This document shows positions 1 through 64,000 of a DNA stretch of 64,000 nucleotides, in pieces. The stretch is from Bacteriovoracaceae bacterium. GTDB lineage: Bacteria > Bdellovibrionota > Bacteriovoracia > Bacteriovoracales > Bacteriovoracaceae. The translations under genes and the position numbers were made by a program. The notes below the pieces were generated by a model. It was given only the letters and a program-made list of their open reading frames with translations. It was not told the DNA's origin and searched no databases. The stretch covers positions 62,001 to 126,000 of the forward strand of contig JANJTC010000001.1 of NCBI GenBank assembly GCA_024711325.1, read 5' to 3'. How positions within the stretch are numbered: the stretch's first letter is position 1; each line of letters begins with the position of its first letter.

Positions 1-27
1 TAAAGATCGTAAAAAAGAAACCAGAAC

Positions 28-585
28 CTAGAAATGGATTTCTGATTTAGGTATCTCCATCCATTCGCCAGGTTTTAAACTACCTAATTCCAGATTCGCG
101 ATTTTTTTGCGGATAAGTCTTAAAGTCGGGTGGCCAGTGGCGGCCGTCATTTTTCTTACCTGACGGTTTTTTCCTTCCACGATCTTCATTTCAAGCCAGA
201 TATCCTGAACCGTTTTTCGAACTCTCACAGGAGGATCACGGGGCGGTATCTCAGGTTGAGGATCAAGAATACGAACACTGCAGGGTCTGGTTTGATAATC
301 CTCTATTTTTAATCCATCCCGCATCTTTTGCAGTTCATCTTCTGTCGGAACTCTTTCCACCAAAACCCAGTAGGTCTTGGGTTTCTCATTTCGGGGATTA
401 AGCAATTTTTCAATTAAAGGACCATCATCTGTTAATAAGAGCAGTCCTTCCGAATCCTTATCCAACCTTCCTGCCGGATAAATATCCTTGGGAAGCCCAA
501 ACTCGGATAGGGCGCGGGAGCCTTCTTCTGGAGTGAATTGCGAGAGAACACCGTAGGGCTTATGGAATAAAATATATCTGGGCAT
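28..585 (-). CDS. rluE: 23S rRNA pseudouridine synthase, RluE type
   Basis: Isomerises a uridine in 23S rRNA to pseudouridine in the cytoplasm. The N-terminal KPYGVLSQF segment (residues 9-17) and the GRLDKDSEGLLLLTDDG motif (about 39-55), whose Asp is the catalytic residue of the RsuA/RluE family, are intact; the family C-terminal signature NRQVRKMTAATGHPTLRLIR is at about 139-158. At 185 residues it lacks an S4 domain, as RluE does. The ATG at 585 has no Shine-Dalgarno sequence. An extended -10-like element lies 6 nt upstream, so the mRNA may be leaderless. The exact target nucleotide (U2457 in E. coli) is inferred from subfamily resemblance. Confidence 0.88.
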   Translation of the reverse strand: MPRYILFHKPYGVLSQFTPEEGSRALSEFGLPKDIYPAGRLDKDSEGLLLLTDDGPLIEKLLNPRNEKPKTYWVLVERVPTEDELQKMRDGLKIEDYQTRPCSVRILDPQPEIPPRDPPVRVRKTVQDIWLEMKIVEGKNRQVRKMTAATGHPTLRLIRKKIANLELGSLKPGEWMEIPKSEIHF

Positions 586-591
586 GGGTAT

Positions 592-600
592 ATCTTACCA
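592..600 (-). promoter_or_regulatory. Extended -10 element for rluE
   Basis: On the minus strand this reads TGGTAAGAT, a TGn plus TAAGAT extended -10 element. Its end lies 6 nt from the rluE ATG, which would put the transcription start at or next to the start codon. No convincing -35 was found. Confidence 0.4.
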
Positions 601-698
601 TAATCACAAAATCGTGGCCTACAATTTCTGACAGGTAGCAAAAGTAAGAAGTCTTTTCATAAAGGTCAGCATAAAACCAAAGCAGGAAGGGAGGAAGA

Positions 699-779
699 AT
701 GGAAAAACTAATTCTCTTAATCAGTTTAGGTCTGTTTTCGATGGTAGCAACTCTCTTTTCAAGTGCTGCGTTCAACTAG
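699..779 (+). CDS. 26-aa hydrophobic small membrane peptide
   Basis: A short reading frame, MEKLILLISLGLFSMVATLF and six more residues, then TAG. It is preceded by a strong purine-rich ribosome binding site (AGGAAGGGAGGAAG) directly before the ATG. The peptide is a single hydrophobic segment with one charged pair at its N-terminus, so it probably sits in the inner membrane. It lies between divergent rluE and yciH, and a perfect 7-bp hairpin follows it at 783-802. It matches no family I know. The ribosome binding site and the clean stop support translation; function is unknown. A cleaved or vestigial signal peptide is an alternative. Confidence 0.5.
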   Translation: MEKLILLISLGLFSMVATLFSSAAFN

Positions 780-782
780 TCC

Positions 783-811
783 TTGACTCATGGAAGAGTC
801 AAATTTTAAAT
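783..811 (+). promoter_or_regulatory. Promoter for yciH, overlapping a hairpin
   Basis: TTGACT (783-788), 17-bp spacer, TTAAAT (806-811), ending 7 nt before the yciH ATG. The -35 is also the left arm of a perfect inverted repeat (TTGACTC at 783-789, GAGTCAA at 796-802, 6-nt loop). The repeat could end the upstream peptide transcript or act as an operator. Confidence 0.55.
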
Positions 812-818
812 ACTAGTC

Positions 819-1169
819 ATGTCTGATTATGAAATTGTTTATTCTGATGATCCCAACTTCAAAAAACGCTGCCTTAAATGCGGAAAGCACCCATGTGCCT
901 GTCCTAAATCCAGTGACATGGTCCCCGGCCAACATACCTTAAAAGTTCGTCTTGAGAAAAACGGGCGTGGTGGAAAAACCGTCACTGTTTTATTTGAACT
1001 CCCTCAAAATGAGGCCTACTTCAAAGAGCTTGAGAAGAAGCTTAAAGGTCTTTGTGGTACAGGCGGGTCCTATAAGAACAATATGATCGATATTCAGGGT
1101 GACCATCGTGAGAAAATCAAAGCATATCTTGAAAAACTGGGATTTAAGGTTAAGCTTGCGGGCGGATGA
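819..1169 (+). CDS. yciH: SUI1/eIF1-like translation factor YciH
   Basis: Bacterial homologue of eukaryotic initiation factor 1, thought to bind the 30S subunit and influence initiation fidelity. Residues 17-30 hold a CLKC/CAC cysteine cluster typical of YciH N-termini. The SUI1 fold spans about 38-114, with NGRGGKTVTV (about 48-57) and the CGTGGSYKNNMIDIQGDH core (about 84-101). At 116 residues the length is normal. There is no Shine-Dalgarno sequence upstream of the ATG, and the promoter position suggests a leaderless transcript. That is notable for a gene that itself acts on start-site selection. The stop overlaps the next ATG (ATGA), so translation is probably coupled. Confidence 0.9.
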   Translation: MSDYEIVYSDDPNFKKRCLKCGKHPCACPKSSDMVPGQHTLKVRLEKNGRGGKTVTVLFELPQNEAYFKELEKKLKGLCGTGGSYKNNMIDIQGDHREKIKAYLEKLGFKVKLAGG

Positions 1170-1894
1170 TTGATAACCAAACACCACGTCTTAATTTATG
1201 TCTTAATTGTCGTCGTAGGCTTCTGACATGTCTATGTGATCGTATTAAACCTTTTGATACCGAATCCCGTTTTATCATCCTCATGCATCCCATGGAATTT
1301 AAAAAAGAGAAAGTAGGTACAGGTAGATTTTCTCATCTTATCCTGAGAAATTCTGAAGTCTTAGTGGATGTGGGTTTTGATGATAATCTTCGTTTGAAGG
1401 AATTGCTCGCTGATCCGGAGTATGAATCATATGTGCTGTATCCGGGATTTGAGACGATTGACCTGGGAGGCCCTCAACTCAAGGAGAGTCTTAATAAAAA
1501 GGCCCAGTTCTTTGTTATCGATGGCACCTGGCCTTGTGCCAAGAAAATGATGAAGCTCACCACTGTTCTTCATCAAGTGCCGAGGGTAAGCTTTACCAGT
1601 GATCGGGTTTCGGAGTTTAAGGTTAAACATCAACCTCTTCCGGGATGTCTTTCAACTGTAGAGTCTTTGCACCAGGTACTGATTGACTTAAATCGCATGG
1701 GAGTTGAGAGTACTGGTAATGCCCATGAAAACCTCATGGATGTTTTTCGACATACGGTGAATCAACAGATTGAATTAGCAAGCGATCCACAGAGGCAGGG
1801 TTATCGGAAAAAACCTTTTTCCCTGCCTGAAGAACGAAAAATTTCAAAAAAATGGGATAATCGTCTTTTGTTCTTTAAAGATTCTGATGAATGA
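1166..1894 (+). CDS. DTW-domain tRNA-uridine aminocarboxypropyltransferase
   Basis: DTW proteins (E. coli TapT/YfiP) use SAM to put a 3-amino-3-carboxypropyl group on a tRNA uridine (acp3U). The N-terminal cysteine cluster (CLNCRRRLLTCLCD, about 11-24) and the name motif DGTWPCAKKM (about 118-127) are visible, followed by conserved LSTVESL near residue 168. Length 242 is normal for the family. The start overlaps the yciH stop by 4 nt. The last 20 nt overlap the convergent glycosyltransferase gene and there is no terminator between them. The exact uridine modified cannot be told from sequence. Confidence 0.87.
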   Translation: MIDNQTPRLNLCLNCRRRLLTCLCDRIKPFDTESRFIILMHPMEFKKEKVGTGRFSHLILRNSEVLVDVGFDDNLRLKELLADPEYESYVLYPGFETIDLGGPQLKESLNKKAQFFVIDGTWPCAKKMMKLTTVLHQVPRVSFTSDRVSEFKVKHQPLPGCLSTVESLHQVLIDLNRMGVESTGNAHENLMDVFRHTVNQQIELASDPQRQGYRKKPFSLPEERKISKKWDNRLLFFKDSDE

Positions 1895-3221
1895 TTTCTT
1901 CTCTTGGTTTTTCACCCCAGGTCTGATTGCGACCGAGGCTTCTTAAAAGAGCATTCAACCTCCACCAGGAATTTAACTGTTTGTACCCAAAGTGCAAAAG
2001 AACTGTTTCCAGCGTGCTGGTTAAGCAGGACCAAGTCTTGTTCTTTGAAACGTACTTATTGTCAAAATAAACCCCGATCAAGGTAATGATGAGATTAAAT
2101 ATCAGGCCAATACCCAGATAAATCACCGCCAACTCCCAAGGCACCCACCCCTGATAAATAGAATATGGAACGATGATGTAGGCCAGAAGTTCCACTAATG
2201 GGGAAAAGGCTTCCACTAACCAGAAATAAGGAATCGCAAATAGACCTAAGGCCCCATGTCCTGGGTGTAGGAAAAGTGAAGTGTTCTGAAAAAGCGTTTG
2301 TACCAGGCCCATTTGCCAGCGCATGCGCTGCTTGGAGAGGTGACTTAAGTTCCTGGGAACCTGAGTGTAGCAAGTAGTAATAGGAAGAATTTTAAAGTGA
2401 TAGTTCTCACCTTGATAGGCCTTGCGAAGCCTCACGATTAAGTCAAAGTCTTCCGTGATTGAGCGATGATTGAAACCACCTATTTTCTTGATGGCCTCTT
2501 TCTTTAACATACAAAAAGCACCGGAGATTAAAAGAGTTGAACCTAAAAAACTCCATCCTAAACGTTCACAAATAAAGGTTCTTAAATATTCAATTCGCTG
2601 GAAGGATGTGATCCATTCTTTGGAACGGGTAATGAGAGGGGAGTTATCTTTTAAGACTTGAGTTGAGAGAACCTGGATAACTCCTCCGACTGCCATGAGT
2701 TTTGAATCATGGGCAAAAGAACGTAAGCAGGCATCTACCCCTCGTGCCATGGGAATTGTGTCAGCATCCATGGTGCAAATCAGGTCATAGCTCGAGTAAG
2801 AAATTCCCAGGTTAAGTGCCTGGGCCTTACCCATATGAGGGGCTTCCAGAACTTTTAGTTCAGGCTGAGTGATGGATTTATAAAGTTTCGTGTCTTCGGT
2901 TTTCTGCAGCTGAAACATATTTTGCAGGAGCTTCATGGTGTGATCATGAGAGCCATCATTGATCACGATAATTTCTTTTTTTACCTGAGGTAATGAAAGA
3001 TAGGTTTGAATAGTTTCAACAATGAGAGATTCTTCATTGAAGGCAGGAATGATAAAGCTCACTGCCGGAAGTTCCGTGATGGCCTTCTCTTTTATTCTTC
3101 TTTGTTTGTATTTTTTGATCTTAAGCCACGACAGGAGCATCAAGACACCATAGACCATGTTAATGGTAAGAAAATAAAAAGCGGTCGCTTTCAAAAGGAT
3201 GAGGCAGATTTCCTGAAGCAT
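1875..3221 (-). CDS. Membrane glycosyltransferase family 2, PgaC/BcsA-like
   Basis: A processive-type inner-membrane glycosyltransferase that probably builds an exported polysaccharide. An N-terminal membrane segment (about 6-34) is followed by the GT2 domain: FIIPAFNEE near 55, INDGSHDHT near 90, the DADT metal site near 152, TEDFDL near 257 and QRMRWQMG near 296, the last being the acceptor-side motif of synthases. Hydrophobic helices follow from about 325 to 400. The upstream gene encodes a YaiO-type outer-membrane barrel and overlaps by 1 nt (TAATG), so the pair is one operon. Sugar substrate is unknown; poly-N-acetylglucosamine-like polymers are plausible. Confidence 0.88.
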   Translation of the reverse strand: MLQEICLILLKATAFYFLTINMVYGVLMLLSWLKIKKYKQRRIKEKAITELPAVSFIIPAFNEESLIVETIQTYLSLPQVKKEIIVINDGSHDHTMKLLQNMFQLQKTEDTKLYKSITQPELKVLEAPHMGKAQALNLGISYSSYDLICTMDADTIPMARGVDACLRSFAHDSKLMAVGGVIQVLSTQVLKDNSPLITRSKEWITSFQRIEYLRTFICERLGWSFLGSTLLISGAFCMLKKEAIKKIGGFNHRSITEDFDLIVRLRKAYQGENYHFKILPITTCYTQVPRNLSHLSKQRMRWQMGLVQTLFQNTSLFLHPGHGALGLFAIPYFWLVEAFSPLVELLAYIIVPYSIYQGWVPWELAVIYLGIGLIFNLIITLIGVYFDNKYVSKNKTWSCLTSTLETVLLHFGYKQLNSWWRLNALLRSLGRNQTWGEKPREEIIHQNL

Positions 3222-3979
3222 TAGAACATCCAGCTTAAGTTAAGGGTTGTTGTATGAAATTCTGTTCCAAGCTGATCATAATCAGTGTGGTCAAAAGTAA
3301 GTTCGCTCTTAAAATCAGGTGTAAAGAACCAGGCAAAGGCCAGGCCGCCAGAAAGCGTGTCCACCAGTTGACTTGATTCTCCAATGATCCCCTGAGAAGC
3401 CTCTTTACCCTGATAACCAAAAACACTAACAGCTAATTTTTTTTCTTTATAATAAACAACTCTGATACCAAAGTTATGAACATCCTTAGTTTCTTCAGGC
3501 GAGTTAAAACTGGCCTTACCCGCCATCAAAGATGGAATAATGATAAACCCGGGAATTTTTTCAATTTCTACACCCACGTTAACGGTATGAAGAGTTGTAG
3601 TGGAATATCTTGTATCACGATAGTACACATAAGGCGCCAGACCTTCTCCCAGAGCATAGTAACCGCTCAGGATAGTCTGTTTTTCAGGAAGGATTTCATT
3701 CCCCATGCCTTGCAGATAGCGGGCCTCCAGGGTCCATTTATCTGAGGGCCGATAGATGATAAACCCTCCAAGGCGTTTTTCGAAAAGATCAAAACGCTCG
3801 AGGTATGTGGACTGGATGCCAAAATCAAAAGTTTTATTTAATTCAATTCGGGCCAGTAGATCCTGCTGCCATCCTGATTCTTTTTGTTTCCGCAAATTAA
3901 CGTGTTGAGTGATTGTCTGAATTTCATGAGCGGCCGCGAGTAGTGGAAAGATAAAGATGAGAAGAGCTATCAGGCGCAC
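3221..3979 (-). CDS. YaiO-family outer-membrane beta-barrel protein
   Basis: A 252-residue secreted protein. It starts with a signal peptide (hydrophobic LIALLIFIFPLLAAA then AHE) and continues as alternating beta strands such as LGGFIIYRPSDKW and WTLEARYLQG. It ends in a terminal aromatic residue (NLSWMF), as outer-membrane barrels do. The pattern fits the YaiO family, often found beside GT2 polysaccharide genes. The start is GTG, chosen for the AAGGA ribosome binding site and signal peptide. The 1-nt overlap with the glycosyltransferase suggests it helps export or anchor the polymer; this is inference. Confidence 0.75.
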   Translation of the reverse strand: MRLIALLIFIFPLLAAAHEIQTITQHVNLRKQKESGWQQDLLARIELNKTFDFGIQSTYLERFDLFEKRLGGFIIYRPSDKWTLEARYLQGMGNEILPEKQTILSGYYALGEGLAPYVYYRDTRYSTTTLHTVNVGVEIEKIPGFIIIPSLMAGKASFNSPEETKDVHNFGIRVVYYKEKKLAVSVFGYQGKEASQGIIGESSQLVDTLSGGLAFAWFFTPDFKSELTFDHTDYDQLGTEFHTTTLNLSWMF

Positions 3980-4053
3980 GATTTTCCTTTTTGTTGTTAA
4001 TCCTTATACATATGCTAAGATTTTATTAAACAGTTAGGCAAATTTAGAGATAA

Positions 4054-4878
4054 ATGAAAGTAATTAAGTCGGATTCTGGTTTCCTCGCTTACCAGAAAAT
4101 TTTTAAGCACGTCCATAACAACCAGTCTGAACTGGTGCTGTGGCAGATTTCTGCTACAGGTGAACGTAATATCTCTCGCTCTCGTCTGAATTCCTTTCAT
4201 CTCGATACTGGTCTTCTGCATTTTGAAAAAGCAACGGATCTGGCCTTTGCTGATGAGACCGTACTTTTTTGCTATTGCGAAGATGAGCAGTTTATTTTCA
4301 AGGCCCATATTCAAAATGTTAAAGATGCCGTATTTACAGTTGAAGTACCTCCAGAGATTAAACTCTTGGAAGAATCAGATATCCATGTGATTAAAGGGCA
4401 GATTGGTGTAGATCTCACGGATACTTGGAAGACCAAACGTCTTAACGTGGATGTTCCAGGCTCATCAAACGGCCCGGATTATATGAGAGTCAAATCCATG
4501 GCCGAACGTTCTTCCCGAGACCAGGAGTTCCTTAATAATGAATTTGACAGCGTAAGCCTGGATGAAGAAGAAAAATTATTTGCCGGCAAACGTGAAAGTC
4601 CCCGTGCCCGGCCAAAAATTGATAAATGGGTGAAAATTAAAACTGATTCCAGCGATGAAGTTCATTTTTTAAGACTCTTTGATTTATCCCGTGGTGGTAT
4701 TGGTTTTTTAACCATGGATGTTCATTTGTTCCCAAAAGGCAGTTCAATTAACGTGGTGGGATTTGAAGAATTTGATCTTGATGATCCTCTGGTAGGAGTC
4801 ATCATGTCTCATCGTGCAATAGATGAGACACAAATAGAATTTAAAATTGGTGTGAAATTCAATGAAGGGCAAGGATAG
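4054..4878 (+). CDS. PilZ-domain protein, probable c-di-GMP effector
   Basis: 274 residues without signal peptide or membrane helix. The C-terminal part (about 185-270) looks like PilZ: an arginine-rich lead (RESPRARPKIDKW), the DLSRGGIGF element matching the D-x-S-x-x-G c-di-GMP motif near 217, and a final IEFKIGVKF strand. The N-terminal 170 residues resemble a diverged PilZ/YcgR-like partner domain but carry no motif I can name. It stands alone beside exopolysaccharide genes, which c-di-GMP often controls. It ends 6 nt from the convergent secreted-protein gene. Confidence 0.75.
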   Translation: MKVIKSDSGFLAYQKIFKHVHNNQSELVLWQISATGERNISRSRLNSFHLDTGLLHFEKATDLAFADETVLFCYCEDEQFIFKAHIQNVKDAVFTVEVPPEIKLLEESDIHVIKGQIGVDLTDTWKTKRLNVDVPGSSNGPDYMRVKSMAERSSRDQEFLNNEFDSVSLDEEEKLFAGKRESPRARPKIDKWVKIKTDSSDEVHFLRLFDLSRGGIGFLTMDVHLFPKGSSINVVGFEEFDLDDPLVGVIMSHRAIDETQIEFKIGVKFNEGQG

Positions 4879-4884
4879 TACGAT

Positions 4885-5352
4885 TTAAAATTCGTATTCA
4901 TAATAAAAGCTGTTTTCGTAATCCGTGTCGGCCTTTTTAATCACCTTTTTTTGTTTTTTAAGAGACTTCAATATCTTCTTCATCTCTTTATCGGTTTTAT
5001 CCAGATCAATATATTCGTGATCAATTCCTTTGGAACAAATCAGACTTTGTTGATGCATATAAATCAATTGCGCCAGGGCCTCGTTTTTAATTTTAACAGT
5101 CTTTCGGTTAAAGAGATCCATGTGGGAGCCAATGGATGTTAAATGCTTGGGATAGATTTCAAAGAGCTCATTGATTTTAAAACATGCTGTTTTAGCGTCT
5201 TCTTTATCCAGAGCATCCCTCGTTTCTGTTACTTTAGTCACAAGCACATCAACTCGATCTAACATCTCTTGTTTGATTCTTTTTGCTCTTAAAGTTTGAG
5301 CATGGGCCACTTGTAGAGTCAAAAACAGACTTAACATGAGTGCTATCTTCAT
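4885..5352 (-). CDS. Secreted helical protein of unknown function
   Basis: 155 residues with a clear signal peptide (MKIALMLSLFLTLQVAHA) and a GGAGG ribosome binding site. The mature part is highly charged and predicted helical, with two cysteines (near 57 and 109) that could form a disulfide in the periplasm. The C-terminus is rich in lysine then aromatic/acidic (YENSFYYEYEF). I recognise no family. An upstream promoter-like pair with a palindrome over the -10 lies at 5388-5417. Confidence 0.6.
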   Translation of the reverse strand: MKIALMLSLFLTLQVAHAQTLRAKRIKQEMLDRVDVLVTKVTETRDALDKEDAKTACFKINELFEIYPKHLTSIGSHMDLFNRKTVKIKNEALAQLIYMHQQSLICSKGIDHEYIDLDKTDKEMKKILKSLKKQKKVIKKADTDYENSFYYEYEF

Positions 5353-5387
5353 AGGATATCCTCCAGATTATCAACAACTGACCAGAG

Positions 5388-5417
5388 TTTAGACAGTCTA
5401 AGTACTGTAAAACTCAA
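5388..5417 (-). promoter_or_regulatory. Promoter with palindromic -10 region
   Basis: On the minus strand: TTGAGT, 18-bp spacer, TCTAAA. The -10 is embedded in a perfect odd-centred palindrome TTAGAC-A-GTCTAA (5389-5401), a possible operator for the secreted-protein gene downstream. Confidence 0.35.
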
Positions 5418-5469
5418 AAATCAAACTCTATACTGGAAGATTGATACAATTGGTATGCCAAGATGAGAT

Positions 5470-5502
5470 AAAAAAAAGTGGACCCTGGAGAGGGTCCACT
5501 TT
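5470..5502 (-). terminator. Intrinsic terminator
   Basis: A perfect stem AGTGGACCCT/AGGGTCCACT with GGAG loop. On the minus strand it is followed by a run of seven T, so it ends transcription of the proline/tyrosine-rich secreted protein gene. Confidence 0.85.
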
Positions 5503-5515
5503 GAGATGAGGTGAT

Positions 5516-6121
5516 TTATCGACAACTACGGGTTGAGACAACTCTATCTTGTGACTGACAGCTGATAGTTACACATGAGCGCATGTCTCTGTTCCATTCA
5601 CACTTTCTTCTGGCCTCTGATTCAGCAGACCAGCGATCCACTCCAACGGCGCGATAGATTGCAAGGTTGCCGTAATAATCAGTACCCTGAACTTCACAAA
5701 GTTGAGTTGTTTCTTTACATGTTTCAGTACAGTTGCCATGTTCTTGCAAGCAAGAACCACAGCTTCCATGGCCACCCCAATGTTCTTCCCACCCGCGATC
5801 AGTTGCACTACAGGTTACACGGCCTGGAGAAGGTTGGCCGTATCCTGGAGTGGGATATGGGTATGGAGTCGGTCTTGGTGGAGTTGGATAACCATATCCT
5901 GGAGTTGGATATGGATAAGGAGTAGGTCTTGGAGCGGGACGATCATAATCAGGTCTTGGTCTCGGTCTTCTTGGATTTTCATAACCTGGACCAGGTCGAT
6001 GCTGCCCAGGAGGATTACGGTCATAGCGTGGTTCACGGCGACGATTTTGAGCATCTGCTGATTCAACTAAAACCAGATTCAAAGAAAGTACTGCCAGAAC
6101 AAATAAACTGAGATATTTCAC
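5516..6121 (-). CDS. Secreted Pro/Tyr-rich protein with Cys-rich C-terminus
   Basis: 201 residues starting at GTG behind a perfect AGGAGGG ribosome binding site, with a signal peptide (about 1-24, ending SADA). Residues 25-65 are rich in Arg and Pro. Residues 64-95 hold two near-identical PRPTPYPYPTPGYG repeats 18 residues apart. The C-terminal half has ten cysteines in a compact pattern (CGSCLQEHGNCTETC near 119-133), suggesting a disulfide-bonded extracytoplasmic domain. No family recognised. The repeat spacer looks like an extended linker that could span cell wall or surface layers. A terminator follows. Confidence 0.65.
   Translation of the reverse strand: MKYLSLFVLAVLSLNLVLVESADAQNRRREPRYDRNPPGQHRPGPGYENPRRPRPRPDYDRPAPRPTPYPYPTPGYGYPTPPRPTPYPYPTPGYGQPSPGRVTCSATDRGWEEHWGGHGSCGSCLQEHGNCTETCKETTQLCEVQGTDYYGNLAIYRAVGVDRWSAESEARRKCEWNRDMRSCVTISCQSQDRVVSTRSCR
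5837..5932 (-). repeat. 54-bp tandem coding repeat
   Basis: Two diverged copies of a 54-bp unit encode PRPTPYPYPTPGYG plus a four-residue linker within the secreted Pro/Tyr-rich protein. Confidence 0.7.
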
Positions 6122-6268
6122 TAAACCCTCCTAGGTCATTTCTCTTAAACCCAATCTCTCCCAGGCAAAATTTTCTGTCAAAAATTAAAACCGGACTTAA
6201 GATGATATTAGGAAAGCGGTGCCAAAGAGGACCCAAACAGTGAAAAAAATAGTCAGTTTGGCCCTGAT

Positions 6269-7297
6269 TTAATGGTGATAGCTAAGTTCCTGAAGGACTC
6301 CCAGCTGCATTCTAAGATCTATGAGTTCCTGATCCCAATAATTGGCCGAGGTAAATTGTGGAAAAACTCGTTGAAATGAGTGATCATCCCAACGCTTGGC
6401 AATCCACGCATTGAAGTGAACCATCCGCATTGTCCGTAGGGCCTCGGTCAGATTCATTCTCAAATGATCCTTTCTGGTCATCTCTTTATAGCATGCTAAA
6501 AAACGGTCTCGATCATCAATACTGTATTGATCCTTACCTGGGAAAAGTAGCCATAAGTCTTGTTCCACCGGGCCGGTCAGGCAGTCATCAAAGTCTACGG
6601 CCATTGGTCCTGCCGAGGTCCAGACAATGTTACCCCGGTGAAAGTCTCCATGGAGTCTTTGAGTTGTAACACCAGCAAATAGTGGATTTAGGATTGAAAC
6701 CAATTGCTCCAGAAGTTTTAAGTAATGATTAAAACTCAGGTGTTCGACCGGTTTTACTTTTTCTAATTCAATCCGATTTGCTTCAACGAATGTCATAGGA
6801 TTTAAGGACAGACGATGAGAGAAATTTCCCATCGATCCTATATTATGAATCCTTCCTATCAGCCGTCCCACCTGTTCAATTTCTTCTTTTAATAACTCAT
6901 CCTTTAATCTTCCCTGAACTTTGGGAAAGAGGGTGAACCACAGATTAGTTTCAGAATGAAGGTGAAGGGTCGATCCATTAAATTCAATCGGTGCTACCAC
7001 TGGAACTTCAAACTCCATGAGTGTTGAGAGAAAGCGATGCTCTTCCAGTATCTGCTCTTTAGACCAGCGTCCGGGCCGATAAAACTTCAGGATAACGTTA
7101 GTTGGACTAAAACCTTTCTCCACATCTATAGCGGATGCCAGCTCTACATCGTAAACACGGTTTTCCAAACTATTGAGTGCCATGACCCTGCCTGTAAGTC
7201 TCTTTCCAAAAGCTTCTGCAGCTTCCATGACATGATCGGGTGTGAGAAGATGAAAGTGTTTAGTCTCATCCCCCCAAATACCTTTAGTATCTGACAT
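6269..7297 (-). CDS. srkA: Stress response Ser/Thr protein kinase, SrkA/YihE-like
   Basis: Aminoglycoside-phosphotransferase-fold protein kinase of 342 residues, close to E. coli SrkA. The catalytic loop HGDFHRGNIVW (about 216-226) and the metal-binding MAVDFDDCLTGP (about 232-243) are intact, as is the family opening FHLLTPDHVMEA. An AAGGA ribosome binding site precedes the ATG. It is the last gene of the run ROK kinase-101-aa protein-Maf-PhoD-like, 19 nt after the phosphatase. SrkA is known to counter stress-induced death in E. coli; its targets here are unknown. Confidence 0.86.
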   Translation of the reverse strand: MSDTKGIWGDETKHFHLLTPDHVMEAAEAFGKRLTGRVMALNSLENRVYDVELASAIDVEKGFSPTNVILKFYRPGRWSKEQILEEHRFLSTLMEFEVPVVAPIEFNGSTLHLHSETNLWFTLFPKVQGRLKDELLKEEIEQVGRLIGRIHNIGSMGNFSHRLSLNPMTFVEANRIELEKVKPVEHLSFNHYLKLLEQLVSILNPLFAGVTTQRLHGDFHRGNIVWTSAGPMAVDFDDCLTGPVEQDLWLLFPGKDQYSIDDRDRFLACYKEMTRKDHLRMNLTEALRTMRMVHFNAWIAKRWDDHSFQRVFPQFTSANYWDQELIDLRMQLGVLQELSYHH

Positions 7298-7316
7298 ATT
7301 TTCCTTAGTCCGTTAT

Positions 7317-8672
7317 TTAACGACGGCGTCTTCTATGAGGTTTGGCCTTTCGATACCGGCGCTTGCCATGACGGCGTTTTCTGATTTCATTCAGGTTATT
7401 CTGCAGGTCTTTTATGTAAACGGCGAGCTCCCGTCGAAAATAAAGTTCTCCATTTATTCCATAACTCTCAACATCCAGAAACCAGTGGTTATCCAGAGCA
7501 AGATTGTTCATTATGATGAAATTGTTTTTCCCTTTTTCTGTCACCACCCGCCAAGGGTTACTGTCTTCTTCCACTATCGTTCTTGCCTGAATAGGGCTGG
7601 AAGTGATTTCGAAACTGGGTTTACCAAAGAGACTTCTTGGAAATTGCATGATCTCACTCATGTGACGATCACCAGAGAGAAACACAAAGGGAGTGGGGAT
7701 TTTTTTTAGCTCACTTACAAAGTTTGAGAAGTCATTTGGGTGGTTGCCTTCAAAGGAATCAAAACGGTGATATCCTCCAAAGAATTGATCACCCTTAATT
7801 ATCAAACTTGGACTACCTTCTTCCCTGAGTTTTGAATAGAACCACGCCGATTGATCAAGCCCAAGATGCACGCCCTCAGGGTAAGATGAACGGAAGCTTC
7901 TTCCGTCTAAAAAGTACAAATTAAAGTCACCCAGATTCAACAAACCACTTAAGGCCGGGCCTTTAGTCCAATTCTCATTACTAAGATCCTGCCCAAAAAA
8001 AGCTTCAAAAATTTCACGAGACTCTTTTTTATACTGAAAGTCTGAATCACCATTTTTCAGGCCGTAATCGTGATCATCCCATATACCATGTATCGGAATT
8101 AATTTCTCCCGAAAATAAAGAGGAACATTGAATCTCATATCAACATAGCGCTGCCAGATGATGTCCGGATCAGTCACCTGAGTGGTGGTTGGACTTGCAG
8201 CATCGGTATAGACGTTATCTCCAATTAAGAGGAGGTACTCAGGATTTTTAGAAGCGAGGGTATCCCAAATCTTATAATCCTGAGAGTAGATATCATTCAT
8301 ACAACTGGCAACTGCCAGCCGTAATTTTGAGTTCTCGCTCTGACCTTTTCCAACTAAGCGCTGATCAATCTGTTTGCCATTTTCAAAAACAAATAGGTTG
8401 TATTCTTTTTGTGGATCACGAGTGAAGATAACTTTATGGACGCCATAGTCTGAGGTTGACCTTGAAATAATTTTGCTTTCATCTGGTGTAATGATTTCCC
8501 CTTCAAAGCTCCTTAATTCAAAATTCAGTGTTTTTGATTTTTCTGTGACAACACTGAATTCAACTCCACGGGGGCCGGTAACGCCTTGAAGAATAGAAAG
8601 CCTATCAGGTCTTTTTGTTCCTAGCTGGGAACAACTAACGAGTAAAAAAAGAATGACAACGCCGACTTTCAC
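7317..8672 (-). CDS. PhoD-like metallophosphatase lipoprotein with basic tail
   Basis: 451 residues. A lipoprotein signal with lipobox LVSC (about 12-15) places it on a membrane outside the cytoplasm. The metallophosphatase core shows GDNVYTDA (about 151-158), WDDHDYG (about 198-204), FLDGRSFR and SGDRHMSE (about 335-342), as in PhoD-type alkaline phosphatases/phosphodiesterases. The last about 20 residues are almost all Arg/Lys/His (RKRRHGKRRYRKAKPHRRRR), unusual for this family. The start is GTG, overlapping the maf stop (GTGA), with no separate ribosome binding site, so translation is probably coupled. Substrate is unknown. Confidence 0.83.
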   Translation of the reverse strand: MKVGVVILFLLVSCSQLGTKRPDRLSILQGVTGPRGVEFSVVTEKSKTLNFELRSFEGEIITPDESKIISRSTSDYGVHKVIFTRDPQKEYNLFVFENGKQIDQRLVGKGQSENSKLRLAVASCMNDIYSQDYKIWDTLASKNPEYLLLIGDNVYTDAASPTTTQVTDPDIIWQRYVDMRFNVPLYFREKLIPIHGIWDDHDYGLKNGDSDFQYKKESREIFEAFFGQDLSNENWTKGPALSGLLNLGDFNLYFLDGRSFRSSYPEGVHLGLDQSAWFYSKLREEGSPSLIIKGDQFFGGYHRFDSFEGNHPNDFSNFVSELKKIPTPFVFLSGDRHMSEIMQFPRSLFGKPSFEITSSPIQARTIVEEDSNPWRVVTEKGKNNFIIMNNLALDNHWFLDVESYGINGELYFRRELAVYIKDLQNNLNEIRKRRHGKRRYRKAKPHRRRRR

Positions 8673-9271
8673 AGAGGATATCCCAGTTTTAACAAAACTG
8701 TCGTGAGCTCAATCAGAGGTAATCCAATGATGGCCGTATGATCCTTCATTTCAATTTCTTGAAATAGCTTTATACCGGCCGCTTCTAACTTATAACTTCC
8801 GGCACAGTCCAGGGGCATATCCTGGATTACGTAAGAATGAATTTCGGGAAAATTTAAAGGGCGCATGGAAAGAGTCGTGACATTTAGAAAGCTCTCAATC
8901 CCTCTTGGTGAAATCACCGTGACGGCCGTCAGGAGCTGATGACTTTTTCCCTGCATCTGAGAAAGTTGCTCGATGGCCCTTTCTTTTGTGTGAGGTTTTC
9001 CGAATATAACACCATCCATTGTGCAAACTTGATCTGAACCAATTACGCAGGAATCGGGATATTTGGCAAAAACGGCTTCGGCCTTAAATCTTGAAAGAAG
9101 TAAGGCCAGATCCCCAGGGGGATGTCCTAATTCTTTTATTTTATCCTCATCTACACCTGGAGAGACGGCCTTAAAGGGCCAGCCCAATTGATTTAAAAGT
9201 TCACCCCGATACTTTGAAGTGGAAGCTAGAATCAACGGATAAGGAAGTGTCAGTGATTTATTTTTTCCCAT
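8669..9271 (-). CDS. maf: Maf-family nucleotide pyrophosphatase, YceF type
   Basis: Hydrolyses non-canonical or modified nucleoside triphosphates to monophosphates. The opening LILASTSKYRGELL (about 13-26) and VIGSDQVCTMDG (about 76-87) match the family; the SDQV form with G-K-P-H-T downstream is closest to the YceF (m7GTP) subfamily. Length 200 is normal. It overlaps the 101-aa gene by 22 nt and the PhoD-like gene by 4 nt. It lies in a five-gene minus-strand operon. Confidence 0.88.
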   Translation of the reverse strand: MGKNKSLTLPYPLILASTSKYRGELLNQLGWPFKAVSPGVDEDKIKELGHPPGDLALLLSRFKAEAVFAKYPDSCVIGSDQVCTMDGVIFGKPHTKERAIEQLSQMQGKSHQLLTAVTVISPRGIESFLNVTTLSMRPLNFPEIHSYVIQDMPLDCAGSYKLEAAGIKLFQEIEMKDHTAIIGLPLIELTTVLLKLGYPL

Positions 9272-9555
9272 ATCTTTAAGCAGAAAAACCTGTCTTGTTT
9301 AAGTTCTTTCCAAGGAATATCCAGAATAATATCTCGAGTGGGGGAGCGGTTAATCCCCGCTGCAACACAAGTTTTACAAAGGGTCAGTGTATAGTATTTT
9401 CGATAAAAAGCATAAACAGCTGCATACTTTTCATCCTTCGTTTGGGCCACGCTTAAGGCCTTCTCAAGCTTTCTCACATGAGAGGTGACCATATCATTTA
9501 ATTTTTTTGTTTCTTTATGTTCTGGATCCAGGCTCCAGCTTTCTGGGATCACCAT
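9250..9555 (-). CDS. Conserved-looking 101-aa protein, unknown function
   Basis: Cytoplasmic protein without signal peptide. It is helical and charged, with a CKTC pair at about 60-63 and a third cysteine near the C-terminus. I do not recognise a family. Overlaps of 1 nt with the ROK gene upstream (TAATG) and 22 nt with maf downstream show it is translated as part of the operon. Confidence 0.65.
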   Translation of the reverse strand: MVIPESWSLDPEHKETKKLNDMVTSHVRKLEKALSVAQTKDEKYAAVYAFYRKYYTLTLCKTCVAAGINRSPTRDIILDIPWKELKQDRFFCLKIWEKINH

Positions 9556-10493
9556 TAACTGAAAACCTCGTCAATGATGTGGGCCGCACCACCATAGATG
9601 GCACCTTTATCAGAAGACAAGCTGGCGGTTATGATCTTAACTTTCCCTTTTAAAGAGAAATGAACCAACTCATCAAATTTTTTGAGGACTACCTGATTGA
9701 ATGAGTCTCCTAGTTTTGAAACTCCACCCCCGATGATAAAGGCCTGGGGGCCCATCAAAACGGCCATTGAAACAAAACCGGTCGCCAGCTCGGTGGCAAT
9801 AGTGTCGATTATAGTAACAGCGCGAAGGTTATTTGCTTTAAATTCAATGCCTAGCTTTTCAATCGTCCATTCTTCACCAATGAGTTCAAAAATGGTTTGT
9901 TTAATCCCCTTAGCGGATAGATAACTTTCGATATGATTGAGTCCCCCGCAGGAGCATAGACGTTTCTTTTCATGAGGAATGATGATGTGGCCACCTTCAC
10001 CCCCAAGGGCATTATTCCCCCGATAAAGTTTGCCATTTAAAATCAGGCCAGATCCCACTCCAGTACCCAGAGTAATCAGGATAAAATCCGAGAGTTCTTT
10101 TCCTGAGCCCCATTTATTTTCACCGACAGCAGCAAGATTGGCGTCATTTTCAATGACGGCATGGGTTTTAAATTTTTCTTCAAATAACTTTTTTAAAGGA
10201 ACATCTTTCCAACCTAAGTTAGGAGCATGATCCACCCTTCCGGTAAAATAATTGGCCATTGGTGCACCTGCGCCCACACCAACTATTTTAGGATCACCTA
10301 AATGAAGCTTAAGTTCCGAGGACAAGATATGATCACATTCTTGAGCTAACTGCTCGATGAATAATGCTGGTTCTGTGGCCTTGGGTGTAGGAATAGTTCG
10401 AAAGCTCAGGAGAGTTCCTGAGTAATCAAAGAGACCTATTTTTGTATTAGTCCCGCCGATATCAATTCCGAATGCAACTTGGTCTTTGTTCAT
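9555..10493 (-). CDS. ROK-family sugar kinase, probable glucokinase
   Basis: 312 residues. The ATP-binding GIDIGGTNTKIGLFD (about 9-23), GAGAPMANY, ENDANLAAVGE (about 114-124) and LGTGVGSG (about 141-148) define a ROK sugar kinase. The zinc motif is altered: LCSCGGLNHIE replaces the usual CxCGxxGCxE, so the third cysteine is replaced by His, which may still bind zinc. It is first in the operon ROK-101aa-maf-phoD-srkA. No Shine-Dalgarno sequence lies before the ATG. Glucose is the likely but unproved substrate. Confidence 0.82.
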   Translation of the reverse strand: MNKDQVAFGIDIGGTNTKIGLFDYSGTLLSFRTIPTPKATEPALFIEQLAQECDHILSSELKLHLGDPKIVGVGAGAPMANYFTGRVDHAPNLGWKDVPLKKLFEEKFKTHAVIENDANLAAVGENKWGSGKELSDFILITLGTGVGSGLILNGKLYRGNNALGGEGGHIIIPHEKKRLCSCGGLNHIESYLSAKGIKQTIFELIGEEWTIEKLGIEFKANNLRAVTIIDTIATELATGFVSMAVLMGPQAFIIGGGVSKLGDSFNQVVLKKFDELVHFSLKGKVKIITASLSSDKGAIYGGAAHIIDEVFS

Positions 10494-10527
10494 AGTTAAA
10501 ACGCTATCATGAAACCTTGGACAAGGC

Positions 10528-10533
10528 TATAAT
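10528..10533 (+). promoter_or_regulatory. Consensus -10 box for the baeRF operon
   Basis: A perfect TATAAT lies 10 nt before an ATG at 10544 and 42 nt before the GTG of the baeRF-like gene. No good -35 is present at the usual distance. Confidence 0.5.
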
Positions 10534-10543
10534 GGATAGAATC

Positions 10544-10579
10544 ATGATTTCCATGGCCATGAGGGTCAAAACACCGTGA
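10544..10579 (+). CDS. Possible 11-codon upstream leader peptide
   Basis: ATG at 10544 opens MISMAMRVKTP followed by TGA at 10577-10579. The stop overlaps the GTG start of the next gene (GTGA), a typical coupling arrangement, and that GTG has only a poorly spaced AGGG upstream. The peptide may exist only to deliver ribosomes to the next start. It could also be chance. Confidence 0.3.
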   Translation: MISMAMRVKTP

Positions 10580-11649
10580 AACCAGTTAGTCTTAACCAAT
10601 TACTTTTTGATTCTAAATCAGACAGTCTGAGCTTTTTTTACACTCCCTTATTGGATTCTCCTGAACTGAGCGAACTTGATGTTTTTCTGGAAGATATGAA
10701 AACTCAATTAAGTCTGCAGGCAAAAGTGAAAGTCAAAAAGGCCTTGGAAAAAAATCTTGTCGAGATTAAAAGGATTATTAAGAGTCATCCTGAGAAGTCT
10801 CATGGATTCTTCTTCTCAGAATCCCTTCAGGGTTATGTTGTTTTAGAGCAAAAAATCCATTCCTATTGCATCATCGGAAAGACCTTTCATGTGAGGCCAC
10901 TTCTTGAAGAAATCTCGGTGAACCCTGAATTTGTCCTAATCAACATCTCGTTGTATGACATTAAAATTTATCGGGGCGACTTTCAACATTTAGAAATCAT
11001 TCAGCAGTACGAGTTTGATGAACTGCCAAAAAATTTCAATGAAGAATCATCCAGGCTGTATGCCCCCCAACACCTGGGACTTATTCCCTATAAAACGATT
11101 CTCGCCTTAAAAACGATAGCCCATAAAATCATGGATGTTATTCTTTATCATTCGCTTCCTGTCGTTGTGACGGGGTTGGATGAAATGAAGTCCATCTTCT
11201 TACGCTACTTTGATCACTCCTATGGAATCATTTCCAATATTCAGGAAGATTTTTATGAAAAAACCTGTGTAGAAATTGTTGAACGTTGCAAAAGCTTTCG
11301 TTCTCAGGTGATGGATTTTTATTCGGCCCAACTTAAAGAACGAATCAAACGGATGATGAAGTCCAAACGACTTTTGACTGATCTGGGTGATATCATACAG
11401 GCAGCTCACCAGGGGCGGGTTGTGCATCTGGTTTTACCAAGTGAGAAAAAAATCTGGGGCAAAATCGATTTTGCCACCGGTGAATACACTCTTCATAAAA
11501 AAGTGAATAAAAAATCTTCGACTGATATTTTAAATGAACTGGCCGAAGAAGTGATTAAGCAGGGAGGGAAAATTCAAATCCTGGGCCCTCATTTTTTTCC
11601 ACAAGATTCTTCAGTCATCGCAATTTTGAGAGGTCACTATGATTTTTAG
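10576..11649 (+). CDS. baeRF-like (archaeo-eukaryotic release-factor fold) protein
   Basis: 357 residues, cytoplasmic. The central strand pattern FVLINISLYDIKIYRGD (about 120-136) and the C-terminal half resemble bacterial baeRF-type proteins related to Pelota/eRF1. In that half, a DILNELAEEVIKQGG helix is followed by KIQILGP and a closing VIAILRG. Such proteins are proposed to act on stalled or hibernating ribosomes; the role here is inference from fold resemblance. The GTG start is chosen for the overlap with a short upstream frame. The last 11 nt overlap the carbonic-anhydrase-like gene, so the three genes to 12983 form one operon. Confidence 0.6.
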   Translation: MKPVSLNQLLFDSKSDSLSFFYTPLLDSPELSELDVFLEDMKTQLSLQAKVKVKKALEKNLVEIKRIIKSHPEKSHGFFFSESLQGYVVLEQKIHSYCIIGKTFHVRPLLEEISVNPEFVLINISLYDIKIYRGDFQHLEIIQQYEFDELPKNFNEESSRLYAPQHLGLIPYKTILALKTIAHKIMDVILYHSLPVVVTGLDEMKSIFLRYFDHSYGIISNIQEDFYEKTCVEIVERCKSFRSQVMDFYSAQLKERIKRMMKSKRLLTDLGDIIQAAHQGRVVHLVLPSEKKIWGKIDFATGEYTLHKKVNKKSSTDILNELAEEVIKQGGKIQILGPHFFPQDSSVIAILRGHYDF

Positions 11650-12190
11650 CCATTATCTTGAACACTATCCAAGCTTAGGAGAAAGGGTTTACGCAGCTCC
11701 CGGGGCGAAGATTATTGGGCGTGCCGAATTAGCTGCACATGTTAATATCTGGTTTAATAGTGTGATCAGGGCCGATGTTAATGTAATTAAAATCGGAAAA
11801 AATACCAATATTCAGGATCTCTGTATGCTGCACGTAACAGAAGAGAATTCCTTAACCATTGGAGAAAATACCTCCCTTGGACATTCTGTCATTCTTCATG
11901 GTTGTAAAATTGGTAATGGTTGTCTGATTGGTATGGGAGCGATTATTCTAGATGGAGCAGAAGTAGGGGATCATTGTCTGGTGGCCGCCGGGTCTTTGAT
12001 TTCTCCAGGTAAAAAATTTCCGCCTGGAAGTATGATTAAAGGCCGTCCGGCGGTGGTCGAGCGCGCTCTGAGTCCGGAAGAAATAAATAAGATCTCAAAT
12101 CATTATAAGTCTTATGTGAACTATAAAGAGCAATACTTGAAAATGGATGAGAATGGAACTGATCAAGAAAAACTTCACGGCAAGGCTTAA
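11639..12190 (+). CDS. Gamma-carbonic-anhydrase-like hexapeptide-repeat protein (YrdA type)
   Basis: 183 residues forming a left-handed beta-helix from hexapeptide repeats (about 20-145). The metal-ligand histidines of the family are visible in LHVTEE (about 62-67) and GHSVILHGCKIG (about 80-91). RADVNVIKIG is the usual lead-in. These proteins bind zinc or iron as trimers; carbonic anhydrase activity is variable across the YrdA branch. It overlaps the previous gene by 11 nt and the next by 44 nt. Confidence 0.87.
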   Translation: MIFSHYLEHYPSLGERVYAAPGAKIIGRAELAAHVNIWFNSVIRADVNVIKIGKNTNIQDLCMLHVTEENSLTIGENTSLGHSVILHGCKIGNGCLIGMGAIILDGAEVGDHCLVAAGSLISPGKKFPPGSMIKGRPAVVERALSPEEINKISNHYKSYVNYKEQYLKMDENGTDQEKLHGKA

Positions 12191-12983
12191 AAATCTCGCT
12201 GACAAAGTCTATGAGGATAATCTCTTCCTGCTCTCATCTTCAGTCTCTTACTATTCAGCTCTCGCTATAGCTCCTTTCCTGTTAATCCTCTTAGGAGTGG
12301 CCTCTTTCATCGGCGGCGATGTACAGGAAAAAGTCATTCAATTATGTTTTGAATTTTCCCCGGAAGTGGGGACCATGATTCAGATTATCTTCAATAATGT
12401 AAACGAAGGTGTGAACTTAGGCTCCATTTCAGGAATCATCGGTACCATAGTCCTTTTATGGTCAGCATCTTTGGTTTTTTTACAAATGCGCTATGCTTTG
12501 GATGTTATCTACGGTTTTTATGATCCCACTGCCTCTCTTTCCATCTGGAAAGCAATCAAGGAGCGACTGTTTGCCATGTTGGTGGTGGTCTTGGCCGGTC
12601 TTTTTCTGATTGCCTCTTCATCCCTTCCAGGAATGGTGCAGTTCTTCTTTGGTTCCAATGAAAAACTCATCTTTTATGAAGTGATGGCCCTCTTAATCAA
12701 TATTTTGGTTTATATGGCGATGTTTTGGGGAATCCATTTTTATACGCCCACTCATCGGCCTAAAAAAAGAGAAGCGCTTAAAATGGGAATCGTATCTGCT
12801 GGTTTTTTTATCATTGGGAATTTAGTCTTAACCAGCTATTTAAGAGGAGTGGCACTGTATTCAATCTATGGTGCTGCTGGATCTTTGCTGGTCTTTTTAA
12901 TCTGGACCTATTATTCGTCTTTCACTCTTTTTCTTAGTGTTGAGCTTTTTCTCTATCTGCGAAAAATTAAAAAAGTTGCTTAG
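12147..12983 (+). CDS. YihY/BrkB-family inner-membrane protein
   Basis: 278 residues with about six membrane helices starting near 37. The family signature SSVSYYSALAIAPFLL (about 30-45) and the C-terminal LVFLIWTYYSS region (about 248-258) identify YihY/UPF0761 proteins, once annotated as RNase BN or BrkB. Function of the family is unresolved. The gene starts within the carbonic-anhydrase-like gene (44-nt overlap); a start at ATG 12153 is equally possible. A hairpin follows that serves mainly speA on the other strand. Confidence 0.85.
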   Translation: MRMELIKKNFTARLKNLADKVYEDNLFLLSSSVSYYSALAIAPFLLILLGVASFIGGDVQEKVIQLCFEFSPEVGTMIQIIFNNVNEGVNLGSISGIIGTIVLLWSASLVFLQMRYALDVIYGFYDPTASLSIWKAIKERLFAMLVVVLAGLFLIASSSLPGMVQFFFGSNEKLIFYEVMALLINILVYMAMFWGIHFYTPTHRPKKREALKMGIVSAGFFIIGNLVLTSYLRGVALYSIYGAAGSLLVFLIWTYYSSFTLFLSVELFLYLRKIKKVA

Positions 12984-12991
12984 TATCCAAT

Positions 12992-13015
12992 AAAAAAGGC
13001 CCCTTGCGGGGCCTT
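12992..13015 (-). terminator. Terminator between yihY and speA
   Basis: Perfect stem AAGGCCCC/GGGGCCTT with TTGC loop. On the minus strand it is followed by T-rich sequence, so it terminates speA; on the plus strand the T-run is weak. Confidence 0.85.
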
Positions 13016-13022
13016 GAGTGAA

Positions 13023-14981
13023 CTATTTTTTAAGATAAGTATAACTCTTAAGACAGCTCTCATAGAAATCAGTCAGACCAACACCTTCACGAGGACGAAT
13101 TTTTCCGCGTTTTACTTGGGTATCGATTGAAGCCTTCACTGTTTGGGCCATCGTCTCTGGATTATATTGAAGAGTTGCCAGTACCTGGCTGGCCTTATTA
13201 CCAAAAATCACTTCTTCAATGTAGAAGTCAGTTGGATCATCATCATCGCAGAAAATATGAACTTCATTGAGACGTCCAAAACAGTTATGCATATCACCCA
13301 TAATGTCCTGATATGCGCCTGTCATGAAAAGACCAATATAATAGTCATCTCCATTGAGCTTGTGCATTGGAACAGTGTTAGTTGGGCCATCGGCCGATAG
13401 GAAGGTATCAAGTTTTCCATCAGAGTCACAAGTGATGTCCACGAGTGTGCATAGCTCACTTGGCTTTTCATTTAGCTTGTGAATGGGGAGCACTGGCAGG
13501 ATTTGTCCAATGGCCCAGGTATCCGGAGCCGATTGGAAAACGGAAAAATTACACATGTATTGAGAGGCCATCTGATTTTTCAGCTGAAGGATTTCGTCCG
13601 GAGCATATTCATCCTGTTCGGCGTGACCTACGATCTTTTTACAGATTCTCCAATAAAGTGTTTCAAGCTTGGCCCTTTCATCTAATGAAAGAATGCCGAA
13701 TTTAAAGGCGGATACTGACTCTTCTTTTAACTTGGTCGCGTCGTTATAGACGTCCTGATAATTTTTCTGAGTAAGCTCAGTCGAAAGATCACGCATGTTA
13801 GTGACCAGGATATTTTCAGAAACGGCCTTATCGGTATTGTAGTTATCGGCCGGTCCTTTACCAATTTCAAGAGCACCGAAAACATTGGTGATTACACAAG
13901 AATGGTGAGCTGTGATAGCACGGCCAGACTCGGATACGATGTTTGGATGTGGAACATCTTCCAGGTCACAAACTTGTTTTAAGATATAAACCACATCTGC
14001 GACATAATCACGAGTTGTGTAGTTAATTGATGAAGGGGAGTTTGAGCGCGTTCCATCGTAGTTAACGCCTACGCCGCCGCCGACGTCAAAGTATTCAAGC
14101 TTAGCACCTTCTTTATAAAGTTTAGCGTAAATACGGGCCCCTTCAGAGATGGAATCCTTAATCGTTTTGATATCCGGAATCTGGGAGCCGATATGAAAAT
14201 GGAATAGTTTCAGACAATGAGTCTTATCAATAGACTTAAGGTATTTCACGGCCTGAAGGATCTCAGTGATGGTTAGACCAAATTTGGCATAATCCCCACC
14301 TGAGCTGGCCCATTTACCAGAAGACTTTGTTGCAATCTTGGCACGCAGACCAATCATTGGTTCAACGCCGATTTCATTGGAAAGTTTCATGATATCTAAA
14401 AGTTCAGAATACTTTTCAATGACTACGATTACTTTACGTCCTAACTGATTGCCCAGAAGAGCAAGACGGAGAAGATCTAAATCCTTATAGCCATTAACAA
14501 CAGTCAGAGAGTTTTGATTGCTATTCATGGCAAGAGCGGCAATGAGCTCAGGCTTTGAACCCGCCTCTAGACCATAGTTGAAAGGTGCACCAGCATCGAC
14601 AATTTCTTCCACTACTTCACGCATCTGATTAACTTTAATCGGATAGACGCCGTAGTATGAGCCTGTGAATTTGGCCTCTTCAATCAAACTTCTGAAAGTC
14701 TTATTGAGATTGGCCACTTGAGAGCGAAGAATGTCATGAAACCGAATCACAGCAGGAAATGCAATGTTCTTGTTCTTCATCTCTTCCACGATTTCCATCA
14801 TGTTGATCACGGGCCCATTTTTCGTCTGAGTTGGGTTGATGCATAGATCCCCCTTCCCATTTACTGAAAAATAACCCTCGCCCCAGCGACTGATCTGATA
14901 GATTTCATCAGCATGCTCAATCGTCCAATCTTCAATGGAGTCGAGGTTGTGAAATCTTGTAGGTTGTGATGAAGTTTTCAA
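13023..14981 (-). CDS. speA: Biosynthetic arginine decarboxylase
   Basis: Converts arginine to agmatine with PLP, the first step of the agmatine route to putrescine. The 652-residue length fits SpeA. YPIKVNQ (about 98-104) carries the PLP lysine. Also seen are GLRAKIATKS (about 212-221), FHIGSQIPDI (about 264-273) and the glycine-rich GGGVGVNYDG (about 299-308). The start is TTG, chosen for the GGAGGG ribosome binding site 9 nt upstream; an ATG further in would cut conserved sequence. No agmatinase or agmatine deiminase is nearby. A promoter lies about 40 bases upstream and a terminator follows. Confidence 0.94.
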   Translation of the reverse strand: MKTSSQPTRFHNLDSIEDWTIEHADEIYQISRWGEGYFSVNGKGDLCINPTQTKNGPVINMMEIVEEMKNKNIAFPAVIRFHDILRSQVANLNKTFRSLIEEAKFTGSYYGVYPIKVNQMREVVEEIVDAGAPFNYGLEAGSKPELIAALAMNSNQNSLTVVNGYKDLDLLRLALLGNQLGRKVIVVIEKYSELLDIMKLSNEIGVEPMIGLRAKIATKSSGKWASSGGDYAKFGLTITEILQAVKYLKSIDKTHCLKLFHFHIGSQIPDIKTIKDSISEGARIYAKLYKEGAKLEYFDVGGGVGVNYDGTRSNSPSSINYTTRDYVADVVYILKQVCDLEDVPHPNIVSESGRAITAHHSCVITNVFGALEIGKGPADNYNTDKAVSENILVTNMRDLSTELTQKNYQDVYNDATKLKEESVSAFKFGILSLDERAKLETLYWRICKKIVGHAEQDEYAPDEILQLKNQMASQYMCNFSVFQSAPDTWAIGQILPVLPIHKLNEKPSELCTLVDITCDSDGKLDTFLSADGPTNTVPMHKLNGDDYYIGLFMTGAYQDIMGDMHNCFGRLNEVHIFCDDDDPTDFYIEEVIFGNKASQVLATLQYNPETMAQTVKASIDTQVKRGKIRPREGVGLTDFYESCLKSYTYLKK

Positions 14982-15022
14982 CTCAAAATCCCTCCGAGAA
15001 ACTGCTTGTTTTTGTAAACTGC

Positions 15023-15050
15023 ACTATAGTTGAAAAGTACAGGTTGCAAA
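15023..15050 (-). promoter_or_regulatory. Promoter for speA
   Basis: On the minus strand TTTGCA (15045-15050), 16-bp spacer, TATAGT (15023-15028), about 41 nt before the TTG start, leaving a short leader. Confidence 0.5.
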
Positions 15051-15078
15051 ACAACTTTTCCCGAAGGGAGTAAGTTTT

Positions 15079-15231
15079 TTAACGAATCCGAGACGCTTGA
15101 CCGTCAATCATTTGAGCATGCTGCTCCTGATCCTGTTGATACTGAGGATCTTCAATGCTGGCCACGTCTCTTTTGGAAGCGCAGGCCGTGATAATTAAGG
15201 CCATTAGTGCCATCATAATGTGTGTTCTCAT
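15079..15231 (-). CDS. 50-aa small lipoprotein
   Basis: MRTHIMMALMALIITAC opens with a short lipoprotein signal whose lipobox ITAC sets Cys17 as the acylated residue. The 33-residue mature part is polar and glutamine-rich. A near-perfect ribosome binding site (AAGGAGGTTGACC) precedes the ATG. No family recognised. A weak hairpin around TCCC-TTC-GGGA lies after the stop before the speA promoter. The residue after Cys is Ala, which in enterobacterial rules would favour outer-membrane sorting; whether that rule holds here is unknown. Confidence 0.7.
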   Translation of the reverse strand: MRTHIMMALMALIITACASKRDVASIEDPQYQQDQEQHAQMIDGQASRIR

Positions 15232-15298
15232 GGTCAACCTCCTTGTTGTCCTCAATCTATGCGTTGCGAGTAGTGTGCCAACTCAAAGACGAGTAAAT

Positions 15299-15377
15299 GG
15301 CCACTTATGTGACGAGGTGCTAGATAAAGTGGCACCGATGAGTAGCATAAGTTTACCGGCCTGGGGCCAAGGTGGCC
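15299..15377. repeat. Cluster of inverted repeats in an intergenic region
   Basis: The 153-base gap between the small lipoprotein and the cyclic-nucleotide-binding gene holds GCCACTT/AAGTGGC (15300-15306 and 15327-15333) and GGCCA-AGG-TGGCC (15365-15377). They may be RNA structures or operators upstream of the lipoprotein. No T-run follows them. Confidence 0.4.
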
Positions 15378-15384
15378 AAAATAC

Positions 15385-15819
15385 TCAAGGAAGTTGATGG
15401 GTTATGACGGAATAGATCTCTCTTTGCTCTTCTATGCTAAGTGGTTTTTGATCTTCAGCACCAATTCTTCGGAAGTTACTTTCATGGATAATTTGGTCAA
15501 GGAGACGAACCTTTTTAGTTAGGCTTTTACCAATTTCTAGAAACCAAAAAGGCAGGTGCCTTTGGAGCTCAGATTTAGGGATTTGAATCACTCGGCTTGG
15601 TTCCAGAGTCACGATATGACTGGCACGTGGTTTCCCATCAAAAAAGGAAAGCTCACCGATAAACTCCCCGGGCCCAATTCGGGCAATGACCTTGACCTGA
15701 GTTCCGGTGATGGTGCAAATAAGGAGTTTTCCTGAATCCAGAAAAAATAAGTCAGATGAAGGATCGCCTTCCCGACAAACGACTTCATGGGCCTTATAAT
15801 CCTGATGATAACCTTGCAT
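15385..15819 (-). CDS. Cyclic-nucleotide-binding-domain protein, no DNA-binding domain
   Basis: 144 residues made of a single CRP-like beta-barrel: VVCREGDPSSDLFFLDSGKL (about 13-32), then GPGEFIGELSFFDGKPRASH (about 49-68), the phosphate-binding cassette with E and R in place. A helix follows (about 95-125), but there is no helix-turn-helix and no enzyme domain. It may bind cAMP, cGMP or a cyclic dinucleotide, or only share the fold, and act through a partner. It has an AGGAGA ribosome binding site and lies 7 nt after the SGNH-type gene, so the two are co-transcribed. Confidence 0.82.
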   Translation of the reverse strand: MQGYHQDYKAHEVVCREGDPSSDLFFLDSGKLLICTITGTQVKVIARIGPGEFIGELSFFDGKPRASHIVTLEPSRVIQIPKSELQRHLPFWFLEIGKSLTKKVRLLDQIIHESNFRRIGAEDQKPLSIEEQREIYSVITHQLP

Positions 15820-15826
15820 GATTCTC

Positions 15827-16945
15827 CTAAAGCTTAAGGATTCTTTTAATGACTAAACCCAGCTGCTGCATTCCTATGTCGTAGTACAGATTCTGAGGAT
15901 GAATTTCATCAAAGAAGGTCACATTGTTGCTGTATTCTTTCTCTAGAAGCAGAGAAAAATCAAATAACAAAACCTGATGTTCTTTTGCCACTTTCCGAAT
16001 AATGGAGTTGTGAACTGCTGTCGCTCTCCATGCCCCACAATCGTAGGCACTGCTTTCAAGCAGGCTGTTTTTGGCCTCATCTAGTTTTCCCAGTCTTTTG
16101 GAGATTTGACCGTGAATAAAGAGCAGTTCAGCGTTACCCGAGTACTGGGTTATCAGCTTGGAAGATTTAGTATAGGCCGACTTAGGATTGTTCTCGCGCA
16201 GGAGGTCCCGTAAAGTCAGGATCTCGGCTTCAATTTCAGTCGTTGTCGTAAATTCACAAACTTTCTTAGGCGGAATATCCAGATTAATCGGTGTCGTTGT
16301 GAGAATCAGGAGAGTGTTCCTATCACGGGCCATTGAAACCATCTGGATGAGCTGCTGTTCGTATAAAAGGATTTCCGTTTCCAGGCGTTGCAAGTAACTC
16401 TTCTCAGTCATCTCTTCTTCAATCGGCGAGGGAGGCAAGACTACCCGGGAAATGGGTTCATAAACAATTCTTGAAAGCCACGGATAAAGAATGAGAAAAG
16501 TTTCTATCCGGTCATCGTTGTAACGTTTGAAGTTTTCAGTGATCTTGGTGATTTCAGAGGGGTTAAATTTTAATTCTGAAAATTCCTCACTTCCCCCCTG
16601 ATAGATAAGAATTTGCGGCCATTGGGAAAGAGATTTAAGTTCATGCAGAGTGCGGTGCAGACCGATTCCTGCCCGGGCCATGCTCTGAATCTTGATAGGC
16701 CTGTCCAAATTAATAGAAATGGTCTTGGCGAGTTCTGCCTTGAATTTTGCAAAATACAGACCCATTCGGTCGCCGGTAATCAGAATAGGAGCTTCAAGCA
16801 GGGTAGTGGGGGCCTCTTTCTGAAAAGTATAGGGATAAGGAACAATTTGCTCAGGATTTTTTTTATAGCGATGAAATACGAGAATTCCGCCAGTTACAAT
16901 AACGACCAGGAAAATCAACATCAGGAGAGAGAGAACTTTTTTCAA
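15827..16945 (-). CDS. Membrane-anchored SGNH-hydrolase-like protein
   Basis: 372 residues. An N-terminal membrane anchor (about 4-25) is followed by an SGNH/GDSL-like fold: ILITGDRMG (about 54-62) replaces the usual GDS, GGSEE (about 116-120) may be the block III position, and FDEIHPQ (about 349-355) is the D-x-x-H catalytic end. A helical insert around 245-300 looks like TPR repeats. The serine of GDS is changed to Arg, so catalysis is uncertain. The start is TTG, chosen for the AGGG ribosome binding site and the anchor. Esterase or acetyltransferase-partner activity on envelope sugars is possible but unproved. Confidence 0.6.
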   Translation of the reverse strand: MKKVLSLLMLIFLVVIVTGGILVFHRYKKNPEQIVPYPYTFQKEAPTTLLEAPILITGDRMGLYFAKFKAELAKTISINLDRPIKIQSMARAGIGLHRTLHELKSLSQWPQILIYQGGSEEFSELKFNPSEITKITENFKRYNDDRIETFLILYPWLSRIVYEPISRVVLPPSPIEEEMTEKSYLQRLETEILLYEQQLIQMVSMARDRNTLLILTTTPINLDIPPKKVCEFTTTTEIEAEILTLRDLLRENNPKSAYTKSSKLITQYSGNAELLFIHGQISKRLGKLDEAKNSLLESSAYDCGAWRATAVHNSIIRKVAKEHQVLLFDFSLLLEKEYSNNVTFFDEIHPQNLYYDIGMQQLGLVIKRILKL

Positions 16946-17019
16946 AGTCAGGACCCTTTTACAACTTATTCTACTATCAAAAGTTTAACTTACGTCTCAA
17001 TTTTGGTAAACACTCCTGC

Positions 17020-18228
17020 ATGAAAGTACCTATAAAGATCCCTGAGGTTCTGGCACCGGCCGGAAGCCTGGACAAATTAAAAGTGGCCGTCCTCTATGGG
17101 GCCAATGCTGTCTACGTAGGCGGACAGAAATTTGGTCTCAGGACAGCGGCCGAGAATTTTACTCAGGATGAGTTACGGGAGGGAATGAGCTTTGCTCATG
17201 AGCGTAGTGCAAAAGTCTACGTGGTTTTAAATTCTTTTTTACACGATAAGGACCTGGCGGAACTTCCAGACTTCGTTCGATTTTTGGATGAGATTGGCAC
17301 TGACGCCGTCATCGTTTCTGATTTGGGCGTCGTTCAAGCGGTCAGGGAGCATTCCAGTATTCAAATTCATATTTCAACTCAGGCCTCGGCCTTAAATATT
17401 CAATCGGCCCTGCTTTGGAAAAAAGCGGGAGCAAGCCGAATTGTTCTGGGTAGAGAAGTTTCAGTCAAAGAGGCCGGCAAAATAAGACGGGAAGCGGATA
17501 TTGAGATTGAAATGTTTATTCATGGTTCAATGTGCATGGCCTATTCAGGTCATTGTGTAATCTCTAATTTTACGCAAGGCCGGGATTCCAACCGGGGTGG
17601 TTGCGCTCATTCATGTCGTTTCGAATATTCTCTGGAAGGTCTGGATACTCAGGAAAAGAAGAAAGCTTACTTCATGAGTTCTAAAGACCTCGAGGGACTG
17701 CGGATACTGCCGGCCTTTATTGAAGAAGGTATTGATTCCCTGAAAATTGAAGGACGGATGAAGTCTCATCTTTATGCCGGAACCATGTCAAAAGTATATT
17801 CTGAAGCCTTAAAATTCTACGCGGGCCATGGACATTTTCTTTCTGATGACCTTCTCAAATGGGAAGAGGAATTAGGAAAAGTATCTCATAGGGCCTATAC
17901 CCAGGCGAGTCTGGTTGAAAAGGCCGGAGCGGAATCCATTTTCAATGAAAGAGAAAATTCCTCTGAGGATGAATGGCAGATGGTGGGGCCAGTGATCGAT
18001 GCTTCTCCCAAGGCAGGGATCGTCATTGAAGTCAGAAATGCTTTTAATCAAGGTGATGAATTAGAAATCCTTCCTTTCTCTGGAGACGTCATTAAAGTCT
18101 TTGCTCATGAAATCATGGACCTGACTATGAAGGCGGTCGTGAGAACCAGACCATCTACCTTAGTGAGAATTCCTTATGTTGAAGGTGTTCAAAGTATGTA
18201 CCTGGTTCGGCAGAGGTCAAAAGTATGA
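17020..18228 (+). CDS. U32-family protein, tRNA/rRNA hydroxylation type
   Basis: 402 residues of the U32 'peptidase' family, whose known members (TrhP, RlhA) hydroxylate RNA rather than proteins. LAPAGSLDKLKVAVLYGANA (about 11-30) is the family opening, and four cysteines in MCMAYSGHC and GGCAHSCRFEY (about 172-206) are the likely iron-sulfur ligands. The C-terminal domain has the usual beta-barrel. No ribosome binding site precedes the ATG. It overlaps the next gene, a second U32-like protein, by 4 nt. Prephenate-dependent ho5U formation in tRNA by a TrhP1/TrhP2-like pair, as in Bacillus, is the best guess. Confidence 0.8.
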   Translation: MKVPIKIPEVLAPAGSLDKLKVAVLYGANAVYVGGQKFGLRTAAENFTQDELREGMSFAHERSAKVYVVLNSFLHDKDLAELPDFVRFLDEIGTDAVIVSDLGVVQAVREHSSIQIHISTQASALNIQSALLWKKAGASRIVLGREVSVKEAGKIRREADIEIEMFIHGSMCMAYSGHCVISNFTQGRDSNRGGCAHSCRFEYSLEGLDTQEKKKAYFMSSKDLEGLRILPAFIEEGIDSLKIEGRMKSHLYAGTMSKVYSEALKFYAGHGHFLSDDLLKWEEELGKVSHRAYTQASLVEKAGAESIFNERENSSEDEWQMVGPVIDASPKAGIVIEVRNAFNQGDELEILPFSGDVIKVFAHEIMDLTMKAVVRTRPSTLVRIPYVEGVQSMYLVRQRSKV

Positions 18229-19385
18229 AACTTACCACCTATGCTCAAAATCTATATGACCTGAATGTTTTAAAAGATCAGGGATACAATGAAGTGATTC
18301 TGGAAGCCAAATCACTTTCACGTTTTGGGAAATTGTCTCGTGAAGATTTTATTTTACTTTCAAATCGTTCTAAAGAACTAGGACTCAGAGTCTTGATGGA
18401 ATGGGATATTCTCATGACTGAGGATGTGTTCGGTTCCAAAATTAAAGAGGTTCAAGAGCTGTTGCCCTATGCTGATGCTCTTCGGGTTCAGGATACGGGT
18501 GCTCTGAATTGGGGGATCACTTATTCGGGCAAGCCTTTGCAGTTTATAGCGGAAAATGGAAATCATAATCTCAAGGCCCTGCAAGGTTGGGTGGATTTGG
18601 CCAATGGCAAAATGGAGAGGATTATCCTTTCAATAGAGCTTTCAAAAAATACGATCGAGGAATACGCCAAAAAATTAACCGTACCTTGTGAGCTTTTAGG
18701 TCTGGGAAGAATTCTTCTTTTTTATACTCCACGTCCACTGCTTTCGGCATTGATGCCAGAAAAAATTGCTCAAAATCAAGAGTTGGCAGCGACGGGTGAA
18801 AGTGAAGAGTCTCCCCATAAAGGTTTTCCGATTGTTGAAAACCAACATGGAACTTTTATGTTCCATATCAAAGAGTTTTGTCTGGTGGAGTTTGCCAGAG
18901 ATCTGGAAAAATCCGGATTAGCATTCTTTCGGATTGATCAAAGATGGGAAAAGCCTTCACGCTTGGTGGAAATCTCCCAGCTGACAAAGGAATTCCAGAG
19001 CGAAGCCTTCGAGAAATTAAAACACGATTATTCTCAGGATTTGATGCGGGGTTTTTACCTCGTCAACAAAACGGATATCCTCTTTCCTAAACTCAAGAAC
19101 TCTCGTCTGCAGAAGAGAGAAGGTCATTACGTAGGCGAAGTATTGGAATCTGAAAAAGGTTCTCATCTGGCGATCATGGTGAAAAATCCCAAAGGGCTAA
19201 AGGTCACGGATATTCTAAAAATTCTTCATCCTAAAGGTGAAGTATTTGAAACTAAAATTTACTCTTTGAAAAACGTAGCACTTGAAGACGTAAATGAAGT
19301 GCCGGCGGGAGAGTTGGCCATCATTCAATTTGTTGGTGGAGTTTGGGTTAAATCACAGGTTTTTTATCATCATGAAATATCTTAA
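18225..19385 (+). CDS. Diverged U32-like partner protein without iron-sulfur cysteines
   Basis: 386 residues resembling U32 proteins: an early TIM-barrel-like half (YNEVILEAKSL, ADALRVQDTGAL) and the family phrase GRILLFYTPRPLL (about 165-177). The four-cysteine cluster of its neighbour is absent; the few cysteines present are scattered. The start overlaps the upstream U32 gene (ATGA). It may be the non-catalytic or substrate-recognition half of a heterodimer, as with paired U32 proteins elsewhere. It is too diverged for a firm call. Confidence 0.65.
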   Translation: MKLTTYAQNLYDLNVLKDQGYNEVILEAKSLSRFGKLSREDFILLSNRSKELGLRVLMEWDILMTEDVFGSKIKEVQELLPYADALRVQDTGALNWGITYSGKPLQFIAENGNHNLKALQGWVDLANGKMERIILSIELSKNTIEEYAKKLTVPCELLGLGRILLFYTPRPLLSALMPEKIAQNQELAATGESEESPHKGFPIVENQHGTFMFHIKEFCLVEFARDLEKSGLAFFRIDQRWEKPSRLVEISQLTKEFQSEAFEKLKHDYSQDLMRGFYLVNKTDILFPKLKNSRLQKREGHYVGEVLESEKGSHLAIMVKNPKGLKVTDILKILHPKGEVFETKIYSLKNVALEDVNEVPAGELAIIQFVGGVWVKSQVFYHHEIS

Positions 19386-19632
19386 AATATTCTTTTTTGG
19401 TTTTTTTAACAAACTGACGGCATTAGTGCTTAGTATTGGGATTTTTAAGACTCTTGCTTATTTTGGCCTCTTTGAGAGTCTTAAAGGGGAGTTTTATTTT
19501 ATCCCGGCCATGATTCTTACTTTAGGCATGATTCTTTTGTTTTCGAAATACTTAACTGAAATGACAATAAAAAATTTATTGATATTACTAGGACTTTTCG
19601 TCATAGGAACGACTGCACTGATGTTGACTTAG
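19372..19632 (+). CDS. Small membrane protein, 86 aa
   Basis: MKYLKIFFFGFF begins a protein with three hydrophobic stretches (about 3-25, 40-60, 66-84), so an inner-membrane protein. The ATG at 19372 is preferred over an in-frame start at 19294 because it opens with a membrane segment and overlaps the upstream gene by only 14 nt. No family recognised. Its 3' end overlaps the convergent methyltransferase gene by 4 nt. Confidence 0.6.
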   Translation: MKYLKIFFFGFFNKLTALVLSIGIFKTLAYFGLFESLKGEFYFIPAMILTLGMILLFSKYLTEMTIKNLLILLGLFVIGTTALMLT

Positions 19633-20741
19633 AGTCTCTCCCAAATCCAGAAGGTAACGGCCAGACCTCCATTCCTGAAGCTTCTTTTTGAAACTTGTTT
19701 ATAACCTTTAGGATGCAAAAAAAGATCATCCATGTCTTTTGGCAGAAGCCAGCCAAATCTTAGGGGCCGATCGACTTCAATAAACTTTTTCCAGGCCTCT
19801 TTCAGAAATGTGCCCCTCTTACCTTCGATCTTTAATCGCTCTCCGTAAGGAGGATTACAAATCATAATCATCTCTCCCGGAATTTTGATTGGAGTCAGAG
19901 TTGAATCTTGACTTTGAAAAGTAATAGGCAAACCTGAAATTCCTTTTTTTATTTTCAAAAGAAGTTCTTCATTTATATCAAAACCCACGGCATGGTTTAG
20001 TAGACCTTGAGCTTCAACAGTCTTGGTCATTTTTAAAGTTTTACCTTTGAAAAAAGGCGCCGTTTCAAAAGCAAAAGTTCTCAAATGGAGGGGGGTATAA
20101 AATGTCAGTGCTTCCGTTAAAAAAGTCCCTGACCCACACATCGGATCGACTAAGGTGACTTCTTGGTTTTGATGGGAAGTTAATTCATAAACCAGTGCCG
20201 CTGCAATATTCTCACGTAGTGGAGCTTCGCCTTTTACGCTTTGAAGATTTCTTTTGTAAAGAGGATCGCCTGAGAGATCGAGACTTAAAGTCAGAAGATC
20301 ATCATTCAGACGGACGTAAAAAGTTTGTGGGGGATAATTCTTCTTTTCCCAGTCCTTGGAAAGAGGTTGTTTAATCAGTACTTGCTCCAAGGCCTTCTTG
20401 ATCGTTTCTTCGATTCTTCCTGTATGATTTAAACGACTTTTGGTACAACTGATTTCCCACAGGGGAACAGGATGGGAGAGAAACTTGGTCCAGTTAAAAT
20501 GCAAAATTTTTTGATACAGCTTAGGAAAGTCCCTGACTTTAAATTCACTTATTCTTAAAAGGATCCTGGTAGGAATTTTGAGCTTTAAATGAGCTTCGGC
20601 CATCCAGTCTAAGCTGGCATCAACTTCAATCCCACCCTTTGTGACTCGGGCATTTGTCGGTGGGCATTTCTCCATCAATTCCTGATGGGCCAGGTCCTCT
20701 AGACCTGGAAGTATGATAAGAAAATAAGGGTGTAGCTCCAT
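19629..20741 (-). CDS. rlmL: THUMP-domain rRNA methyltransferase, RlmL-like
   Basis: 370 residues. The N-terminal part (about 5-60, PGLEDLAHQEL) and THUMP region (to about 155) bind RNA; the class I SAM domain follows with VDPMCGSGTFLTEA (about 198-211) and the catalytic NPPYGERL (about 294-301). It matches the RlmL half that makes m2G2445 in 23S rRNA; the RlmK half of the E. coli fusion is absent. No Shine-Dalgarno sequence precedes the ATG. It is divergent from the CBM9-like gene. A tRNA guanine target, as in the related TrmN/Trm14 proteins, cannot be excluded. Confidence 0.8.
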   Translation of the reverse strand: MELHPYFLIILPGLEDLAHQELMEKCPPTNARVTKGGIEVDASLDWMAEAHLKLKIPTRILLRISEFKVRDFPKLYQKILHFNWTKFLSHPVPLWEISCTKSRLNHTGRIEETIKKALEQVLIKQPLSKDWEKKNYPPQTFYVRLNDDLLTLSLDLSGDPLYKRNLQSVKGEAPLRENIAAALVYELTSHQNQEVTLVDPMCGSGTFLTEALTFYTPLHLRTFAFETAPFFKGKTLKMTKTVEAQGLLNHAVGFDINEELLLKIKKGISGLPITFQSQDSTLTPIKIPGEMIMICNPPYGERLKIEGKRGTFLKEAWKKFIEVDRPLRFGWLLPKDMDDLFLHPKGYKQVSKRSFRNGGLAVTFWIWERL

Positions 20742-20765
20742 TTGTTAGCAGTATGCCTCAAAGTA

Positions 20766-21347
20766 ATGGGCAAGTCAGTGGAAATTAGTTATCCTTTCTC
20801 TATGCAGGCCTATCTTAAAAAACATGGAACTGGACACGCTGGACACTCGCTAAAAGTGGAGTGGGATATTCGAGAACTCGATGTCATGATCCAGTTTTCC
20901 GTTAATAAAAGAAGCAGTCGAGCTTGGTATACGGATCCGGTTTTTGATCATGATTGGTCTAAAAATTGGGGTTTATGGAATAAAGATGTAGTGGAAGCTT
21001 TCCTCCAGTTAAGAAAGACTGCGGATGATTTTAAGGCCCCTTATTTAGAACTGCAAATCTCTCCCTTGAATCAGCCTTTTGCTCTCATTATTCAAGAACC
21101 ACGAAAGATTTTTCAAGCTCCTAAGGTTTTGGATTTTATTCACGAAGTTAATGTTGATGGTAAACTATGGACGGCCACAATGAAGTTCCAGCTTCCTTCA
21201 GAGCTGCAAGGATCATTAATCTATGGCGGTTTTTTTGCCTGTCTCGATCAGGAGCCTCGTGAGTTTTACGCTCTGGAACCTAATCCTGAACAAAATCCTG
21301 ACTTTCACCGACCTGAACTTTTTTTACCACTAAATATGCATGAGTGA
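20766..21347 (+). CDS. CBM9-like protein without signal peptide
   Basis: 193 residues from ATG 20766; a TTG at 20742 in the same frame would add eight residues. The body looks like family 9 carbohydrate-binding modules: W-x-TDPVFDHD then NKDVVEAFLQLR, YLELQISPLN, GGFFACLD and the closing FHRPELFLPL. Such modules occur alone in many bacteria, usually uncharacterised. There is no export signal, so any sugar bound is cytoplasmic. It overlaps the RsmI-like gene by 8 nt. Confidence 0.6.
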   Translation: MGKSVEISYPFSMQAYLKKHGTGHAGHSLKVEWDIRELDVMIQFSVNKRSSRAWYTDPVFDHDWSKNWGLWNKDVVEAFLQLRKTADDFKAPYLELQISPLNQPFALIIQEPRKIFQAPKVLDFIHEVNVDGKLWTATMKFQLPSELQGSLIYGGFFACLDQEPREFYALEPNPEQNPDFHRPELFLPLNMHE

Positions 21348-22032
21348 ATTAATTCTCATTCCCACTCCCATTGCTGATGATCTTCCCTTGGAACCGATGG
21401 CCCATTCCATGCTTTTAACTGATGCTTTAAAGGAAGAAGTTATACTCCTGGTTGAAGAGCACAAGGTGGGCCGTCAGCGTTGGCTTAAATGGGGACTTCC
21501 TCGAGAGGCGATCGATAAATTCCAGCTCTACAATGAACACACTCAAGGAAAGCTTGCGCCTGAGATCATCAAGTTTCTGCAGTCAGGGAAAAAAGTCTAC
21601 TTATTAAGTGATTGTGGATTACCGGCCTTTTGTGATCCTGGACAAAATTTAGTCGATCTTTGTCATAAGCTGGGGATTAGAGTCAGATCATCTCCCTTTC
21701 CCAACTCAATCGCTTTGGCGGTGGCCCTTTCAGGTTTTTCTCATTCAAGATTTTCTTTTTGCGGATTTGTACCAGTTAAAGAACCGGAGCGAGATCAATG
21801 GATACGTTTGGAACTTAAAAGATCTGAAACCCTGGTATGGATGGAAACCCCTTATCGATTGAAAAAACTTTTAGAGGATCTGATGCGGACGGGTACGAAG
21901 CGTGAGATATTTCTTGGTATGGACTTAGGCTCGGAAAATGAGAAGCTTCTCCGAGGATCTGTGTCTTATCTCAGTAGGCAGTTGGCCGATGGTGAGAAGC
22001 GCGAGTTTGTACTGGTCATCGGTCCTTTGTAA
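21340..22032 (+). CDS. RsmI-like SAM-dependent methyltransferase, diverged
   Basis: 230 residues of the tetrapyrrole-methylase fold. LILIPTPIAD near the N-terminus and SDCGLPAFCDPG (about 89-100) correspond to RsmI's ATPIGNL and SDAGTPLISDPG, followed by PNSIALAVALSGF (about 121-133) matching the second conserved block. RsmI itself makes the 2'-O-methyl of C1402 in 16S rRNA. The changed first motif and shorter length suggest a paralogue of unknown target. It is the second gene of a two-gene unit with the CBM9-like gene. Confidence 0.7.
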   Translation: MSELILIPTPIADDLPLEPMAHSMLLTDALKEEVILLVEEHKVGRQRWLKWGLPREAIDKFQLYNEHTQGKLAPEIIKFLQSGKKVYLLSDCGLPAFCDPGQNLVDLCHKLGIRVRSSPFPNSIALAVALSGFSHSRFSFCGFVPVKEPERDQWIRLELKRSETLVWMETPYRLKKLLEDLMRTGTKREIFLGMDLGSENEKLLRGSVSYLSRQLADGEKREFVLVIGPL

Positions 22033-22141
22033 GAAAGTCTAACTTAAGTCTGAAATTATCAATTATTCAAGCTAGTTACGGCCTTTACAGGAGATAGAAA
22101 AGCTCATGACTTTTAGTCCTTGATTTGGTAATTGAGAATCT

Positions 22142-23158
22142 ATGAAATCACCAAAAAAACTCCCTTTTTCTGATGAGTTAGCAGAAAGGAAGGGGGATCA
22201 TATTGAACTTGCTAAAAGAGCGAGAACTCTTTCTAGTGAAATTGATTTACGTTTTAATTACGAACCACTTTTCTTTTCTCATCCCAGTACAACCGATTCC
22301 TGGAAAACCTCATTTCTAGGTTTTGAGTTTGATTATCCTGTATGGATTTCAAGTATGACTGGTGGAACTGATCATGCAAAAAAGATTAATGAGAATCTGG
22401 CCCGTTTATGTGGGGAGTTCAAATTAGGTATGGGCCTTGGTTCTTGTCGATCCCTTTTAACGGACAGTTCTCGCTTAAATGAATTTGCTGTCAAAAAGTT
22501 TATGAAAGATAGTCCACTCTTTGCCAATATTGGTATCGCTCAAGTCGAAGAGTTGGTGATTAACCACAGTGAGTCTTTAATTCATGAGATGGTTAAGATG
22601 GTTGAGGCCGACGGGCTCATTATTCATATAAATCCTCTGCAAGAGTGGTTTCAGCCGGAGGGAGACCGTTATAAACTTCCGCCCCTTGAGACCCTGAAGC
22701 GTTTTTTAGAAAAATCAACTTATCCCGTTGTGATAAAAGAAGTCGGTCAAGGCATGGGACCTAGAAGCTTGCGGGCCCTTCTTGAGTTACCAATTGCTGC
22801 CATTGAGCTTGCGGCATTTGGCGGTACAAACTTCACCCTTCTTGAGAATATGCGTGGTGTGAAGGATGAAACGAGAGAAGCCTTTATTCATGTCGGCCAT
22901 ACCGCCTCTGAGATGGTGGAGATTTTAAATGCTCTTCCCACTCGTAATAAAGAAATTATTATTTCCGGCGGGATCAAATCAGTCCTTGATGGCTTTGAAC
23001 TAAAAACAAAACTTAAAACTAATTCTGTGATTGGCATGGCATCAGGGTTTCTGGCCCCTGCCCTCAAGGATTATGAAACTCTTCGAAACTATTTCCTGGG
23101 CCAGAGAGAAGCGCTTTTAACGGCGAAATCTCTACTCGAGCTGAGGGAGGAAACATGA
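22142..23158 (+). CDS. fni: Type 2 isopentenyl-diphosphate delta-isomerase
   Basis: FMN- and NADPH-dependent isomerase interconverting IPP and DMAPP. It shows SSMTGG (about 75-80), the substrate motif IHINPLQEWFQPEGD (about 157-171), VIKEVGQGMG (about 198-207) and FGGTNF (about 224-229). Length 338 is normal. It opens a six-gene operon: the next gene starts 4 nt before its stop. The nearest purine stretch before the ATG (TTGAGAATCT) is a weak ribosome binding site; a better one (AGGAGA at about 22088-22093) sits about 45 nt upstream before a five-codon frame. Confidence 0.94.
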   Translation: MKSPKKLPFSDELAERKGDHIELAKRARTLSSEIDLRFNYEPLFFSHPSTTDSWKTSFLGFEFDYPVWISSMTGGTDHAKKINENLARLCGEFKLGMGLGSCRSLLTDSSRLNEFAVKKFMKDSPLFANIGIAQVEELVINHSESLIHEMVKMVEADGLIIHINPLQEWFQPEGDRYKLPPLETLKRFLEKSTYPVVIKEVGQGMGPRSLRALLELPIAAIELAAFGGTNFTLLENMRGVKDETREAFIHVGHTASEMVEILNALPTRNKEIIISGGIKSVLDGFELKTKLKTNSVIGMASGFLAPALKDYETLRNYFLGQREALLTAKSLLELREET

Positions 23159-24465
23159 ACACAGTCAATGGCTTCTCTAAAATGACCAAAGAGCAAAAGA
23201 TAGAATGGCTCTCACTTCAGTTAAATGTAGAAGCAAGTTCGTTGGTTAAACAAATGCCGAATTTCTGGCACCAAGACCCTACCGTACAAAAACGATTTGA
23301 TGAATTCTCAGAAAATACTCTAACAAACTATAATTTGCCTTTTGGACTGGCCCCCAACTTTCTCATTAATGGTAAGGTTTATTCCGTGCCGATGGTCATT
23401 GAGGAATCATCTGTTGTGGCGGCCGCCTCTCTTGGGGCCAAGTTCTGGTTGGAAAGAGGTGGCTTTAAAAGTCAGGTCATATCTACGACTAAAGTGGGTC
23501 AGGTTCATTTTCAGTGGCAAGGAGAAAAAGAAAAAATCTATGAGTACTTTGAAGGTGCTAAAGAGCAATTCTTAAAAGCGGTCTCTCATCTCACAATCAA
23601 TATGGATCAAAGGGGAGGCGGAATTAAAAAACTTACCCTCATTGATATGACTGATAAAATTGAAAACTACTATCAGTTAAAAGTTGAAGCCCAAACCTGT
23701 GATGCCATGGGGGCGAATTTTATAAATTCAATTCTGGAAGAGATGGCCAAAGTATTGAAAGAGGGGGTCCTCCAAGATTCTCGTTTTGAAAATACTGAAA
23801 AAGAAGTGCACATCATTATGTGTATCCTTTCGAATTATACTCCGGACTGTATCGTGGAATGCTCTGTTGAGTGTCCTATCGAAGATCTGGGGAATTTCCC
23901 GGGAAATATTTCTGCCCGAGAATTTGCTGAGAAATTTGCGACGGCCGTAAGAATAGCGGAAGTTGATCCTAATCGGGCCGTGACCCATAACAAAGGCATC
24001 ATGAATGGCATTGATGCAGTGGTGATTGCCACCGGTAATGATTTTCGTGCGATTGAGGCCTGTGCTCATGCATATGCTGCTCGTGATGGTCAGTACCGCT
24101 CCCTTTCAACCGTTAGTCTGAATGGAGATAATTTTAAATTTAGCCTGAGGGTTCCTCTTGCCGTTGGCACTGTGGGCGGTCTTACTTCACTTCATCCTTT
24201 GGCAAAAACCTCTCTTGCCATTCTTGAACATCCAACAGCTTCTGAATTAATGAATATTATGGCAGCGGTAGGACTTGCTCAAAATTTTGGCGCAGTAAAA
24301 TCTTTAGTGACGACGGGGATCCAGAAAGGTCACATGAAACTGCATTTGCTCAATATTCTTAAGCAGCTTGATGCTTCTCTGGAGCAAATCGAGAAAGGAA
24401 AAGAATTTTTTGCGGATAAAGTTGTCTCTTTCACGGCCGTTCGTGATTTCTTAAAAAACAATTAA
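23155..24465 (+). CDS. mvaA: HMG-CoA reductase, class II
   Basis: Reduces HMG-CoA to mevalonate. The 436-residue length and sequence (NYNLPFGLAPNFLING, then VIEESSVVAAAS with the catalytic Glu, DAMGANFINSI, GTVGGLTSLHPLAKTSL, and HMKLHLLN with the catalytic His) fit the bacterial class II enzymes. These are often called degradative, but beside mevalonate kinases the role is biosynthetic. It overlaps fni by 4 nt. Cofactor preference (NADH or NADPH) is not decided. Confidence 0.94.
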   Translation: MNTVNGFSKMTKEQKIEWLSLQLNVEASSLVKQMPNFWHQDPTVQKRFDEFSENTLTNYNLPFGLAPNFLINGKVYSVPMVIEESSVVAAASLGAKFWLERGGFKSQVISTTKVGQVHFQWQGEKEKIYEYFEGAKEQFLKAVSHLTINMDQRGGGIKKLTLIDMTDKIENYYQLKVEAQTCDAMGANFINSILEEMAKVLKEGVLQDSRFENTEKEVHIIMCILSNYTPDCIVECSVECPIEDLGNFPGNISAREFAEKFATAVRIAEVDPNRAVTHNKGIMNGIDAVVIATGNDFRAIEACAHAYAARDGQYRSLSTVSLNGDNFKFSLRVPLAVGTVGGLTSLHPLAKTSLAILEHPTASELMNIMAAVGLAQNFGAVKSLVTTGIQKGHMKLHLLNILKQLDASLEQIEKGKEFFADKVVSFTAVRDFLKNN

Positions 24466-24475
24466 AGGTAGGACT

Positions 24476-25420
24476 ATGCGAGATCAATTTTTTTACGGTC
24501 ACGGAAAGCTTTTATTGTCAGGCGAATACTTTGTTTTAGAAGGTGCCGAGGCCCTGGCCTTGCCTACTACCGTAGGTCAGAGTATGAAAGTTAAGTACCG
24601 TCACTCCTATCAACCGACACTTAACTGGAAAAGTATTGATCATACTGGAAAGGTTTGGTTTGAAGGAGACTTTGAGTTCTGGCATTTTAAACCAATCCGT
24701 CCTCAGGGAAATATTACTGAAAAATTTATTCAGGACGCACTCTGTGCGGTAAGACTGCAAAATCCACACTTCCTACGGGATGAGATGGATGTCTTCGTGG
24801 AAACCAAGATCGAATTTCCACTTGAGTGGGGTTTGGGTTCAAGCTCAAGCTTTATGTATAACGTTGCCCAATGGGCCTACGTGAGTCCTTTTGAGCTTTT
24901 AAAAAGAACGATTGGTGGTTCCGGATACGATCTGGCCTGCGCTCAGGCGATGGGACCTATCCTTTATAAAAAGTATGAAGGAAAACCTCAGTGGGAAGCG
25001 GCCGCATTTAATCCGCTTTTTAAAGATCAGCTATTCTTTGTTTATCTCGGACATAAGCAGAATTCAGAGCAGGAAGTGATTAAATTCTCTGACATGCAAA
25101 TTGAGAATAAAGCACTGATCATTGCTGAACTCTCGCAACTAACTCGTGAGATGTTGCATTCCCATGATTTGGTGACCTTTAATAAAATCATTAAAACTCA
25201 TGAAGAGATTATTGCTAAAGCTCTTAATTATGAAAAAGTGAAAGACCTTCTTTTTAAAGATTTTTGGGGAGAAGTGAAATCCCTCGGGGCCTGGGGTGGA
25301 GATTTTGCTCTGGTCACATCTGACCGCACTCACACCGAAACCCGGGAATATTTTGAGAGTCGTGGTTTTACAACTGTTATCCCTTATACTGAAATCGTAA
25401 GATCGGAATCCCTTCAATGA
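24476..25420 (+). CDS. GYDIA-type GHMP kinase, probable phosphomevalonate kinase
   Basis: 314 residues of the GHMP kinase family. Motif 1 is HGKLLLSGEYFVLEGAEALA (about 9-28), motif 2 is EWGLGSSSS (about 119-127), SGYDLACAQA (about 149-158) gives the GYDIA-type name motif, and GAWGGDFALV (about 272-281) takes the place of the usual GAGGGG motif 3. This subfamily is typical of Bacteroidetes mevalonate clusters. Because the operon already has a mevalonate kinase and a decarboxylase, the missing phosphomevalonate kinase step is assigned here by elimination. An AAAGGTAGG ribosome binding site precedes the ATG; the stop overlaps mvaD by 4 nt. Confidence 0.78.
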   Translation: MRDQFFYGHGKLLLSGEYFVLEGAEALALPTTVGQSMKVKYRHSYQPTLNWKSIDHTGKVWFEGDFEFWHFKPIRPQGNITEKFIQDALCAVRLQNPHFLRDEMDVFVETKIEFPLEWGLGSSSSFMYNVAQWAYVSPFELLKRTIGGSGYDLACAQAMGPILYKKYEGKPQWEAAAFNPLFKDQLFFVYLGHKQNSEQEVIKFSDMQIENKALIIAELSQLTREMLHSHDLVTFNKIIKTHEEIIAKALNYEKVKDLLFKDFWGEVKSLGAWGGDFALVTSDRTHTETREYFESRGFTTVIPYTEIVRSESLQ

Positions 25421-26463
25421 GTTTACTTGCCCCTTTTAAAGAATGTACCCCAAATGACTTTGAGGCAACCTGGCGATCGCCTTCAAACATCGCTTTTGTA
25501 AAGTACTGGGGAAAGAAAGGTCATCAAATTCCGGCCAATCCATCTCTTTCAATGACGCTGAAAGAATGTTTTACGGAAACAAAAGTTTCTTTTAAACAAA
25601 ATGGCGAACTCACAGTAGACCTCTTCCTTGATGGCCATCCGGAAGGCAGGTTCGCTGGGAAGATTAAAACTTATCTTGAGAGTTTGCAGAGCGATTTACC
25701 TTGGTTGAAAAATCTTGGTGTTACAATTCATACTAAAAATACATTCCCTCATGGTACGGGAATTGCCTCTTCCGCTTCAGGGATGTCGGCCTTTGCCCTT
25801 TGTTTGACTGATTATTTACATCATCTTGGACAAGAAGATATTGGAGAACTTTTTAGTAAGCGGGCCAGCTGCCTTGCAAGGCTAGCTAGTGGAAGCGCCT
25901 GTCGTTCGATTTATGGTGGCTTTACGACCTGGGGTGAGAGTGAGTTGCCTGAATCTTCGGATAAGTATGCTACCCCTTTTAGTGTACACCCGGATTTTGC
26001 TCACTTAAAAGATTCTGTCCTCATTATAAGTGCTGAAGAAAAGACTGTTTCCAGTCGTGCCGGTCATGACCGTATGATAGAACATGCATTTGCTGAAGCC
26101 CGTTTTGTTCAGGCTAAAAAGAATTTTTCTTTGATGGTAAGTGCTTTAAAGTCCGGTGACGCTGATGAGATGGGCCGCATTTTGGAAAGTGAAGCTTTAA
26201 GTCTTCATGCCATGATGATGACCTCTCCAAATGCTTACACTCTTCTTCGTCCCAATACTCTGGCAGCGATGGAAATGATCTGGGCCTTCAGACGTGAGAC
26301 ACAGCTTCCCTTATACTTTACGCTAGATGCTGGACCTAACCTGCATTTAATTTATCCAGAAGTCTTTCAGCACAAAATTAAAACCTTTATTTCTCACGAA
26401 CTATCACCTCTGACTCAAAGAATAATTGAAGATGAAAGAGGTGAAGGTGCTGTTAAATGTTAA
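25417..26463 (+). CDS. mvaD: Diphosphomevalonate decarboxylase
   Basis: Makes IPP from mevalonate diphosphate with ATP. SPSNIAFVKYWGKKG (about 21-35) is the family signature; TGIASSASGMSAFAL (about 114-128) is the ATP loop, SGSACRSIYGGF (about 153-164) follows, and YFTLDAGPNLHL (about 294-305) carries the catalytic Asp. Length 348 is normal. It overlaps genes on both sides in the isoprenoid operon. Confidence 0.93.
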   Translation: MSLLAPFKECTPNDFEATWRSPSNIAFVKYWGKKGHQIPANPSLSMTLKECFTETKVSFKQNGELTVDLFLDGHPEGRFAGKIKTYLESLQSDLPWLKNLGVTIHTKNTFPHGTGIASSASGMSAFALCLTDYLHHLGQEDIGELFSKRASCLARLASGSACRSIYGGFTTWGESELPESSDKYATPFSVHPDFAHLKDSVLIISAEEKTVSSRAGHDRMIEHAFAEARFVQAKKNFSLMVSALKSGDADEMGRILESEALSLHAMMMTSPNAYTLLRPNTLAAMEMIWAFRRETQLPLYFTLDAGPNLHLIYPEVFQHKIKTFISHELSPLTQRIIEDERGEGAVKC

Positions 26464-27329
26464 AAACATTCCCGGCCAAGGTTTTACTCCTTGGAGAATA
26501 TACCATCTTGAATGGGTCTAAAGCTCTTGCACTTCCTTACCATCAAATGCAGGGCCAATGGTCTTTTCATGACAATGGAACACAAGAGCGAGAAAATTCT
26601 CGCAAGAGTCTTTTCGCCTTCATGGAAAATTCAGGTGTTCGGACGGTTGATCTGGGTTTAATGAAAAAAGATTTGGAAGGGGGAATGTGGTTTGATTCTC
26701 CTATTCCCCATGGCTTTGGTCTAGGTAGCTCCGGTGCGGTGATTGCTGCCATCTATGACCGTTTTGGAAATCCAACAGGTGATTTGGTCGAAGATGCCAA
26801 AGCACTGGCAAGATTAGAAGATTTTTTTCATGGCTCAAGCTCGGGACTAGATCCTTTAGTGAGTCATGTCCAAAAACCGCTTCTAATTCATAGTTTTAGC
26901 GAGGTTGAAGTACTCACCAATGGGCCAGAACTAAAAGATTTTTTTCTAGTCAACACAGGTAAGCCGCGTCAAACCGGTCCTCTGGTTAATATTTACCAGG
27001 AGAAAATGAAAGATCCACAGTTCAAGCAAGGTTGTGCTGATATTCTTTCGACTGAAGTCAATTTTGCTATCGACTCTGTTCTAAAAAATGATCCCGTAAA
27101 TCTTTTTCATCATTTATGGCATATCTCTAAATTTCAATGGGAATTTTTTCCTGAAATGATTCCTACTAAGGAGCGTGGGCTCTGGACAAGAGGACTTGAA
27201 ACGGGGGACTATATTTTAAAATTATGTGGTGCAGGTGGCGGAGGATTCATTCTTGGTCACAGCCATAAGTTTAGTCTTGATGAAATGCGCCAGATATTAA
27301 ACACCCATGAACTAAGGGAACTAAAATGA
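26457..27329 (+). CDS. Mevalonate kinase, Bacteroidetes-like
   Basis: 290-residue GHMP kinase: FPAKVLLLGEYTILNGSKAL (about 4-23), the ATP loop PHGFGLGSSGAV (about 83-94), FFHGSSSGLDPL (about 123-134) with the catalytic Asp, and GAGGGGFILG (about 260-269). The wording and short length match mevalonate kinases of Flavobacteria rather than the usual longer enzymes. It overlaps mvaD by 7 nt and the GH15 gene by 4 nt. Confidence 0.85.
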   Translation: MLKTFPAKVLLLGEYTILNGSKALALPYHQMQGQWSFHDNGTQERENSRKSLFAFMENSGVRTVDLGLMKKDLEGGMWFDSPIPHGFGLGSSGAVIAAIYDRFGNPTGDLVEDAKALARLEDFFHGSSSGLDPLVSHVQKPLLIHSFSEVEVLTNGPELKDFFLVNTGKPRQTGPLVNIYQEKMKDPQFKQGCADILSTEVNFAIDSVLKNDPVNLFHHLWHISKFQWEFFPEMIPTKERGLWTRGLETGDYILKLCGAGGGGFILGHSHKFSLDEMRQILNTHELRELK

Positions 27330-28552
27330 AATTTTTAGCCGTACTTCTTCTTCTACCATCAATTGCCATGGCCATTCCTTCCAAACAAGTGCAGTTCAAA
27401 AACAGCTTAAAGGTAGTCATTGATAACTCAACTAGGCCGGACGTAAGACCAGGTATGGTTGTTGCCAGCCCTAGTCGATCTAATCCTGACTATTATTTTG
27501 ATTGGGTTCGCGACACTGCCCTTACTTACCGGGCCTTAATTGATTATTATGAACTCAAAAAAGATCCAAAAATTAAGAAAATGATTTTTACCTGGATCGA
27601 TGCTGAAGCTTACCGTCAGAATCAACCAACTTTTACTGGTCTTGGTGAGCCTAAATATTTTATAGATGGTTCAGGATATACTGGCGGCTGGGGTCGACCG
27701 CAAAATGATGGCCCAGCACTTAGAGCGATTGCCATGATTAAGTTCGCTCGTCTTCTCTTGAAGGAAGGTCATCAGGACTATGTGCTAAAAGTTCTCTATC
27801 ACGGCGTTTTACCGGCCGACTCAGTCATTAAAAAAGATCTGGAGTATACGGCCCATCATTGGAGAGAGCCGAGTTTTGACTTATGGGAAGAAGAAATGGG
27901 GATGCATTTCTATACCTTGTTAGCTCAATATACAGCACTTCAAGAAGGGGAAAAACTAGCACGCGAATTAAGTGATAGCGCGGCTGCGGATTTTTATAAA
28001 GGTGAATCTCTTAAGATCGCTTCTATGCTGAAAAAAGATTTCATAGATTCTGAAATAGGGATTAAAACAACTATTCGCCGTGTGAATGGAGGTCTGGGCT
28101 ATAAAAATTCGAATGTCGATGTGGCCCCGCTTTTAGCTCTTCTGCATAACTCTCCCTATCAGACTCTTTTTTCTTTTAAGAGTCCGGCAGTAAAACGTTA
28201 TGTTGAAACCTTAACTTCAACATTTAAAAATCTTTATTCGATTAATAAGACTTTCCCGGATATGGGAGTTGCTATTGGCCGCTATCCTGAAGACCGCTAT
28301 GATGGCTACGCTACTTCTGGAATTGGTAATCCTTGGTTTCTCGCCACTCTTGCACTTGGGGAGTATCACTGTCAGGCGGGAGAGAAAGGCAAAACCCAGA
28401 AGCAATTTGAACGTGTGCTTTTTCATTCAGATAGAAAGGGCGGTATGTCTGAGCAGTTTAACCACGTTAGCGGACATATGCAGGGTGCTTATGAGTTAAC
28501 CTGGTCTCACAATGCATTCATGACGGCCATGATGAGATGTAATCAAATCTAA
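27326..28552 (+). CDS. Secreted glucoamylase, glycoside hydrolase family 15
   Basis: Releases glucose from starch or glycogen ends. 408 residues with a signal peptide (MKFLAVLLLLPSIAMA). The GH15 core shows YYFDWVRDTALTYRALID (about 53-70) and GGWGRPQNDGPALRAIAM (about 117-134). The general acid is in WEEEMGMHFYTLLAQY (about 190-205) and the general base in SEQFN (about 374-378) ahead of LTWSHNAF. There is no starch-binding module. Its ATG overlaps the stop of the mevalonate kinase gene, an unexpected partner for isoprenoid genes. A strong terminator follows. Glycogen of prey or its own store are possible substrates; this is inference. Confidence 0.9.
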   Translation: MKFLAVLLLLPSIAMAIPSKQVQFKNSLKVVIDNSTRPDVRPGMVVASPSRSNPDYYFDWVRDTALTYRALIDYYELKKDPKIKKMIFTWIDAEAYRQNQPTFTGLGEPKYFIDGSGYTGGWGRPQNDGPALRAIAMIKFARLLLKEGHQDYVLKVLYHGVLPADSVIKKDLEYTAHHWREPSFDLWEEEMGMHFYTLLAQYTALQEGEKLARELSDSAAADFYKGESLKIASMLKKDFIDSEIGIKTTIRRVNGGLGYKNSNVDVAPLLALLHNSPYQTLFSFKSPAVKRYVETLTSTFKNLYSINKTFPDMGVAIGRYPEDRYDGYATSGIGNPWFLATLALGEYHCQAGEKGKTQKQFERVLFHSDRKGGMSEQFNHVSGHMQGAYELTWSHNAFMTAMMRCNQI

Positions 28553-28558
28553 TTTAAA

Positions 28559-28590
28559 CTAAAAGGCCCCATTTCTGGGGCCTTTTTAAT
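28559..28590. terminator. Bidirectional terminator
   Basis: Perfect 10-bp stem AAAAGGCCCC/GGGGCCTTTT (28561-28570 and 28577-28586) with flanking T on one side and A on the other. It separates the convergent GH15 and enoyl-CoA hydratase-like genes. Confidence 0.9.
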
Positions 28591-29445
28591 TTAATGTTCT
28601 AAATTTTTTGTATCGTCATTTTTAACTAATGAGAGTTTTACTGCGTAAGACATGGATTTTGCCGGCATGAAGTTTAAGTCTTTTTGCTCAGGCTTTTTAG
28701 TTCTCCAGTCTTCTGAAACCATTGATGCCTTAGCAATTTTTCGATCCATGACAATTCCTGATTCAAATTGAGATCGAAGAGTTTCAAAAAGTCCTAGTTT
28801 TGCCTGAATTCTCTGAACAGGTGCCTGAGCAGAAACAGAAGTTAAGAGCTCCTGGATCTTTTCGGTTCGATTTTTAGCTTCATAAGTCAGTGAGAGATAA
28901 CCGGATTCCATTAGAGTCGAAGCTTCAATAGCCTTGCCTGAAAGTACCCATGACCGGGCGAAAGCGGGCGAGATCAGAGTTGAGAGCATGCTCATGCCTC
29001 CTGCGGCCGGAACTAATCCATAGCTACAGTGATTAAAAGCGACATTGGTTTTTTTAGAAGCAATTCTGATATCAGCGCCAAGTGAAAATTCAGAGGCCAG
29101 AGTTTGTGAGCCTTCGCCTAAATCAACGATGACAGTTTGAGGAAGTTGCATCATCGCAAAGATAATTTTTTGCAGCTTCATATTTACTTTATCAAGTTGA
29201 GAAGCACTGGTTTTTGGAAGAGTTTCGAATTCCAATCCGGTAGAAAAATGCGCAGTAGATGAGTCGATGAAAATGGAGTTAATTTCGACCCGAGTTGTAC
29301 ACCATGCTAATAAGCTCTCTAATTCAAATAACATCTCCAGACGAAAAGCATTATTCCAATCGGGACGGTTCAGTGTCACGAAAAGAGTGCGAGTGGTCTT
29401 CTCTAGACGAGTAGAGATGGTTGTGTAGTTAAAGAGAGTCTGCAT
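28591..29445 (-). CDS. Enoyl-CoA hydratase/isomerase family protein
   Basis: 284 residues of the crotonase fold. LFVTLNRPDWNNAFRLEM (about 22-39) is the usual opening, and the oxyanion-hole region reads GLEF (about 71-74) and SEFSLGADIRIASKK (about 113-127). FNHCSYGLVPAAGG (about 132-145) follows. The catalytic glutamates of true hydratases are not evident, so the substrate and even the activity are open. AAGGA lies before the ATG. It stands alone with terminator after it. Confidence 0.82.
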   Translation of the reverse strand: MQTLFNYTTISTRLEKTTRTLFVTLNRPDWNNAFRLEMLFELESLLAWCTTRVEINSIFIDSSTAHFSTGLEFETLPKTSASQLDKVNMKLQKIIFAMMQLPQTVIVDLGEGSQTLASEFSLGADIRIASKKTNVAFNHCSYGLVPAAGGMSMLSTLISPAFARSWVLSGKAIEASTLMESGYLSLTYEAKNRTEKIQELLTSVSAQAPVQRIQAKLGLFETLRSQFESGIVMDRKIAKASMVSEDWRTKKPEQKDLNFMPAKSMSYAVKLSLVKNDDTKNLEH

Positions 29446-29578
29446 GTCACCGTCCTTGGTTTCTTGCTAGGGTTAGTTGGGTCGACTTTCACCATTCCAT
29501 GGCAAAGAATCAATCGCATGCTTATTTTTTCAAATTTTCAGGTGGAGTGTCAAAGGGGAAAAAAGTGGTCAGTTTTTG

Positions 29579-30673
29579 TCAGAAAATATCACTCTTAAAA
29601 GTTCTATCATCTGAGGTTGTATCGGCCTTAATTTCGAGATTGATCCGGCCCACTTCGCGGCCATCGGAGGTCTCTACAATGACTCGCCAGTGCCCTAAGT
29701 TATAGTATTGTTTAGTGCCAAAACCTCTAAAGCCTTCATCTCTGCCCCCTAAAATGCTTAAGGGGATAGTGTCTTCCAGAGTCCAGCCCTTCGTTTCATC
29801 ATCCCGGTACCATTTTAAGAAGACTTGATCGTTAAAACGTGCAGGAGAAAAGATTGCCAGGAGAACTGTGACTTTGTCGCCGGATCTGGCCATAAAATCT
29901 TGAGAGCCTTTATCCCAAACTTTCCAGAAGGGTCGAAGGTGTTTACCAATATAATGACCATCCGTTTTTTCAACTGAGTAATAGACCCCGATTTTTTTTA
30001 CTGCTACCGGGACTGGCGGAATAAGTGAAAAATAATATCCTGCCAGAAAGAAAAGATGGATTCCAAGGGCAGGTAAAAGAACATGCTTCTTCAACTGCTC
30101 ATTGGCATTGAAGTTGAATTTCCAGATTAAAAAGAGCACGAGTCCCGAACTTAAAAATCCCAGCCAAAAAGGCAAAGCACCAACATGTCCCATAAGGATA
30201 GGATAAAAGAAGGCAAAATAGGAGAGCATGCAAATGCTATAAAGGATGACTCGGACAGGGAGGCCAAGTTTTTGAATCTTGGGAATTTCATTCGCGAGCA
30301 TGAGCCCTGCTAGGAGTATGATAAAAAAGAAACTCGTTAAGGCCGAAGCCGAAGTGTAATAGAAGATGGTGTAGGCCGATAAGAGAGAGCCAAAAAGGAA
30401 ATGCACTACCAGATCATGGTATTGCCAGAACTTCTGGCCTTTCGGTGAGAGGTTCAGGGTTCCAATCTTCAATTTGATTTCACATACCAGAAGAGCGCCC
30501 AGAATGATGAGATAAACGGCCTGCTGTATAAGATTTAAAAGATCATCAATCCGGCCCAGAGTCAGAACATCAAAAAGAAAACCTAAGGCAAAGACAATAA
30601 TGGATACCAGCACCTCATGATGCTGGTAGAACTCCAGAAATCGATTTTTAACATTGATGATTTGTTTGACCAC
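29579..30673 (-). CDS. Membrane protein with C-terminal DUF2914
   Basis: 364 residues: about nine hydrophobic helices (about 18-235), then a soluble extracytoplasmic domain with the DUF2914 pattern (WYRDDETKGW, then GGRDEGFRGFGTKQYY, then WRVIVETSDGREVGRI). DUF2914 domains are found on membrane or exported proteins of unknown role. It begins right after the trxB stop, so it is probably co-transcribed with thioredoxin reductase. Confidence 0.78.
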   Translation of the reverse strand: MVKQIINVKNRFLEFYQHHEVLVSIIVFALGFLFDVLTLGRIDDLLNLIQQAVYLIILGALLVCEIKLKIGTLNLSPKGQKFWQYHDLVVHFLFGSLLSAYTIFYYTSASALTSFFFIILLAGLMLANEIPKIQKLGLPVRVILYSICMLSYFAFFYPILMGHVGALPFWLGFLSSGLVLFLIWKFNFNANEQLKKHVLLPALGIHLFFLAGYYFSLIPPVPVAVKKIGVYYSVEKTDGHYIGKHLRPFWKVWDKGSQDFMARSGDKVTVLLAIFSPARFNDQVFLKWYRDDETKGWTLEDTIPLSILGGRDEGFRGFGTKQYYNLGHWRVIVETSDGREVGRINLEIKADTTSDDRTFKSDIF

Positions 30674-31597
30674 TTAATGGCCTTCGAGAAATCTCTCAGC
30701 TTTGATCGCGGCCTGACAGCCTGAACCTGCGGCAGTAATCGCCTGACGGTAATAAGAATCCTGAACATCGCCACAAGCAAAAACGCCTGGGATATTTGTA
30801 TCAGGACCATTTTTGGTTTTAAGGAAACCATGGTCATCCACTTCTAACTGACCTTTTAGGAAGGCCGTATTTGGCGTGTGTCCGATGGCGTAGAATAGCC
30901 CATCAGTGACTCTCTCTTCTTTTTGACCCGTTTTGATATTCTCAACCACAACCCCACAAACACCGCCAGCATTGCTTTTGATCTCTGTGACAACTGAATC
31001 CCAAAGGAACTCAATTTTTGGATTGTTAAAAGCTCTCTCTTGCATAGGTTTAGAGGCGCGAAGGCTATCTTTTCTATGAACAACATAAACTTTTTTAGCG
31101 AATTTTGTAATGAAGGTAGCATCTTCCATTGCAGTGTCACCACCACCTACGATGTGAACGATTTTATCTCGGTAGAAAAATCCATCGCAAGTAGCACAAG
31201 TAGAAACACCACGACCGGTGAGTTCTTTCTCATTAGGAAGTCCCAACCATTTGGCGGATGCACCTGTTGAAACAATTACTGTTTCGGCCAGGTAAGAGTG
31301 GCCATTAGAAGCGGTTACGGTAAAAGGGCGTTTTGATAAATCAACATCTGTGCACATTACGGGAAGAAATTCAGCTCCGAAACGTGCCGCTTGTTTTTTC
31401 ATGGTACCCATTAGCTCAGGACCCATGACTCCATTTTCAAAACCTGGAAAGTTTTCGACTTCAGTTGTGAGAGTCAATTGCCCACCGGGCTCATGACCTT
31501 CCATTACGAGTGGTTTTAAATCGGCGCGGCCAGCATAAATGGCCGCAGTTAAACCGGCAGGACCAGTTCCAATAATGATAACTTTACGAGTTTCCAC
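30674..31597 (-). CDS. trxB: Thioredoxin-disulfide reductase
   Basis: NADPH-dependent FAD enzyme that reduces thioredoxin. IIGTGPAGLTAAIYAGRA (about 8-25) binds FAD, the redox site is CATC (about 133-136), VGGGDTAMEDA (about 150-160) binds NADPH, and FACGDVQDSYYRQAITA closes the FAD site. Length 307 is normal. The start is GTG with AGAGG upstream. It lies between a 67-aa protein gene (9-nt gap) and the DUF2914 gene. Confidence 0.95.
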   Translation of the reverse strand: METRKVIIIGTGPAGLTAAIYAGRADLKPLVMEGHEPGGQLTLTTEVENFPGFENGVMGPELMGTMKKQAARFGAEFLPVMCTDVDLSKRPFTVTASNGHSYLAETVIVSTGASAKWLGLPNEKELTGRGVSTCATCDGFFYRDKIVHIVGGGDTAMEDATFITKFAKKVYVVHRKDSLRASKPMQERAFNNPKIEFLWDSVVTEIKSNAGGVCGVVVENIKTGQKEERVTDGLFYAIGHTPNTAFLKGQLEVDDHGFLKTKNGPDTNIPGVFACGDVQDSYYRQAITAAGSGCQAAIKAERFLEGH

Positions 31598-31606
31598 AGT
31601 GGCCTC

Positions 31607-31810
31607 TTAATGTTTTTCTTCGTTAGTAGCAGGAATACCAAGCTTCTTCTTGATGATGGCAGGACGATCATCCATATCCGGATTCATTTCATAGAATGCT
31701 TTCACGGTAAGAAGTTCTTTTGGATTTGGTGCTTTGGCAGTAGTTACAAACTGTTCACCGGTAAGTGAACATTCATAGTTATAAGTGATTTTTTCGCGTC
31801 TGCGTTTCAT
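31607..31810 (-). CDS. 67-aa conserved-looking protein upstream of trxB
   Basis: A basic N-terminus (MKRRREK) is followed by a compact polar sequence containing CSLTGEQF and a Pro-Asn-Pro loop. No signal peptide. AAAGGAAA precedes the ATG. Co-transcribed with trxB by position. It has one cysteine. No family recognised. Confidence 0.6.
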   Translation of the reverse strand: MKRRREKITYNYECSLTGEQFVTTAKAPNPKELLTVKAFYEMNPDMDDRPAIIKKKLGIPATNEEKH

Positions 31811-31951
31811 GAAATTTCCTTTTTGAACTGGTCCTTAGTTTATAGAATTTCTGCAACGCTTTATCAAGGACTTAAACTCTAAGAGTGGTCCTATGACATT
31901 GCTCGTAAATTGAGTGTTTTCATCACGTTGTTTCTTTGTCACAATAATTTC

Positions 31952-33457
31952 ATGAATTTGATTAAAGGGATGTTGATCAATCTAGTGCTGCTGTCTGTCA
32001 TCACCGCTCCCGCATGGGGTATGAGTGGGGCCAGGCTGTTAGGTCAATCTTCCAGCGGGCAGACCGCGCTTTTTAATCTAGGCATTCATGATGGGGTAAA
32101 AGAAGGTGATTACGCGGTTATCGTTAAAGAGATCCGCTCCCTTGACCATCGGGACCTGCGTTTGGTGCCAGTTGCCAAAGCCCGTAATGTTAAAATCAAT
32201 ACCGGAAATTCCGTTTGGATTCTTTATAAAACCTTTGATCCGGAGTTACTGGTTAAGGGCCAGGAGTATCTGATTCTTTCTGAGAGTACGATGCTCAAAG
32301 GAAGAAGGGACCCTCGGTTTGGACGAATCAGTGTTATTACCCAGAAAGATAAGGTGGCCTTTCAGGTTCAGAAAAATCTCGCTGACGATAAAGACCGAAT
32401 AGCTAAATTAAAAACTCAGTATCCAGAAATAGAAAAGCTTCACGAAAGAGAAATCCGAATAGATGAGGATGGGGTTTTGGTGGATGTTGAGGGATGGAAA
32501 AAGTTTAAAGATTCCAGATACCGTACCGCACTTTATAAAAGTCCTCATGAAGCTGATTTTCAGCGGCAGTTAAGACTCTCTACTTTTGAAAAACTCGTGA
32601 CTGCCTATTTGAAAAAGGTCAATGAGCCGGGCTTTAACTATGATGCCTTTTACGATGAGCAATCCAAAACAGCTTTTGCTCATGAATTCCGACAGCGCTC
32701 AAATTTTAGTACAGAGTATGAGACTTTTTTGGCCACTCAATCTCAAAAAGCCGTTGCCGATGCTAAGTTGTATCGCTCTTTACTTGAAAAAGGCGAGAGT
32801 TGGTCAGAAGACTTTTCAGATGAACAGTTAAGATCGGTCTTATCCGAGGTCTCTGTTTTGCAAGAAAAAGACCGCAGAAAGTATGTCGTGGCCAATCCTA
32901 ATCGGTATTCAACTTTCCTTGCTTACGGAATGACTTTCAATGACGCTCAGACTGAGAAGGACGCAGGTTATCGACGAGATGGCCGGTATTCTATTGAACT
33001 TGATTTTGAAGTTATTCCTGTGATTAAGCATGAAACGCTTCAGCGTTTTACAGTAAATGCGACCTATCGAAATAATAAGACGGCCTTTGAAGCCGAGAAT
33101 TTTAATTCCAGTCTGGATGAACACTCCTTTTCCTTAGGTATTAACTGGTATCCACTTTTTGCTTCTTATGCCATTGAGTCTCCGGTGATTTTTCTTGGGA
33201 CTTATGTGAGAAGTGGTTGGGCAAGTGTCAAGGCCCCTTCGGCCGGCGAGGAATCCAATTATACTCTTCTGGCCTTACCGGGAGTCCGAGCAGGTATGAG
33301 ATATAATTTTAAAAACAATGTTGGACTGAGACTTTCTGGCAGTATGGAAACTCTTCAGTTAGATCGATATGAACAAAGTAAATTTGGCGCAATTCTTCCA
33401 GATCAGGCGAGTCTGGTTGAAGGGAAAATGAACTTTGCCATTGCGTATTCATTTTAA
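31952..33457 (+). CDS. Exported protein with N-terminal beta domain and C-terminal outer-membrane barrel
   Basis: 501 residues from ATG 31952, chosen because it opens a signal peptide (about 1-23, ending TAPAWG); an in-frame TTG at 31910 has no such support. Residues about 25-115 form a small beta-rich domain with DGVKEGDYAVIV. A charged helical middle (about 125-320) follows. The last 180 residues look like a beta barrel ending in Phe (NFAIAYSF). It is a paralogue of the next gene in its first and last parts. No ribosome binding site is obvious. Function unknown. Confidence 0.62.
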   Translation: MNLIKGMLINLVLLSVITAPAWGMSGARLLGQSSSGQTALFNLGIHDGVKEGDYAVIVKEIRSLDHRDLRLVPVAKARNVKINTGNSVWILYKTFDPELLVKGQEYLILSESTMLKGRRDPRFGRISVITQKDKVAFQVQKNLADDKDRIAKLKTQYPEIEKLHEREIRIDEDGVLVDVEGWKKFKDSRYRTALYKSPHEADFQRQLRLSTFEKLVTAYLKKVNEPGFNYDAFYDEQSKTAFAHEFRQRSNFSTEYETFLATQSQKAVADAKLYRSLLEKGESWSEDFSDEQLRSVLSEVSVLQEKDRRKYVVANPNRYSTFLAYGMTFNDAQTEKDAGYRRDGRYSIELDFEVIPVIKHETLQRFTVNATYRNNKTAFEAENFNSSLDEHSFSLGINWYPLFASYAIESPVIFLGTYVRSGWASVKAPSAGEESNYTLLALPGVRAGMRYNFKNNVGLRLSGSMETLQLDRYEQSKFGAILPDQASLVEGKMNFAIAYSF

Positions 33458-33465
33458 GGGGAACG

Positions 33466-34548
33466 ATGAAGCTTCTGACTATCTTATTCTTAATAGTATC
33501 ATTTGCAGCGCAAGCTCTTGAGGTTGATGAAAAACTGACAATCAGAATCGTAAGGACTTCTGAGACCAGAAAAACCTTGATGATAAACCGTGGTACGGAA
33601 GACGGTCTGGTTGAAGGTGATCATGCGAAGTTTATCGTAACTGCAGGTATTGTGGCCCGGGCCGTCTGTGTGCGTGTTTCACCTACTCGTTCCGTGTGGT
33701 CGGTGTATCGCTTAGTAAATGCAGACTTTATTGTAAATGACTCTGTCATGAGTTTGAAAATTTCCCCGCCAGTCAAAATCACCAAAGATGAATCTCAGAG
33801 TTTAGTTCAAGAGGATACTCCTACTCGTGCTGGAACAGGAGATCCAACTCAATTAGGGATACCTTTGGCCGATGGTGCCCAGGATCTGGCAAGTGTGACT
33901 GATGAAAATCTTTCTCAGGAGGATCTGAGATCACTGGATGAGCAGGAACCTTCAATCATTCCTGAAAAGAATATAGAAGTCTTCGGGGTGCTGAACATTT
34001 CAGGGCTGACCGCAAGTGCTAAAACTGAATCGGGTGATGACTCATTTAATAATTCACAAAGTTATCATCATATTGGTTTGGGAGGAGAGTTTTATTCTCA
34101 GAAAGAACGGGATTGGTATTCTCGTTTCAGTATTCAAGCGATGGTTAATCTCATGCGGCTTAATAACCAGGCCTATAATGGTTCAAGTTCTACTAATGAT
34201 GTCACAGAGTTTTCAGTTGGTGTGAACTGGCATCCCACTAAGCTTCCCAGTCAAACCATGATGTTTATACCCTATGTGCATTTAAGTGCTAACGCAGGTA
34301 CAGTGAAGTCGACCTTTAAACCTGGTCAGGAGAACATCGGTGGTAAGGAATTCTCGGCCAACGGCGGTACTTCTGGATTTTCAGTTGGTTTTGGTTATAA
34401 GTTTTTTACATCTAAAGGTTTTGGGGCCAGGGCACTTCTGGATTATTACTACCGAACAGAGAAGTATAAAGAAGACGAAGACTCCAATACTTTTAATAAG
34501 GCCATTGGTGGCCCGCGATTTATGCTAGGTCTTGGTTATAGGTTTTAA
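33466..34548 (+). CDS. Paralogous exported barrel protein
   Basis: 360 residues with signal peptide (about 1-17), a beta-rich domain (about 20-105) containing RGTEDGLVEGDHAKFIV, an acidic linker (about 106-168) and a barrel (about 170-360) ending LGLGYRF. The same order as the gene before it, but without the helical middle. Shared phrases such as SVGVNWHP/SLGINWYP support a duplication. It begins 9 nt after its paralogue with a GGGGAACG ribosome binding site. Its 3' end overlaps the convergent HNH gene by 29 nt. Confidence 0.62.
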   Translation: MKLLTILFLIVSFAAQALEVDEKLTIRIVRTSETRKTLMINRGTEDGLVEGDHAKFIVTAGIVARAVCVRVSPTRSVWSVYRLVNADFIVNDSVMSLKISPPVKITKDESQSLVQEDTPTRAGTGDPTQLGIPLADGAQDLASVTDENLSQEDLRSLDEQEPSIIPEKNIEVFGVLNISGLTASAKTESGDDSFNNSQSYHHIGLGGEFYSQKERDWYSRFSIQAMVNLMRLNNQAYNGSSSTNDVTEFSVGVNWHPTKLPSQTMMFIPYVHLSANAGTVKSTFKPGQENIGGKEFSANGGTSGFSVGFGYKFFTSKGFGARALLDYYYRTEKYKEDEDSNTFNKAIGGPRFMLGLGYRF

Positions 34549-35362
34549 TCCTTGCTCTTTGATTGCAATGAAAACAAAGGAGGCGAAGATTTTCCGTGTG
34601 ACTTTTACCTCCTAATGCGAAAGCTTCTATATGGTCATATTGAAGTAGAAACAGACTTCCGCAATTCTCACAGACTCCTTGTGACTTTTCAAAAACTTCT
34701 CTTTTAGTTTTATTTGAAAGATAGCGCGTATCAGGATTTTGTACTCCTGGTCTTATTTTAAATTTTCGGTGTTTGATATCATTTAAAGCGTGCCGGGCCA
34801 ATCGGTTTAGGAACTTGTCATCAAGATAAAAAAAACCAATCAAACATTTTGCTTCTTCCAGTAACCCCAAAGTCTCTTCATGAAGGTTAACTTTAATTTG
34901 TGAAAATTCAGGAGCGACTAGTTTTAACGATTCTTTGGGAAGAGGAGTTTGAGGAGAAAGCTCCAAAAGGGTTTTCTCGCATTGACGGGCCGATTTATTT
35001 TCTATCTTTTTTAGAATAATTCTTTTTTTTGTCGGTTCCTTAATATTCTCTTTTCTAAAGAAGCCGGCGGCCTTATGGAGATTTGATAGAGACAGAGAGC
35101 CATCTTTAATTTGTGATTCAATTTCTGGTAGTTCTTTTAACAGTCGGGCACCATTTATCCGACGAATGGCCGAAGTTTCCGAGTATCCTAATTCAGACAT
35201 TGCATACTGAATCATGGAAGGATAACCCAGATCACAGAAGAGCTTACGTCGTTCTATCTCTTTCAAATGGTGAAGAATATTTGTAGTGGTTTCCCGCTCA
35301 GTTTGAGCAAGTTTTTTTACATCTTCAAGGAGTGCTTTATCAGTCAGATATTTTAAATTCAT
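34520..35362 (-). CDS. HNH endonuclease family protein
   Basis: 280 residues. The N-terminal 190 residues are helical and charged. The C-terminal HNH domain shows CENCGSLFLLQYDHIEAF (about 231-248), then NLRLLCFHCNQR (about 260-271): paired CxxC zinc ligands, the DH and N of the motif. Similar genes are frequent in Bdellovibrio-like genomes; whether they are mobile or regulatory is unknown. No Shine-Dalgarno precedes the ATG, and a 6-bp palindrome lies just upstream (35376-35391). It overlaps the convergent barrel gene by 29 nt. Confidence 0.8.
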   Translation of the reverse strand: MNLKYLTDKALLEDVKKLAQTERETTTNILHHLKEIERRKLFCDLGYPSMIQYAMSELGYSETSAIRRINGARLLKELPEIESQIKDGSLSLSNLHKAAGFFRKENIKEPTKKRIILKKIENKSARQCEKTLLELSPQTPLPKESLKLVAPEFSQIKVNLHEETLGLLEEAKCLIGFFYLDDKFLNRLARHALNDIKHRKFKIRPGVQNPDTRYLSNKTKREVFEKSQGVCENCGSLFLLQYDHIEAFALGGKSHTENLRLLCFHCNQRARIKTYNQDLA

Positions 35363-35375
35363 GAGGGATTATTAA

Positions 35376-35391
35376 CTCAGTTACCACTGAG
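35376..35391. promoter_or_regulatory. Palindrome upstream of the HNH gene
   Basis: CTCAGT-TACC-ACTGAG, a perfect inverted repeat 13 nt upstream of the HNH start, in the promoter region. A possible operator. Confidence 0.35.
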
Positions 35392-35461
35392 AAGTACTTT
35401 GAGAAATTTAAAATACATTTAAAAATTCATTCTCGAACTGCGACGTCGGTTAAGCTCTGCA

Positions 35462-36829
35462 TTATTTAAATAAGGCCTTTACTTCATCTACTGGAATGCC
35501 CATAACATTTTTCAAATGCTGAGGTTCATCCAGGAGGGATAAACGTCTCTTTACTAGGTCTTCAAAAGTCGTCACATGTTCTTGCTTAATAATTTGTTTA
35601 ATCATTCCCATAGTAAGAGCGGGTTTCTCACCAAATGTCGGCATGAGGGATTTTTGACGAAGGGGATTTAGAGTTAAGTTCGGTTGATAGCGTTTTCCCA
35701 GACGGGGGAGTAATTCCTGGGCTATTTCCTGGGTCATTCTTCTAAATGTTGTATATTTTCCACCTAGGAGAACATAAGTTCTGTGATCAGGGCGAAAGAT
35801 TTTATGAAATCGGCTCACTTTTCCGAGGGCATCATTATGGCCTTCTTCTTTTACCAGCGGACGAACACCGGCAAAAGTAGAAATAATGGAACTTTCATCA
35901 AAATCAGAATTAGGGAAATACTGCTTTAAGACATTTAAAAGATACTGGATTTCAGTCTTGGTTGCCTGAATGTTGAACATATCCTGATCAACAGGTGTCT
36001 CGGTCGTGCCCACCAGGATTGAATCTCTCTGTGGAATAACAAAAACAACACGATTGTCTTTAGTCGTTAATACAACTGACCCCTGAGCATCAATGGAACC
36101 CTTCTTAAGCCACAAATGAATGCCTTTGGAAGGAATGAGTTGTGGCTTCCATGGAATATTGAGCTTAGGTAGTAATTGATCAGTGAAAGGACCCGTTGTG
36201 AAAACTACAAACTTGGCCTTGACTGTCTTTTGACTTTTATCTTTAACTGATTGGTAAGTGATTTCATAACCATCATTTGTTTTAAGGCATGCGGTCACTT
36301 CCTGGTAACTGTGGGCCTCGGCGCATGGTTCAAGTAGAGCATCATACAGACATTCAAGAGTGAGTTTCGCATCATCAACCACACCGTCGTAATACTTACC
36401 TGATCCTTTAAGATCTTTTGGATCGAGTGATGGAATTTTTTTCAAAGTTTCCTGAGCATTTAAAACTGCAAACGGTCGGTTATGAAAATGAGAAAGGAAG
36501 TCATAGATAAAAAGACCTAATCCAAGCATCCAGGGGGCATATTTAGAATATTTATAAAGCGGAAGATAAAAGTCTCTTTCAAAGCAAAGGTGAGGGGTTA
36601 GTTTAAGCCAAAGATTTTTTTCTTCAAGCGCCTCAGCTACCAGACCAAAATCAAAATTCTCCAGATAACGAATTCCACCATGAAGCATTTTGGATGAACC
36701 TTGAGAGGTTTGAGAGGCAAAATCACCTTTATCAATTAAAAGAGTGGATACGCCATTGAGAGCGAGGTCGCGAATAAGCCCGCATCCATTGATACCACCA
36801 CCCACAATCACGACTTCATATTGTTTCAT
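35462..36829 (-). CDS. glpD: Glycerol-3-phosphate dehydrogenase, FAD-dependent
   Basis: Oxidises glycerol-3-phosphate to dihydroxyacetone phosphate at the inner membrane and feeds electrons to quinone. VVIVGGGINGCGLIRDLAL (about 6-24) binds FAD, followed by SSKMLHGGIRYLENFDFGLV (about 45-64), the family signature. Length 455 is about 45 residues shorter than E. coli GlpD, with a reduced C-terminal cap. It overlaps the YbjQ-like gene by 4 nt. No glycerol kinase or transporter is near. Confidence 0.92.
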   Translation of the reverse strand: MKQYEVVIVGGGINGCGLIRDLALNGVSTLLIDKGDFASQTSQGSSKMLHGGIRYLENFDFGLVAEALEEKNLWLKLTPHLCFERDFYLPLYKYSKYAPWMLGLGLFIYDFLSHFHNRPFAVLNAQETLKKIPSLDPKDLKGSGKYYDGVVDDAKLTLECLYDALLEPCAEAHSYQEVTACLKTNDGYEITYQSVKDKSQKTVKAKFVVFTTGPFTDQLLPKLNIPWKPQLIPSKGIHLWLKKGSIDAQGSVVLTTKDNRVVFVIPQRDSILVGTTETPVDQDMFNIQATKTEIQYLLNVLKQYFPNSDFDESSIISTFAGVRPLVKEEGHNDALGKVSRFHKIFRPDHRTYVLLGGKYTTFRRMTQEIAQELLPRLGKRYQPNLTLNPLRQKSLMPTFGEKPALTMGMIKQIIKQEHVTTFEDLVKRRLSLLDEPQHLKNVMGIPVDEVKALFK

Positions 36830-38019
36830 AGCTTATTGATCCAGACCAGATTACCTGTACAGGTGAGCCGATACTTATGTCCTATGGGAGTGAGTTGATA
36901 ATTCAGGCCGATAACGGCATTTGAATGGGCCTTTAAAGCATGGGCCTTAAGTTTCATGGCCAGTTCTTGATAATGACGGGGAACTTCAGTAGATTCAGAA
37001 TCTTCTACAATATGTGAATCAAGCATTTTGTGTTCACTGGCCACACCCATGTAGCGAAGAATTTGATATCCCTCCAGACTGGGAGTTGCTGAGAGTATAA
37101 TTTGAGAAATATCAAGTTTTGGATCATCAAACTGAAAATGATGACCTTGGTTTTGATAAAGATTTAACTTAGAAACGATTCCTGTCTCAGGAGTTTCCTG
37201 ATGCTTGGGCGGATGAATCTCATCCGAGAGGCCAATTTGAATGTCGATATCAAAACGTCGCAACTTATGGGCCAGAAATATGGCCGCGTATTCCGAAATC
37301 CTTGGAACTAGATGCATGCCTCTCATTAGACGACCTCGAGTTTGTTCCTCGGAGTCCGACAATAGATTTAGTTCTCGCATTAGAGAGATGATGTCATTTA
37401 CATCCTCAATATAACGAACATTTTTAATGAGGACACTGAAAGAGGGATTACCTTCGGTGGCCATGCCTGAAAAACTGGAGCTTTCAGAGAACTTTTTTAA
37501 ATCTTCAAATGTTTCAGGAGTTTTGTATTCTTTTTCAGGTGGTATATAAATCGGTGAAGGAGTGACCTTTTCTATTGGCGCGTCCCATTGAGGTTCAGCC
37601 GTTTTTTCAGGAATTTCTTCTGTTACTTCTTCTTTCGGAGCGTCCCAATTTGTGGCCTCTTCCTGTGTGGCGTCTGGAGTGGCCCAGTCAGGAGTCTCCT
37701 CAGTAAAATTTGTATCAAAGTCTGAGTTTGAAAAATCCGTTTCACTAACCGGGTCAGTGATGGCCTCGCCTTCACTGGATTCAAAACTTAAACCGAAATC
37801 AGCAGTGCTTTCTTCTTCCGATGCAAAAGAAGTCTCAAATGGTGAAGAATCCTCAGAACTTCCAAAGTCTAAAGAATCCGATTCTTCTTCGCTTACTGGC
37901 AAATCAGGAACTTCAGAAGGAAAATCATCGAATGAAGTGGATTCTTCATCCTCGTTTAATTCGTGGATGAATTCACCCAGATCTTCAATTCGAGTCAGAT
38001 CCTTCTTGTTGTTACTCAC
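36826..38019 (-). CDS. Acidic protein with C-terminal YbjQ-like domain
   Basis: 397 residues. The N-terminal 170 residues are disordered in appearance, packed with Glu, Asp and Ser, and contain repeated phrases such as WDAP-EEVTEE. The C-terminal 100 residues (ISQIILSATPSLEGYQILRY, then HALKAHSNAVIGLNYQ) match YbjQ/UPF0145, a fold of unknown function that forms rings. The middle (about 180-275) is a separate unknown domain. The start is GTG with GGAG upstream, placed directly after the secA stop. It continues into glpD with a 4-nt overlap. Confidence 0.7.
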   Translation of the reverse strand: MSNNKKDLTRIEDLGEFIHELNEDEESTSFDDFPSEVPDLPVSEEESDSLDFGSSEDSSPFETSFASEEESTADFGLSFESSEGEAITDPVSETDFSNSDFDTNFTEETPDWATPDATQEEATNWDAPKEEVTEEIPEKTAEPQWDAPIEKVTPSPIYIPPEKEYKTPETFEDLKKFSESSSFSGMATEGNPSFSVLIKNVRYIEDVNDIISLMRELNLLSDSEEQTRGRLMRGMHLVPRISEYAAIFLAHKLRRFDIDIQIGLSDEIHPPKHQETPETGIVSKLNLYQNQGHHFQFDDPKLDISQIILSATPSLEGYQILRYMGVASEHKMLDSHIVEDSESTEVPRHYQELAMKLKAHALKAHSNAVIGLNYQLTPIGHKYRLTCTGNLVWINKL

Positions 38020-40572
38020 TTAGGCTCCGTGACAAGCTTTGAATTTCTTACCTGAACCACATGGACAAGGATCATTACGTCCAACTTTGACGGTCGCACG
38101 AATTATTTTTTTCTCTTCTTCCATTGTTTTCGCTTTTTCAGCTTCCTGATGAGCACGGAATTGAGCTTCAAGAACTTTTTCTTGCTCCCGATGAATCGCT
38201 TCAATCTCTTCCTGGGTCATAAGTTTGATGTGAGAGATACGTTCTACTACTGCGCGCTTAATGGCCACTTTCATATTTTCATAAATAGTGAAGGCTTCAC
38301 GTTTATATTCAACTAAAGGATCTTTTTGACCATAAGAGCGAAGATTGATTCCTTCTTTCAGGTGATCCATGGCAAGAAGATGGTCTTTCCAGAACTGATC
38401 AAAGGTTGCCAGTAAAACTTCACGGTAAGTGTACTTAACTTGTTCAGGATCTAGGCCTTCAAATTTTGCATTGATTGATTCTTGTCCAACCTGCTTAATG
38501 TAATCATCAAGCTGACTCATGGCCTTTTGAGCACATTCCTCTGGTGTTAAGGTCTTATCTGTTCCAAAGACTGCGCGAACTGCTTGATTGATTTCATCCC
38601 AAGGATATTCCCGTAGGGAAGACTTCTTCTCTGATTTATATTGTTCGCTTAAGTCAAAGGCCACTTCTTCAATGAAATCCTGAACCAGATCCATGTTGCC
38701 TTCATCATTGAGAATGTCACGACGGATTTTATAGATAACCTTTCGTTGTTCATTCATCACGTTATCAAAATCAAGCAAATGCTTACGGATATCAAAGTTA
38801 TGAGTTTCAACTTTCTTCTGAGCTTTAGCTATGGCATTTGAAATCATTGAATGCTCAATAGGCTCATCTTCTTTCATGCCAAGTTTAACCATGATGCCTT
38901 TGATTCTATCTGAACCAAAAATTCGCATAAGATCATCTTCCAGAGACAGGAAGAATTTCGATTTCCCTGGATCTCCCTGACGACCAGAACGACCACGGAG
39001 CTGATTATCGATACGACGTGATTCATGTCGTTCAGTGCCGATAATAAAAAGACCACCCAAAGACTTGGTCTCAGCTGTCAGCTTAATATCTGTTCCTCGA
39101 CCGGCCATGTTGGTTGCGATTGTGACACCACCACGTTGACCTGCCATCGCCACAATTTCGGCTTCACGAGCATGGTTCTTGGCGTTCAAGACTTCATGCT
39201 TGATGCCTTTACTGGTTAGGACTTGGGAGATGATTTCTGATGATTCAATGGAGATTGTCCCCACGAGAACCGGTTGTCCTTTTTTATGACATTCTTCAAT
39301 CAGCTCGGAAACTGCTTCATACTTGGCCTTGCGGGTAGCATAAACCACATCCGGCATATCTTCTCTGACCATTGGAAGGTTAGTTGGAATAACTACCACT
39401 TCAAGGTTATAGATTTTCATAAACTCATCAGCCTCAGTATCAGCAGTACCAGTCATCCCTGAGAGCTTGGAATATAGTCTGAAATAATTCTGGAAGGTAA
39501 TTGATGCCAGTGTCTGGTTCTCAGATTTAACGTCAACACCTTCTTTTGCTTCTACCGCTTGGTGAAGCCCGTCCGACCAGCGGGAGCCTTCCTTCATACG
39601 GCCGGTGAATTCATCTACGATGATAACCTTGCCATCACGAACCACATAATCGACTTCATTTTTAAAGAGCGTGTGAGCACGAAGGGATTGGTTTACGTGG
39701 TGGAGAACTTCGATATTTTTAATATCATACAGGTTTCCGATTTGAAGAATTTCTTGAACACGGACAATACCTTCTTCCGTCAAAACTGCCGACTTGGCCT
39801 TCTCATCAACGGTGTAGTGCTTATCCAGGCTTAACTGAGGAATGACTTTATTGACCTCTCCGTAAAGGCGAGTATCACCTTCAGAAGGACCTGAAATGAG
39901 TAGAGGAGTTCTTGCTTCATCAATCAAGATGGAGTCAACTTCATCAACGATACAAAAGTGGTGTTCTCTTTGAACGTAGTCATTTAGATCAAACTTCATG
40001 TTGTCACGGAGATAATCAAAGGCAAATTCATTATTTGTTCCGTAAGTGATGTCCGCTTCATAAGCAGCTTTACGGTCCTCATCATCCATATTGGCAACAA
40101 TGCAACCCACTTTAAGACCAAGCCAGCTATAGAGTTTACCCATTTCTTCCGAGTCACGTTGGGCAAGGTAATCATTGACAGTTACCAGGTGGGCCCCACG
40201 ACCGGTTAAAGCGTTTAAATAAAGTGGAAGTGTGGCAGTTAGTGTTTTACCTTCACCGGTTTTCATCTCAGAGATTTTACCCTGATGAAGAACAACACCG
40301 CCCATGATCTGAACATCAAAATGGCGCATGTTCATTACACGATAAGAAGCTTCACGTACCACGGCGAAAGCATCAGGCAAAATATCATTAACAGTCGCTC
40401 CGCCCTTTTGAAGCATTTCCCGAAAAATAGGGGTTTGCCCTTGAAGTTGTTCATCGGTCATGGCCCGGTATTTAGGTTCAAGAGCATTAACCTGAGCAAG
40501 AATTGGTTTTAAAATGCGAATGTCACGGTCCTGCTTTGTTCCAAATAGTTTGCGCATCATGGAGTCTAACAT
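38020..40572 (-). CDS. secA: Preprotein translocase ATPase SecA
   Basis: Motor ATPase of the Sec export pathway. 850 residues with Walker [14 protein letters not shown] (about 101-113), [15 protein letters not shown] (about 207-221), [10 protein letters not shown] (about 490-499) and [11 protein letters not shown] (about 530-540). The C-terminal zinc finger [19 protein letters not shown] binds SecB or ribosomes. A weak AAAGG lies before the ATG. It follows the M23 peptidase gene by 14 nt. Confidence 0.97.
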
Positions 40573-40586
40573 GAGAAAACCTTTTT

Positions 40587-41645
40587 TTATTCTAGGATAA
40601 AATATAGAGGATCAACGGCGATACCATTAACCCGAACTTCGTAATGTAAGTGAGGACCTGTTGAGTGACCAGTATTGCCGACGGCCGCCAGGAGAGCGCC
40701 ACGCTTTACTTTTTGGCCAGCTCGAACTGTTAGAGATTGATTGTGAGCATAGATCGTTTCGATGCCATATCCATGATCAACTTGGACAAATTTTCCAAAG
40801 CCGGCCTTCTCTCCGGAGAAAGTAACGATGCCGTCAGCAGGCGAGTGAACAGGAGTTCCGTATGGAGCACCGACATCCAGGCCCTCATGCATCTTAAGCC
40901 GTCCGGCCCATGGAGACATTCGTTGTCCAAAATAACTAGTGATCCAGCCATCAGCTGGAAGAATCGTCGGAGTAGAGTTTAAGAAGGATTCTTTATCTAG
41001 TAGGAATTGATCCAGGTTATGAATATTTCCTTCAATGGCCGATACCACATCTTTAATCTGGGAATATTTAAAATCAAATCTTGCGTAATCATTAGATAGT
41101 GAAAAACTTCTTCGAGCCAGATCAGACCACTGTTTGGTTAAAAGATAACTTCGCTCCAGACCCAGTGAAGCCGCGATCTTTTTGTCATAAAGTGATTTTA
41201 ATTCTTTGAACTTTGGCTGATCCTCAATATCTTCCTCAAATTTTAAATCAAGTGAGGTGTTCAGATCTTCTAAAGTGAAAGACTCCTTAGAGTCATCTTT
41301 ATCGGCCTTATAAACGGGACCTTTGGTGCTGATGTCTTCAAGCCCGGTAATCACCCGGAGTTTACGTTCAAATGTATTGATTCGTTTGAGATCATCTCCC
41401 AGAGTATTCATTTTCATCTGGAACAACTGAATTTGTTCTTTCAGCTGACGATTTTCAATCGAGAGATGTTTATTTTCATACACCTGCTGCAAGATCTTCC
41501 AGTAGTCATAGGCCAGCACCCCAACCAACATAAACAGCATAACCATCATGAAGGAGAGTGACTTAAAGAGCACTGTGGGAATTCTATAGGTTCGAACCCC
41601 TTTTTGTGTTTCGGGGACAACCATCACGGTATAGTACTTATCCAT
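40587..41645 (-). CDS. M23-family peptidase, membrane anchored
   Basis: 352 residues: a membrane helix (about 31-49), a coiled-coil region (about 55-90) and a C-terminal LytM/M23 domain. The zinc site is MHEGLDVG (about 253-260) and [10 protein letters not shown] (about 331-340). Such proteins cut peptidoglycan cross-bridges or activate amidases in the periplasm. No Shine-Dalgarno sequence; a TTCCCA-17-TAAAAT promoter is spaced so transcription would start at the ATG. It leads an operon with secA, the YbjQ-like gene and glpD. Confidence 0.88.
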
Positions 41646-41652
41646 GACAAAT

Positions 41653-41681
41653 ATTTTAAGCGAGAGCCTCGCGATTGGGAA
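41653..41681 (-). promoter_or_regulatory. Promoter for the M23-secA operon
   Basis: On the minus strand TTCCCA (41676-41681), 17-bp spacer, TAAAAT (41653-41658), ending 7 nt before the ATG. The spacer holds a palindrome GCGAG-GCT-CTCGC (41660-41672) that could be an operator. Confidence 0.45.
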
Positions 41682-41711
41682 TACAAAACATTGAAAAGAT
41701 TGAACTGATTA

Positions 41712-42458
41712 TCAGGCCTGGGCCACGGCCATAATAACGGAAATATTATCTTGGCCGCCATTATCATTGGCCTGTTGGATAAGTTCTTTTACCGTTTTGT
41801 CCAGATCCTCGATTTGGCAACGAGATGGGTCGGGAATGTTTCTCTGCACGATATGCAGGATGTCGCCATCAGAGACTTTTCCATGCAATCCGTCAGAGCA
41901 GATTAAAAAAATATCATTTTTGCAGATACGGTAGTTAAAAACATCCACCTGCAAATCACTTTCAAAGCCTACCGAGCGTACCAGGACATTCTTCTGAGGA
42001 TCTTTCACAGCATCTTCTCGGGTGTAAATTCCCATATTCAGCTTTTCTTGAACAAAAGAGTGGTCGCGGGTCATTTGATAAATATACCGATTGTTGATCA
42101 TATACACTCGGGAATCCCCGACGTTTCCGATCACCAATTGAGGGCCGTTAAAATGAATGGCCGAAACTGTGGTGCCCATACCATGGAGTTCAGGTTCTTG
42201 TTCGGCCTTATGTAAGATGGCCCGGTTAACTTCCTGGATGGTATTTTTCATCAGGACCTGAGGGTCCTGTTTAATATGTTGGGAGAAATATTCAGGCATG
42301 ACTTTTACTGACATCTGAGAGGCAATATCACCACCATTGTGACCACCCATACCGTCAGCTACGGCAAAAAAATGGTGAGAATGGTCTAAGCAAATCGAGT
42401 CTTGATTTGTCTTTCGTTTACGCCCAATATCTGTGGCACCAGTACAAAGTATTCCCAT
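41712..42458 (-). CDS. PP2C-type Ser/Thr protein phosphatase
   Basis: 248 residues of the Stp1/IreP type. Metal-binding motifs are complete: TDIGRKRKTNQDS (about 9-21), VADGMGGHNGGDIAS (about 34-48), GNVGDSRVYM (about 114-123), LICSDGLHGKVSDG (about 184-197) and GGQDNISVIM (about 234-243). It would reverse protein phosphorylation and stands divergent from prkA, a Ser/Thr kinase, which is a natural candidate partner. AAGG precedes the ATG. Confidence 0.92.
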   Translation of the reverse strand: MGILCTGATDIGRKRKTNQDSICLDHSHHFFAVADGMGGHNGGDIASQMSVKVMPEYFSQHIKQDPQVLMKNTIQEVNRAILHKAEQEPELHGMGTTVSAIHFNGPQLVIGNVGDSRVYMINNRYIYQMTRDHSFVQEKLNMGIYTREDAVKDPQKNVLVRSVGFESDLQVDVFNYRICKNDIFLICSDGLHGKVSDGDILHIVQRNIPDPSRCQIEDLDKTVKELIQQANDNGGQDNISVIMAVAQA

Positions 42459-42673
42459 AATCGCCTTGAGATAATTTCAATGATCCTTTTAATCATAGAG
42501 TGAACTGTGTTTTAGTCAAACAATTATCTGCAGATAGAATATTTGAACAAAATACTCGGAATGAGGGAGTGAGATTTACCATCTTCACGTATTCGTTTGG
42601 AGAAGTTACCTTTAAAGAGTAAAATAAATTAAGGGTTTATGTACCCATTAAAATCGCCTTAGGGAGGAAGTCC

Positions 42674-44737
42674 ATGGCAAGCTCCAATTTCGATATTCAG
42701 TCTTTTATTTCTCAGCACTACAATCCTAAAGACTTCTCTCATCTTCATTGGCAGGGAAGCTTTCAGGAGTATGTCGATCTTGTGATGAAGAATCCTAAGG
42801 TTGCCCGAAATTCTTTTCAAAGAATTTATGACATGATTATGAGTTACGGTACTTCTCAATATACCGAATATAAAAAAGATGTTGTTCGTTACCACTTCTT
42901 TGATGATCCGTTTGAGAATGGGAAAGACGCTATTTTTGGTATTGATGTTCACTTAATGAAATTGGTGAATTTCTTTCAAAGTGCGGCCCTAGGTTACGGA
43001 ACTGAGAAGAGGGTTCTTCTTCTTCATGGTCCGGTAGGGTCGGCCAAGTCTTCAATAGCCCGCTTACTTAAAAAAGGGCTTGAACATTATTCAAGAACTG
43101 ATGAAGGGGCCCTTTATACTTATGAATGGATTGATGAAGAGGGATCGGCCATCTTAGGTGGTCAGAAAATTTTTCCTTCTCCAATGCATGAAGAGCCATT
43201 AAAGCTTCTTCCTCCTGAAGTGCGAGATCGCTTTCTAGCTGAACTGGCAAAGGTGAATACCTCAAAATATAAGGTCCGTATTAAAGGTGAAGTCAATCCG
43301 GCCTGTCGATTCATCCTTAATGAATTCATGCTGAAATATGATGGCGACTGGAACCGCGTGATGAAACATTTACGAGTGAAACGTCTGGTCCTCTCGGAGA
43401 AAGACCGTCGTGGTATTGGTACATTCCAGCCAAAAGATGAAAAAAACCAGGATTCAACTGAATTAACTGGAGATATTAACTACCGTAAAATTGCTATTTA
43501 TGGATCTGACTCTGATCCACGTGCCTTTAACTTTGATGGTGAATTCAACATTGCTAACCGAGGAATCGTCGAATTTATCGAGATGTTGAAGCTGGACGTG
43601 GCCTTTTTGTACGATCTACTTGGAGCATCTCAAGAACAATCAATTAAGCCAAAGAAGTTTGCACAAACCAACATTGATCTGGTGATTCTTGGTCACACCA
43701 ATGAGCCAGAGTATAGAAAACTTCAGTCCAATGAATTTATGGAAGCTCTTCGTGACCGTACGGTTAAGATAGATGTTCCATATATTACTCGTCTGGACCA
43801 GGAAGCGAGGATTTACCGCAAGGATTATAATAAGGAAACAATTCCTAATATCCACATTGCACCCCATACCCTTGAGATGGCTTCAACTTGGGCGATTCTT
43901 ACTCGTCTGGAAGAGCCAAAAAAATCAGACTTAACTAAGCTTCAAAAACTCAAACTATATAATGGAAAAACTCTTCCGGGATATAATGAAGACAACGTGA
44001 AAGAGCTTCGTAAAGAAGCCGTTCGTGAAGGTTTGGAGGGGATATCTCCTCGTTATATTCAGGATAAAATCTCAAATGCCCTGGTTAAGAATGGGCACAT
44101 CGGTTGTCTAAATCCATTCATGGTGTTCAATGAACTGGAGAGTGGTCTTAAACACCATGCTCTGGTGAATTCACCTGAACAAATGGATCACTACCGTGAG
44201 ATGTTGGCAATCTGTCGTCAAGAGTATGAGGATATCGTCAAAAACGATGTTCAGAAGGCGATTTCTGTTGATGAATCAGCGATCCAGACTCTTTGTGCCA
44301 ATTACGTGGATAACGTCAAGGCCTATACTCAGAAAGAAAAAATCCGTAATAAATACTCTAATAAACTAGAGGAAGCGGATGAAAGATTTATGAGATCAAT
44401 TGAAGAGAAAATCGATATTCCTGAAAGCCGCAAGGATGATTTCCGTCGCGAGCTTATGAACTACATCGGTGCTCTGGCAATTGAAGGTAAACAATTTGAC
44501 TATAAGATGAATGAGCGTCTTCATCGTGCACTTGAACTTAAGCTTTTCGAAGATCAGCGAGACACCATCAAGCTCACAACGATTATTTCCAATGTGGTTG
44601 ATAAGCAAACCCAGGAAAAAATCGAAGTGGTTAAGAGCCGCTTGATTAAGAATTTCAATTACTGTGACATTTGTGCCACAGATGCATTGAATTTCGTTGC
44701 TTCAATCTTTGCCAAAGGCGATTCGATTAAGTCTTAA
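42674..44737 (+). CDS. prkA: PrkA-type serine protein kinase
   Basis: 687 residues. P-loop [10 protein letters not shown] (about 118-127) in an AAA-like fold and a C-terminal kinase-like region. It is YeaG/PrkA, which in E. coli and Bacillus acts in starvation, nitrogen stress or sporulation. A GGGAGGAAG ribosome binding site precedes the ATG. The 215-base region upstream has no gene; it holds a GGGT/ACCC inverted repeat near 42634-42647 and no clear promoter. It is followed by yeaH and spoVR in the usual order. Confidence 0.95.
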
Positions 44738-44747
44738 GGGGTTTTGA

Positions 44748-45866
44748 GTGGATCATCCGATTAAACGAGATCATGCCAGATTCCGGAAGATTGTTAAGGG
44801 TAAAATCCGTGACAATCTCCGGAAATATGTCTCTCAGGGAAACCAGATTATTCCCAAGGGAACGGATAAATTCACCGTTCCTATGCCGACGATTGATATT
44901 CCACGTTTCCGTTTTGGTGATAAATCTCAAGGCGGAATGGGACAAGGTCAAGGGCAGCCAGGTGATCCGGTTGATGGACAGCAGGACCCAAATGGTCAAC
45001 CTGGACAAGGTGAGGCCGGAGAAGGTGAAGGGAATAAGGAGCTTGAAGTTGAGCTCTCCCTTGATGAGCTGGCCCGAATTCTTGGTGATGAGCTGGAGCT
45101 TCCCAATATTGAACCGAAAGGCAAAAAGTCACTGAAGAGTACGGTGGATAGATATACCAATATCGGAACCACTGGACCGGATTCTCTTCGTCATTTACGT
45201 AGAACTTATAAGCAGGCCTTGAAAAGACAAATTGCGACTGATTCGTACGATCCTGAGAATCCTGCAGTCATTCCTATTCGTCGTGATTTCAGATACCGTT
45301 CATCTGACACCAAAGTTGAAATGCAGAATGCAGCTGTTGTGATTTACATGATGGATGTATCTGGATCAATGGGAGATGAGCAGAAGGAAATTGTCCGGAC
45401 TGAATCCTTCTGGATTAATCTTTGGCTTAAATCTCAATACAAAGATATTGAGATTCGTTACATCATTCACGATGCCACAGCTAAAGAAGTCGATGAACAA
45501 ACTTTTTTCCGCACTCGGGAGAGCGGTGGAACATTAATTTCTTCTGCCTATAACCTTTGTAAGGAGATCATTGAGAAGGATTACAATCCAAATGAATGGA
45601 ACATATATCCTTTTCATTTCTCGGATGGTGATAATTGGTCAGCAGATGATACCAAGCTTTGCCTGGAACTTCTTGATAACGTAATCCTGCCAGTTTCCAA
45701 TGTCTTTTGTTACGGACAGGTAGAAAGCCGTTACGGTTCAGGCCAGTTTTATAAAGATTTGACTGGGAAATACGGGACTGACACTGAGAAACTAATACTC
45801 TCAAAAATAAAAAATAAGGAAGGGATCCTGGACTCAATTAAAGAGTTTCTTGGAAAGGGGAAATAA
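44748..45866 (+). CDS. yeaH: YeaH/YhbH (DUF444) protein with VWA-like domain
   Basis: 372 residues from GTG. The N-terminal [20 protein letters not shown] (about 8-27) is the family opening. A Gly/Gln-rich linker (about 62-95) and a VWA-like domain follow with [14 protein letters not shown] (about 203-216), a complete metal site. It works with PrkA in stress responses; the molecular role is unknown. It starts 10 nt after prkA and overlaps the spoVR ATG by 1 nt. Confidence 0.92.
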
Positions 45867-47371
45867 TGAACCGCTCGAAGCCCATTACTGGTGAACTTCT
45901 TGCCCTTAAGAATGAAATCGAAGGCTATGCCATCGGTTACGGTCTGGATTTTTTTCCACAGGTTTTTGAAGTCTGCGATTACGATACGATTAACATTCTG
46001 GCCGCTCAAGGGGGCTTTCCATCCCGATATCCTCATTGGAAATTTGGTATGGATTATGATCAGCTCTCAAAGGGCTACACCTATGGATTACAAAAAATCT
46101 ATGAGATGGTGATTAACACCAATCCTTGTTATGCCTATCTTTTGCAGGCCAATAACTGGGTTGATCAAAAAATCGTGATGGCCCACGTTTATGGACATAA
46201 TGATTTCTTTAAGAACAATGCCTGGTTTTCTAATACCAATCGCAAGATGATGGACGTCATGGCCAATCATGGCACTAAGATTCGCCGCTATATGGAGCGT
46301 TATGGCTACGACACGGTGGAAACCTTCATTGATAAAGTTTTATCTCTGGAAAATCTCCTGGATATTAATGAACTCTTTGAAACGAGTTCACTGAAACGTC
46401 ACCGCTTAGAGCTTAATCAGCAACAAATCGTTGAAAATGAAGATGATGGTTACCTGATCGATGATAGATCTCAGGCCCTAAAGTCGTTCATGCGTACCAA
46501 GGCCCGTCTTAACAAAAAAGAAGAAGTAAAAGTAGACGAGGAAGAATACGTGGCCGAAAAACCACTAAGCCACAAGACCAAGGATATTCTGGGATACCTT
46601 ATTCAGTATGCTCCTATCGAAGAGTGGCAGGCCGACATTATCGGAATCCTGCGGGAAGAGGCCTATTATTTTCTTCCTCAGCGAATGACCAAAATTATGA
46701 ACGAAGGCTGGGCAAGTTACTGGCACTCAACCATCATGACTCAAAAGGCCCTGGATGCTTCTGAGATCATTGATTTTGCCGATAAGCACGCCGGGGTTAT
46801 GCACATGAGTAAGCAGAATATTAACCCTTATAAGGTTGGTATTGAGCTTATGCGTGACATTGAGTACCGCTGGGATCGCGGTATGTTCGGTAAAGAGTAC
46901 AATGAGTGCACGGACATGCGTGAGAAGGCCTGTTGGGACACTAAGCTTGGAAAAGGTAAAGAGAAGATCTTTGAAGTGAGAAAGTCACACAATGACATCT
47001 CTTTTATTGATGAATTTTTAACGCCGGACTTCTGTGAGCGTCAGCAACTATTTACCTACAAGTACAATCCTCGCACTGGTCGTTTTGAGATTGACTCTAA
47101 AGATTTTCAGGCGATTAAACAGAAGCTTCTTTCCCAACTTACAAACTTCGGTCAGCCCATCATTGAAGTCGAAGATGGTAACTACATGAACCGTAAAGAA
47201 TTGCTTTTAAATCACGTTCACTACGGTGTCGATCTGGATGTGGGTTTTGCCAATGAAACTCTGCGAAATCTTTTCGCTATCTGGCGTCGTCCAGTTAACT
47301 TAAAGACCCGTTATGAAGAAAAAGATGTCATCTTCCATTTTGATGGAAAAGAATTCAGGCCCCATAGTTAG
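45866..47371 (+). CDS. spoVR: SpoVR-family protein (YcgB)
   Basis: 501 residues; YGHNDFFKNNAWF (about 109-121), then EEWQADIIGILREEAYYF (about 252-269) and NEGWASYWHS (about 279-288), as in SpoVR. Needed for spore cortex in Bacillus and of unknown function elsewhere; almost always with PrkA and YeaH, as here. The last 17 nt overlap the convergent alpha/beta-hydrolase gene. Confidence 0.94.
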   Translation: MNRSKPITGELLALKNEIEGYAIGYGLDFFPQVFEVCDYDTINILAAQGGFPSRYPHWKFGMDYDQLSKGYTYGLQKIYEMVINTNPCYAYLLQANNWVDQKIVMAHVYGHNDFFKNNAWFSNTNRKMMDVMANHGTKIRRYMERYGYDTVETFIDKVLSLENLLDINELFETSSLKRHRLELNQQQIVENEDDGYLIDDRSQALKSFMRTKARLNKKEEVKVDEEEYVAEKPLSHKTKDILGYLIQYAPIEEWQADIIGILREEAYYFLPQRMTKIMNEGWASYWHSTIMTQKALDASEIIDFADKHAGVMHMSKQNINPYKVGIELMRDIEYRWDRGMFGKEYNECTDMREKACWDTKLGKGKEKIFEVRKSHNDISFIDEFLTPDFCERQQLFTYKYNPRTGRFEIDSKDFQAIKQKLLSQLTNFGQPIIEVEDGNYMNRKELLLNHVHYGVDLDVGFANETLRNLFAIWRRPVNLKTRYEEKDVIFHFDGKEFRPHS

Positions 47372-48083
47372 TAATTCCCAGGAAGGTTTCGATCTTCCTG
47401 GTGAACTTATCCCACTCCGATTTTTCAAAATAATCCGGATGAAATAGAATATGGTGTCCACCTAGACCCATCTTAAGGTAGTCCCTCTCGATAAAATCTA
47501 CATCCTTAAGTTCTTCTTTTAGCTTTTGTGCATGAACCAGCTCATCTTTGGGATCAATCATTATCATCGTCGGGATTCTGAAAGACTTTCTGATTTTCTG
47601 AAAGGTAAGGATACCTTGGACCAAAGTATTGTATTCTCCGGCCGTGAGTATTTCATAGCGCCGGAATTTTTTGGGAGCAAGACTCTTGATAACAATAAAG
47701 GATGGTATAACCCTTAATAGTTTTTCTATGATCTTTTGACGATGAATATAGAGAGCAGGAGCGAGGAGAACTTGTTTTAGTGGACGATGGGGATGATTCT
47801 TTTCAAGCCACAATTGCAAATACAGAGCGCCATGGGAAAAAGCAATAGCGTAGTAGGGAGTGTCTTTGAGCCTCTTCATGCTCTGTTCAAAAGCAGTCAG
47901 GGCACTTTTTAAATTGCGGGCCTCTCTTCTGTCATGGCCATGCCCCGGTAATACCACCAGCTCTGTCTCAAAACCGAGATCTTTAAAGTGAGTTATCAAG
48001 GGTCCGAAACATTCTTGGTTGTTATTCAAACCATGAAAAAAAATAATTTTAGGGCGTAGGGATAAGTCGTATGAGTTTGTCAT
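47355..48083 (-). CDS. Alpha/beta-hydrolase-fold protein
   Basis: 242 residues, no signal peptide. IIFFHGLNNNQECFG (about 13-27) is the oxyanion-side HG loop, VVLPGHGHDRREARN follows, and AFSHGALYLQLWL (about 79-91) holds the nucleophile in a reduced G-x-S-x-G (FSHGA). MIDPKDELVHA (about 182-192) carries the acid and GGHH (about 216-219) the histidine. Probably a lipase or esterase, substrate unknown. It overlaps the upstream TPR-like gene by 35 nt. Confidence 0.8.
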   Translation of the reverse strand: MTNSYDLSLRPKIIFFHGLNNNQECFGPLITHFKDLGFETELVVLPGHGHDRREARNLKSALTAFEQSMKRLKDTPYYAIAFSHGALYLQLWLEKNHPHRPLKQVLLAPALYIHRQKIIEKLLRVIPSFIVIKSLAPKKFRRYEILTAGEYNTLVQGILTFQKIRKSFRIPTMIMIDPKDELVHAQKLKEELKDVDFIERDYLKMGLGGHHILFHPDYFEKSEWDKFTRKIETFLGITNYGA

Positions 48084-49473
48084 CCATCTCTTCTATATCT
48101 AATTGGTTAACGAAAACGGTTTCCGTTAACGGTTGGTTTAAATCATCTTTGGTGAGTTTTTCCCATTCTTTTATATCTGATACCTTTTCATCCCGTCTGA
48201 TCGTAAGTGGAAATGCATCCCATTGAGAAAGCTGAAATAAGACCCAACAATTAACAATATCATACTGATCACAACTTTGCAGGGCCTGTTTTCTCACCAT
48301 CTCCGGTTTGTTCTGCATTAAGGCGGTAAAACTTCCCAGCTGTGTCACCTCGATAGTTGTTCCTTTGCGAGACCTTTGAGAAATGACTTCCAGAACACGA
48401 TTGGCCCCGTCGTAATCGCCTTTTTGCATTAAAAAAGCACTTATCAGAGTTAGCTTATTAATCTGAGTTTGAGGCGAAGCAATCACTTGCTCGGCAAATT
48501 TACTTCCACCTTCCCAGTCACCTAAAAGCCAGGCGAGAGGCAAGATTCGTTCCATCGCATTTTGTGAGTTCTGTTTTTGCTCCAGCGCCAGTTTAAACTG
48601 AGCGTAGGCCAGTTCATATTTATTTCTCAGAATATAAAGATTACCTTTGATATTTTCAGCATTGGGGGATTTCAGATCTTCAACAAACTTATAGGATTTT
48701 GCCAAAGCTCCGGTTCTGAAAAAAGTTTGTCCAGCAAGCTCACGTATTTCAGGGTCCTGTAACTGATCAACCGTCAGCTCCGGTATTTGATTTAAAATCA
48801 GACTTTCTTGATTGAGATAAAGAGCGAGCTTCATCATGACCTTAACTTCATCATTATCCAGTGCCGCTAATTTCAATCTTTTAAAGGGAATCTTGGTAAT
48901 TCCCCGGCCTGGATTAAGTTTCAGCTGTACCAAAGTTTCCAGCCAAATCAGATTCATATCCTGAAAGTGTCCCAAGTTCTCCAATTTACATCTGACCCAG
49001 TCATTTTCCAGTTCATAGGTCTTACTCAGAACAATTTGATTCAGAACTTTGAGAACGCAGATCTTTGCATAATGGGGAATATCCTGAATCTCAGGACGTG
49101 AACTGTAGAAGTATGATTTTTCAAAATCACTTTCTATGAAAGAGAGCATGGCCAGATATCGGTAGATAATAGGTCTAAGCTTGGTTTGGGTATATGCAAG
49201 CTTTGATAAATGGACTTTTGCCAGTCTGATTTCACCATTTAAAAGATAGTACTTAACCTTTTTAAGATCATTATTTTGGTTTCTCAGTTCGGAGAAAAGA
49301 ACCCGATTAAGTTCTTTGGTGTCATAGATACTAGGCGGAGGTTTTAGCTCACCTCTGCGGGAGAGAAGACCTTCAGTGGCATAACTAATGGAACCTCCAT
49401 CATTTCTAATGGGGAGCTCACTTGCCAAGGCATTCATCGCAACCATTAAAAGAGCTACAAATAATAACTTCAT
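48049..49473 (-). CDS. Periplasmic TPR-like helical protein
   Basis: 474 residues from the ATG at 49473; an in-frame ATG at 49521 would add 16 residues before the signal peptide. The signal (MKLLFVALLMVAMNALAS) is followed by helical repeats with TPR spacing, such as YILRNKYELAYAQFKLALEQ near 290. Probably a periplasmic scaffold; no enzyme motif seen. Its start faces the next secreted-protein gene across a 48-base gap, and it overlaps the hydrolase gene, so the region reads as one divergent unit. Confidence 0.6.
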   Translation of the reverse strand: MKLLFVALLMVAMNALASELPIRNDGGSISYATEGLLSRRGELKPPPSIYDTKELNRVLFSELRNQNNDLKKVKYYLLNGEIRLAKVHLSKLAYTQTKLRPIIYRYLAMLSFIESDFEKSYFYSSRPEIQDIPHYAKICVLKVLNQIVLSKTYELENDWVRCKLENLGHFQDMNLIWLETLVQLKLNPGRGITKIPFKRLKLAALDNDEVKVMMKLALYLNQESLILNQIPELTVDQLQDPEIRELAGQTFFRTGALAKSYKFVEDLKSPNAENIKGNLYILRNKYELAYAQFKLALEQKQNSQNAMERILPLAWLLGDWEGGSKFAEQVIASPQTQINKLTLISAFLMQKGDYDGANRVLEVISQRSRKGTTIEVTQLGSFTALMQNKPEMVRKQALQSCDQYDIVNCWVLFQLSQWDAFPLTIRRDEKVSDIKEWEKLTKDDLNQPLTETVFVNQLDIEEMDDKLIRLIPTP

Positions 49474-49521
49474 GGTAAACCTATCGAAATATTCTCCGAT
49501 AAGTTTAAAAAGACATTCCAT

Positions 49522-51156
49522 ATGATTAAACTTGTCGGTTATTTGCTATTTTTGATTCCCTGCGTGGCCAGTGCCTTGGTACCGGTTGAAGGCATCCTTA
49601 TGGGAGAGGCCCTCAGCGACATTCAAACTGATCCCCTTCTTAAAATTTTTAGTGATATTTATGATAAATCCAAAGAAGGCGAAAATAAAAAAATCAAGCT
49701 CTATCAGGCCACTTTTGAAAATGGCCAAGGGTTGGTTGAAAGTTGCTCCTATCTGGATCAGTCCAAATACTCAACTCCTTGGGAAGAAAAGCAGGCCCGT
49801 CGTAGCATGGCCGCAACTCTTCAATATATCGGTTTGGATACCAGTATCAAAGCGATTGGTGCTTATGCTAAGAAGCTTGAAGTAGGTGAGGACGAGTTTA
49901 AAAGACTTTCGAATAATCTGGTAAAAAATTATTGCTCTAAAAACATCACTATTTTTTCTTTAAGAAATCTTGAAAAATCTCTCGATTATTATTATCAAAA
50001 TCCACAAACAACTTTGATACCTTCTATTGAAACTTCCCCTTTTGCTACGGCGATGGTCAAAACAATCACTGAAAAGAACAGCGCCCGCTCAAAAGAATTT
50101 GATCTTGTAATCCGGAACTTCCGGGCCTTTTGTTCATGGGGGGGAGAGGTTGAAGATTACCGGATGCTGACTCCTTATCTTAATAATCCTTTTATCATGT
50201 CATTTGTCATCAGGAACATGCTTGGTATCCAGAATGCAGTTGATGTAATACAAAAGAAAGTTGTCTCAGTTCCAGCGGAATCTACCGTACAGGTTATTTG
50301 CACTGATCTCATTTGCCGGAAAGAAAACCTTAATACTTTTAAAGTTAAATTTCCGCGTAGTGTAGGGTCCACTGGCATCCTCACAGATTTGCAAAAAAAT
50401 TATTGTCATCATTTTCGCTATCAAGATTCTTCGCAGGTAACTAATCATGAATCACGGGCGTGGATTAAATCCATGGAACTGGAAGATCCGATTCTTGAGA
50501 CATCCCAATTCATCTCTCTCATGACCGGCGTTCCTGATTTTTTCAATGGAGTGGAAACTTATCGTGAAATTCCTCTACTGGTAAGAAGTAGCGTCGATGA
50601 AAGATGGACTCTATGGGCCCGAAGAGTTTTAAGCAGTTTTTCAAAAGATCTGCTTTATGAGGAGTCAATTAAAATAAGAGTTGAGCCCCGAAGAGATCTG
50701 GCGGCCTTGGCGGAAAGGGGCTTTCAGGTTGATTTTAATGTGACTTTAGGTGAAATGGATCGTCTCATGAAAGATGAGGATAAACTTGATCTGACTTTTG
50801 ATTTAAAATTAAGTAAAAATTATCTGCGACAAATGAAGGTTAAATGGCAAATTCTTGAAAGAGACATTGATATGGACGGACAAAAACTTTTCAGAGAAGA
50901 AGTTGCCAGATACCTTGATCTCCAATTAAAGAACAAAGAAAAACTCTTTACCCAAAAAATGTGGAATAGTGATTTTTCTAAGTTAATTGCTGATGAACTA
51001 CTGCAGCAGACTCTTAAATATCAGGGTTCTCTCTTTGATTCTTATCAAGATGAAGTTTTAAAAATTCCCGTAAAATTCTCTTATGGAATCTTTGCCATCA
51101 GTTACCTTCGTTATAAGGCCGATGTGGCCGCAGGCCGCCTTAAATTAAATCTATAG
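49522..51156 (+). CDS. Large secreted protein of unknown function
   Basis: 544 residues with signal peptide (about 1-18, then LVPVEG). Helical N-terminal half with scattered cysteines, followed by a charged C-terminal half containing VEPRRDLAALAERGFQ and many amphipathic segments. No family recognised. No Shine-Dalgarno sequence before the ATG. It is divergent from the TPR-like gene and unlinked to the sigma factor downstream. Confidence 0.6.
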   Translation: MIKLVGYLLFLIPCVASALVPVEGILMGEALSDIQTDPLLKIFSDIYDKSKEGENKKIKLYQATFENGQGLVESCSYLDQSKYSTPWEEKQARRSMAATLQYIGLDTSIKAIGAYAKKLEVGEDEFKRLSNNLVKNYCSKNITIFSLRNLEKSLDYYYQNPQTTLIPSIETSPFATAMVKTITEKNSARSKEFDLVIRNFRAFCSWGGEVEDYRMLTPYLNNPFIMSFVIRNMLGIQNAVDVIQKKVVSVPAESTVQVICTDLICRKENLNTFKVKFPRSVGSTGILTDLQKNYCHHFRYQDSSQVTNHESRAWIKSMELEDPILETSQFISLMTGVPDFFNGVETYREIPLLVRSSVDERWTLWARRVLSSFSKDLLYEESIKIRVEPRRDLAALAERGFQVDFNVTLGEMDRLMKDEDKLDLTFDLKLSKNYLRQMKVKWQILERDIDMDGQKLFREEVARYLDLQLKNKEKLFTQKMWNSDFSKLIADELLQQTLKYQGSLFDSYQDEVLKIPVKFSYGIFAISYLRYKADVAAGRLKLNL

Positions 51157-51186
51157 ACTTTTAAAATTATATTCACTGGAGTACTC

Positions 51187-51216
51187 TTGACTAAATTTCA
51201 AGTGGACCCATTTTAT
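51187..51216 (+). promoter_or_regulatory. Promoter for the sigma-32-like gene
   Basis: TTGACT (51187-51192), 18-bp spacer, TTTTAT (51211-51216), ending 4 nt before the ATG at 51221, which has no ribosome binding site. Confidence 0.5.
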
Positions 51217-51220
51217 TCCT

Positions 51221-52255
51221 ATGGCAAAAAAAATTACTAAAGCTGATGTCACTCCTGAAATCGTTGACCCGCAAAAAAAGTCGACGACGAAGAAAAAAGA
51301 TCATGTGATTGAAGTAAGTGTTGAAGCAGATGAAGATTTTCTGGATCCGATGGGACCCAATGAGGCCCTTATCCCTAAAATGGTTGAGTCTCTTCCCGTT
51401 TTAAAACAAAGTACCTCATTAAAAGTTCAGGACCCCCTGACTCTTTATTTAAAAGAAATTTCTCGTCATAAATTATTAACGATTGAAGAGGAAAGAGATC
51501 TGACAGCTGAACTCCTCCGGACCGGTGATATTGAAGTTGCCAAGAAACTGGTGTTGGCCAACCTGAGACTCGTGGTTAAAATCGCCCTTGAATACAAGAG
51601 TGCCTACAAAAACATCATGGATCTGATTCAAGAGGGGAATATCGGTCTTATGAAGGCCGTCTCAAAATATGACCCATCTAAAGGTGCTAAACTTTCTTAT
51701 TATGCCAGTTGGTGGATTCGATCTTACATATTAAAATTTATTCTGGATAATTTTCGTTTGGTTAAAATCGGAACCACTCAGGAACAAAAGAAACTTTTTT
51801 ATAATCTCATGCGTGAAAAACAGCGTTTGATGAATATGGGAATTAATCCTGACGTCAAACTGCTCTCAGAAAATCTTGGAGTTTCAGAGAAGTCGGTGGT
51901 TGAGATGGACCAACGTCTTAGTACTCATGGTCAGGAAATCAGCCTTGATAGGCCCCTTGACGAAGACGGAGGGCGTCAAACCTTAGGAGATGTTCTGGGG
52001 GATGATGAAGACTCTTTGGAAAGTAAATTGGCCGACCTTCAGAATCTGGAAATTCTCAAAGAACAATTAGGAGAGTTTGTTAAAGGACTTAAGCCTCGTG
52101 ACCAAGAAATCTTTAAAAAACGATTACTTAGTGAAATTCCAGAGAGTCTGCAGAGTATTGCTGATCAGTACGGAGTTTCGCGCGAGAGAATCCGTCAAGT
52201 GGAAGAGCGTCTGATCGAGCAATTAAAGATTTACATGTCTGAATTTCTTAGATAA
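51221..52255 (+). CDS. rpoH: Sigma-70-family factor, sigma-32 (RpoH) type
   Basis: 344 residues. A charged N-terminal tail (1-65) precedes the core. Region 1.2 reads DPLTLYLKEISRHKLLT, region 2 reads NLRLVVKIALEY, then DLIQEGNIGLMKAVSKYDP and YASWWIRSYI. Region 3 is LSENLGVSEKSV and region 4 is QSIADQYGVSRERIRQVEER. It lacks the region 1.1 block and non-conserved insert of RpoD. The sigma-32 assignment is by size and region spacing; it could be another general-stress sigma of this lineage. No Shine-Dalgarno; probable leaderless transcript. Confidence 0.83.
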   Translation: MAKKITKADVTPEIVDPQKKSTTKKKDHVIEVSVEADEDFLDPMGPNEALIPKMVESLPVLKQSTSLKVQDPLTLYLKEISRHKLLTIEEERDLTAELLRTGDIEVAKKLVLANLRLVVKIALEYKSAYKNIMDLIQEGNIGLMKAVSKYDPSKGAKLSYYASWWIRSYILKFILDNFRLVKIGTTQEQKKLFYNLMREKQRLMNMGINPDVKLLSENLGVSEKSVVEMDQRLSTHGQEISLDRPLDEDGGRQTLGDVLGDDEDSLESKLADLQNLEILKEQLGEFVKGLKPRDQEIFKKRLLSEIPESLQSIADQYGVSRERIRQVEERLIEQLKIYMSEFLR

Positions 52256-52364
52256 AACCTCATATAAGTTCATAATTTAACGAGGAAATGATGGCAATAA
52301 CGCTCAATCATTTTACCTTGTACTTGGTTCCAAAGTAAGTTTGGTGCTAGGGCAAAGGAGACAC

Positions 52365-52631
52365 ATGATCACTACAGCAAAAACAGCTGAACTCACTCAA
52401 AAGTTTGGCGGATCTGAGAAAAACACAGGTTCAGTTGAAGTACAGGTAGCTATTCTTACTGAAAGAATTAAAAATCTTACTCCACATTTTGAGAAAAACA
52501 AAAAAGATCACTCAGGAATGAGAGGTCTTATGAAGATGATCGGTCAGCGCCGTTCACTTCTTAAGCATTTGAGCAAGACTGATGAAGCTCGCTACGGCAA
52601 GCTGATTGCGGAACTTGGTCTACGTAAGTAA
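52365..52631 (+). CDS. rpsO: 30S ribosomal protein S15
   Basis: 88 residues from ATG 52365, chosen for the AAAGGAG ribosome binding site; the longer frame from 52341 adds unsupported residues. FGGSEKNTGSVEVQVAILTE (about 11-30) and KKDHSGMRGLMKMIGQRRSL (about 45-64) are the family core binding 16S rRNA. It is separated from pnp by a strong terminator and a hairpin-rich leader, the usual rpsO-pnp order. Confidence 0.97.
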   Translation: MITTAKTAELTQKFGGSEKNTGSVEVQVAILTERIKNLTPHFEKNKKDHSGMRGLMKMIGQRRSLLKHLSKTDEARYGKLIAELGLRK

Positions 52632-52640
52632 TTAATGATG

Positions 52641-52671
52641 AAAGGGGGCCAAGTGGCCCCCTTTCTTTTTT
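52641..52671 (+). terminator. Terminator after rpsO
   Basis: Perfect 10-bp stem AAAGGGGGCC/GGCCCCCTTT with AAGT loop, then CTTTTTT. Confidence 0.92.
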
Positions 52672-52702
52672 GAAGGTCCGATAAGAGGTCCTGAGTATTT
52701 TA

Positions 52703-52750
52703 AGAGATAAAAAGTAAGTTTGAATTTTTTTCAATTTCCTCTTTATCTCT
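52703..52750 (+). promoter_or_regulatory. Long imperfect hairpin in the pnp leader
   Basis: Outer stem AGAGATAAA/TTTATCTCT (52703-52711 and 52742-52750) continues inward with AG/CT and AAGTT/AATTT pairs, about 16 base pairs (one G-U) with two mismatches and a T-rich loop. In E. coli a similar leader stem is cut by RNase III for PNPase autoregulation; the parallel is inferred. A TATAAA element at 52791-52796 could start a shorter transcript lacking it. Confidence 0.5.
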
Positions 52751-52841
52751 CAAACTCCCGACTCTCATCAATCCTTCCAAAACATTAAAATATAAAACAT
52801 TTAAGGCGTAACCTTTGTTGCGTCGATTTCTAGGAGACTCT

Positions 52842-54965
52842 ATGTTGAATAACAAAAAAGAATTTAAAATGAACTACGGTGGTAAGGAAATTACCCTGGA
52901 GACTGGACGTTTTGCCAAGCAAGCGACTTCTTCAATCCTCGCATCTTGCGAAGGAACTCAGGTTCTCGTCACACTTATGTGTGCTAAAGAAGTAAATGAT
53001 GGGCAGGATTTTTTTCCGCTCATGGTTGATTATAAAGAAAAATTCTACGCTGCCGGTAAATTCCTTGGTGGATTTATGAAGCGCGAAAGCCGTCCATCAA
53101 ACGCAGAAATCCTGATCATGCGTCTAATTGATCGTCCACTTCGTCCGCTTTTCCCTGAAGGGTTCATGTATGAAACAATTGTGACAGCACAAGTGTTGTC
53201 TCACGGTACGGGTGATCCTGAAGTTCTGGCCGGTTTAGGAGCTTCTGCTGCCATTTCCATCTCTGATGTACCTTTCAATGGTCCACTTGGATTTGCGAAA
53301 GTAGGCAGAGTTGATGGGAAGCTGACACTTAACCTAAGTAAGGAAGAGTTCAAGTCATCTAATATCGAACTTCTTGTTGCTGGTACTAATGAAGCCGTCC
53401 TTATGGTTGAAGGTGAAGCGAATGAAGTTTCTGAAACAGAGATGCTTGAAGCGATTACATTCGGTCACACCAACATCAAAGAATTCTGTAAATTAGTTGA
53501 TAAGATGGTTAAAGAAGTTGGCGCTAAAAAGCGTGAGTTCACACCTGTAACTCCGAACGCAACTCTTATGACTGAATCTTTCAAAGATTTCACAGCTGAG
53601 GCCCGTAAAGTTCTTGCAATCAACGTTAAGCAAGAGCGTTCTAGTGCTACATCAGCTCTTAAAAAACAGATCAAGGAAGCACTTAAAAATAATCCAGCTA
53701 AATTTGGATTAACTGAGACTTCTGACTTCGGAAAAGAAGCAGCTAAAGTTACTGACGAAGTTCTTTATAAGCTTATGCGTGCTGATATCCTTAATGAGGA
53801 AAAACGTATTGCTGGTCGTCCGGTAAATAAAGTTCGTGAGATCGAAACTGAAACTTCTATCCTTAGCTCTGTTCACGGATCGGCACTCTTTACACGTGGT
53901 GAAACTCAGGTGCTTGCAGCTGTCACTATCGGTGGTAAAGAAGGCGAGCAAATGTATGACTCTATCCACGGTGTTGGTTTTGATAAATTCTACCTTCACT
54001 ATGCTATGCAACCATTCTCGGTTGGCGAAGCTCGTGGTTACAGAGGAGTTGGACGTCGTGAAGTTGGTCACGGGAATCTTGCTGAACGTGCTCTTAAAAA
54101 AGCTATGCCATCACAAACTGATTTCCCTTACACCATCCGTATTGCTGCTGAAGTTTTAGAGTCAAACGGTTCTTCTTCAATGGGGTCGGTATGTTCTGGC
54201 TCTATGGCGCTTATGGATGCCGGTGTTCCTCTTAAAGGACCTGTTGCAGGAATTGCAATGGGACTTATTAAAGAAGGCGACAAGTATAAAATCCTTACGG
54301 ATATTCTTGGTGATGAAGATCATTTAGGAGATATGGATTTCAAACTTGCTGGTACTAAAGATGGTATTACAGCGATTCAAATGGATATGAAAATTGCAGG
54401 AATTTCTGAACAGATTTTCCGTGAAGCTCTGGCCCAGGCCAAAGATGCTCGTATTCATATTCTAGGCGAGATGGCGAAAACCATTACTTCTCACCGTCCA
54501 ACTTTCAAAGCTGGTGTTCCTCAAATCAAGTCTTTTAAAATCGCTCCAGATAAAATCGGTGCGCTTATTGGACCTGGTGGGAAAAATATCAAAGCTCTTC
54601 AGGAAAACTTCAAAGTTACTATGGATGTTGCTGAAGACGGAACGGTTAAAGTTCTCGGTGTTGATGTTTCAAAAATCGATGAAGTGATTGCTCTTGCTGA
54701 TATGCAATTAAATGGCCCGAAAATCGGAGCTGTTTATAAAGGTACAGTTGTGACAATCAAAGAATACGGAGCTTTTGTTGATATCGTTCCAGGACTTGCT
54801 GGTCTGGTTCACGTTTCAGAAATCGCTGATGAACGTGTTAATGATCCAAATGAATTCTTAACTGAAGGTCAGCTACTGGATGTTAAAGTTCTTGAAGTTG
54901 ATCGCTTTGGTAAAATCAAGCTTTCTGCTAAGGCCGTAGCACCTGTGCCTAAGAAGGCCAAGTAG
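52842..54965 (+). CDS. pnp: Polyribonucleotide nucleotidyltransferase (PNPase)
   Basis: 3'-5' phosphorolytic exoribonuclease and RNA-degradosome core. ATG 52842 is chosen for TAGGAG upstream; the longer frame from TTG 52815 adds nine residues without support. Two RNase PH cores (about 10-225 and 315-530), then KH (about 560-610, [14 protein letters not shown]) and S1 (about 622-695, [18 protein letters not shown]). 707 residues, normal. Confidence 0.97.
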
Positions 54966-54966
54966 T

Positions 54967-55428
54967 ATGATGCCAGTAGAAGTTTTAGTAAAAACTCTGG
55001 ATCATTACGATCCTGAATTTGAACTACCTTTTTACGCAACTGAGGGCGCTGCTGGCGCGGACATCCGTGCCAGTATCCCTGAAAAAAAATCTCTTATTGT
55101 TAAACCAGGGGAGCGAGTACTCGTTCCCACTGGTCTTTCAATGGAAATACCTTTTGGTTTTGAAGTACAAGTTCGTCCTCGTTCAGGTCTTTCACTTAAG
55201 ACGCAGCTCATGGTTGTAAATTCCCCTGGGACTATCGATTGTGATTATCGTGGTGAAGTAAATATTATTATCGGAAACTTTGGTAAGGAAGATTTCACCA
55301 TTGAACACGGACTTCGTATTGCTCAACTCGTAATTGCTCCAGTCATTCAAGCGAAGTATTCGGTCACGAATAGTTTGGGAGAGACCAAGAGAGGAGCAGG
55401 CGGTTTCGGGTCTACCGGGACTAGATAA
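54967..55428 (+). CDS. dut: dUTP diphosphatase
   Basis: Trimeric dUTPase, hydrolysing dUTP to dUMP. All five motifs are present: GAAGADIRA (about 28-36), RPRSGLS (about 72-78), [12 protein letters not shown] (about 90-101), GLRIAQLVI (about 118-126) and [10 protein letters not shown] (about 143-152). It starts 1 nt after the pnp stop; ATG at 54967 or 54970 are both possible. Confidence 0.95.
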
Positions 55429-55448
55429 CTCTTACAAAGGATATATCT

Positions 55449-55730
55449 ATGGAATTGAAAGTTCCTTATTCTCAGATTACAGATAAGAAGCAAGGTTATG
55501 AGCAGGCCAAAAAGCTCATCCCTGAAGTGATCCAAAAGTTTGGAGTTTCAGCAGATATGAATAATGATGATGCAACTTCAACCCTGACCGCCAAAGGTTC
55601 AGGCTTTAGCGCTAAAATTGAATTCAAAGAAACTGAAGCGATAGTAAATGTTGATCTTGGATTTTTATTAAAACCGTTTAAAAGTAAAATTTTAGACACA
55701 ATTGAGAAACAAATTAAGAAAGTAGTATGA
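55449..55730 (+). CDS. Polyhydroxyalkanoic-acid-system family protein
   Basis: 93 residues matching the small PHA_gran_rgn family: IPEVIQKFGVSADMNNDDAT, GSGFSAKIEF and a closing FLLKPFKSKILDTIEKQIKK. The family name comes from PHA loci; its role is unclear. AAAGGATAT precedes the ATG. It overlaps the ferredoxin gene by 4 nt. Confidence 0.75.
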   Translation: MELKVPYSQITDKKQGYEQAKKLIPEVIQKFGVSADMNNDDATSTLTAKGSGFSAKIEFKETEAIVNVDLGFLLKPFKSKILDTIEKQIKKVV

Positions 55731-56254
55731 CCAATCATAAATGCACATTATGGCCTTCAGGAGAAATCCTGGAACTCAATGACCAGGAAACTCTTCTGGC
55801 CCAACTGAAGAAGGCCGGAAAAAAAATTAAATCCAGCTGCGGTGGCTGTGCCACTTGCTCAGACTGCGCCATTATTGTGAAATCTGGCGAGTTGAATTTA
55901 ACAGCTCAAACTTTTGAGGAACTTCGCCTTTTGGGGAATGTTTTTCATATCACTAAAGAAAGACTGTCTTGTCAGACTAGAATTCTGGGAGACGTCACTT
56001 TGGATATTTCAGCGCATGAAAGGCCCACTAAAGAGAAGGCCTCAAAGCCTTCAGTGCCAAAAAGCACCACAGTAAGGCTTAAAAAGCGGGAAGAAGTAGA
56101 GCGCACTGCCATAGAAAGTAAGGAAAAAAACCAAGAAAAACCGTCGGATACTTGGTATCGTCATTGGGAAAAAGAAGACGAAGATCCAAATAAACCTAAG
56201 CGATTAGGTGGTAACAAACGGGTTAAGCCTTTTAATTTTAATGATTCTGAATAG
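55727..56254 (+). CDS. 2Fe-2S ferredoxin-like protein with long charged tail
   Basis: 175 residues. The N-terminal 90 residues are a 2Fe-2S domain: SSCGGCATCSDCAI (about 36-49) gives C-x5-C-x2-C plus one extra cysteine, and LSCQTRI (about 82-88) holds the fourth ligand. The C-terminal 80 residues are lysine/glutamate-rich and look disordered. Electron-transfer partner unknown. It overlaps the previous gene by 4 nt. Confidence 0.82.
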   Translation: MTNHKCTLWPSGEILELNDQETLLAQLKKAGKKIKSSCGGCATCSDCAIIVKSGELNLTAQTFEELRLLGNVFHITKERLSCQTRILGDVTLDISAHERPTKEKASKPSVPKSTTVRLKKREEVERTAIESKEKNQEKPSDTWYRHWEKEDEDPNKPKRLGGNKRVKPFNFNDSE

Positions 56255-56276
56255 AGCTAATAAATAGGAGCGTACT

Positions 56277-57671
56277 ATGTCACAAGCAGCAACGGCTGCC
56301 GCGAATCTCGAAGCGGTAGACAACAAGTTTCCCTCACAGATTAAGTACATCGTAGGTAACGAAGCCTGCGAACGTTACAGTTACTATGGGATGAGATCTA
56401 TCCTGACAGTATTCATGATTCAAGTTCTTCTTATGCAAGAAGCTGAAGCGACTTCAACGTATCACTTATTTGCTGGTGCTTGTTATCTCTTCCCACTTCT
56501 TGGAGCTTTTATCTCAGATCGATTCTGGGGTAAGTATAAGACGATCCTTTATCTTTCTCTGGTTTATTGTCTTGGTCACGCTGTCCTTGCCATTTGGGAA
56601 ACTAAACTTGGCCTTTATTGGGGTCTAGGGCTTATCGCGCTTGGTTCTGGCGGTATTAAGCCATGTGTTTCTGCTCACGTCGGTGATCAGTTCAAGGCCA
56701 ATCAACAGCATCTTCTAAAGAAAGTTTATGAAGTATTTTATTTCATGATTAACTTCGGTTCTTTCTTCTCGACGATTGTTACTCCATGGACTCTTAAAGC
56801 TTACGGACCTTCGATTGCTTTCGGTATTCCGGGTGTCCTTATGCTCATTGCTACATTCATTTTCTGGATGGGCCGTAAGGAATTTATTCACGTTCCACCG
56901 ACTAAATCTGATGGCCACGGGTTGTTCCAGGTTATGAGATCAGCTTTCAAACACTCAAGCACACGTAAAACTGGCGAATCATTCCTTGATGGCGCGATTA
57001 AAGACCACAGCCGTGAGCAAATTGATGCTGTTAAAGCAGTATTTGATATCGCTAAGCTTTTTGCTTCAATCACTATTTTCTGGGCTTTGTTTGATCAGCA
57101 CGGTTCTTCATGGGTTATTCAAGCGATGAATATGAACCTGGTATTCATGGGTGTAGAATTTGAGGCTTCTCAGATTGCTGCCTGGAATCCGATCATGGTT
57201 ATGGGACTTATCCCTCTTTTCTCAATGGTGGTTTACCCATTCCTTGATAAATTAAACATCACTTCAACGCCTATCAAGCGTATGACTCTTGGTATGTTCG
57301 TCGCTGCTGCTTCTTTCGCCCTTATTGGTGGATTGCAAATGTGGATGGATTCATCCGCTGATAAAATCAATGTAATGTGGCAGTTCTTCCCGTACTTGGT
57401 TATCACTATGGCAGAAGTGATGATTTCAATCACTGGTCTTGAGTTTGCTTATACTCAAGCTCCTCGTGCTATGAAGTCTTCAATCATGTCTATCTGGTTG
57501 TTAACTGTGTTCTTTGGTAACTTGATTACTGCTTACGTTTCACAAATCAACTTCTTCCCAATCGCATCAACTGGTTACTTCATGTTCTTTGCGGTTCTAA
57601 TGGGATTATCAGCTCTGACTTTCTGGTACATGGGTACTAAGTATAGAGTTAAAAATTACATGGAAAAATAA
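56277..57671 (+). CDS. Proton-dependent oligopeptide transporter, POT family
   Basis: 464 residues with about 12-14 membrane helices. NEACERYSYYGMRSIL (about 28-43) contains the POT ExxER(F/Y)xYYG proton-coupling motif and FYFMINFGSFFS (about 158-169) is the second family signature. Imports di- and tripeptides, useful to a predator digesting prey protein. TAGGAG precedes the ATG; a terminator follows. Confidence 0.92.
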   Translation: MSQAATAAANLEAVDNKFPSQIKYIVGNEACERYSYYGMRSILTVFMIQVLLMQEAEATSTYHLFAGACYLFPLLGAFISDRFWGKYKTILYLSLVYCLGHAVLAIWETKLGLYWGLGLIALGSGGIKPCVSAHVGDQFKANQQHLLKKVYEVFYFMINFGSFFSTIVTPWTLKAYGPSIAFGIPGVLMLIATFIFWMGRKEFIHVPPTKSDGHGLFQVMRSAFKHSSTRKTGESFLDGAIKDHSREQIDAVKAVFDIAKLFASITIFWALFDQHGSSWVIQAMNMNLVFMGVEFEASQIAAWNPIMVMGLIPLFSMVVYPFLDKLNITSTPIKRMTLGMFVAAASFALIGGLQMWMDSSADKINVMWQFFPYLVITMAEVMISITGLEFAYTQAPRAMKSSIMSIWLLTVFFGNLITAYVSQINFFPIASTGYFMFFAVLMGLSALTFWYMGTKYRVKNYMEK

Positions 57672-57675
57672 GACT

Positions 57676-57708
57676 AAAAAGGCCCCTCGAGAGAGGGGCT
57701 TTTTTTTT
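57676..57708. terminator. Bidirectional terminator
   Basis: Stem GCCCCTC/GAGGGGC (57682-57688 and 57693-57699) with GAGA loop, flanked by A5 and T9, between the convergent POT and lipoprotein genes. Confidence 0.92.
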
Positions 57709-59242
57709 ATTCAATTCTTGGGAAGATGAGGGGATTAAACCAGCCGTAAGTATAGGAACCATCCGGTAATGGTTGCCAGACAGTCGTGGATGGGTCAAAT
57801 CCCCCGGAAGTTCTGATCATAGGAATTACATCATCCCAGTCGGCCACATCATTGAAGACAAAATAACCGTCATCCTCTCCGCTGATTTCAACTTCAGTTG
57901 GATTATCCTGTCGGGCATCAACCCCGCGCCAAATGTCTGACAAATAATCTGCGTATTGAGAACCTGGGGAAACACGATCCCAATCTCTCACAACCATCCT
58001 GATTCGAGCTTTAATATCAAAGGCCGTATCGAAGCAGTAGAACGTGTAGAAAGGGCTGGTTCGACTACCGAGACCCATGAAGGGGTCCGCCGCCAAAGGT
58101 TTCGCTTTATATTTATTTTCAGGATAAGAAAATTGATCCTGAAGTGCCGGGCTTATTAGTTTCGTGCCATCCAGCATCTTATTAGCACTATAGGCCTCAA
58201 TTAGATTTGGATTGAAACTTTTGCCTATAAAAGAATTACTGAAGGCCGAAGCATAGTTACCATCAGTTGAAGCGATATAGTCTATTTGTGTAGATGCCAG
58301 GTTCCTTCGGAAGTTAGCGTAAGTGAGTGTTGGCTCAGGGACTTCATCATCCATTAGGCCCGTTAGTTCATAAGTCTTTTTAAATATTTTATTAAGTTCT
58401 GTGTTGTAAATTTCAGTTACGCGAGTCGCTGATTTGGTAATTTGAGTAATTGGACCTTTAATACAGGCCTCAACTTTTCCACCACAATCAATCTTACGGT
58501 TTTTGATTTCATACTTTAAGATACCAGGAGGTGAGTTCTCATCCGTTGTAAATGTTACCGAAAGTGTATCAACCGAAACTGTTCCAATATCACAATTTTC
58601 TCCGCCATCGGAGTCCTCGTAGTTAAAACGACAAAGTTCTGCATCTTCAGCGAGCTGAAATTTTATTCTATCCCCAACAGGAATATCTTTTGAAGCGATA
58701 TCTCCGCAACCCATAACTCCATTGTTAGCGACGAGAGACTGACCCATACTGCCTGCTGCCGTAACGACATGGGTATTATTGGTCGTGTCACTAGTGCAAT
58801 CTATTTGTAGATATTGGGAAGTCGAGTCTCCAGGAATTTTGTTATAATATGAAAAAGGTGAGTACCCAACATAGTCGCAAGTATTGGGACTTGAATTTAT
58901 GCTAAAACTCATTCCCCCATGTTGAAGGGATAGTTCTTCAGCATCAAAAAAACAAGTTATGTCATTGGCGGCCTGATTTCCCCTGAAGATTTCATTGGAC
59001 AGGCCAGTTGTATTTTTCACTTCACAAGGCGCAGTTTGATTTCCGGAGCCGGATTTATGGAGGTTGAAATTTAGCAAGGCCGAGGATTCATTATTAATAT
59101 TGAAATAGTATTCTGAAGGTGGGACAGCAACTCCATCTGGCACTTCCGCATTGCCGCTCATCAGTTCAGGCGAAACTTTTTCATTACAGCCTACCACTAA
59201 TAAAGTGATGGCAAAGAGAGAAAGTTTTGAAACTGTTTTCAT
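57707..59242 (-). CDS. Lipoprotein of unknown function, 511 aa
   Basis: A signal with lipobox LVVGC (Cys19) and AAGGA before the ATG. The 490-residue mature part has about a dozen cysteines, glycine/serine-rich stretches and mixed beta content; DSTSQYLQIDCTSDTTNN and DWDRVSPGSQYADYL are examples. No family recognised. A surface-exposed or periplasmic lipoprotein is likely. It stands alone, ending at a terminator. Confidence 0.65.
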   Translation of the reverse strand: MKTVSKLSLFAITLLVVGCNEKVSPELMSGNAEVPDGVAVPPSEYYFNINNESSALLNFNLHKSGSGNQTAPCEVKNTTGLSNEIFRGNQAANDITCFFDAEELSLQHGGMSFSINSSPNTCDYVGYSPFSYYNKIPGDSTSQYLQIDCTSDTTNNTHVVTAAGSMGQSLVANNGVMGCGDIASKDIPVGDRIKFQLAEDAELCRFNYEDSDGGENCDIGTVSVDTLSVTFTTDENSPPGILKYEIKNRKIDCGGKVEACIKGPITQITKSATRVTEIYNTELNKIFKKTYELTGLMDDEVPEPTLTYANFRRNLASTQIDYIASTDGNYASAFSNSFIGKSFNPNLIEAYSANKMLDGTKLISPALQDQFSYPENKYKAKPLAADPFMGLGSRTSPFYTFYCFDTAFDIKARIRMVVRDWDRVSPGSQYADYLSDIWRGVDARQDNPTEVEISGEDDGYFVFNDVADWDDVIPMIRTSGGFDPSTTVWQPLPDGSYTYGWFNPLIFPRIE

Positions 59243-59416
59243 ATTACATTCCTTCGAAAGACCTTAGTTCTCATGCAACTCTTCGGAAGCATGAAAAAGA
59301 AATTGAGAGGGTGTGTTTTTTACTCCTCTTTTTTTTCGGGTCGGGTTAGACTCATCCTGAGTACTTTTATTTTACAATAGAGTCACAAGTTTCAGACTAA
59401 GAAGGTCGGGAAATTA

Positions 59417-60289
59417 ATGTTTTCTTCTCATACTCATAAATTTCAAATACTTCCTCTGAAAACCATTCTTTACTTGCTTTTTTTGGTCTTCTTTTTCTGC
59501 CCTAAATTGTGGGCTTCTCAAGATGCAATAGTAACAGCAGATCGTGCGATTATTTATTCTGATCGTGAGATGACTAGTCCGATCGGATATATCCGTAGGG
59601 GTAAAAAGATCACTGTGGGAGAGATTCCCCGTAACCAGGCCCAGGTTTATCCCGTCGTGGTCTCCGGTAAAATCGCTTATATCCGGGTTATGGATGTGAC
59701 CACAGAAAAAGAATCTATGGATTCTTCCCGTCTTGTGGCCGAACGCTTTAAGAAAACGACTTTGGAAGTTAAGAAGTCTAAGTTTGTGGCCTCTTATTTT
59801 CTTTTTAATTCTCAGATCACATTAGATAAAGAGAATGCGCAACTCATGGATAAAGAATCAGTTGCGTGGAATGGAGTTTCACTTAAAGGGGAAGTGCTTT
59901 TGAAAAACTCCTGGGATTTGCAAGTACTGCTTAATTACATGACGACCAAAGTAGAGACAGAAAAATTTAATGTGGTGGAAGCGGGCCTTGGTGGTGCGTA
60001 CCGCTTTATTGATATGAAAAAACTTATGGTGCGAGTTGAAGCACAATTTTTAGCTATCCCCTTTAGTTCTTATGAAGTGGGAACGGATTTTTTGGTCAGA
60101 AGCTATGGTTACACTTTTGGAGCAGGTGTTAACGGTACATATCTCTTAAACAAAAGTTGGGGGGTAGAGGGGTCTTTAGGGGTTTACAAAACTCATCTCT
60201 TAAAATTTAAGTCTCCAGAACCCTATAATGAAATCTCACCTTCATTTCTGGGTGCACGTTTTGGAATTGGGGTTAATTACTCTTATTAG
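59417..60289 (+). CDS. Exported SH3-like plus beta-barrel protein
   Basis: 290 residues. A signal peptide (about 15-34) is followed by an SH3-like domain (about 36-95, ADRAIIYSDREMTSPIGYIR) and, after a short helical stretch, a barrel ending in Tyr (GIGVNYSY). The layout resembles the pair at 31952-34548 but the sequences are not clearly alike. A GGG-containing weak ribosome binding site precedes the ATG. The last 4 nt overlap the convergent gene. Confidence 0.58.
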   Translation: MFSSHTHKFQILPLKTILYLLFLVFFFCPKLWASQDAIVTADRAIIYSDREMTSPIGYIRRGKKITVGEIPRNQAQVYPVVVSGKIAYIRVMDVTTEKESMDSSRLVAERFKKTTLEVKKSKFVASYFLFNSQITLDKENAQLMDKESVAWNGVSLKGEVLLKNSWDLQVLLNYMTTKVETEKFNVVEAGLGGAYRFIDMKKLMVRVEAQFLAIPFSSYEVGTDFLVRSYGYTFGAGVNGTYLLNKSWGVEGSLGVYKTHLLKFKSPEPYNEISPSFLGARFGIGVNYSY

Positions 60290-60855
60290 TGGCGTTCCAA
60301 TAGACTTTTTAATTTTTCCAGATCAACTTTTCTTGAATGGCGATCAATCTGAATCTTTTTTCCGTCCTTACTTTTTAACCACAAAATAAAATAACCTTTA
60401 TTTTGGAAGCCTACATTGTCCTCTTTAGAGTTCATACGGGCCACGTTAGGGGAGGAGATGAAGGATTCAACACTGAAATCATCACTGCCTTCCAGAAGAA
60501 ATTTTTCAGAAAAAACAGTGATCCCAAAAACTTTATGGATAAGGCTTAGTTGATTTTTATTCTTTACGATCCGTTTTTCATAGAAAAAGAAGGAGAGAAT
60601 TAATACCGGTAAAAGGCCAATGAAGGTTAATAAACCATAACCTAGAGTTGCATCCGTTTCATCCCCAAGAGCAATGAGCTTAAGAACAGGCTCTTTGATG
60701 GCCAGGAACATGAAAAAGACCACGGTCACAGAACATAATGCATAAAACCAGAATATGTAAGGAAGACCATAAGTTTTTAAAGTCAGCTCATTCTCTTTTT
60801 TTAAAACAAAATCCTCTTCATCTTCACCTACAGGAAATACATACATTAAACCCAT
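60286..60855 (-). CDS. Membrane protein of unknown function
   Basis: 189 residues from ATG 60855, chosen for AAGAGG upstream; a start at 60894 would run into the previous gene. Two hydrophobic helices (about 31-56 and 66-87) followed by a cytoplasmic domain with WLKSKDGKKIQIDRHSRK near the end. No family recognised. It lies 13 nt after the Ntn-hydrolase gene, probably co-transcribed. Confidence 0.6.
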   Translation of the reverse strand: MGLMYVFPVGEDEEDFVLKKENELTLKTYGLPYIFWFYALCSVTVVFFMFLAIKEPVLKLIALGDETDATLGYGLLTFIGLLPVLILSFFFYEKRIVKNKNQLSLIHKVFGITVFSEKFLLEGSDDFSVESFISSPNVARMNSKEDNVGFQNKGYFILWLKSKDGKKIQIDRHSRKVDLEKLKSLLERH

Positions 60856-60868
60856 ATAAAATAACCTC

Positions 60869-62416
60869 TTATTTATGGTGGGGAGAAAAAACATCCAGAA
60901 TTTCTAAGCGAGGATAAATGAGTTTCATCCAAGTGGCAAATGCTGCTTTATTTGCTGATCTCTCTTCATGATATAACCCCTGTAAATAAGGAGATAAATC
61001 TGACGCCTTCACGGTGGAAGAAAGTTCTAACTTTTTCTCAAGTCGCATCATGAGTAGAAGCCACTGATCCTTGAGAGCAGGAGGTAAATTAAGTGCTTTA
61101 ACGTTTTTATAGACGAGTAACAGCTCTTTGGAATTTGTGACGAATTTAAAATCCCAGATGCTTAGGTAAAGTCCCATGATCTCTTTCCAAATGGGATGAG
61201 GAATAAGCGCCCTGGCCATTTGAAGCTCATGATAAGCAAGATCATATTCACCCTGATCAAAGTAACTTTGGGCCTTCGAGGCCCTTTTCCAGGCCTCTTC
61301 AAAGTCACTTGTCTTCTCTTTAGCTTTAAGGACTTCTAGCTCATGGTGACCACTTAATGAAAGCCTAAGGATTTGATCTGATGCAACCAGGGCTGAATCA
61401 CCTTCTTTAACGTCCACGTGGCCCTGAGTGAGGTTTACACAATAGGCACCAACCGTAGAAAGCGTCGCTGCCGGATGGACCCATTTTTTTGTTTTCTGGT
61501 CTTCAACGTCTGTTACAACATCCAGTGCATGCAAGGTTTTTGAATGGGCAAGCTTATTTTTTAACCAGGATTGACGATCTTCGGAGAATTTTAAAAAAGC
61601 TTCGTGGCCTGTGCTGTCCTGATGAAGGGGAATATTAGTAAAGATCAGAGGAGAGGAATCATTTAGATTGTAATGTTCTACATTCAGGGCCGGACCATCA
61701 ATGTCCAGGGCCAGGGCCTGGCCTGATTTATCCAGCAGAAGATAAGACCATTTGGTTACGGAGATTTTCTTTTTCAACTCTTTTTTAAATTCGATTAAAT
61801 TCTGGGTCTCAAATAATGCTTCAAAGCCGATCTGGAAAATACTCTGCCCTTCCCGGTGATAACCCTCTCCTGGTTTGTGATGAAGAGCAAAGCTCATGCC
61901 CGAGGCATGGACACCCTGAAAGAACAAGGGAGCGAGACCTTCGCAACTATAAGTCAGGATGGCCGGCAGGCCTTCTGCTTGCCAATAATAGAATCGAGGT
62001 TTTGCTTCAAATAAACCGATTAACGGAAAATCCAGCAATCGAGTATGGGTTATGTCCTGACCATTTTTGGCAAAAATGCTGGTGCAGCCGGGAAGGATGC
62101 CTTTTAACTCCGGAAAAACCTGTCCATAATGTGCTGCGAGCTCAAAGAGTGTTAGAAAACTTAAGTAGCGAGTGCTGTCTATCCCGAGACCCTGAGAATA
62201 AGAAACGATACACTGATCAAAAAAGCTTTCTTCCTTCTTTTTAAAGATCACACGTGCCCGTGAAACTAAATCCTGTCCGAATTGCAGGATAAAGTTTGTG
62301 GATAGAAGTTTCGTAACTCGCTTTTCAATATGAAGGAAAGCCTCTCTTTCTCTTAATCCCAACTGGTAAAGATTCTCAATAGGGTCACCAATGAGGGGAA
62401 CAATTGTTGTTTTCAT
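60869..62416 (-). CDS. Ntn-hydrolase-like (C45/linear amide hydrolase) protein
   Basis: 515 residues, no signal peptide. The GCTSIFAKNG (about 108-117) motif carries the nucleophile Cys of N-terminal-nucleophile amide hydrolases, followed by THTRLLDFPLIG, then GLAPLFFQGVHASGMSFALH (about 160-179). In relatives the Cys is exposed by self-cleavage. The C-terminal 150 residues look like helical repeats (QSYFDQGEYDLAYHELQMAR). It may cleave acyl amides of lipids or peptides; substrate unknown. It follows the App1-like gene with a 1-nt gap. Confidence 0.68.
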   Translation of the reverse strand: MKTTIVPLIGDPIENLYQLGLREREAFLHIEKRVTKLLSTNFILQFGQDLVSRARVIFKKKEESFFDQCIVSYSQGLGIDSTRYLSFLTLFELAAHYGQVFPELKGILPGCTSIFAKNGQDITHTRLLDFPLIGLFEAKPRFYYWQAEGLPAILTYSCEGLAPLFFQGVHASGMSFALHHKPGEGYHREGQSIFQIGFEALFETQNLIEFKKELKKKISVTKWSYLLLDKSGQALALDIDGPALNVEHYNLNDSSPLIFTNIPLHQDSTGHEAFLKFSEDRQSWLKNKLAHSKTLHALDVVTDVEDQKTKKWVHPAATLSTVGAYCVNLTQGHVDVKEGDSALVASDQILRLSLSGHHELEVLKAKEKTSDFEEAWKRASKAQSYFDQGEYDLAYHELQMARALIPHPIWKEIMGLYLSIWDFKFVTNSKELLLVYKNVKALNLPPALKDQWLLLMMRLEKKLELSSTVKASDLSPYLQGLYHEERSANKAAFATWMKLIYPRLEILDVFSPHHK

Positions 62417-62417
62417 G

Positions 62418-63506
62418 TTAACCTACGTAATAATGAACGAGATGTTTCAGGTGATTGGCAAAATCCAGATTGAATGTTCTCGTTTGTAAAGTTTCAAGCA
62501 TATGTGGCTTGCAGCGGATAAAAATTCTTAGACGTCCTTTAGGGTGGGCGTCACTCATATTTTTTAGCTGATAAAATTTTGAAAGAAACCTGAAGTGCTG
62601 CTGATTTGTGAGCTTAAAAGATTCTTCTCGCTTGATATTATTCCACAAAGTCCAAGGGTCATAGCGGCCAACTAAAACTGCTGCCAAAGTCAAATAGATG
62701 ATTGTGTCAGATTCAAAACCATCACCGATAAGGATGAGATCATCGGGAATACCAGTCATGAGAAGGATATTTACAATTGTGTTGAGTTTATAGAAGCCCT
62801 GGGATTTTAGATCTTTGGTGGAAAGATCCCCTTCAAAAAATGAAAAGATATTACGGTAGTCTTTCAGAAAAATATTACCGGTAAAAATCTGACGCTGATA
62901 GAGCCAGTCACGAATGGCATTTTCATAAAAATGCGGAGACGCCGAAACAATAAATGGCTGATAATTTTCTTCTACAAATTCTTTCACAATCTTAATAGAT
63001 TCATCTACTGGTGGGAAATAGTGTATAGGGTTTCTCAAGGAGAGATAAAGTTCTTTGACTGACGAATAGCGGGTGTCTACCAGGGTTTTATCAAAATCCG
63101 TTATCAAAATTTTCTTCGGCTTTTGAATCAGGGTTGGAATAAAACTTCCGATTAACAATTCTAATCCCGGATGCGAGCGGGTTTCATAGAGCTTAAGCTT
63201 TGCCACATTCATGGCCTGTGGCTGTGGGATTTTAAAATTAAAATTTCCGAAGCTATCAGAATCAAAGTTTCGGATGGTTACTTCCTGGTCATCATTGGAA
63301 AGTCCCACCACCTTCAGTCGAAATTCATTGGAGGATAAAAGCCCCATACTTTGAATGGGCTTAGTAGGGACGATATCCTTCAGATTCTGGTTAATTTCAT
63401 CGAGAATTTCAAACTTCCCCTGAGAGGAATACGTCATCGAGGCACGAATATGAATATATTCGTCCGATTCAATTCCGGTGAAATGGACCAGTTTAGGGCG
63501 TCTCAT
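62418..63506 (-). CDS. App1/DUF2183-like phosphatase
   Basis: 362 residues. The N-terminal half is a beta-rich lead region; the C-terminal HAD-like domain has ITDFDKTLVDTRYS (about 134-147) with the catalytic DxDxT form, PFIVSASPHFYENAI (about 193-207), LKDYR, and LILIGDGFESDTI (about 276-288). App1 relatives are Mg-dependent phosphatidate phosphatases, which fits the adjacent acyl-amide hydrolase as lipid metabolism. No Shine-Dalgarno; a TACAAT -10 lies 7 nt before the ATG. Confidence 0.75.
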   Translation of the reverse strand: MRRPKLVHFTGIESDEYIHIRASMTYSSQGKFEILDEINQNLKDIVPTKPIQSMGLLSSNEFRLKVVGLSNDDQEVTIRNFDSDSFGNFNFKIPQPQAMNVAKLKLYETRSHPGLELLIGSFIPTLIQKPKKILITDFDKTLVDTRYSSVKELYLSLRNPIHYFPPVDESIKIVKEFVEENYQPFIVSASPHFYENAIRDWLYQRQIFTGNIFLKDYRNIFSFFEGDLSTKDLKSQGFYKLNTIVNILLMTGIPDDLILIGDGFESDTIIYLTLAAVLVGRYDPWTLWNNIKREESFKLTNQQHFRFLSKFYQLKNMSDAHPKGRLRIFIRCKPHMLETLQTRTFNLDFANHLKHLVHYYVG

Positions 63507-63513
63507 GATGCTA

Positions 63514-63519
63514 ATTGTA
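63514..63519 (-). promoter_or_regulatory. -10 element for the App1-like gene
   Basis: On the minus strand TACAAT, 7 nt before the ATG at 63506, so transcription may start at the start codon. No clear -35. Confidence 0.35.
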
Positions 63520-63566
63520 ACCCGAAGGAGTGGACATCTCCTTCACTTTTTTGACAAAATACATGC

Positions 63567-63851
63567 ATGTTACAGATGACACTAATTATAAAAGGCAAAG
63601 TTCAAAGAGTAGGGTTTCGCTATTCGGTAGTCGACTTTGTTATCTCAAGTAAACTTCCCATCGTTGGTCACGTGCGTAATATGCCAGATGGATCAGTTCA
63701 TGTCCTGGCCCAGGGAGATATTGAATCTCTCAAGGAGCTTCATCGTTTTTGCACTAAGGGTCCACCCCGGGCGGAAGTACGGGAAGTCGAAGAGGATGTG
63801 GTTCAGATTAGTAAACCGAATTTCTCGGAATTTGTGGTTCTGGCCGATTAA
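63567..63851 (+). CDS. acyP: Acylphosphatase
   Basis: 94 residues; hydrolyses acyl phosphates. GKVQRVGFRYSV (about 10-21) supplies the catalytic Arg, GHVRNMPDGSVHVLAQGD (about 34-51) the catalytic Asn. A start at ATG 63576 is also possible, since neither has a ribosome binding site. A perfect TTGACA lies at 63551-63556 but without a -10 at usual spacing. It ends 3 nt from the convergent partial gene. Confidence 0.92.
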   Translation: MLQMTLIIKGKVQRVGFRYSVVDFVISSKLPIVGHVRNMPDGSVHVLAQGDIESLKELHRFCTKGPPRAEVREVEEDVVQISKPNFSEFVVLAD

Positions 63852-63854
63852 TGA

Positions 63855-64000
63855 CTAAGCTTTCTTAACAATATAAGTCATTACACCATTATCATAGCTG
63901 GACTTAACACTTTTTGGGTCAAGCACGGTATCGGTCTGTAAGCGAGTGGTGAATGATTCAACTTTATTAACTTTATTAATTGTTCCGTCAGGGGTTTTGT
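63855..64000 (-). CDS. Hsp20-like protein, C-terminal part (gene continues past window)
   Basis: Only the last 47 or so codons are in the window. The sequence FTTRLQTDTVLDPKSVKSSY followed by DNGVMTYIVKKA has the spacing of the small-heat-shock alpha-crystallin end (F-x-LPxxVDPxxIKAxYxNGVLTVxLPK). The call is from pattern alone; the start and N-terminus are outside. Confidence 0.55.
   Translation of the reverse strand, partial: KTPDGTINKVNKVESFTTRLQTDTVLDPKSVKSSYDNGVMTYIVKKA

Follow-up and report, generated by a model that had tools for sequence, protein, structure and literature searches.

Which protein supplies phosphomevalonate kinase (PMK) to a mevalonate operon in which one gene encodes a GHMP kinase of the GYDIA family, a family whose name gives no function? 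The question is raised by a 64,000-nucleotide stretch of a Bacteriovoracaceae genome, called the window here in its whole length, which contains the genes of a type 2 isopentenyl-diphosphate isomerase (IDI2), an HMG-CoA reductase (HMGR), a GYDIA protein, a diphosphomevalonate decarboxylase (MVD) and a mevalonate kinase (MVK). They are arranged head-to-tail in the order IDI2-HMGR-GYDIA-MVD-MVK, and neighbouring genes overlap by 4 to 7 bases, except for one pair that is 10 bases apart (Table 1). The host, a relative of predatory bacteria, is represented by a 93% complete genome of 7 contigs and 3.55 Mb. Mevalonate-pathway genes have been reported to be enriched in predatory bacteria (PMC4646340).

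The original prediction stated that this operon holds no other candidate for PMK, and this is borne out, as the remaining genes IDI2, HMGR, MVD and MVK are all occupied. Its central claim, that the GYDIA protein is the missing PMK, gains support from a genome-wide elimination, the operon slot and a signature aspartate, and on these sequence-based grounds the protein is very probably a PMK. It has a predicted GHMP fold, the catalytic Lys and Asp motifs, a PMK-type Asp and a fitting slot, and no alternative was detected; from these features we infer its substrate and activity. In the proposed pathway, HMGR would make mevalonate, which the kinase encoded at 26457 would convert to mevalonate 5-phosphate. 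GYDIA would then phosphorylate 5-phosphomevalonate at its 5-phosphate with the gamma-phosphate of ATP, yielding 5-diphosphomevalonate. MVD would turn this diphosphate into IPP, and IDI2 would make DMAPP, as in a conventional mevalonate route.

Table 1. The mevalonate operon of the window and the sequence motifs of its GYDIA protein.
Feature	Position	Strand	Basis and remarks
Type 2 isopentenyl-diphosphate isomerase (IDI2)	22142..23158	+	TIGR02151 208.3 bits, below cut-off 281.3; first operon gene
HMG-CoA reductase (HMGR), class II type	23155..24465	+	TIGR00532 272.7 bits, above cut-off 259.95; PF00368 306.9 bits
GYDIA-family GHMP kinase, proposed PMK	24476..25420	+	NF040656 and model pLDDT
Diphosphomevalonate decarboxylase (MVD)	25417..26463	+	TIGR01240 181.2 bits, above cut-off 171.35
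Mevalonate kinase (MVK)	26457..27329	+	Best model, motif and slot; TIGR00549 66.9 bits, below cut-off 163.05
GHMP motif 1, GHGKLLLSGEY, with K11	24497..24529	+	Sequence, alignment
GHMP motif 2, FPLEWGLGSSS	24815..24847	+	Sequence
Catalytic-Asp motif, GGSGYDLACA (D152)	24914..24943	+	Sequence, alignment
Motif 3, KSLGAWGGDF, with PMK-type Asp D276	25277..25306	+	Alignment

The GYDIA reading frame starts with ATG and encodes 314 amino acids. The protein matches the NCBIfam model NF040656 (GHMP_GYDIA) with 346.9 bits at a cut-off of 225 and over the full length of the profile (residues 6-308 on positions 2-299 of 299), and thus belongs to the GYDIA family. The model is of the hypoth_equivalog kind (NCBIfam release 20.0). 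In a Pfam search the protein reaches no cut-off. TIGR01220, the model of the canonical bacterial PMK (cut-off 165.7 bits), does not match it at E<=0.1 and matches none of 16 family members at E<=1, and the MVK model TIGR00549 gives it 24.2 bits, below the cut-off of 163.05. GYDIA likely forms a GHMP branch of its own, outside the canonical bacterial PMK family, as far as sequence comparison can tell. Its structure is predicted with a mean pLDDT of 94.2. In one locus (L070, G141:C8:34769-35659), a second, divergent GYDIA copy with 34% identity to the window protein adjoins the operon on the opposite strand.

The catalytic Lys and Asp of the protein have counterparts in other GHMP branches, including kinase X, our label for a divergent GHMP kinase that each of 20 loci fetched from the remaining Bdellovibrionota families contains (L082-L101; e.g., L091:4004-4972 on the forward strand). 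G10, K11 and E17 of motif 1 are invariant in 49 of 49 GYDIA rows, and K11 aligns with a Lys in every MVK, X and PMK row that covers this position. Motif 2, which we take to be the ATP phosphate loop, contains the invariant residues F114, W118, G119, G121, S123 and S124. The catalytic D152 aligns with an Asp in MVK (14 of 14 rows), X (14 of 14) and PMK (7 of 7), and the surrounding GGSGYDLAC looks closer to the PMK forms GSMGDLAC and GSGGDLAA than to the SSGLD motif (SSGLDPLVS) of the operon MVK.

The original prediction described motif 3 as altered, with GAWGGDF in place of GAGGGG, and therefore made the assignment by elimination. The altered form is indeed present (residues 271-277 of the window protein), but GAGGGG is the form of MVK, including the operon MVK with its GAGGGGF, and the Asp end is PMK-like, so that the alteration does not weaken the assignment. 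Canonical PMKs carry KSSGSGGGDC, KSSGAGGGDC, KTSGAGGGDC or KPSGAGGGDC; because these end in Asp (e.g., GAGGGDC), where MVK has Gly, GAWGGD is PMK-like, and only the Trp and the Phe are unusual. In one alignment, position 276 is Asp in GYDIA (10 of 10), X (14 of 14) and canonical PMK (7 of 7), whereas it is Gly in all 14 MVK rows. When the ORFs of the collected loci, not all from independent organisms, are sorted by similarity class, an Asp closes motif 3 in 106/106 GYDIA, 17/18 X (one unreadable) and 0/71 MVK sequences; the MVK class has 64 Gly, one off-pattern and six unreadable ends. Within the GYDIA family the motif is near-constant, reading KSLGAWGGD in 105 of 106 ORFs and KSLGSWGGD in one, with some organisms represented twice.

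GYDIA thus shares with canonical PMK (TIGR01220; PDB 1k47, 3gon, 3k17) the GHMP fold, the catalytic Asp in GSxxD[ILV]A and the Asp-ended motif 3. The last two make up a PMK residue pattern that is found in the GYDIA protein and was derived here from seven PMKs, not taken from a published definition. GYDIA differs from canonical PMK in the missing TIGR01220 match, in the Trp and Phe of motif 3, in length (362-374 residues in five PMKs and 337 in 1k47) and in Lys194, which occupies a position with Pro or Val in PMKs. This Lys is found in GYDIA (10 of 10) and X (14 of 14), and the position is variable in MVKs; it is only a guess that the invariant Lys194, common to both kinases, contacts the substrate phosphate.

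By overall similarity, MVK (TIGR00549; PDB 1kkh, 6mde), which has the same GHMP fold, is the family nearest to GYDIA. Profile comparison gives 97.3% (E 2.3e-11) against the operon MVK and 20.5% (E 1.1e-3) against canonical PMK, the latter alignment having only five rows, four of them from Streptomyces. Among the 16 GYDIA members, single-protein HMM searches yield matches to TIGR00549 in 16, to ERG8 in two and to Arch_PMK in one, and sequence searches of the PDB with GYDIA return, among kinases, MVKs only. The ranking of single HMMs was discarded as a discriminator, since the MVK model weakly matches not only the two operon kinases but also a sugar-kinase-like protein encoded elsewhere in the genome. 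Superposition of the predicted GYDIA structure by VIA-align places on top the PMKs 3k17 (Z 26.0, rmsd 3.4, 288 residues aligned) and 3gon (Z 25.6, 2.9, 276), which lends weak support to a PMK, but they are tied with the MVK 8tfo (Z 25.1, 3.4, 291); Foldseek lists MVKs first, with the PMK 3k17 at rank 8. A Listeria gene near-identical to 3k17 is annotated as PMK. The fold was likewise rejected as a discriminator between PMK and MVK, because a control model of the operon MVK (pLDDT 91.8) has the same top chain, 3k17 (Z 21.7), tied with MVKs. Tree tests return p-AU values of 0.264 for GYDIA+PMK, 0.273 for GYDIA+X, 0.247 for GYDIA+X+PMK and 0.0616 for GYDIA+MVK, which is not formally rejected, and phylogeny was set aside as well, the branches being long and the tests singling out no one placement. 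A second tree was calculated with five partial or very long rows removed. The row sets comprised the window and 15 of 30 loci (A1), 13 of 20 loci (A2), the window and 48 of 80 loci (A3), and the window and 20 of 22 loci tried (A4).

These similarities bear on a swap of roles, with GYDIA as mevalonate kinase and the 26457 kinase as PMK. Such a swap would agree with the profile proximity of GYDIA to MVK and with the low score of the 26457 kinase on the MVK model, which at 66.9 of 163 even stays below the 74.0 bits of the sugar-kinase-like protein. The same model, however, ranks the 26457 kinase above GYDIA (66.9 versus 24.2), and it is the 26457 kinase that has the MVK form GAGGGG in motif 3, while GYDIA has the PMK-type Asp. 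In other families, too, the kinase downstream of MVD shows Gly wherever the motif can be read, and X, upstream of MVD, shows Asp, although the motif counts are by similarity class and not by slot. A swap is therefore improbable. A single kinase performing both phosphorylations, with the other being regulatory or acting on another substrate, would be compatible with all sequence results, the GHMP fold being common to both proteins, but it is less probable still: both families keep their catalytic motifs with little or no variation, and the two genes are retained together in 32 of 33 family loci.

The assignment of GYDIA as PMK was originally reached by elimination. The elimination holds and now extends to the whole genome, and it is no longer the sole basis, as the slot and D276 have been added. 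A canonical PMK elsewhere in the genome, which the original prediction had named as a finding that would refute it, is not seen with TIGR01220 even at E<=10 in the 93%-complete genome. The GHMP_N matches of the host are a galactokinase, which adjoins a galT-like gene, the sugar-kinase-like protein, MVD, MVK, GYDIA and one weak match in a locus without any visible GHMP gene. The best model of the sugar-kinase-like protein (L003) is TIGR00549, with a score slightly above that of the operon MVK, followed by fucokinase (65.5) and heptose kinase (36.0), all below cut-off; we judge it to be a sugar kinase because of its N-terminal sequence and because its gene lies outside the operon. A profile search found no IspG in the 93% complete genome.

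Mevalonate routes that bypass PMK occur in archaea and some Chloroflexi and require an isopentenyl phosphate kinase (PMC9254496, PMC9385802). That the host uses such a bypass (phosphomevalonate decarboxylase plus isopentenyl phosphate kinase, or the archaeal/Thermoplasma type) and GYDIA does something else is the least probable reading, given that MVD exceeds the diphosphomevalonate decarboxylase cut-off and scores far below the models of phosphomevalonate decarboxylase (NF040704, 91.1 of 475) and bisphosphomevalonate decarboxylase (NF040847, 46.3 of 560), so that a PMK product should be its substrate, and that no isopentenyl phosphate kinase was found, the three AA_kinase matches of the host being aspartokinase, ProB (glutamate 5-kinase) and PyrH (UMP kinase). 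A diphosphomevalonate-type decarboxylase without an isopentenyl phosphate kinase corresponds to the eukaryote-type route. The HMG-CoA synthase of that route is not seen in the host genome with PF08540, and the archaeal-type model TIGR00748 has no match over cut-off there, with weak matches up to 51.3 bits. PF08540 is found in 2/41 genomes of the window's family and 1/144 of the phylum; TIGR00748 exceeds its cut-off in 0/144 phylum genomes and has weak matches in 143/144, the best at 78.5 bits. HMG-CoA could come from a divergent KAS-III-like protein, from leucine breakdown or from prey.

In a survey of 144 Bdellovibrionota genomes, 34 have a GYDIA match above the cut-off, and all of these belong to the window's family; eight further genomes, all outside it, have weak matches (E 1.7e-6 to 8.6e-4). 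The MVD N-domain is present in 112 genomes (109 over cut-off), including all 34 with GYDIA. IspG matches occur in 26 genomes, none of them in the window's family and none among the 34. TIGR01220 matches at E<=0.001 in eight genomes, one of them in the window's family, and exceeds its cut-off in none; this cut-off is strict, since it is not exceeded in any of 14 control genomes either, Lactococcus included. Of the nine matching loci (L038-L046), five were read (L038, L039, L040, L042, L045) and four were not (L041, L043, L044, L046). By our reading these five are not PMKs: L038 is MVK-like, L040 is an MVK whose neighbour is an MVD, and the other three (L039, L042, L045), which include the match in the window's own family, resemble sugar kinases.

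Within the window's family, IDI2, HMGR, GYDIA and MVD are kept in order in all 33 fetched loci, and MVK is detected in 32; a stricter, ORF-based count finds HMGR upstream in 32, MVD downstream in 31 and MVK downstream in 31. The neighbourhood also includes, before the operon (21340-22032), a gene resembling 16S rRNA (cytidine-2'-O)-methyltransferase (TIGR00096, 92.5 bits, below cut-off), which is found in 28 of the 33 loci. A glycoside hydrolase family 15 gene (27326-28552) overlaps the operon end and is found in only three.

Elsewhere in the phylum, kinase X generally takes the place between HMGR and MVD. The order HMGR-X-MVD is present in 17 of the 20 loci; in two, X lies directly before MVD with no HMGR preceding, and in one it lies beside HMGR on the other strand. 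Kinase X, with motifs such as PSGADLVAQ and KGCGALGAD, shares with GYDIA this slot, the motif 3 Asp and Lys194. It differs in motif 2 (GGFGASTAQ) and in being nearer to canonical PMK by profile (97.4%, E 1e-11). The X profile matches the PMK structures 3k17, 1k47 and 3gon, plus several MVKs, and its best NCBIfam matches are mevalonate kinase models. The GYDIA model matches five of 13 X proteins with a best E of only 0.0044, and profile comparison of GYDIA with X gives 97.4% over the C-terminal half. GYDIA thus sits where relatives carry a PMK-like kinase, and kinase X is probably the PMK of its families.

Among the best 80 of 590 relatives kept, 62 loci are from Bacteroidota (Flavobacteriaceae, Saprospiraceae and others) and 18 carry labels such as Bacteriovoracaceae, Halobacteriovorax, Bdellovibrionales, Oligoflexia or Proteobacteria. 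The window protein shares the motifs of the NF040656 family, and among these best 80 of 590, where some contigs are short, 46 of the 62 Bacteroidota loci have an HMGR gene no more than 900 bases upstream of GYDIA. The Bacteroidota loci differ in that a complete lower-pathway operon, as in the window, is rare among them, MVD and MVK following directly downstream in only four of the 62. HMGR of the window is 52-58% identical to Bacteroidota HMGR and 32-39% identical to that of other Bdellovibrionota loci, and in an HMGR tree of 46 rows the window's family groups with Bacteroidota (100/100) and not with the other members of its phylum. By HMGR and MVD identities and the HMGR tree, the region 22142-27329 is much closer to Bacteroidota (L124, L146, L167, L174) than to its own phylum. 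Most likely, these comparisons suggest, the operon, or at least this part of it, was exchanged between the window's family and Bacteroidota, in either direction.

A literature search on the family name GYDIA returned only unrelated work on insects or mates. Hayakawa et al., in 2017, reportedly described in Flavobacterium johnsoniae a mevalonate route of the normal type whose kinases are distant relatives of the known ones. This work probably already covers the assignment of GYDIA as PMK in Flavobacterium, and the original expectation that the present case would define what an entire subfamily does is thus probably pre-empted for Bacteroidota. According to another study, PMK seems to be missing in Flavobacteriaceae and a non-orthologous GHMP kinase is a possible substitute; a homoserine kinase and a galactokinase gene are then named (PMC4026382). 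The PMK assignment is ordinary in kind and useful as annotation; more novel are the occurrence of kinase X in this slot and the use of a single residue as a marker.

On balance we favour the view, with some reserve, that Bdellovibrionota fill a single operon slot with either of two different non-canonical PMK families. In the window's family this would be GYDIA, which would have arrived with the operon through the Bacteroidota exchange; most other families would have the undescribed kinase X. No PMK exceeds the standard-model cut-off in any of the 144 phylum genomes, and if GYDIA, and probably kinase X, were annotated as PMK, the pathway would be closed in these genomes, which would no longer be scored as incomplete. 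The Asp that ends motif 3 would be a simple residue test to separate PMK-like from MVK-like GHMP kinases and, if the reading of two PMK families is true, it would mark PMK activity across several GHMP branches.
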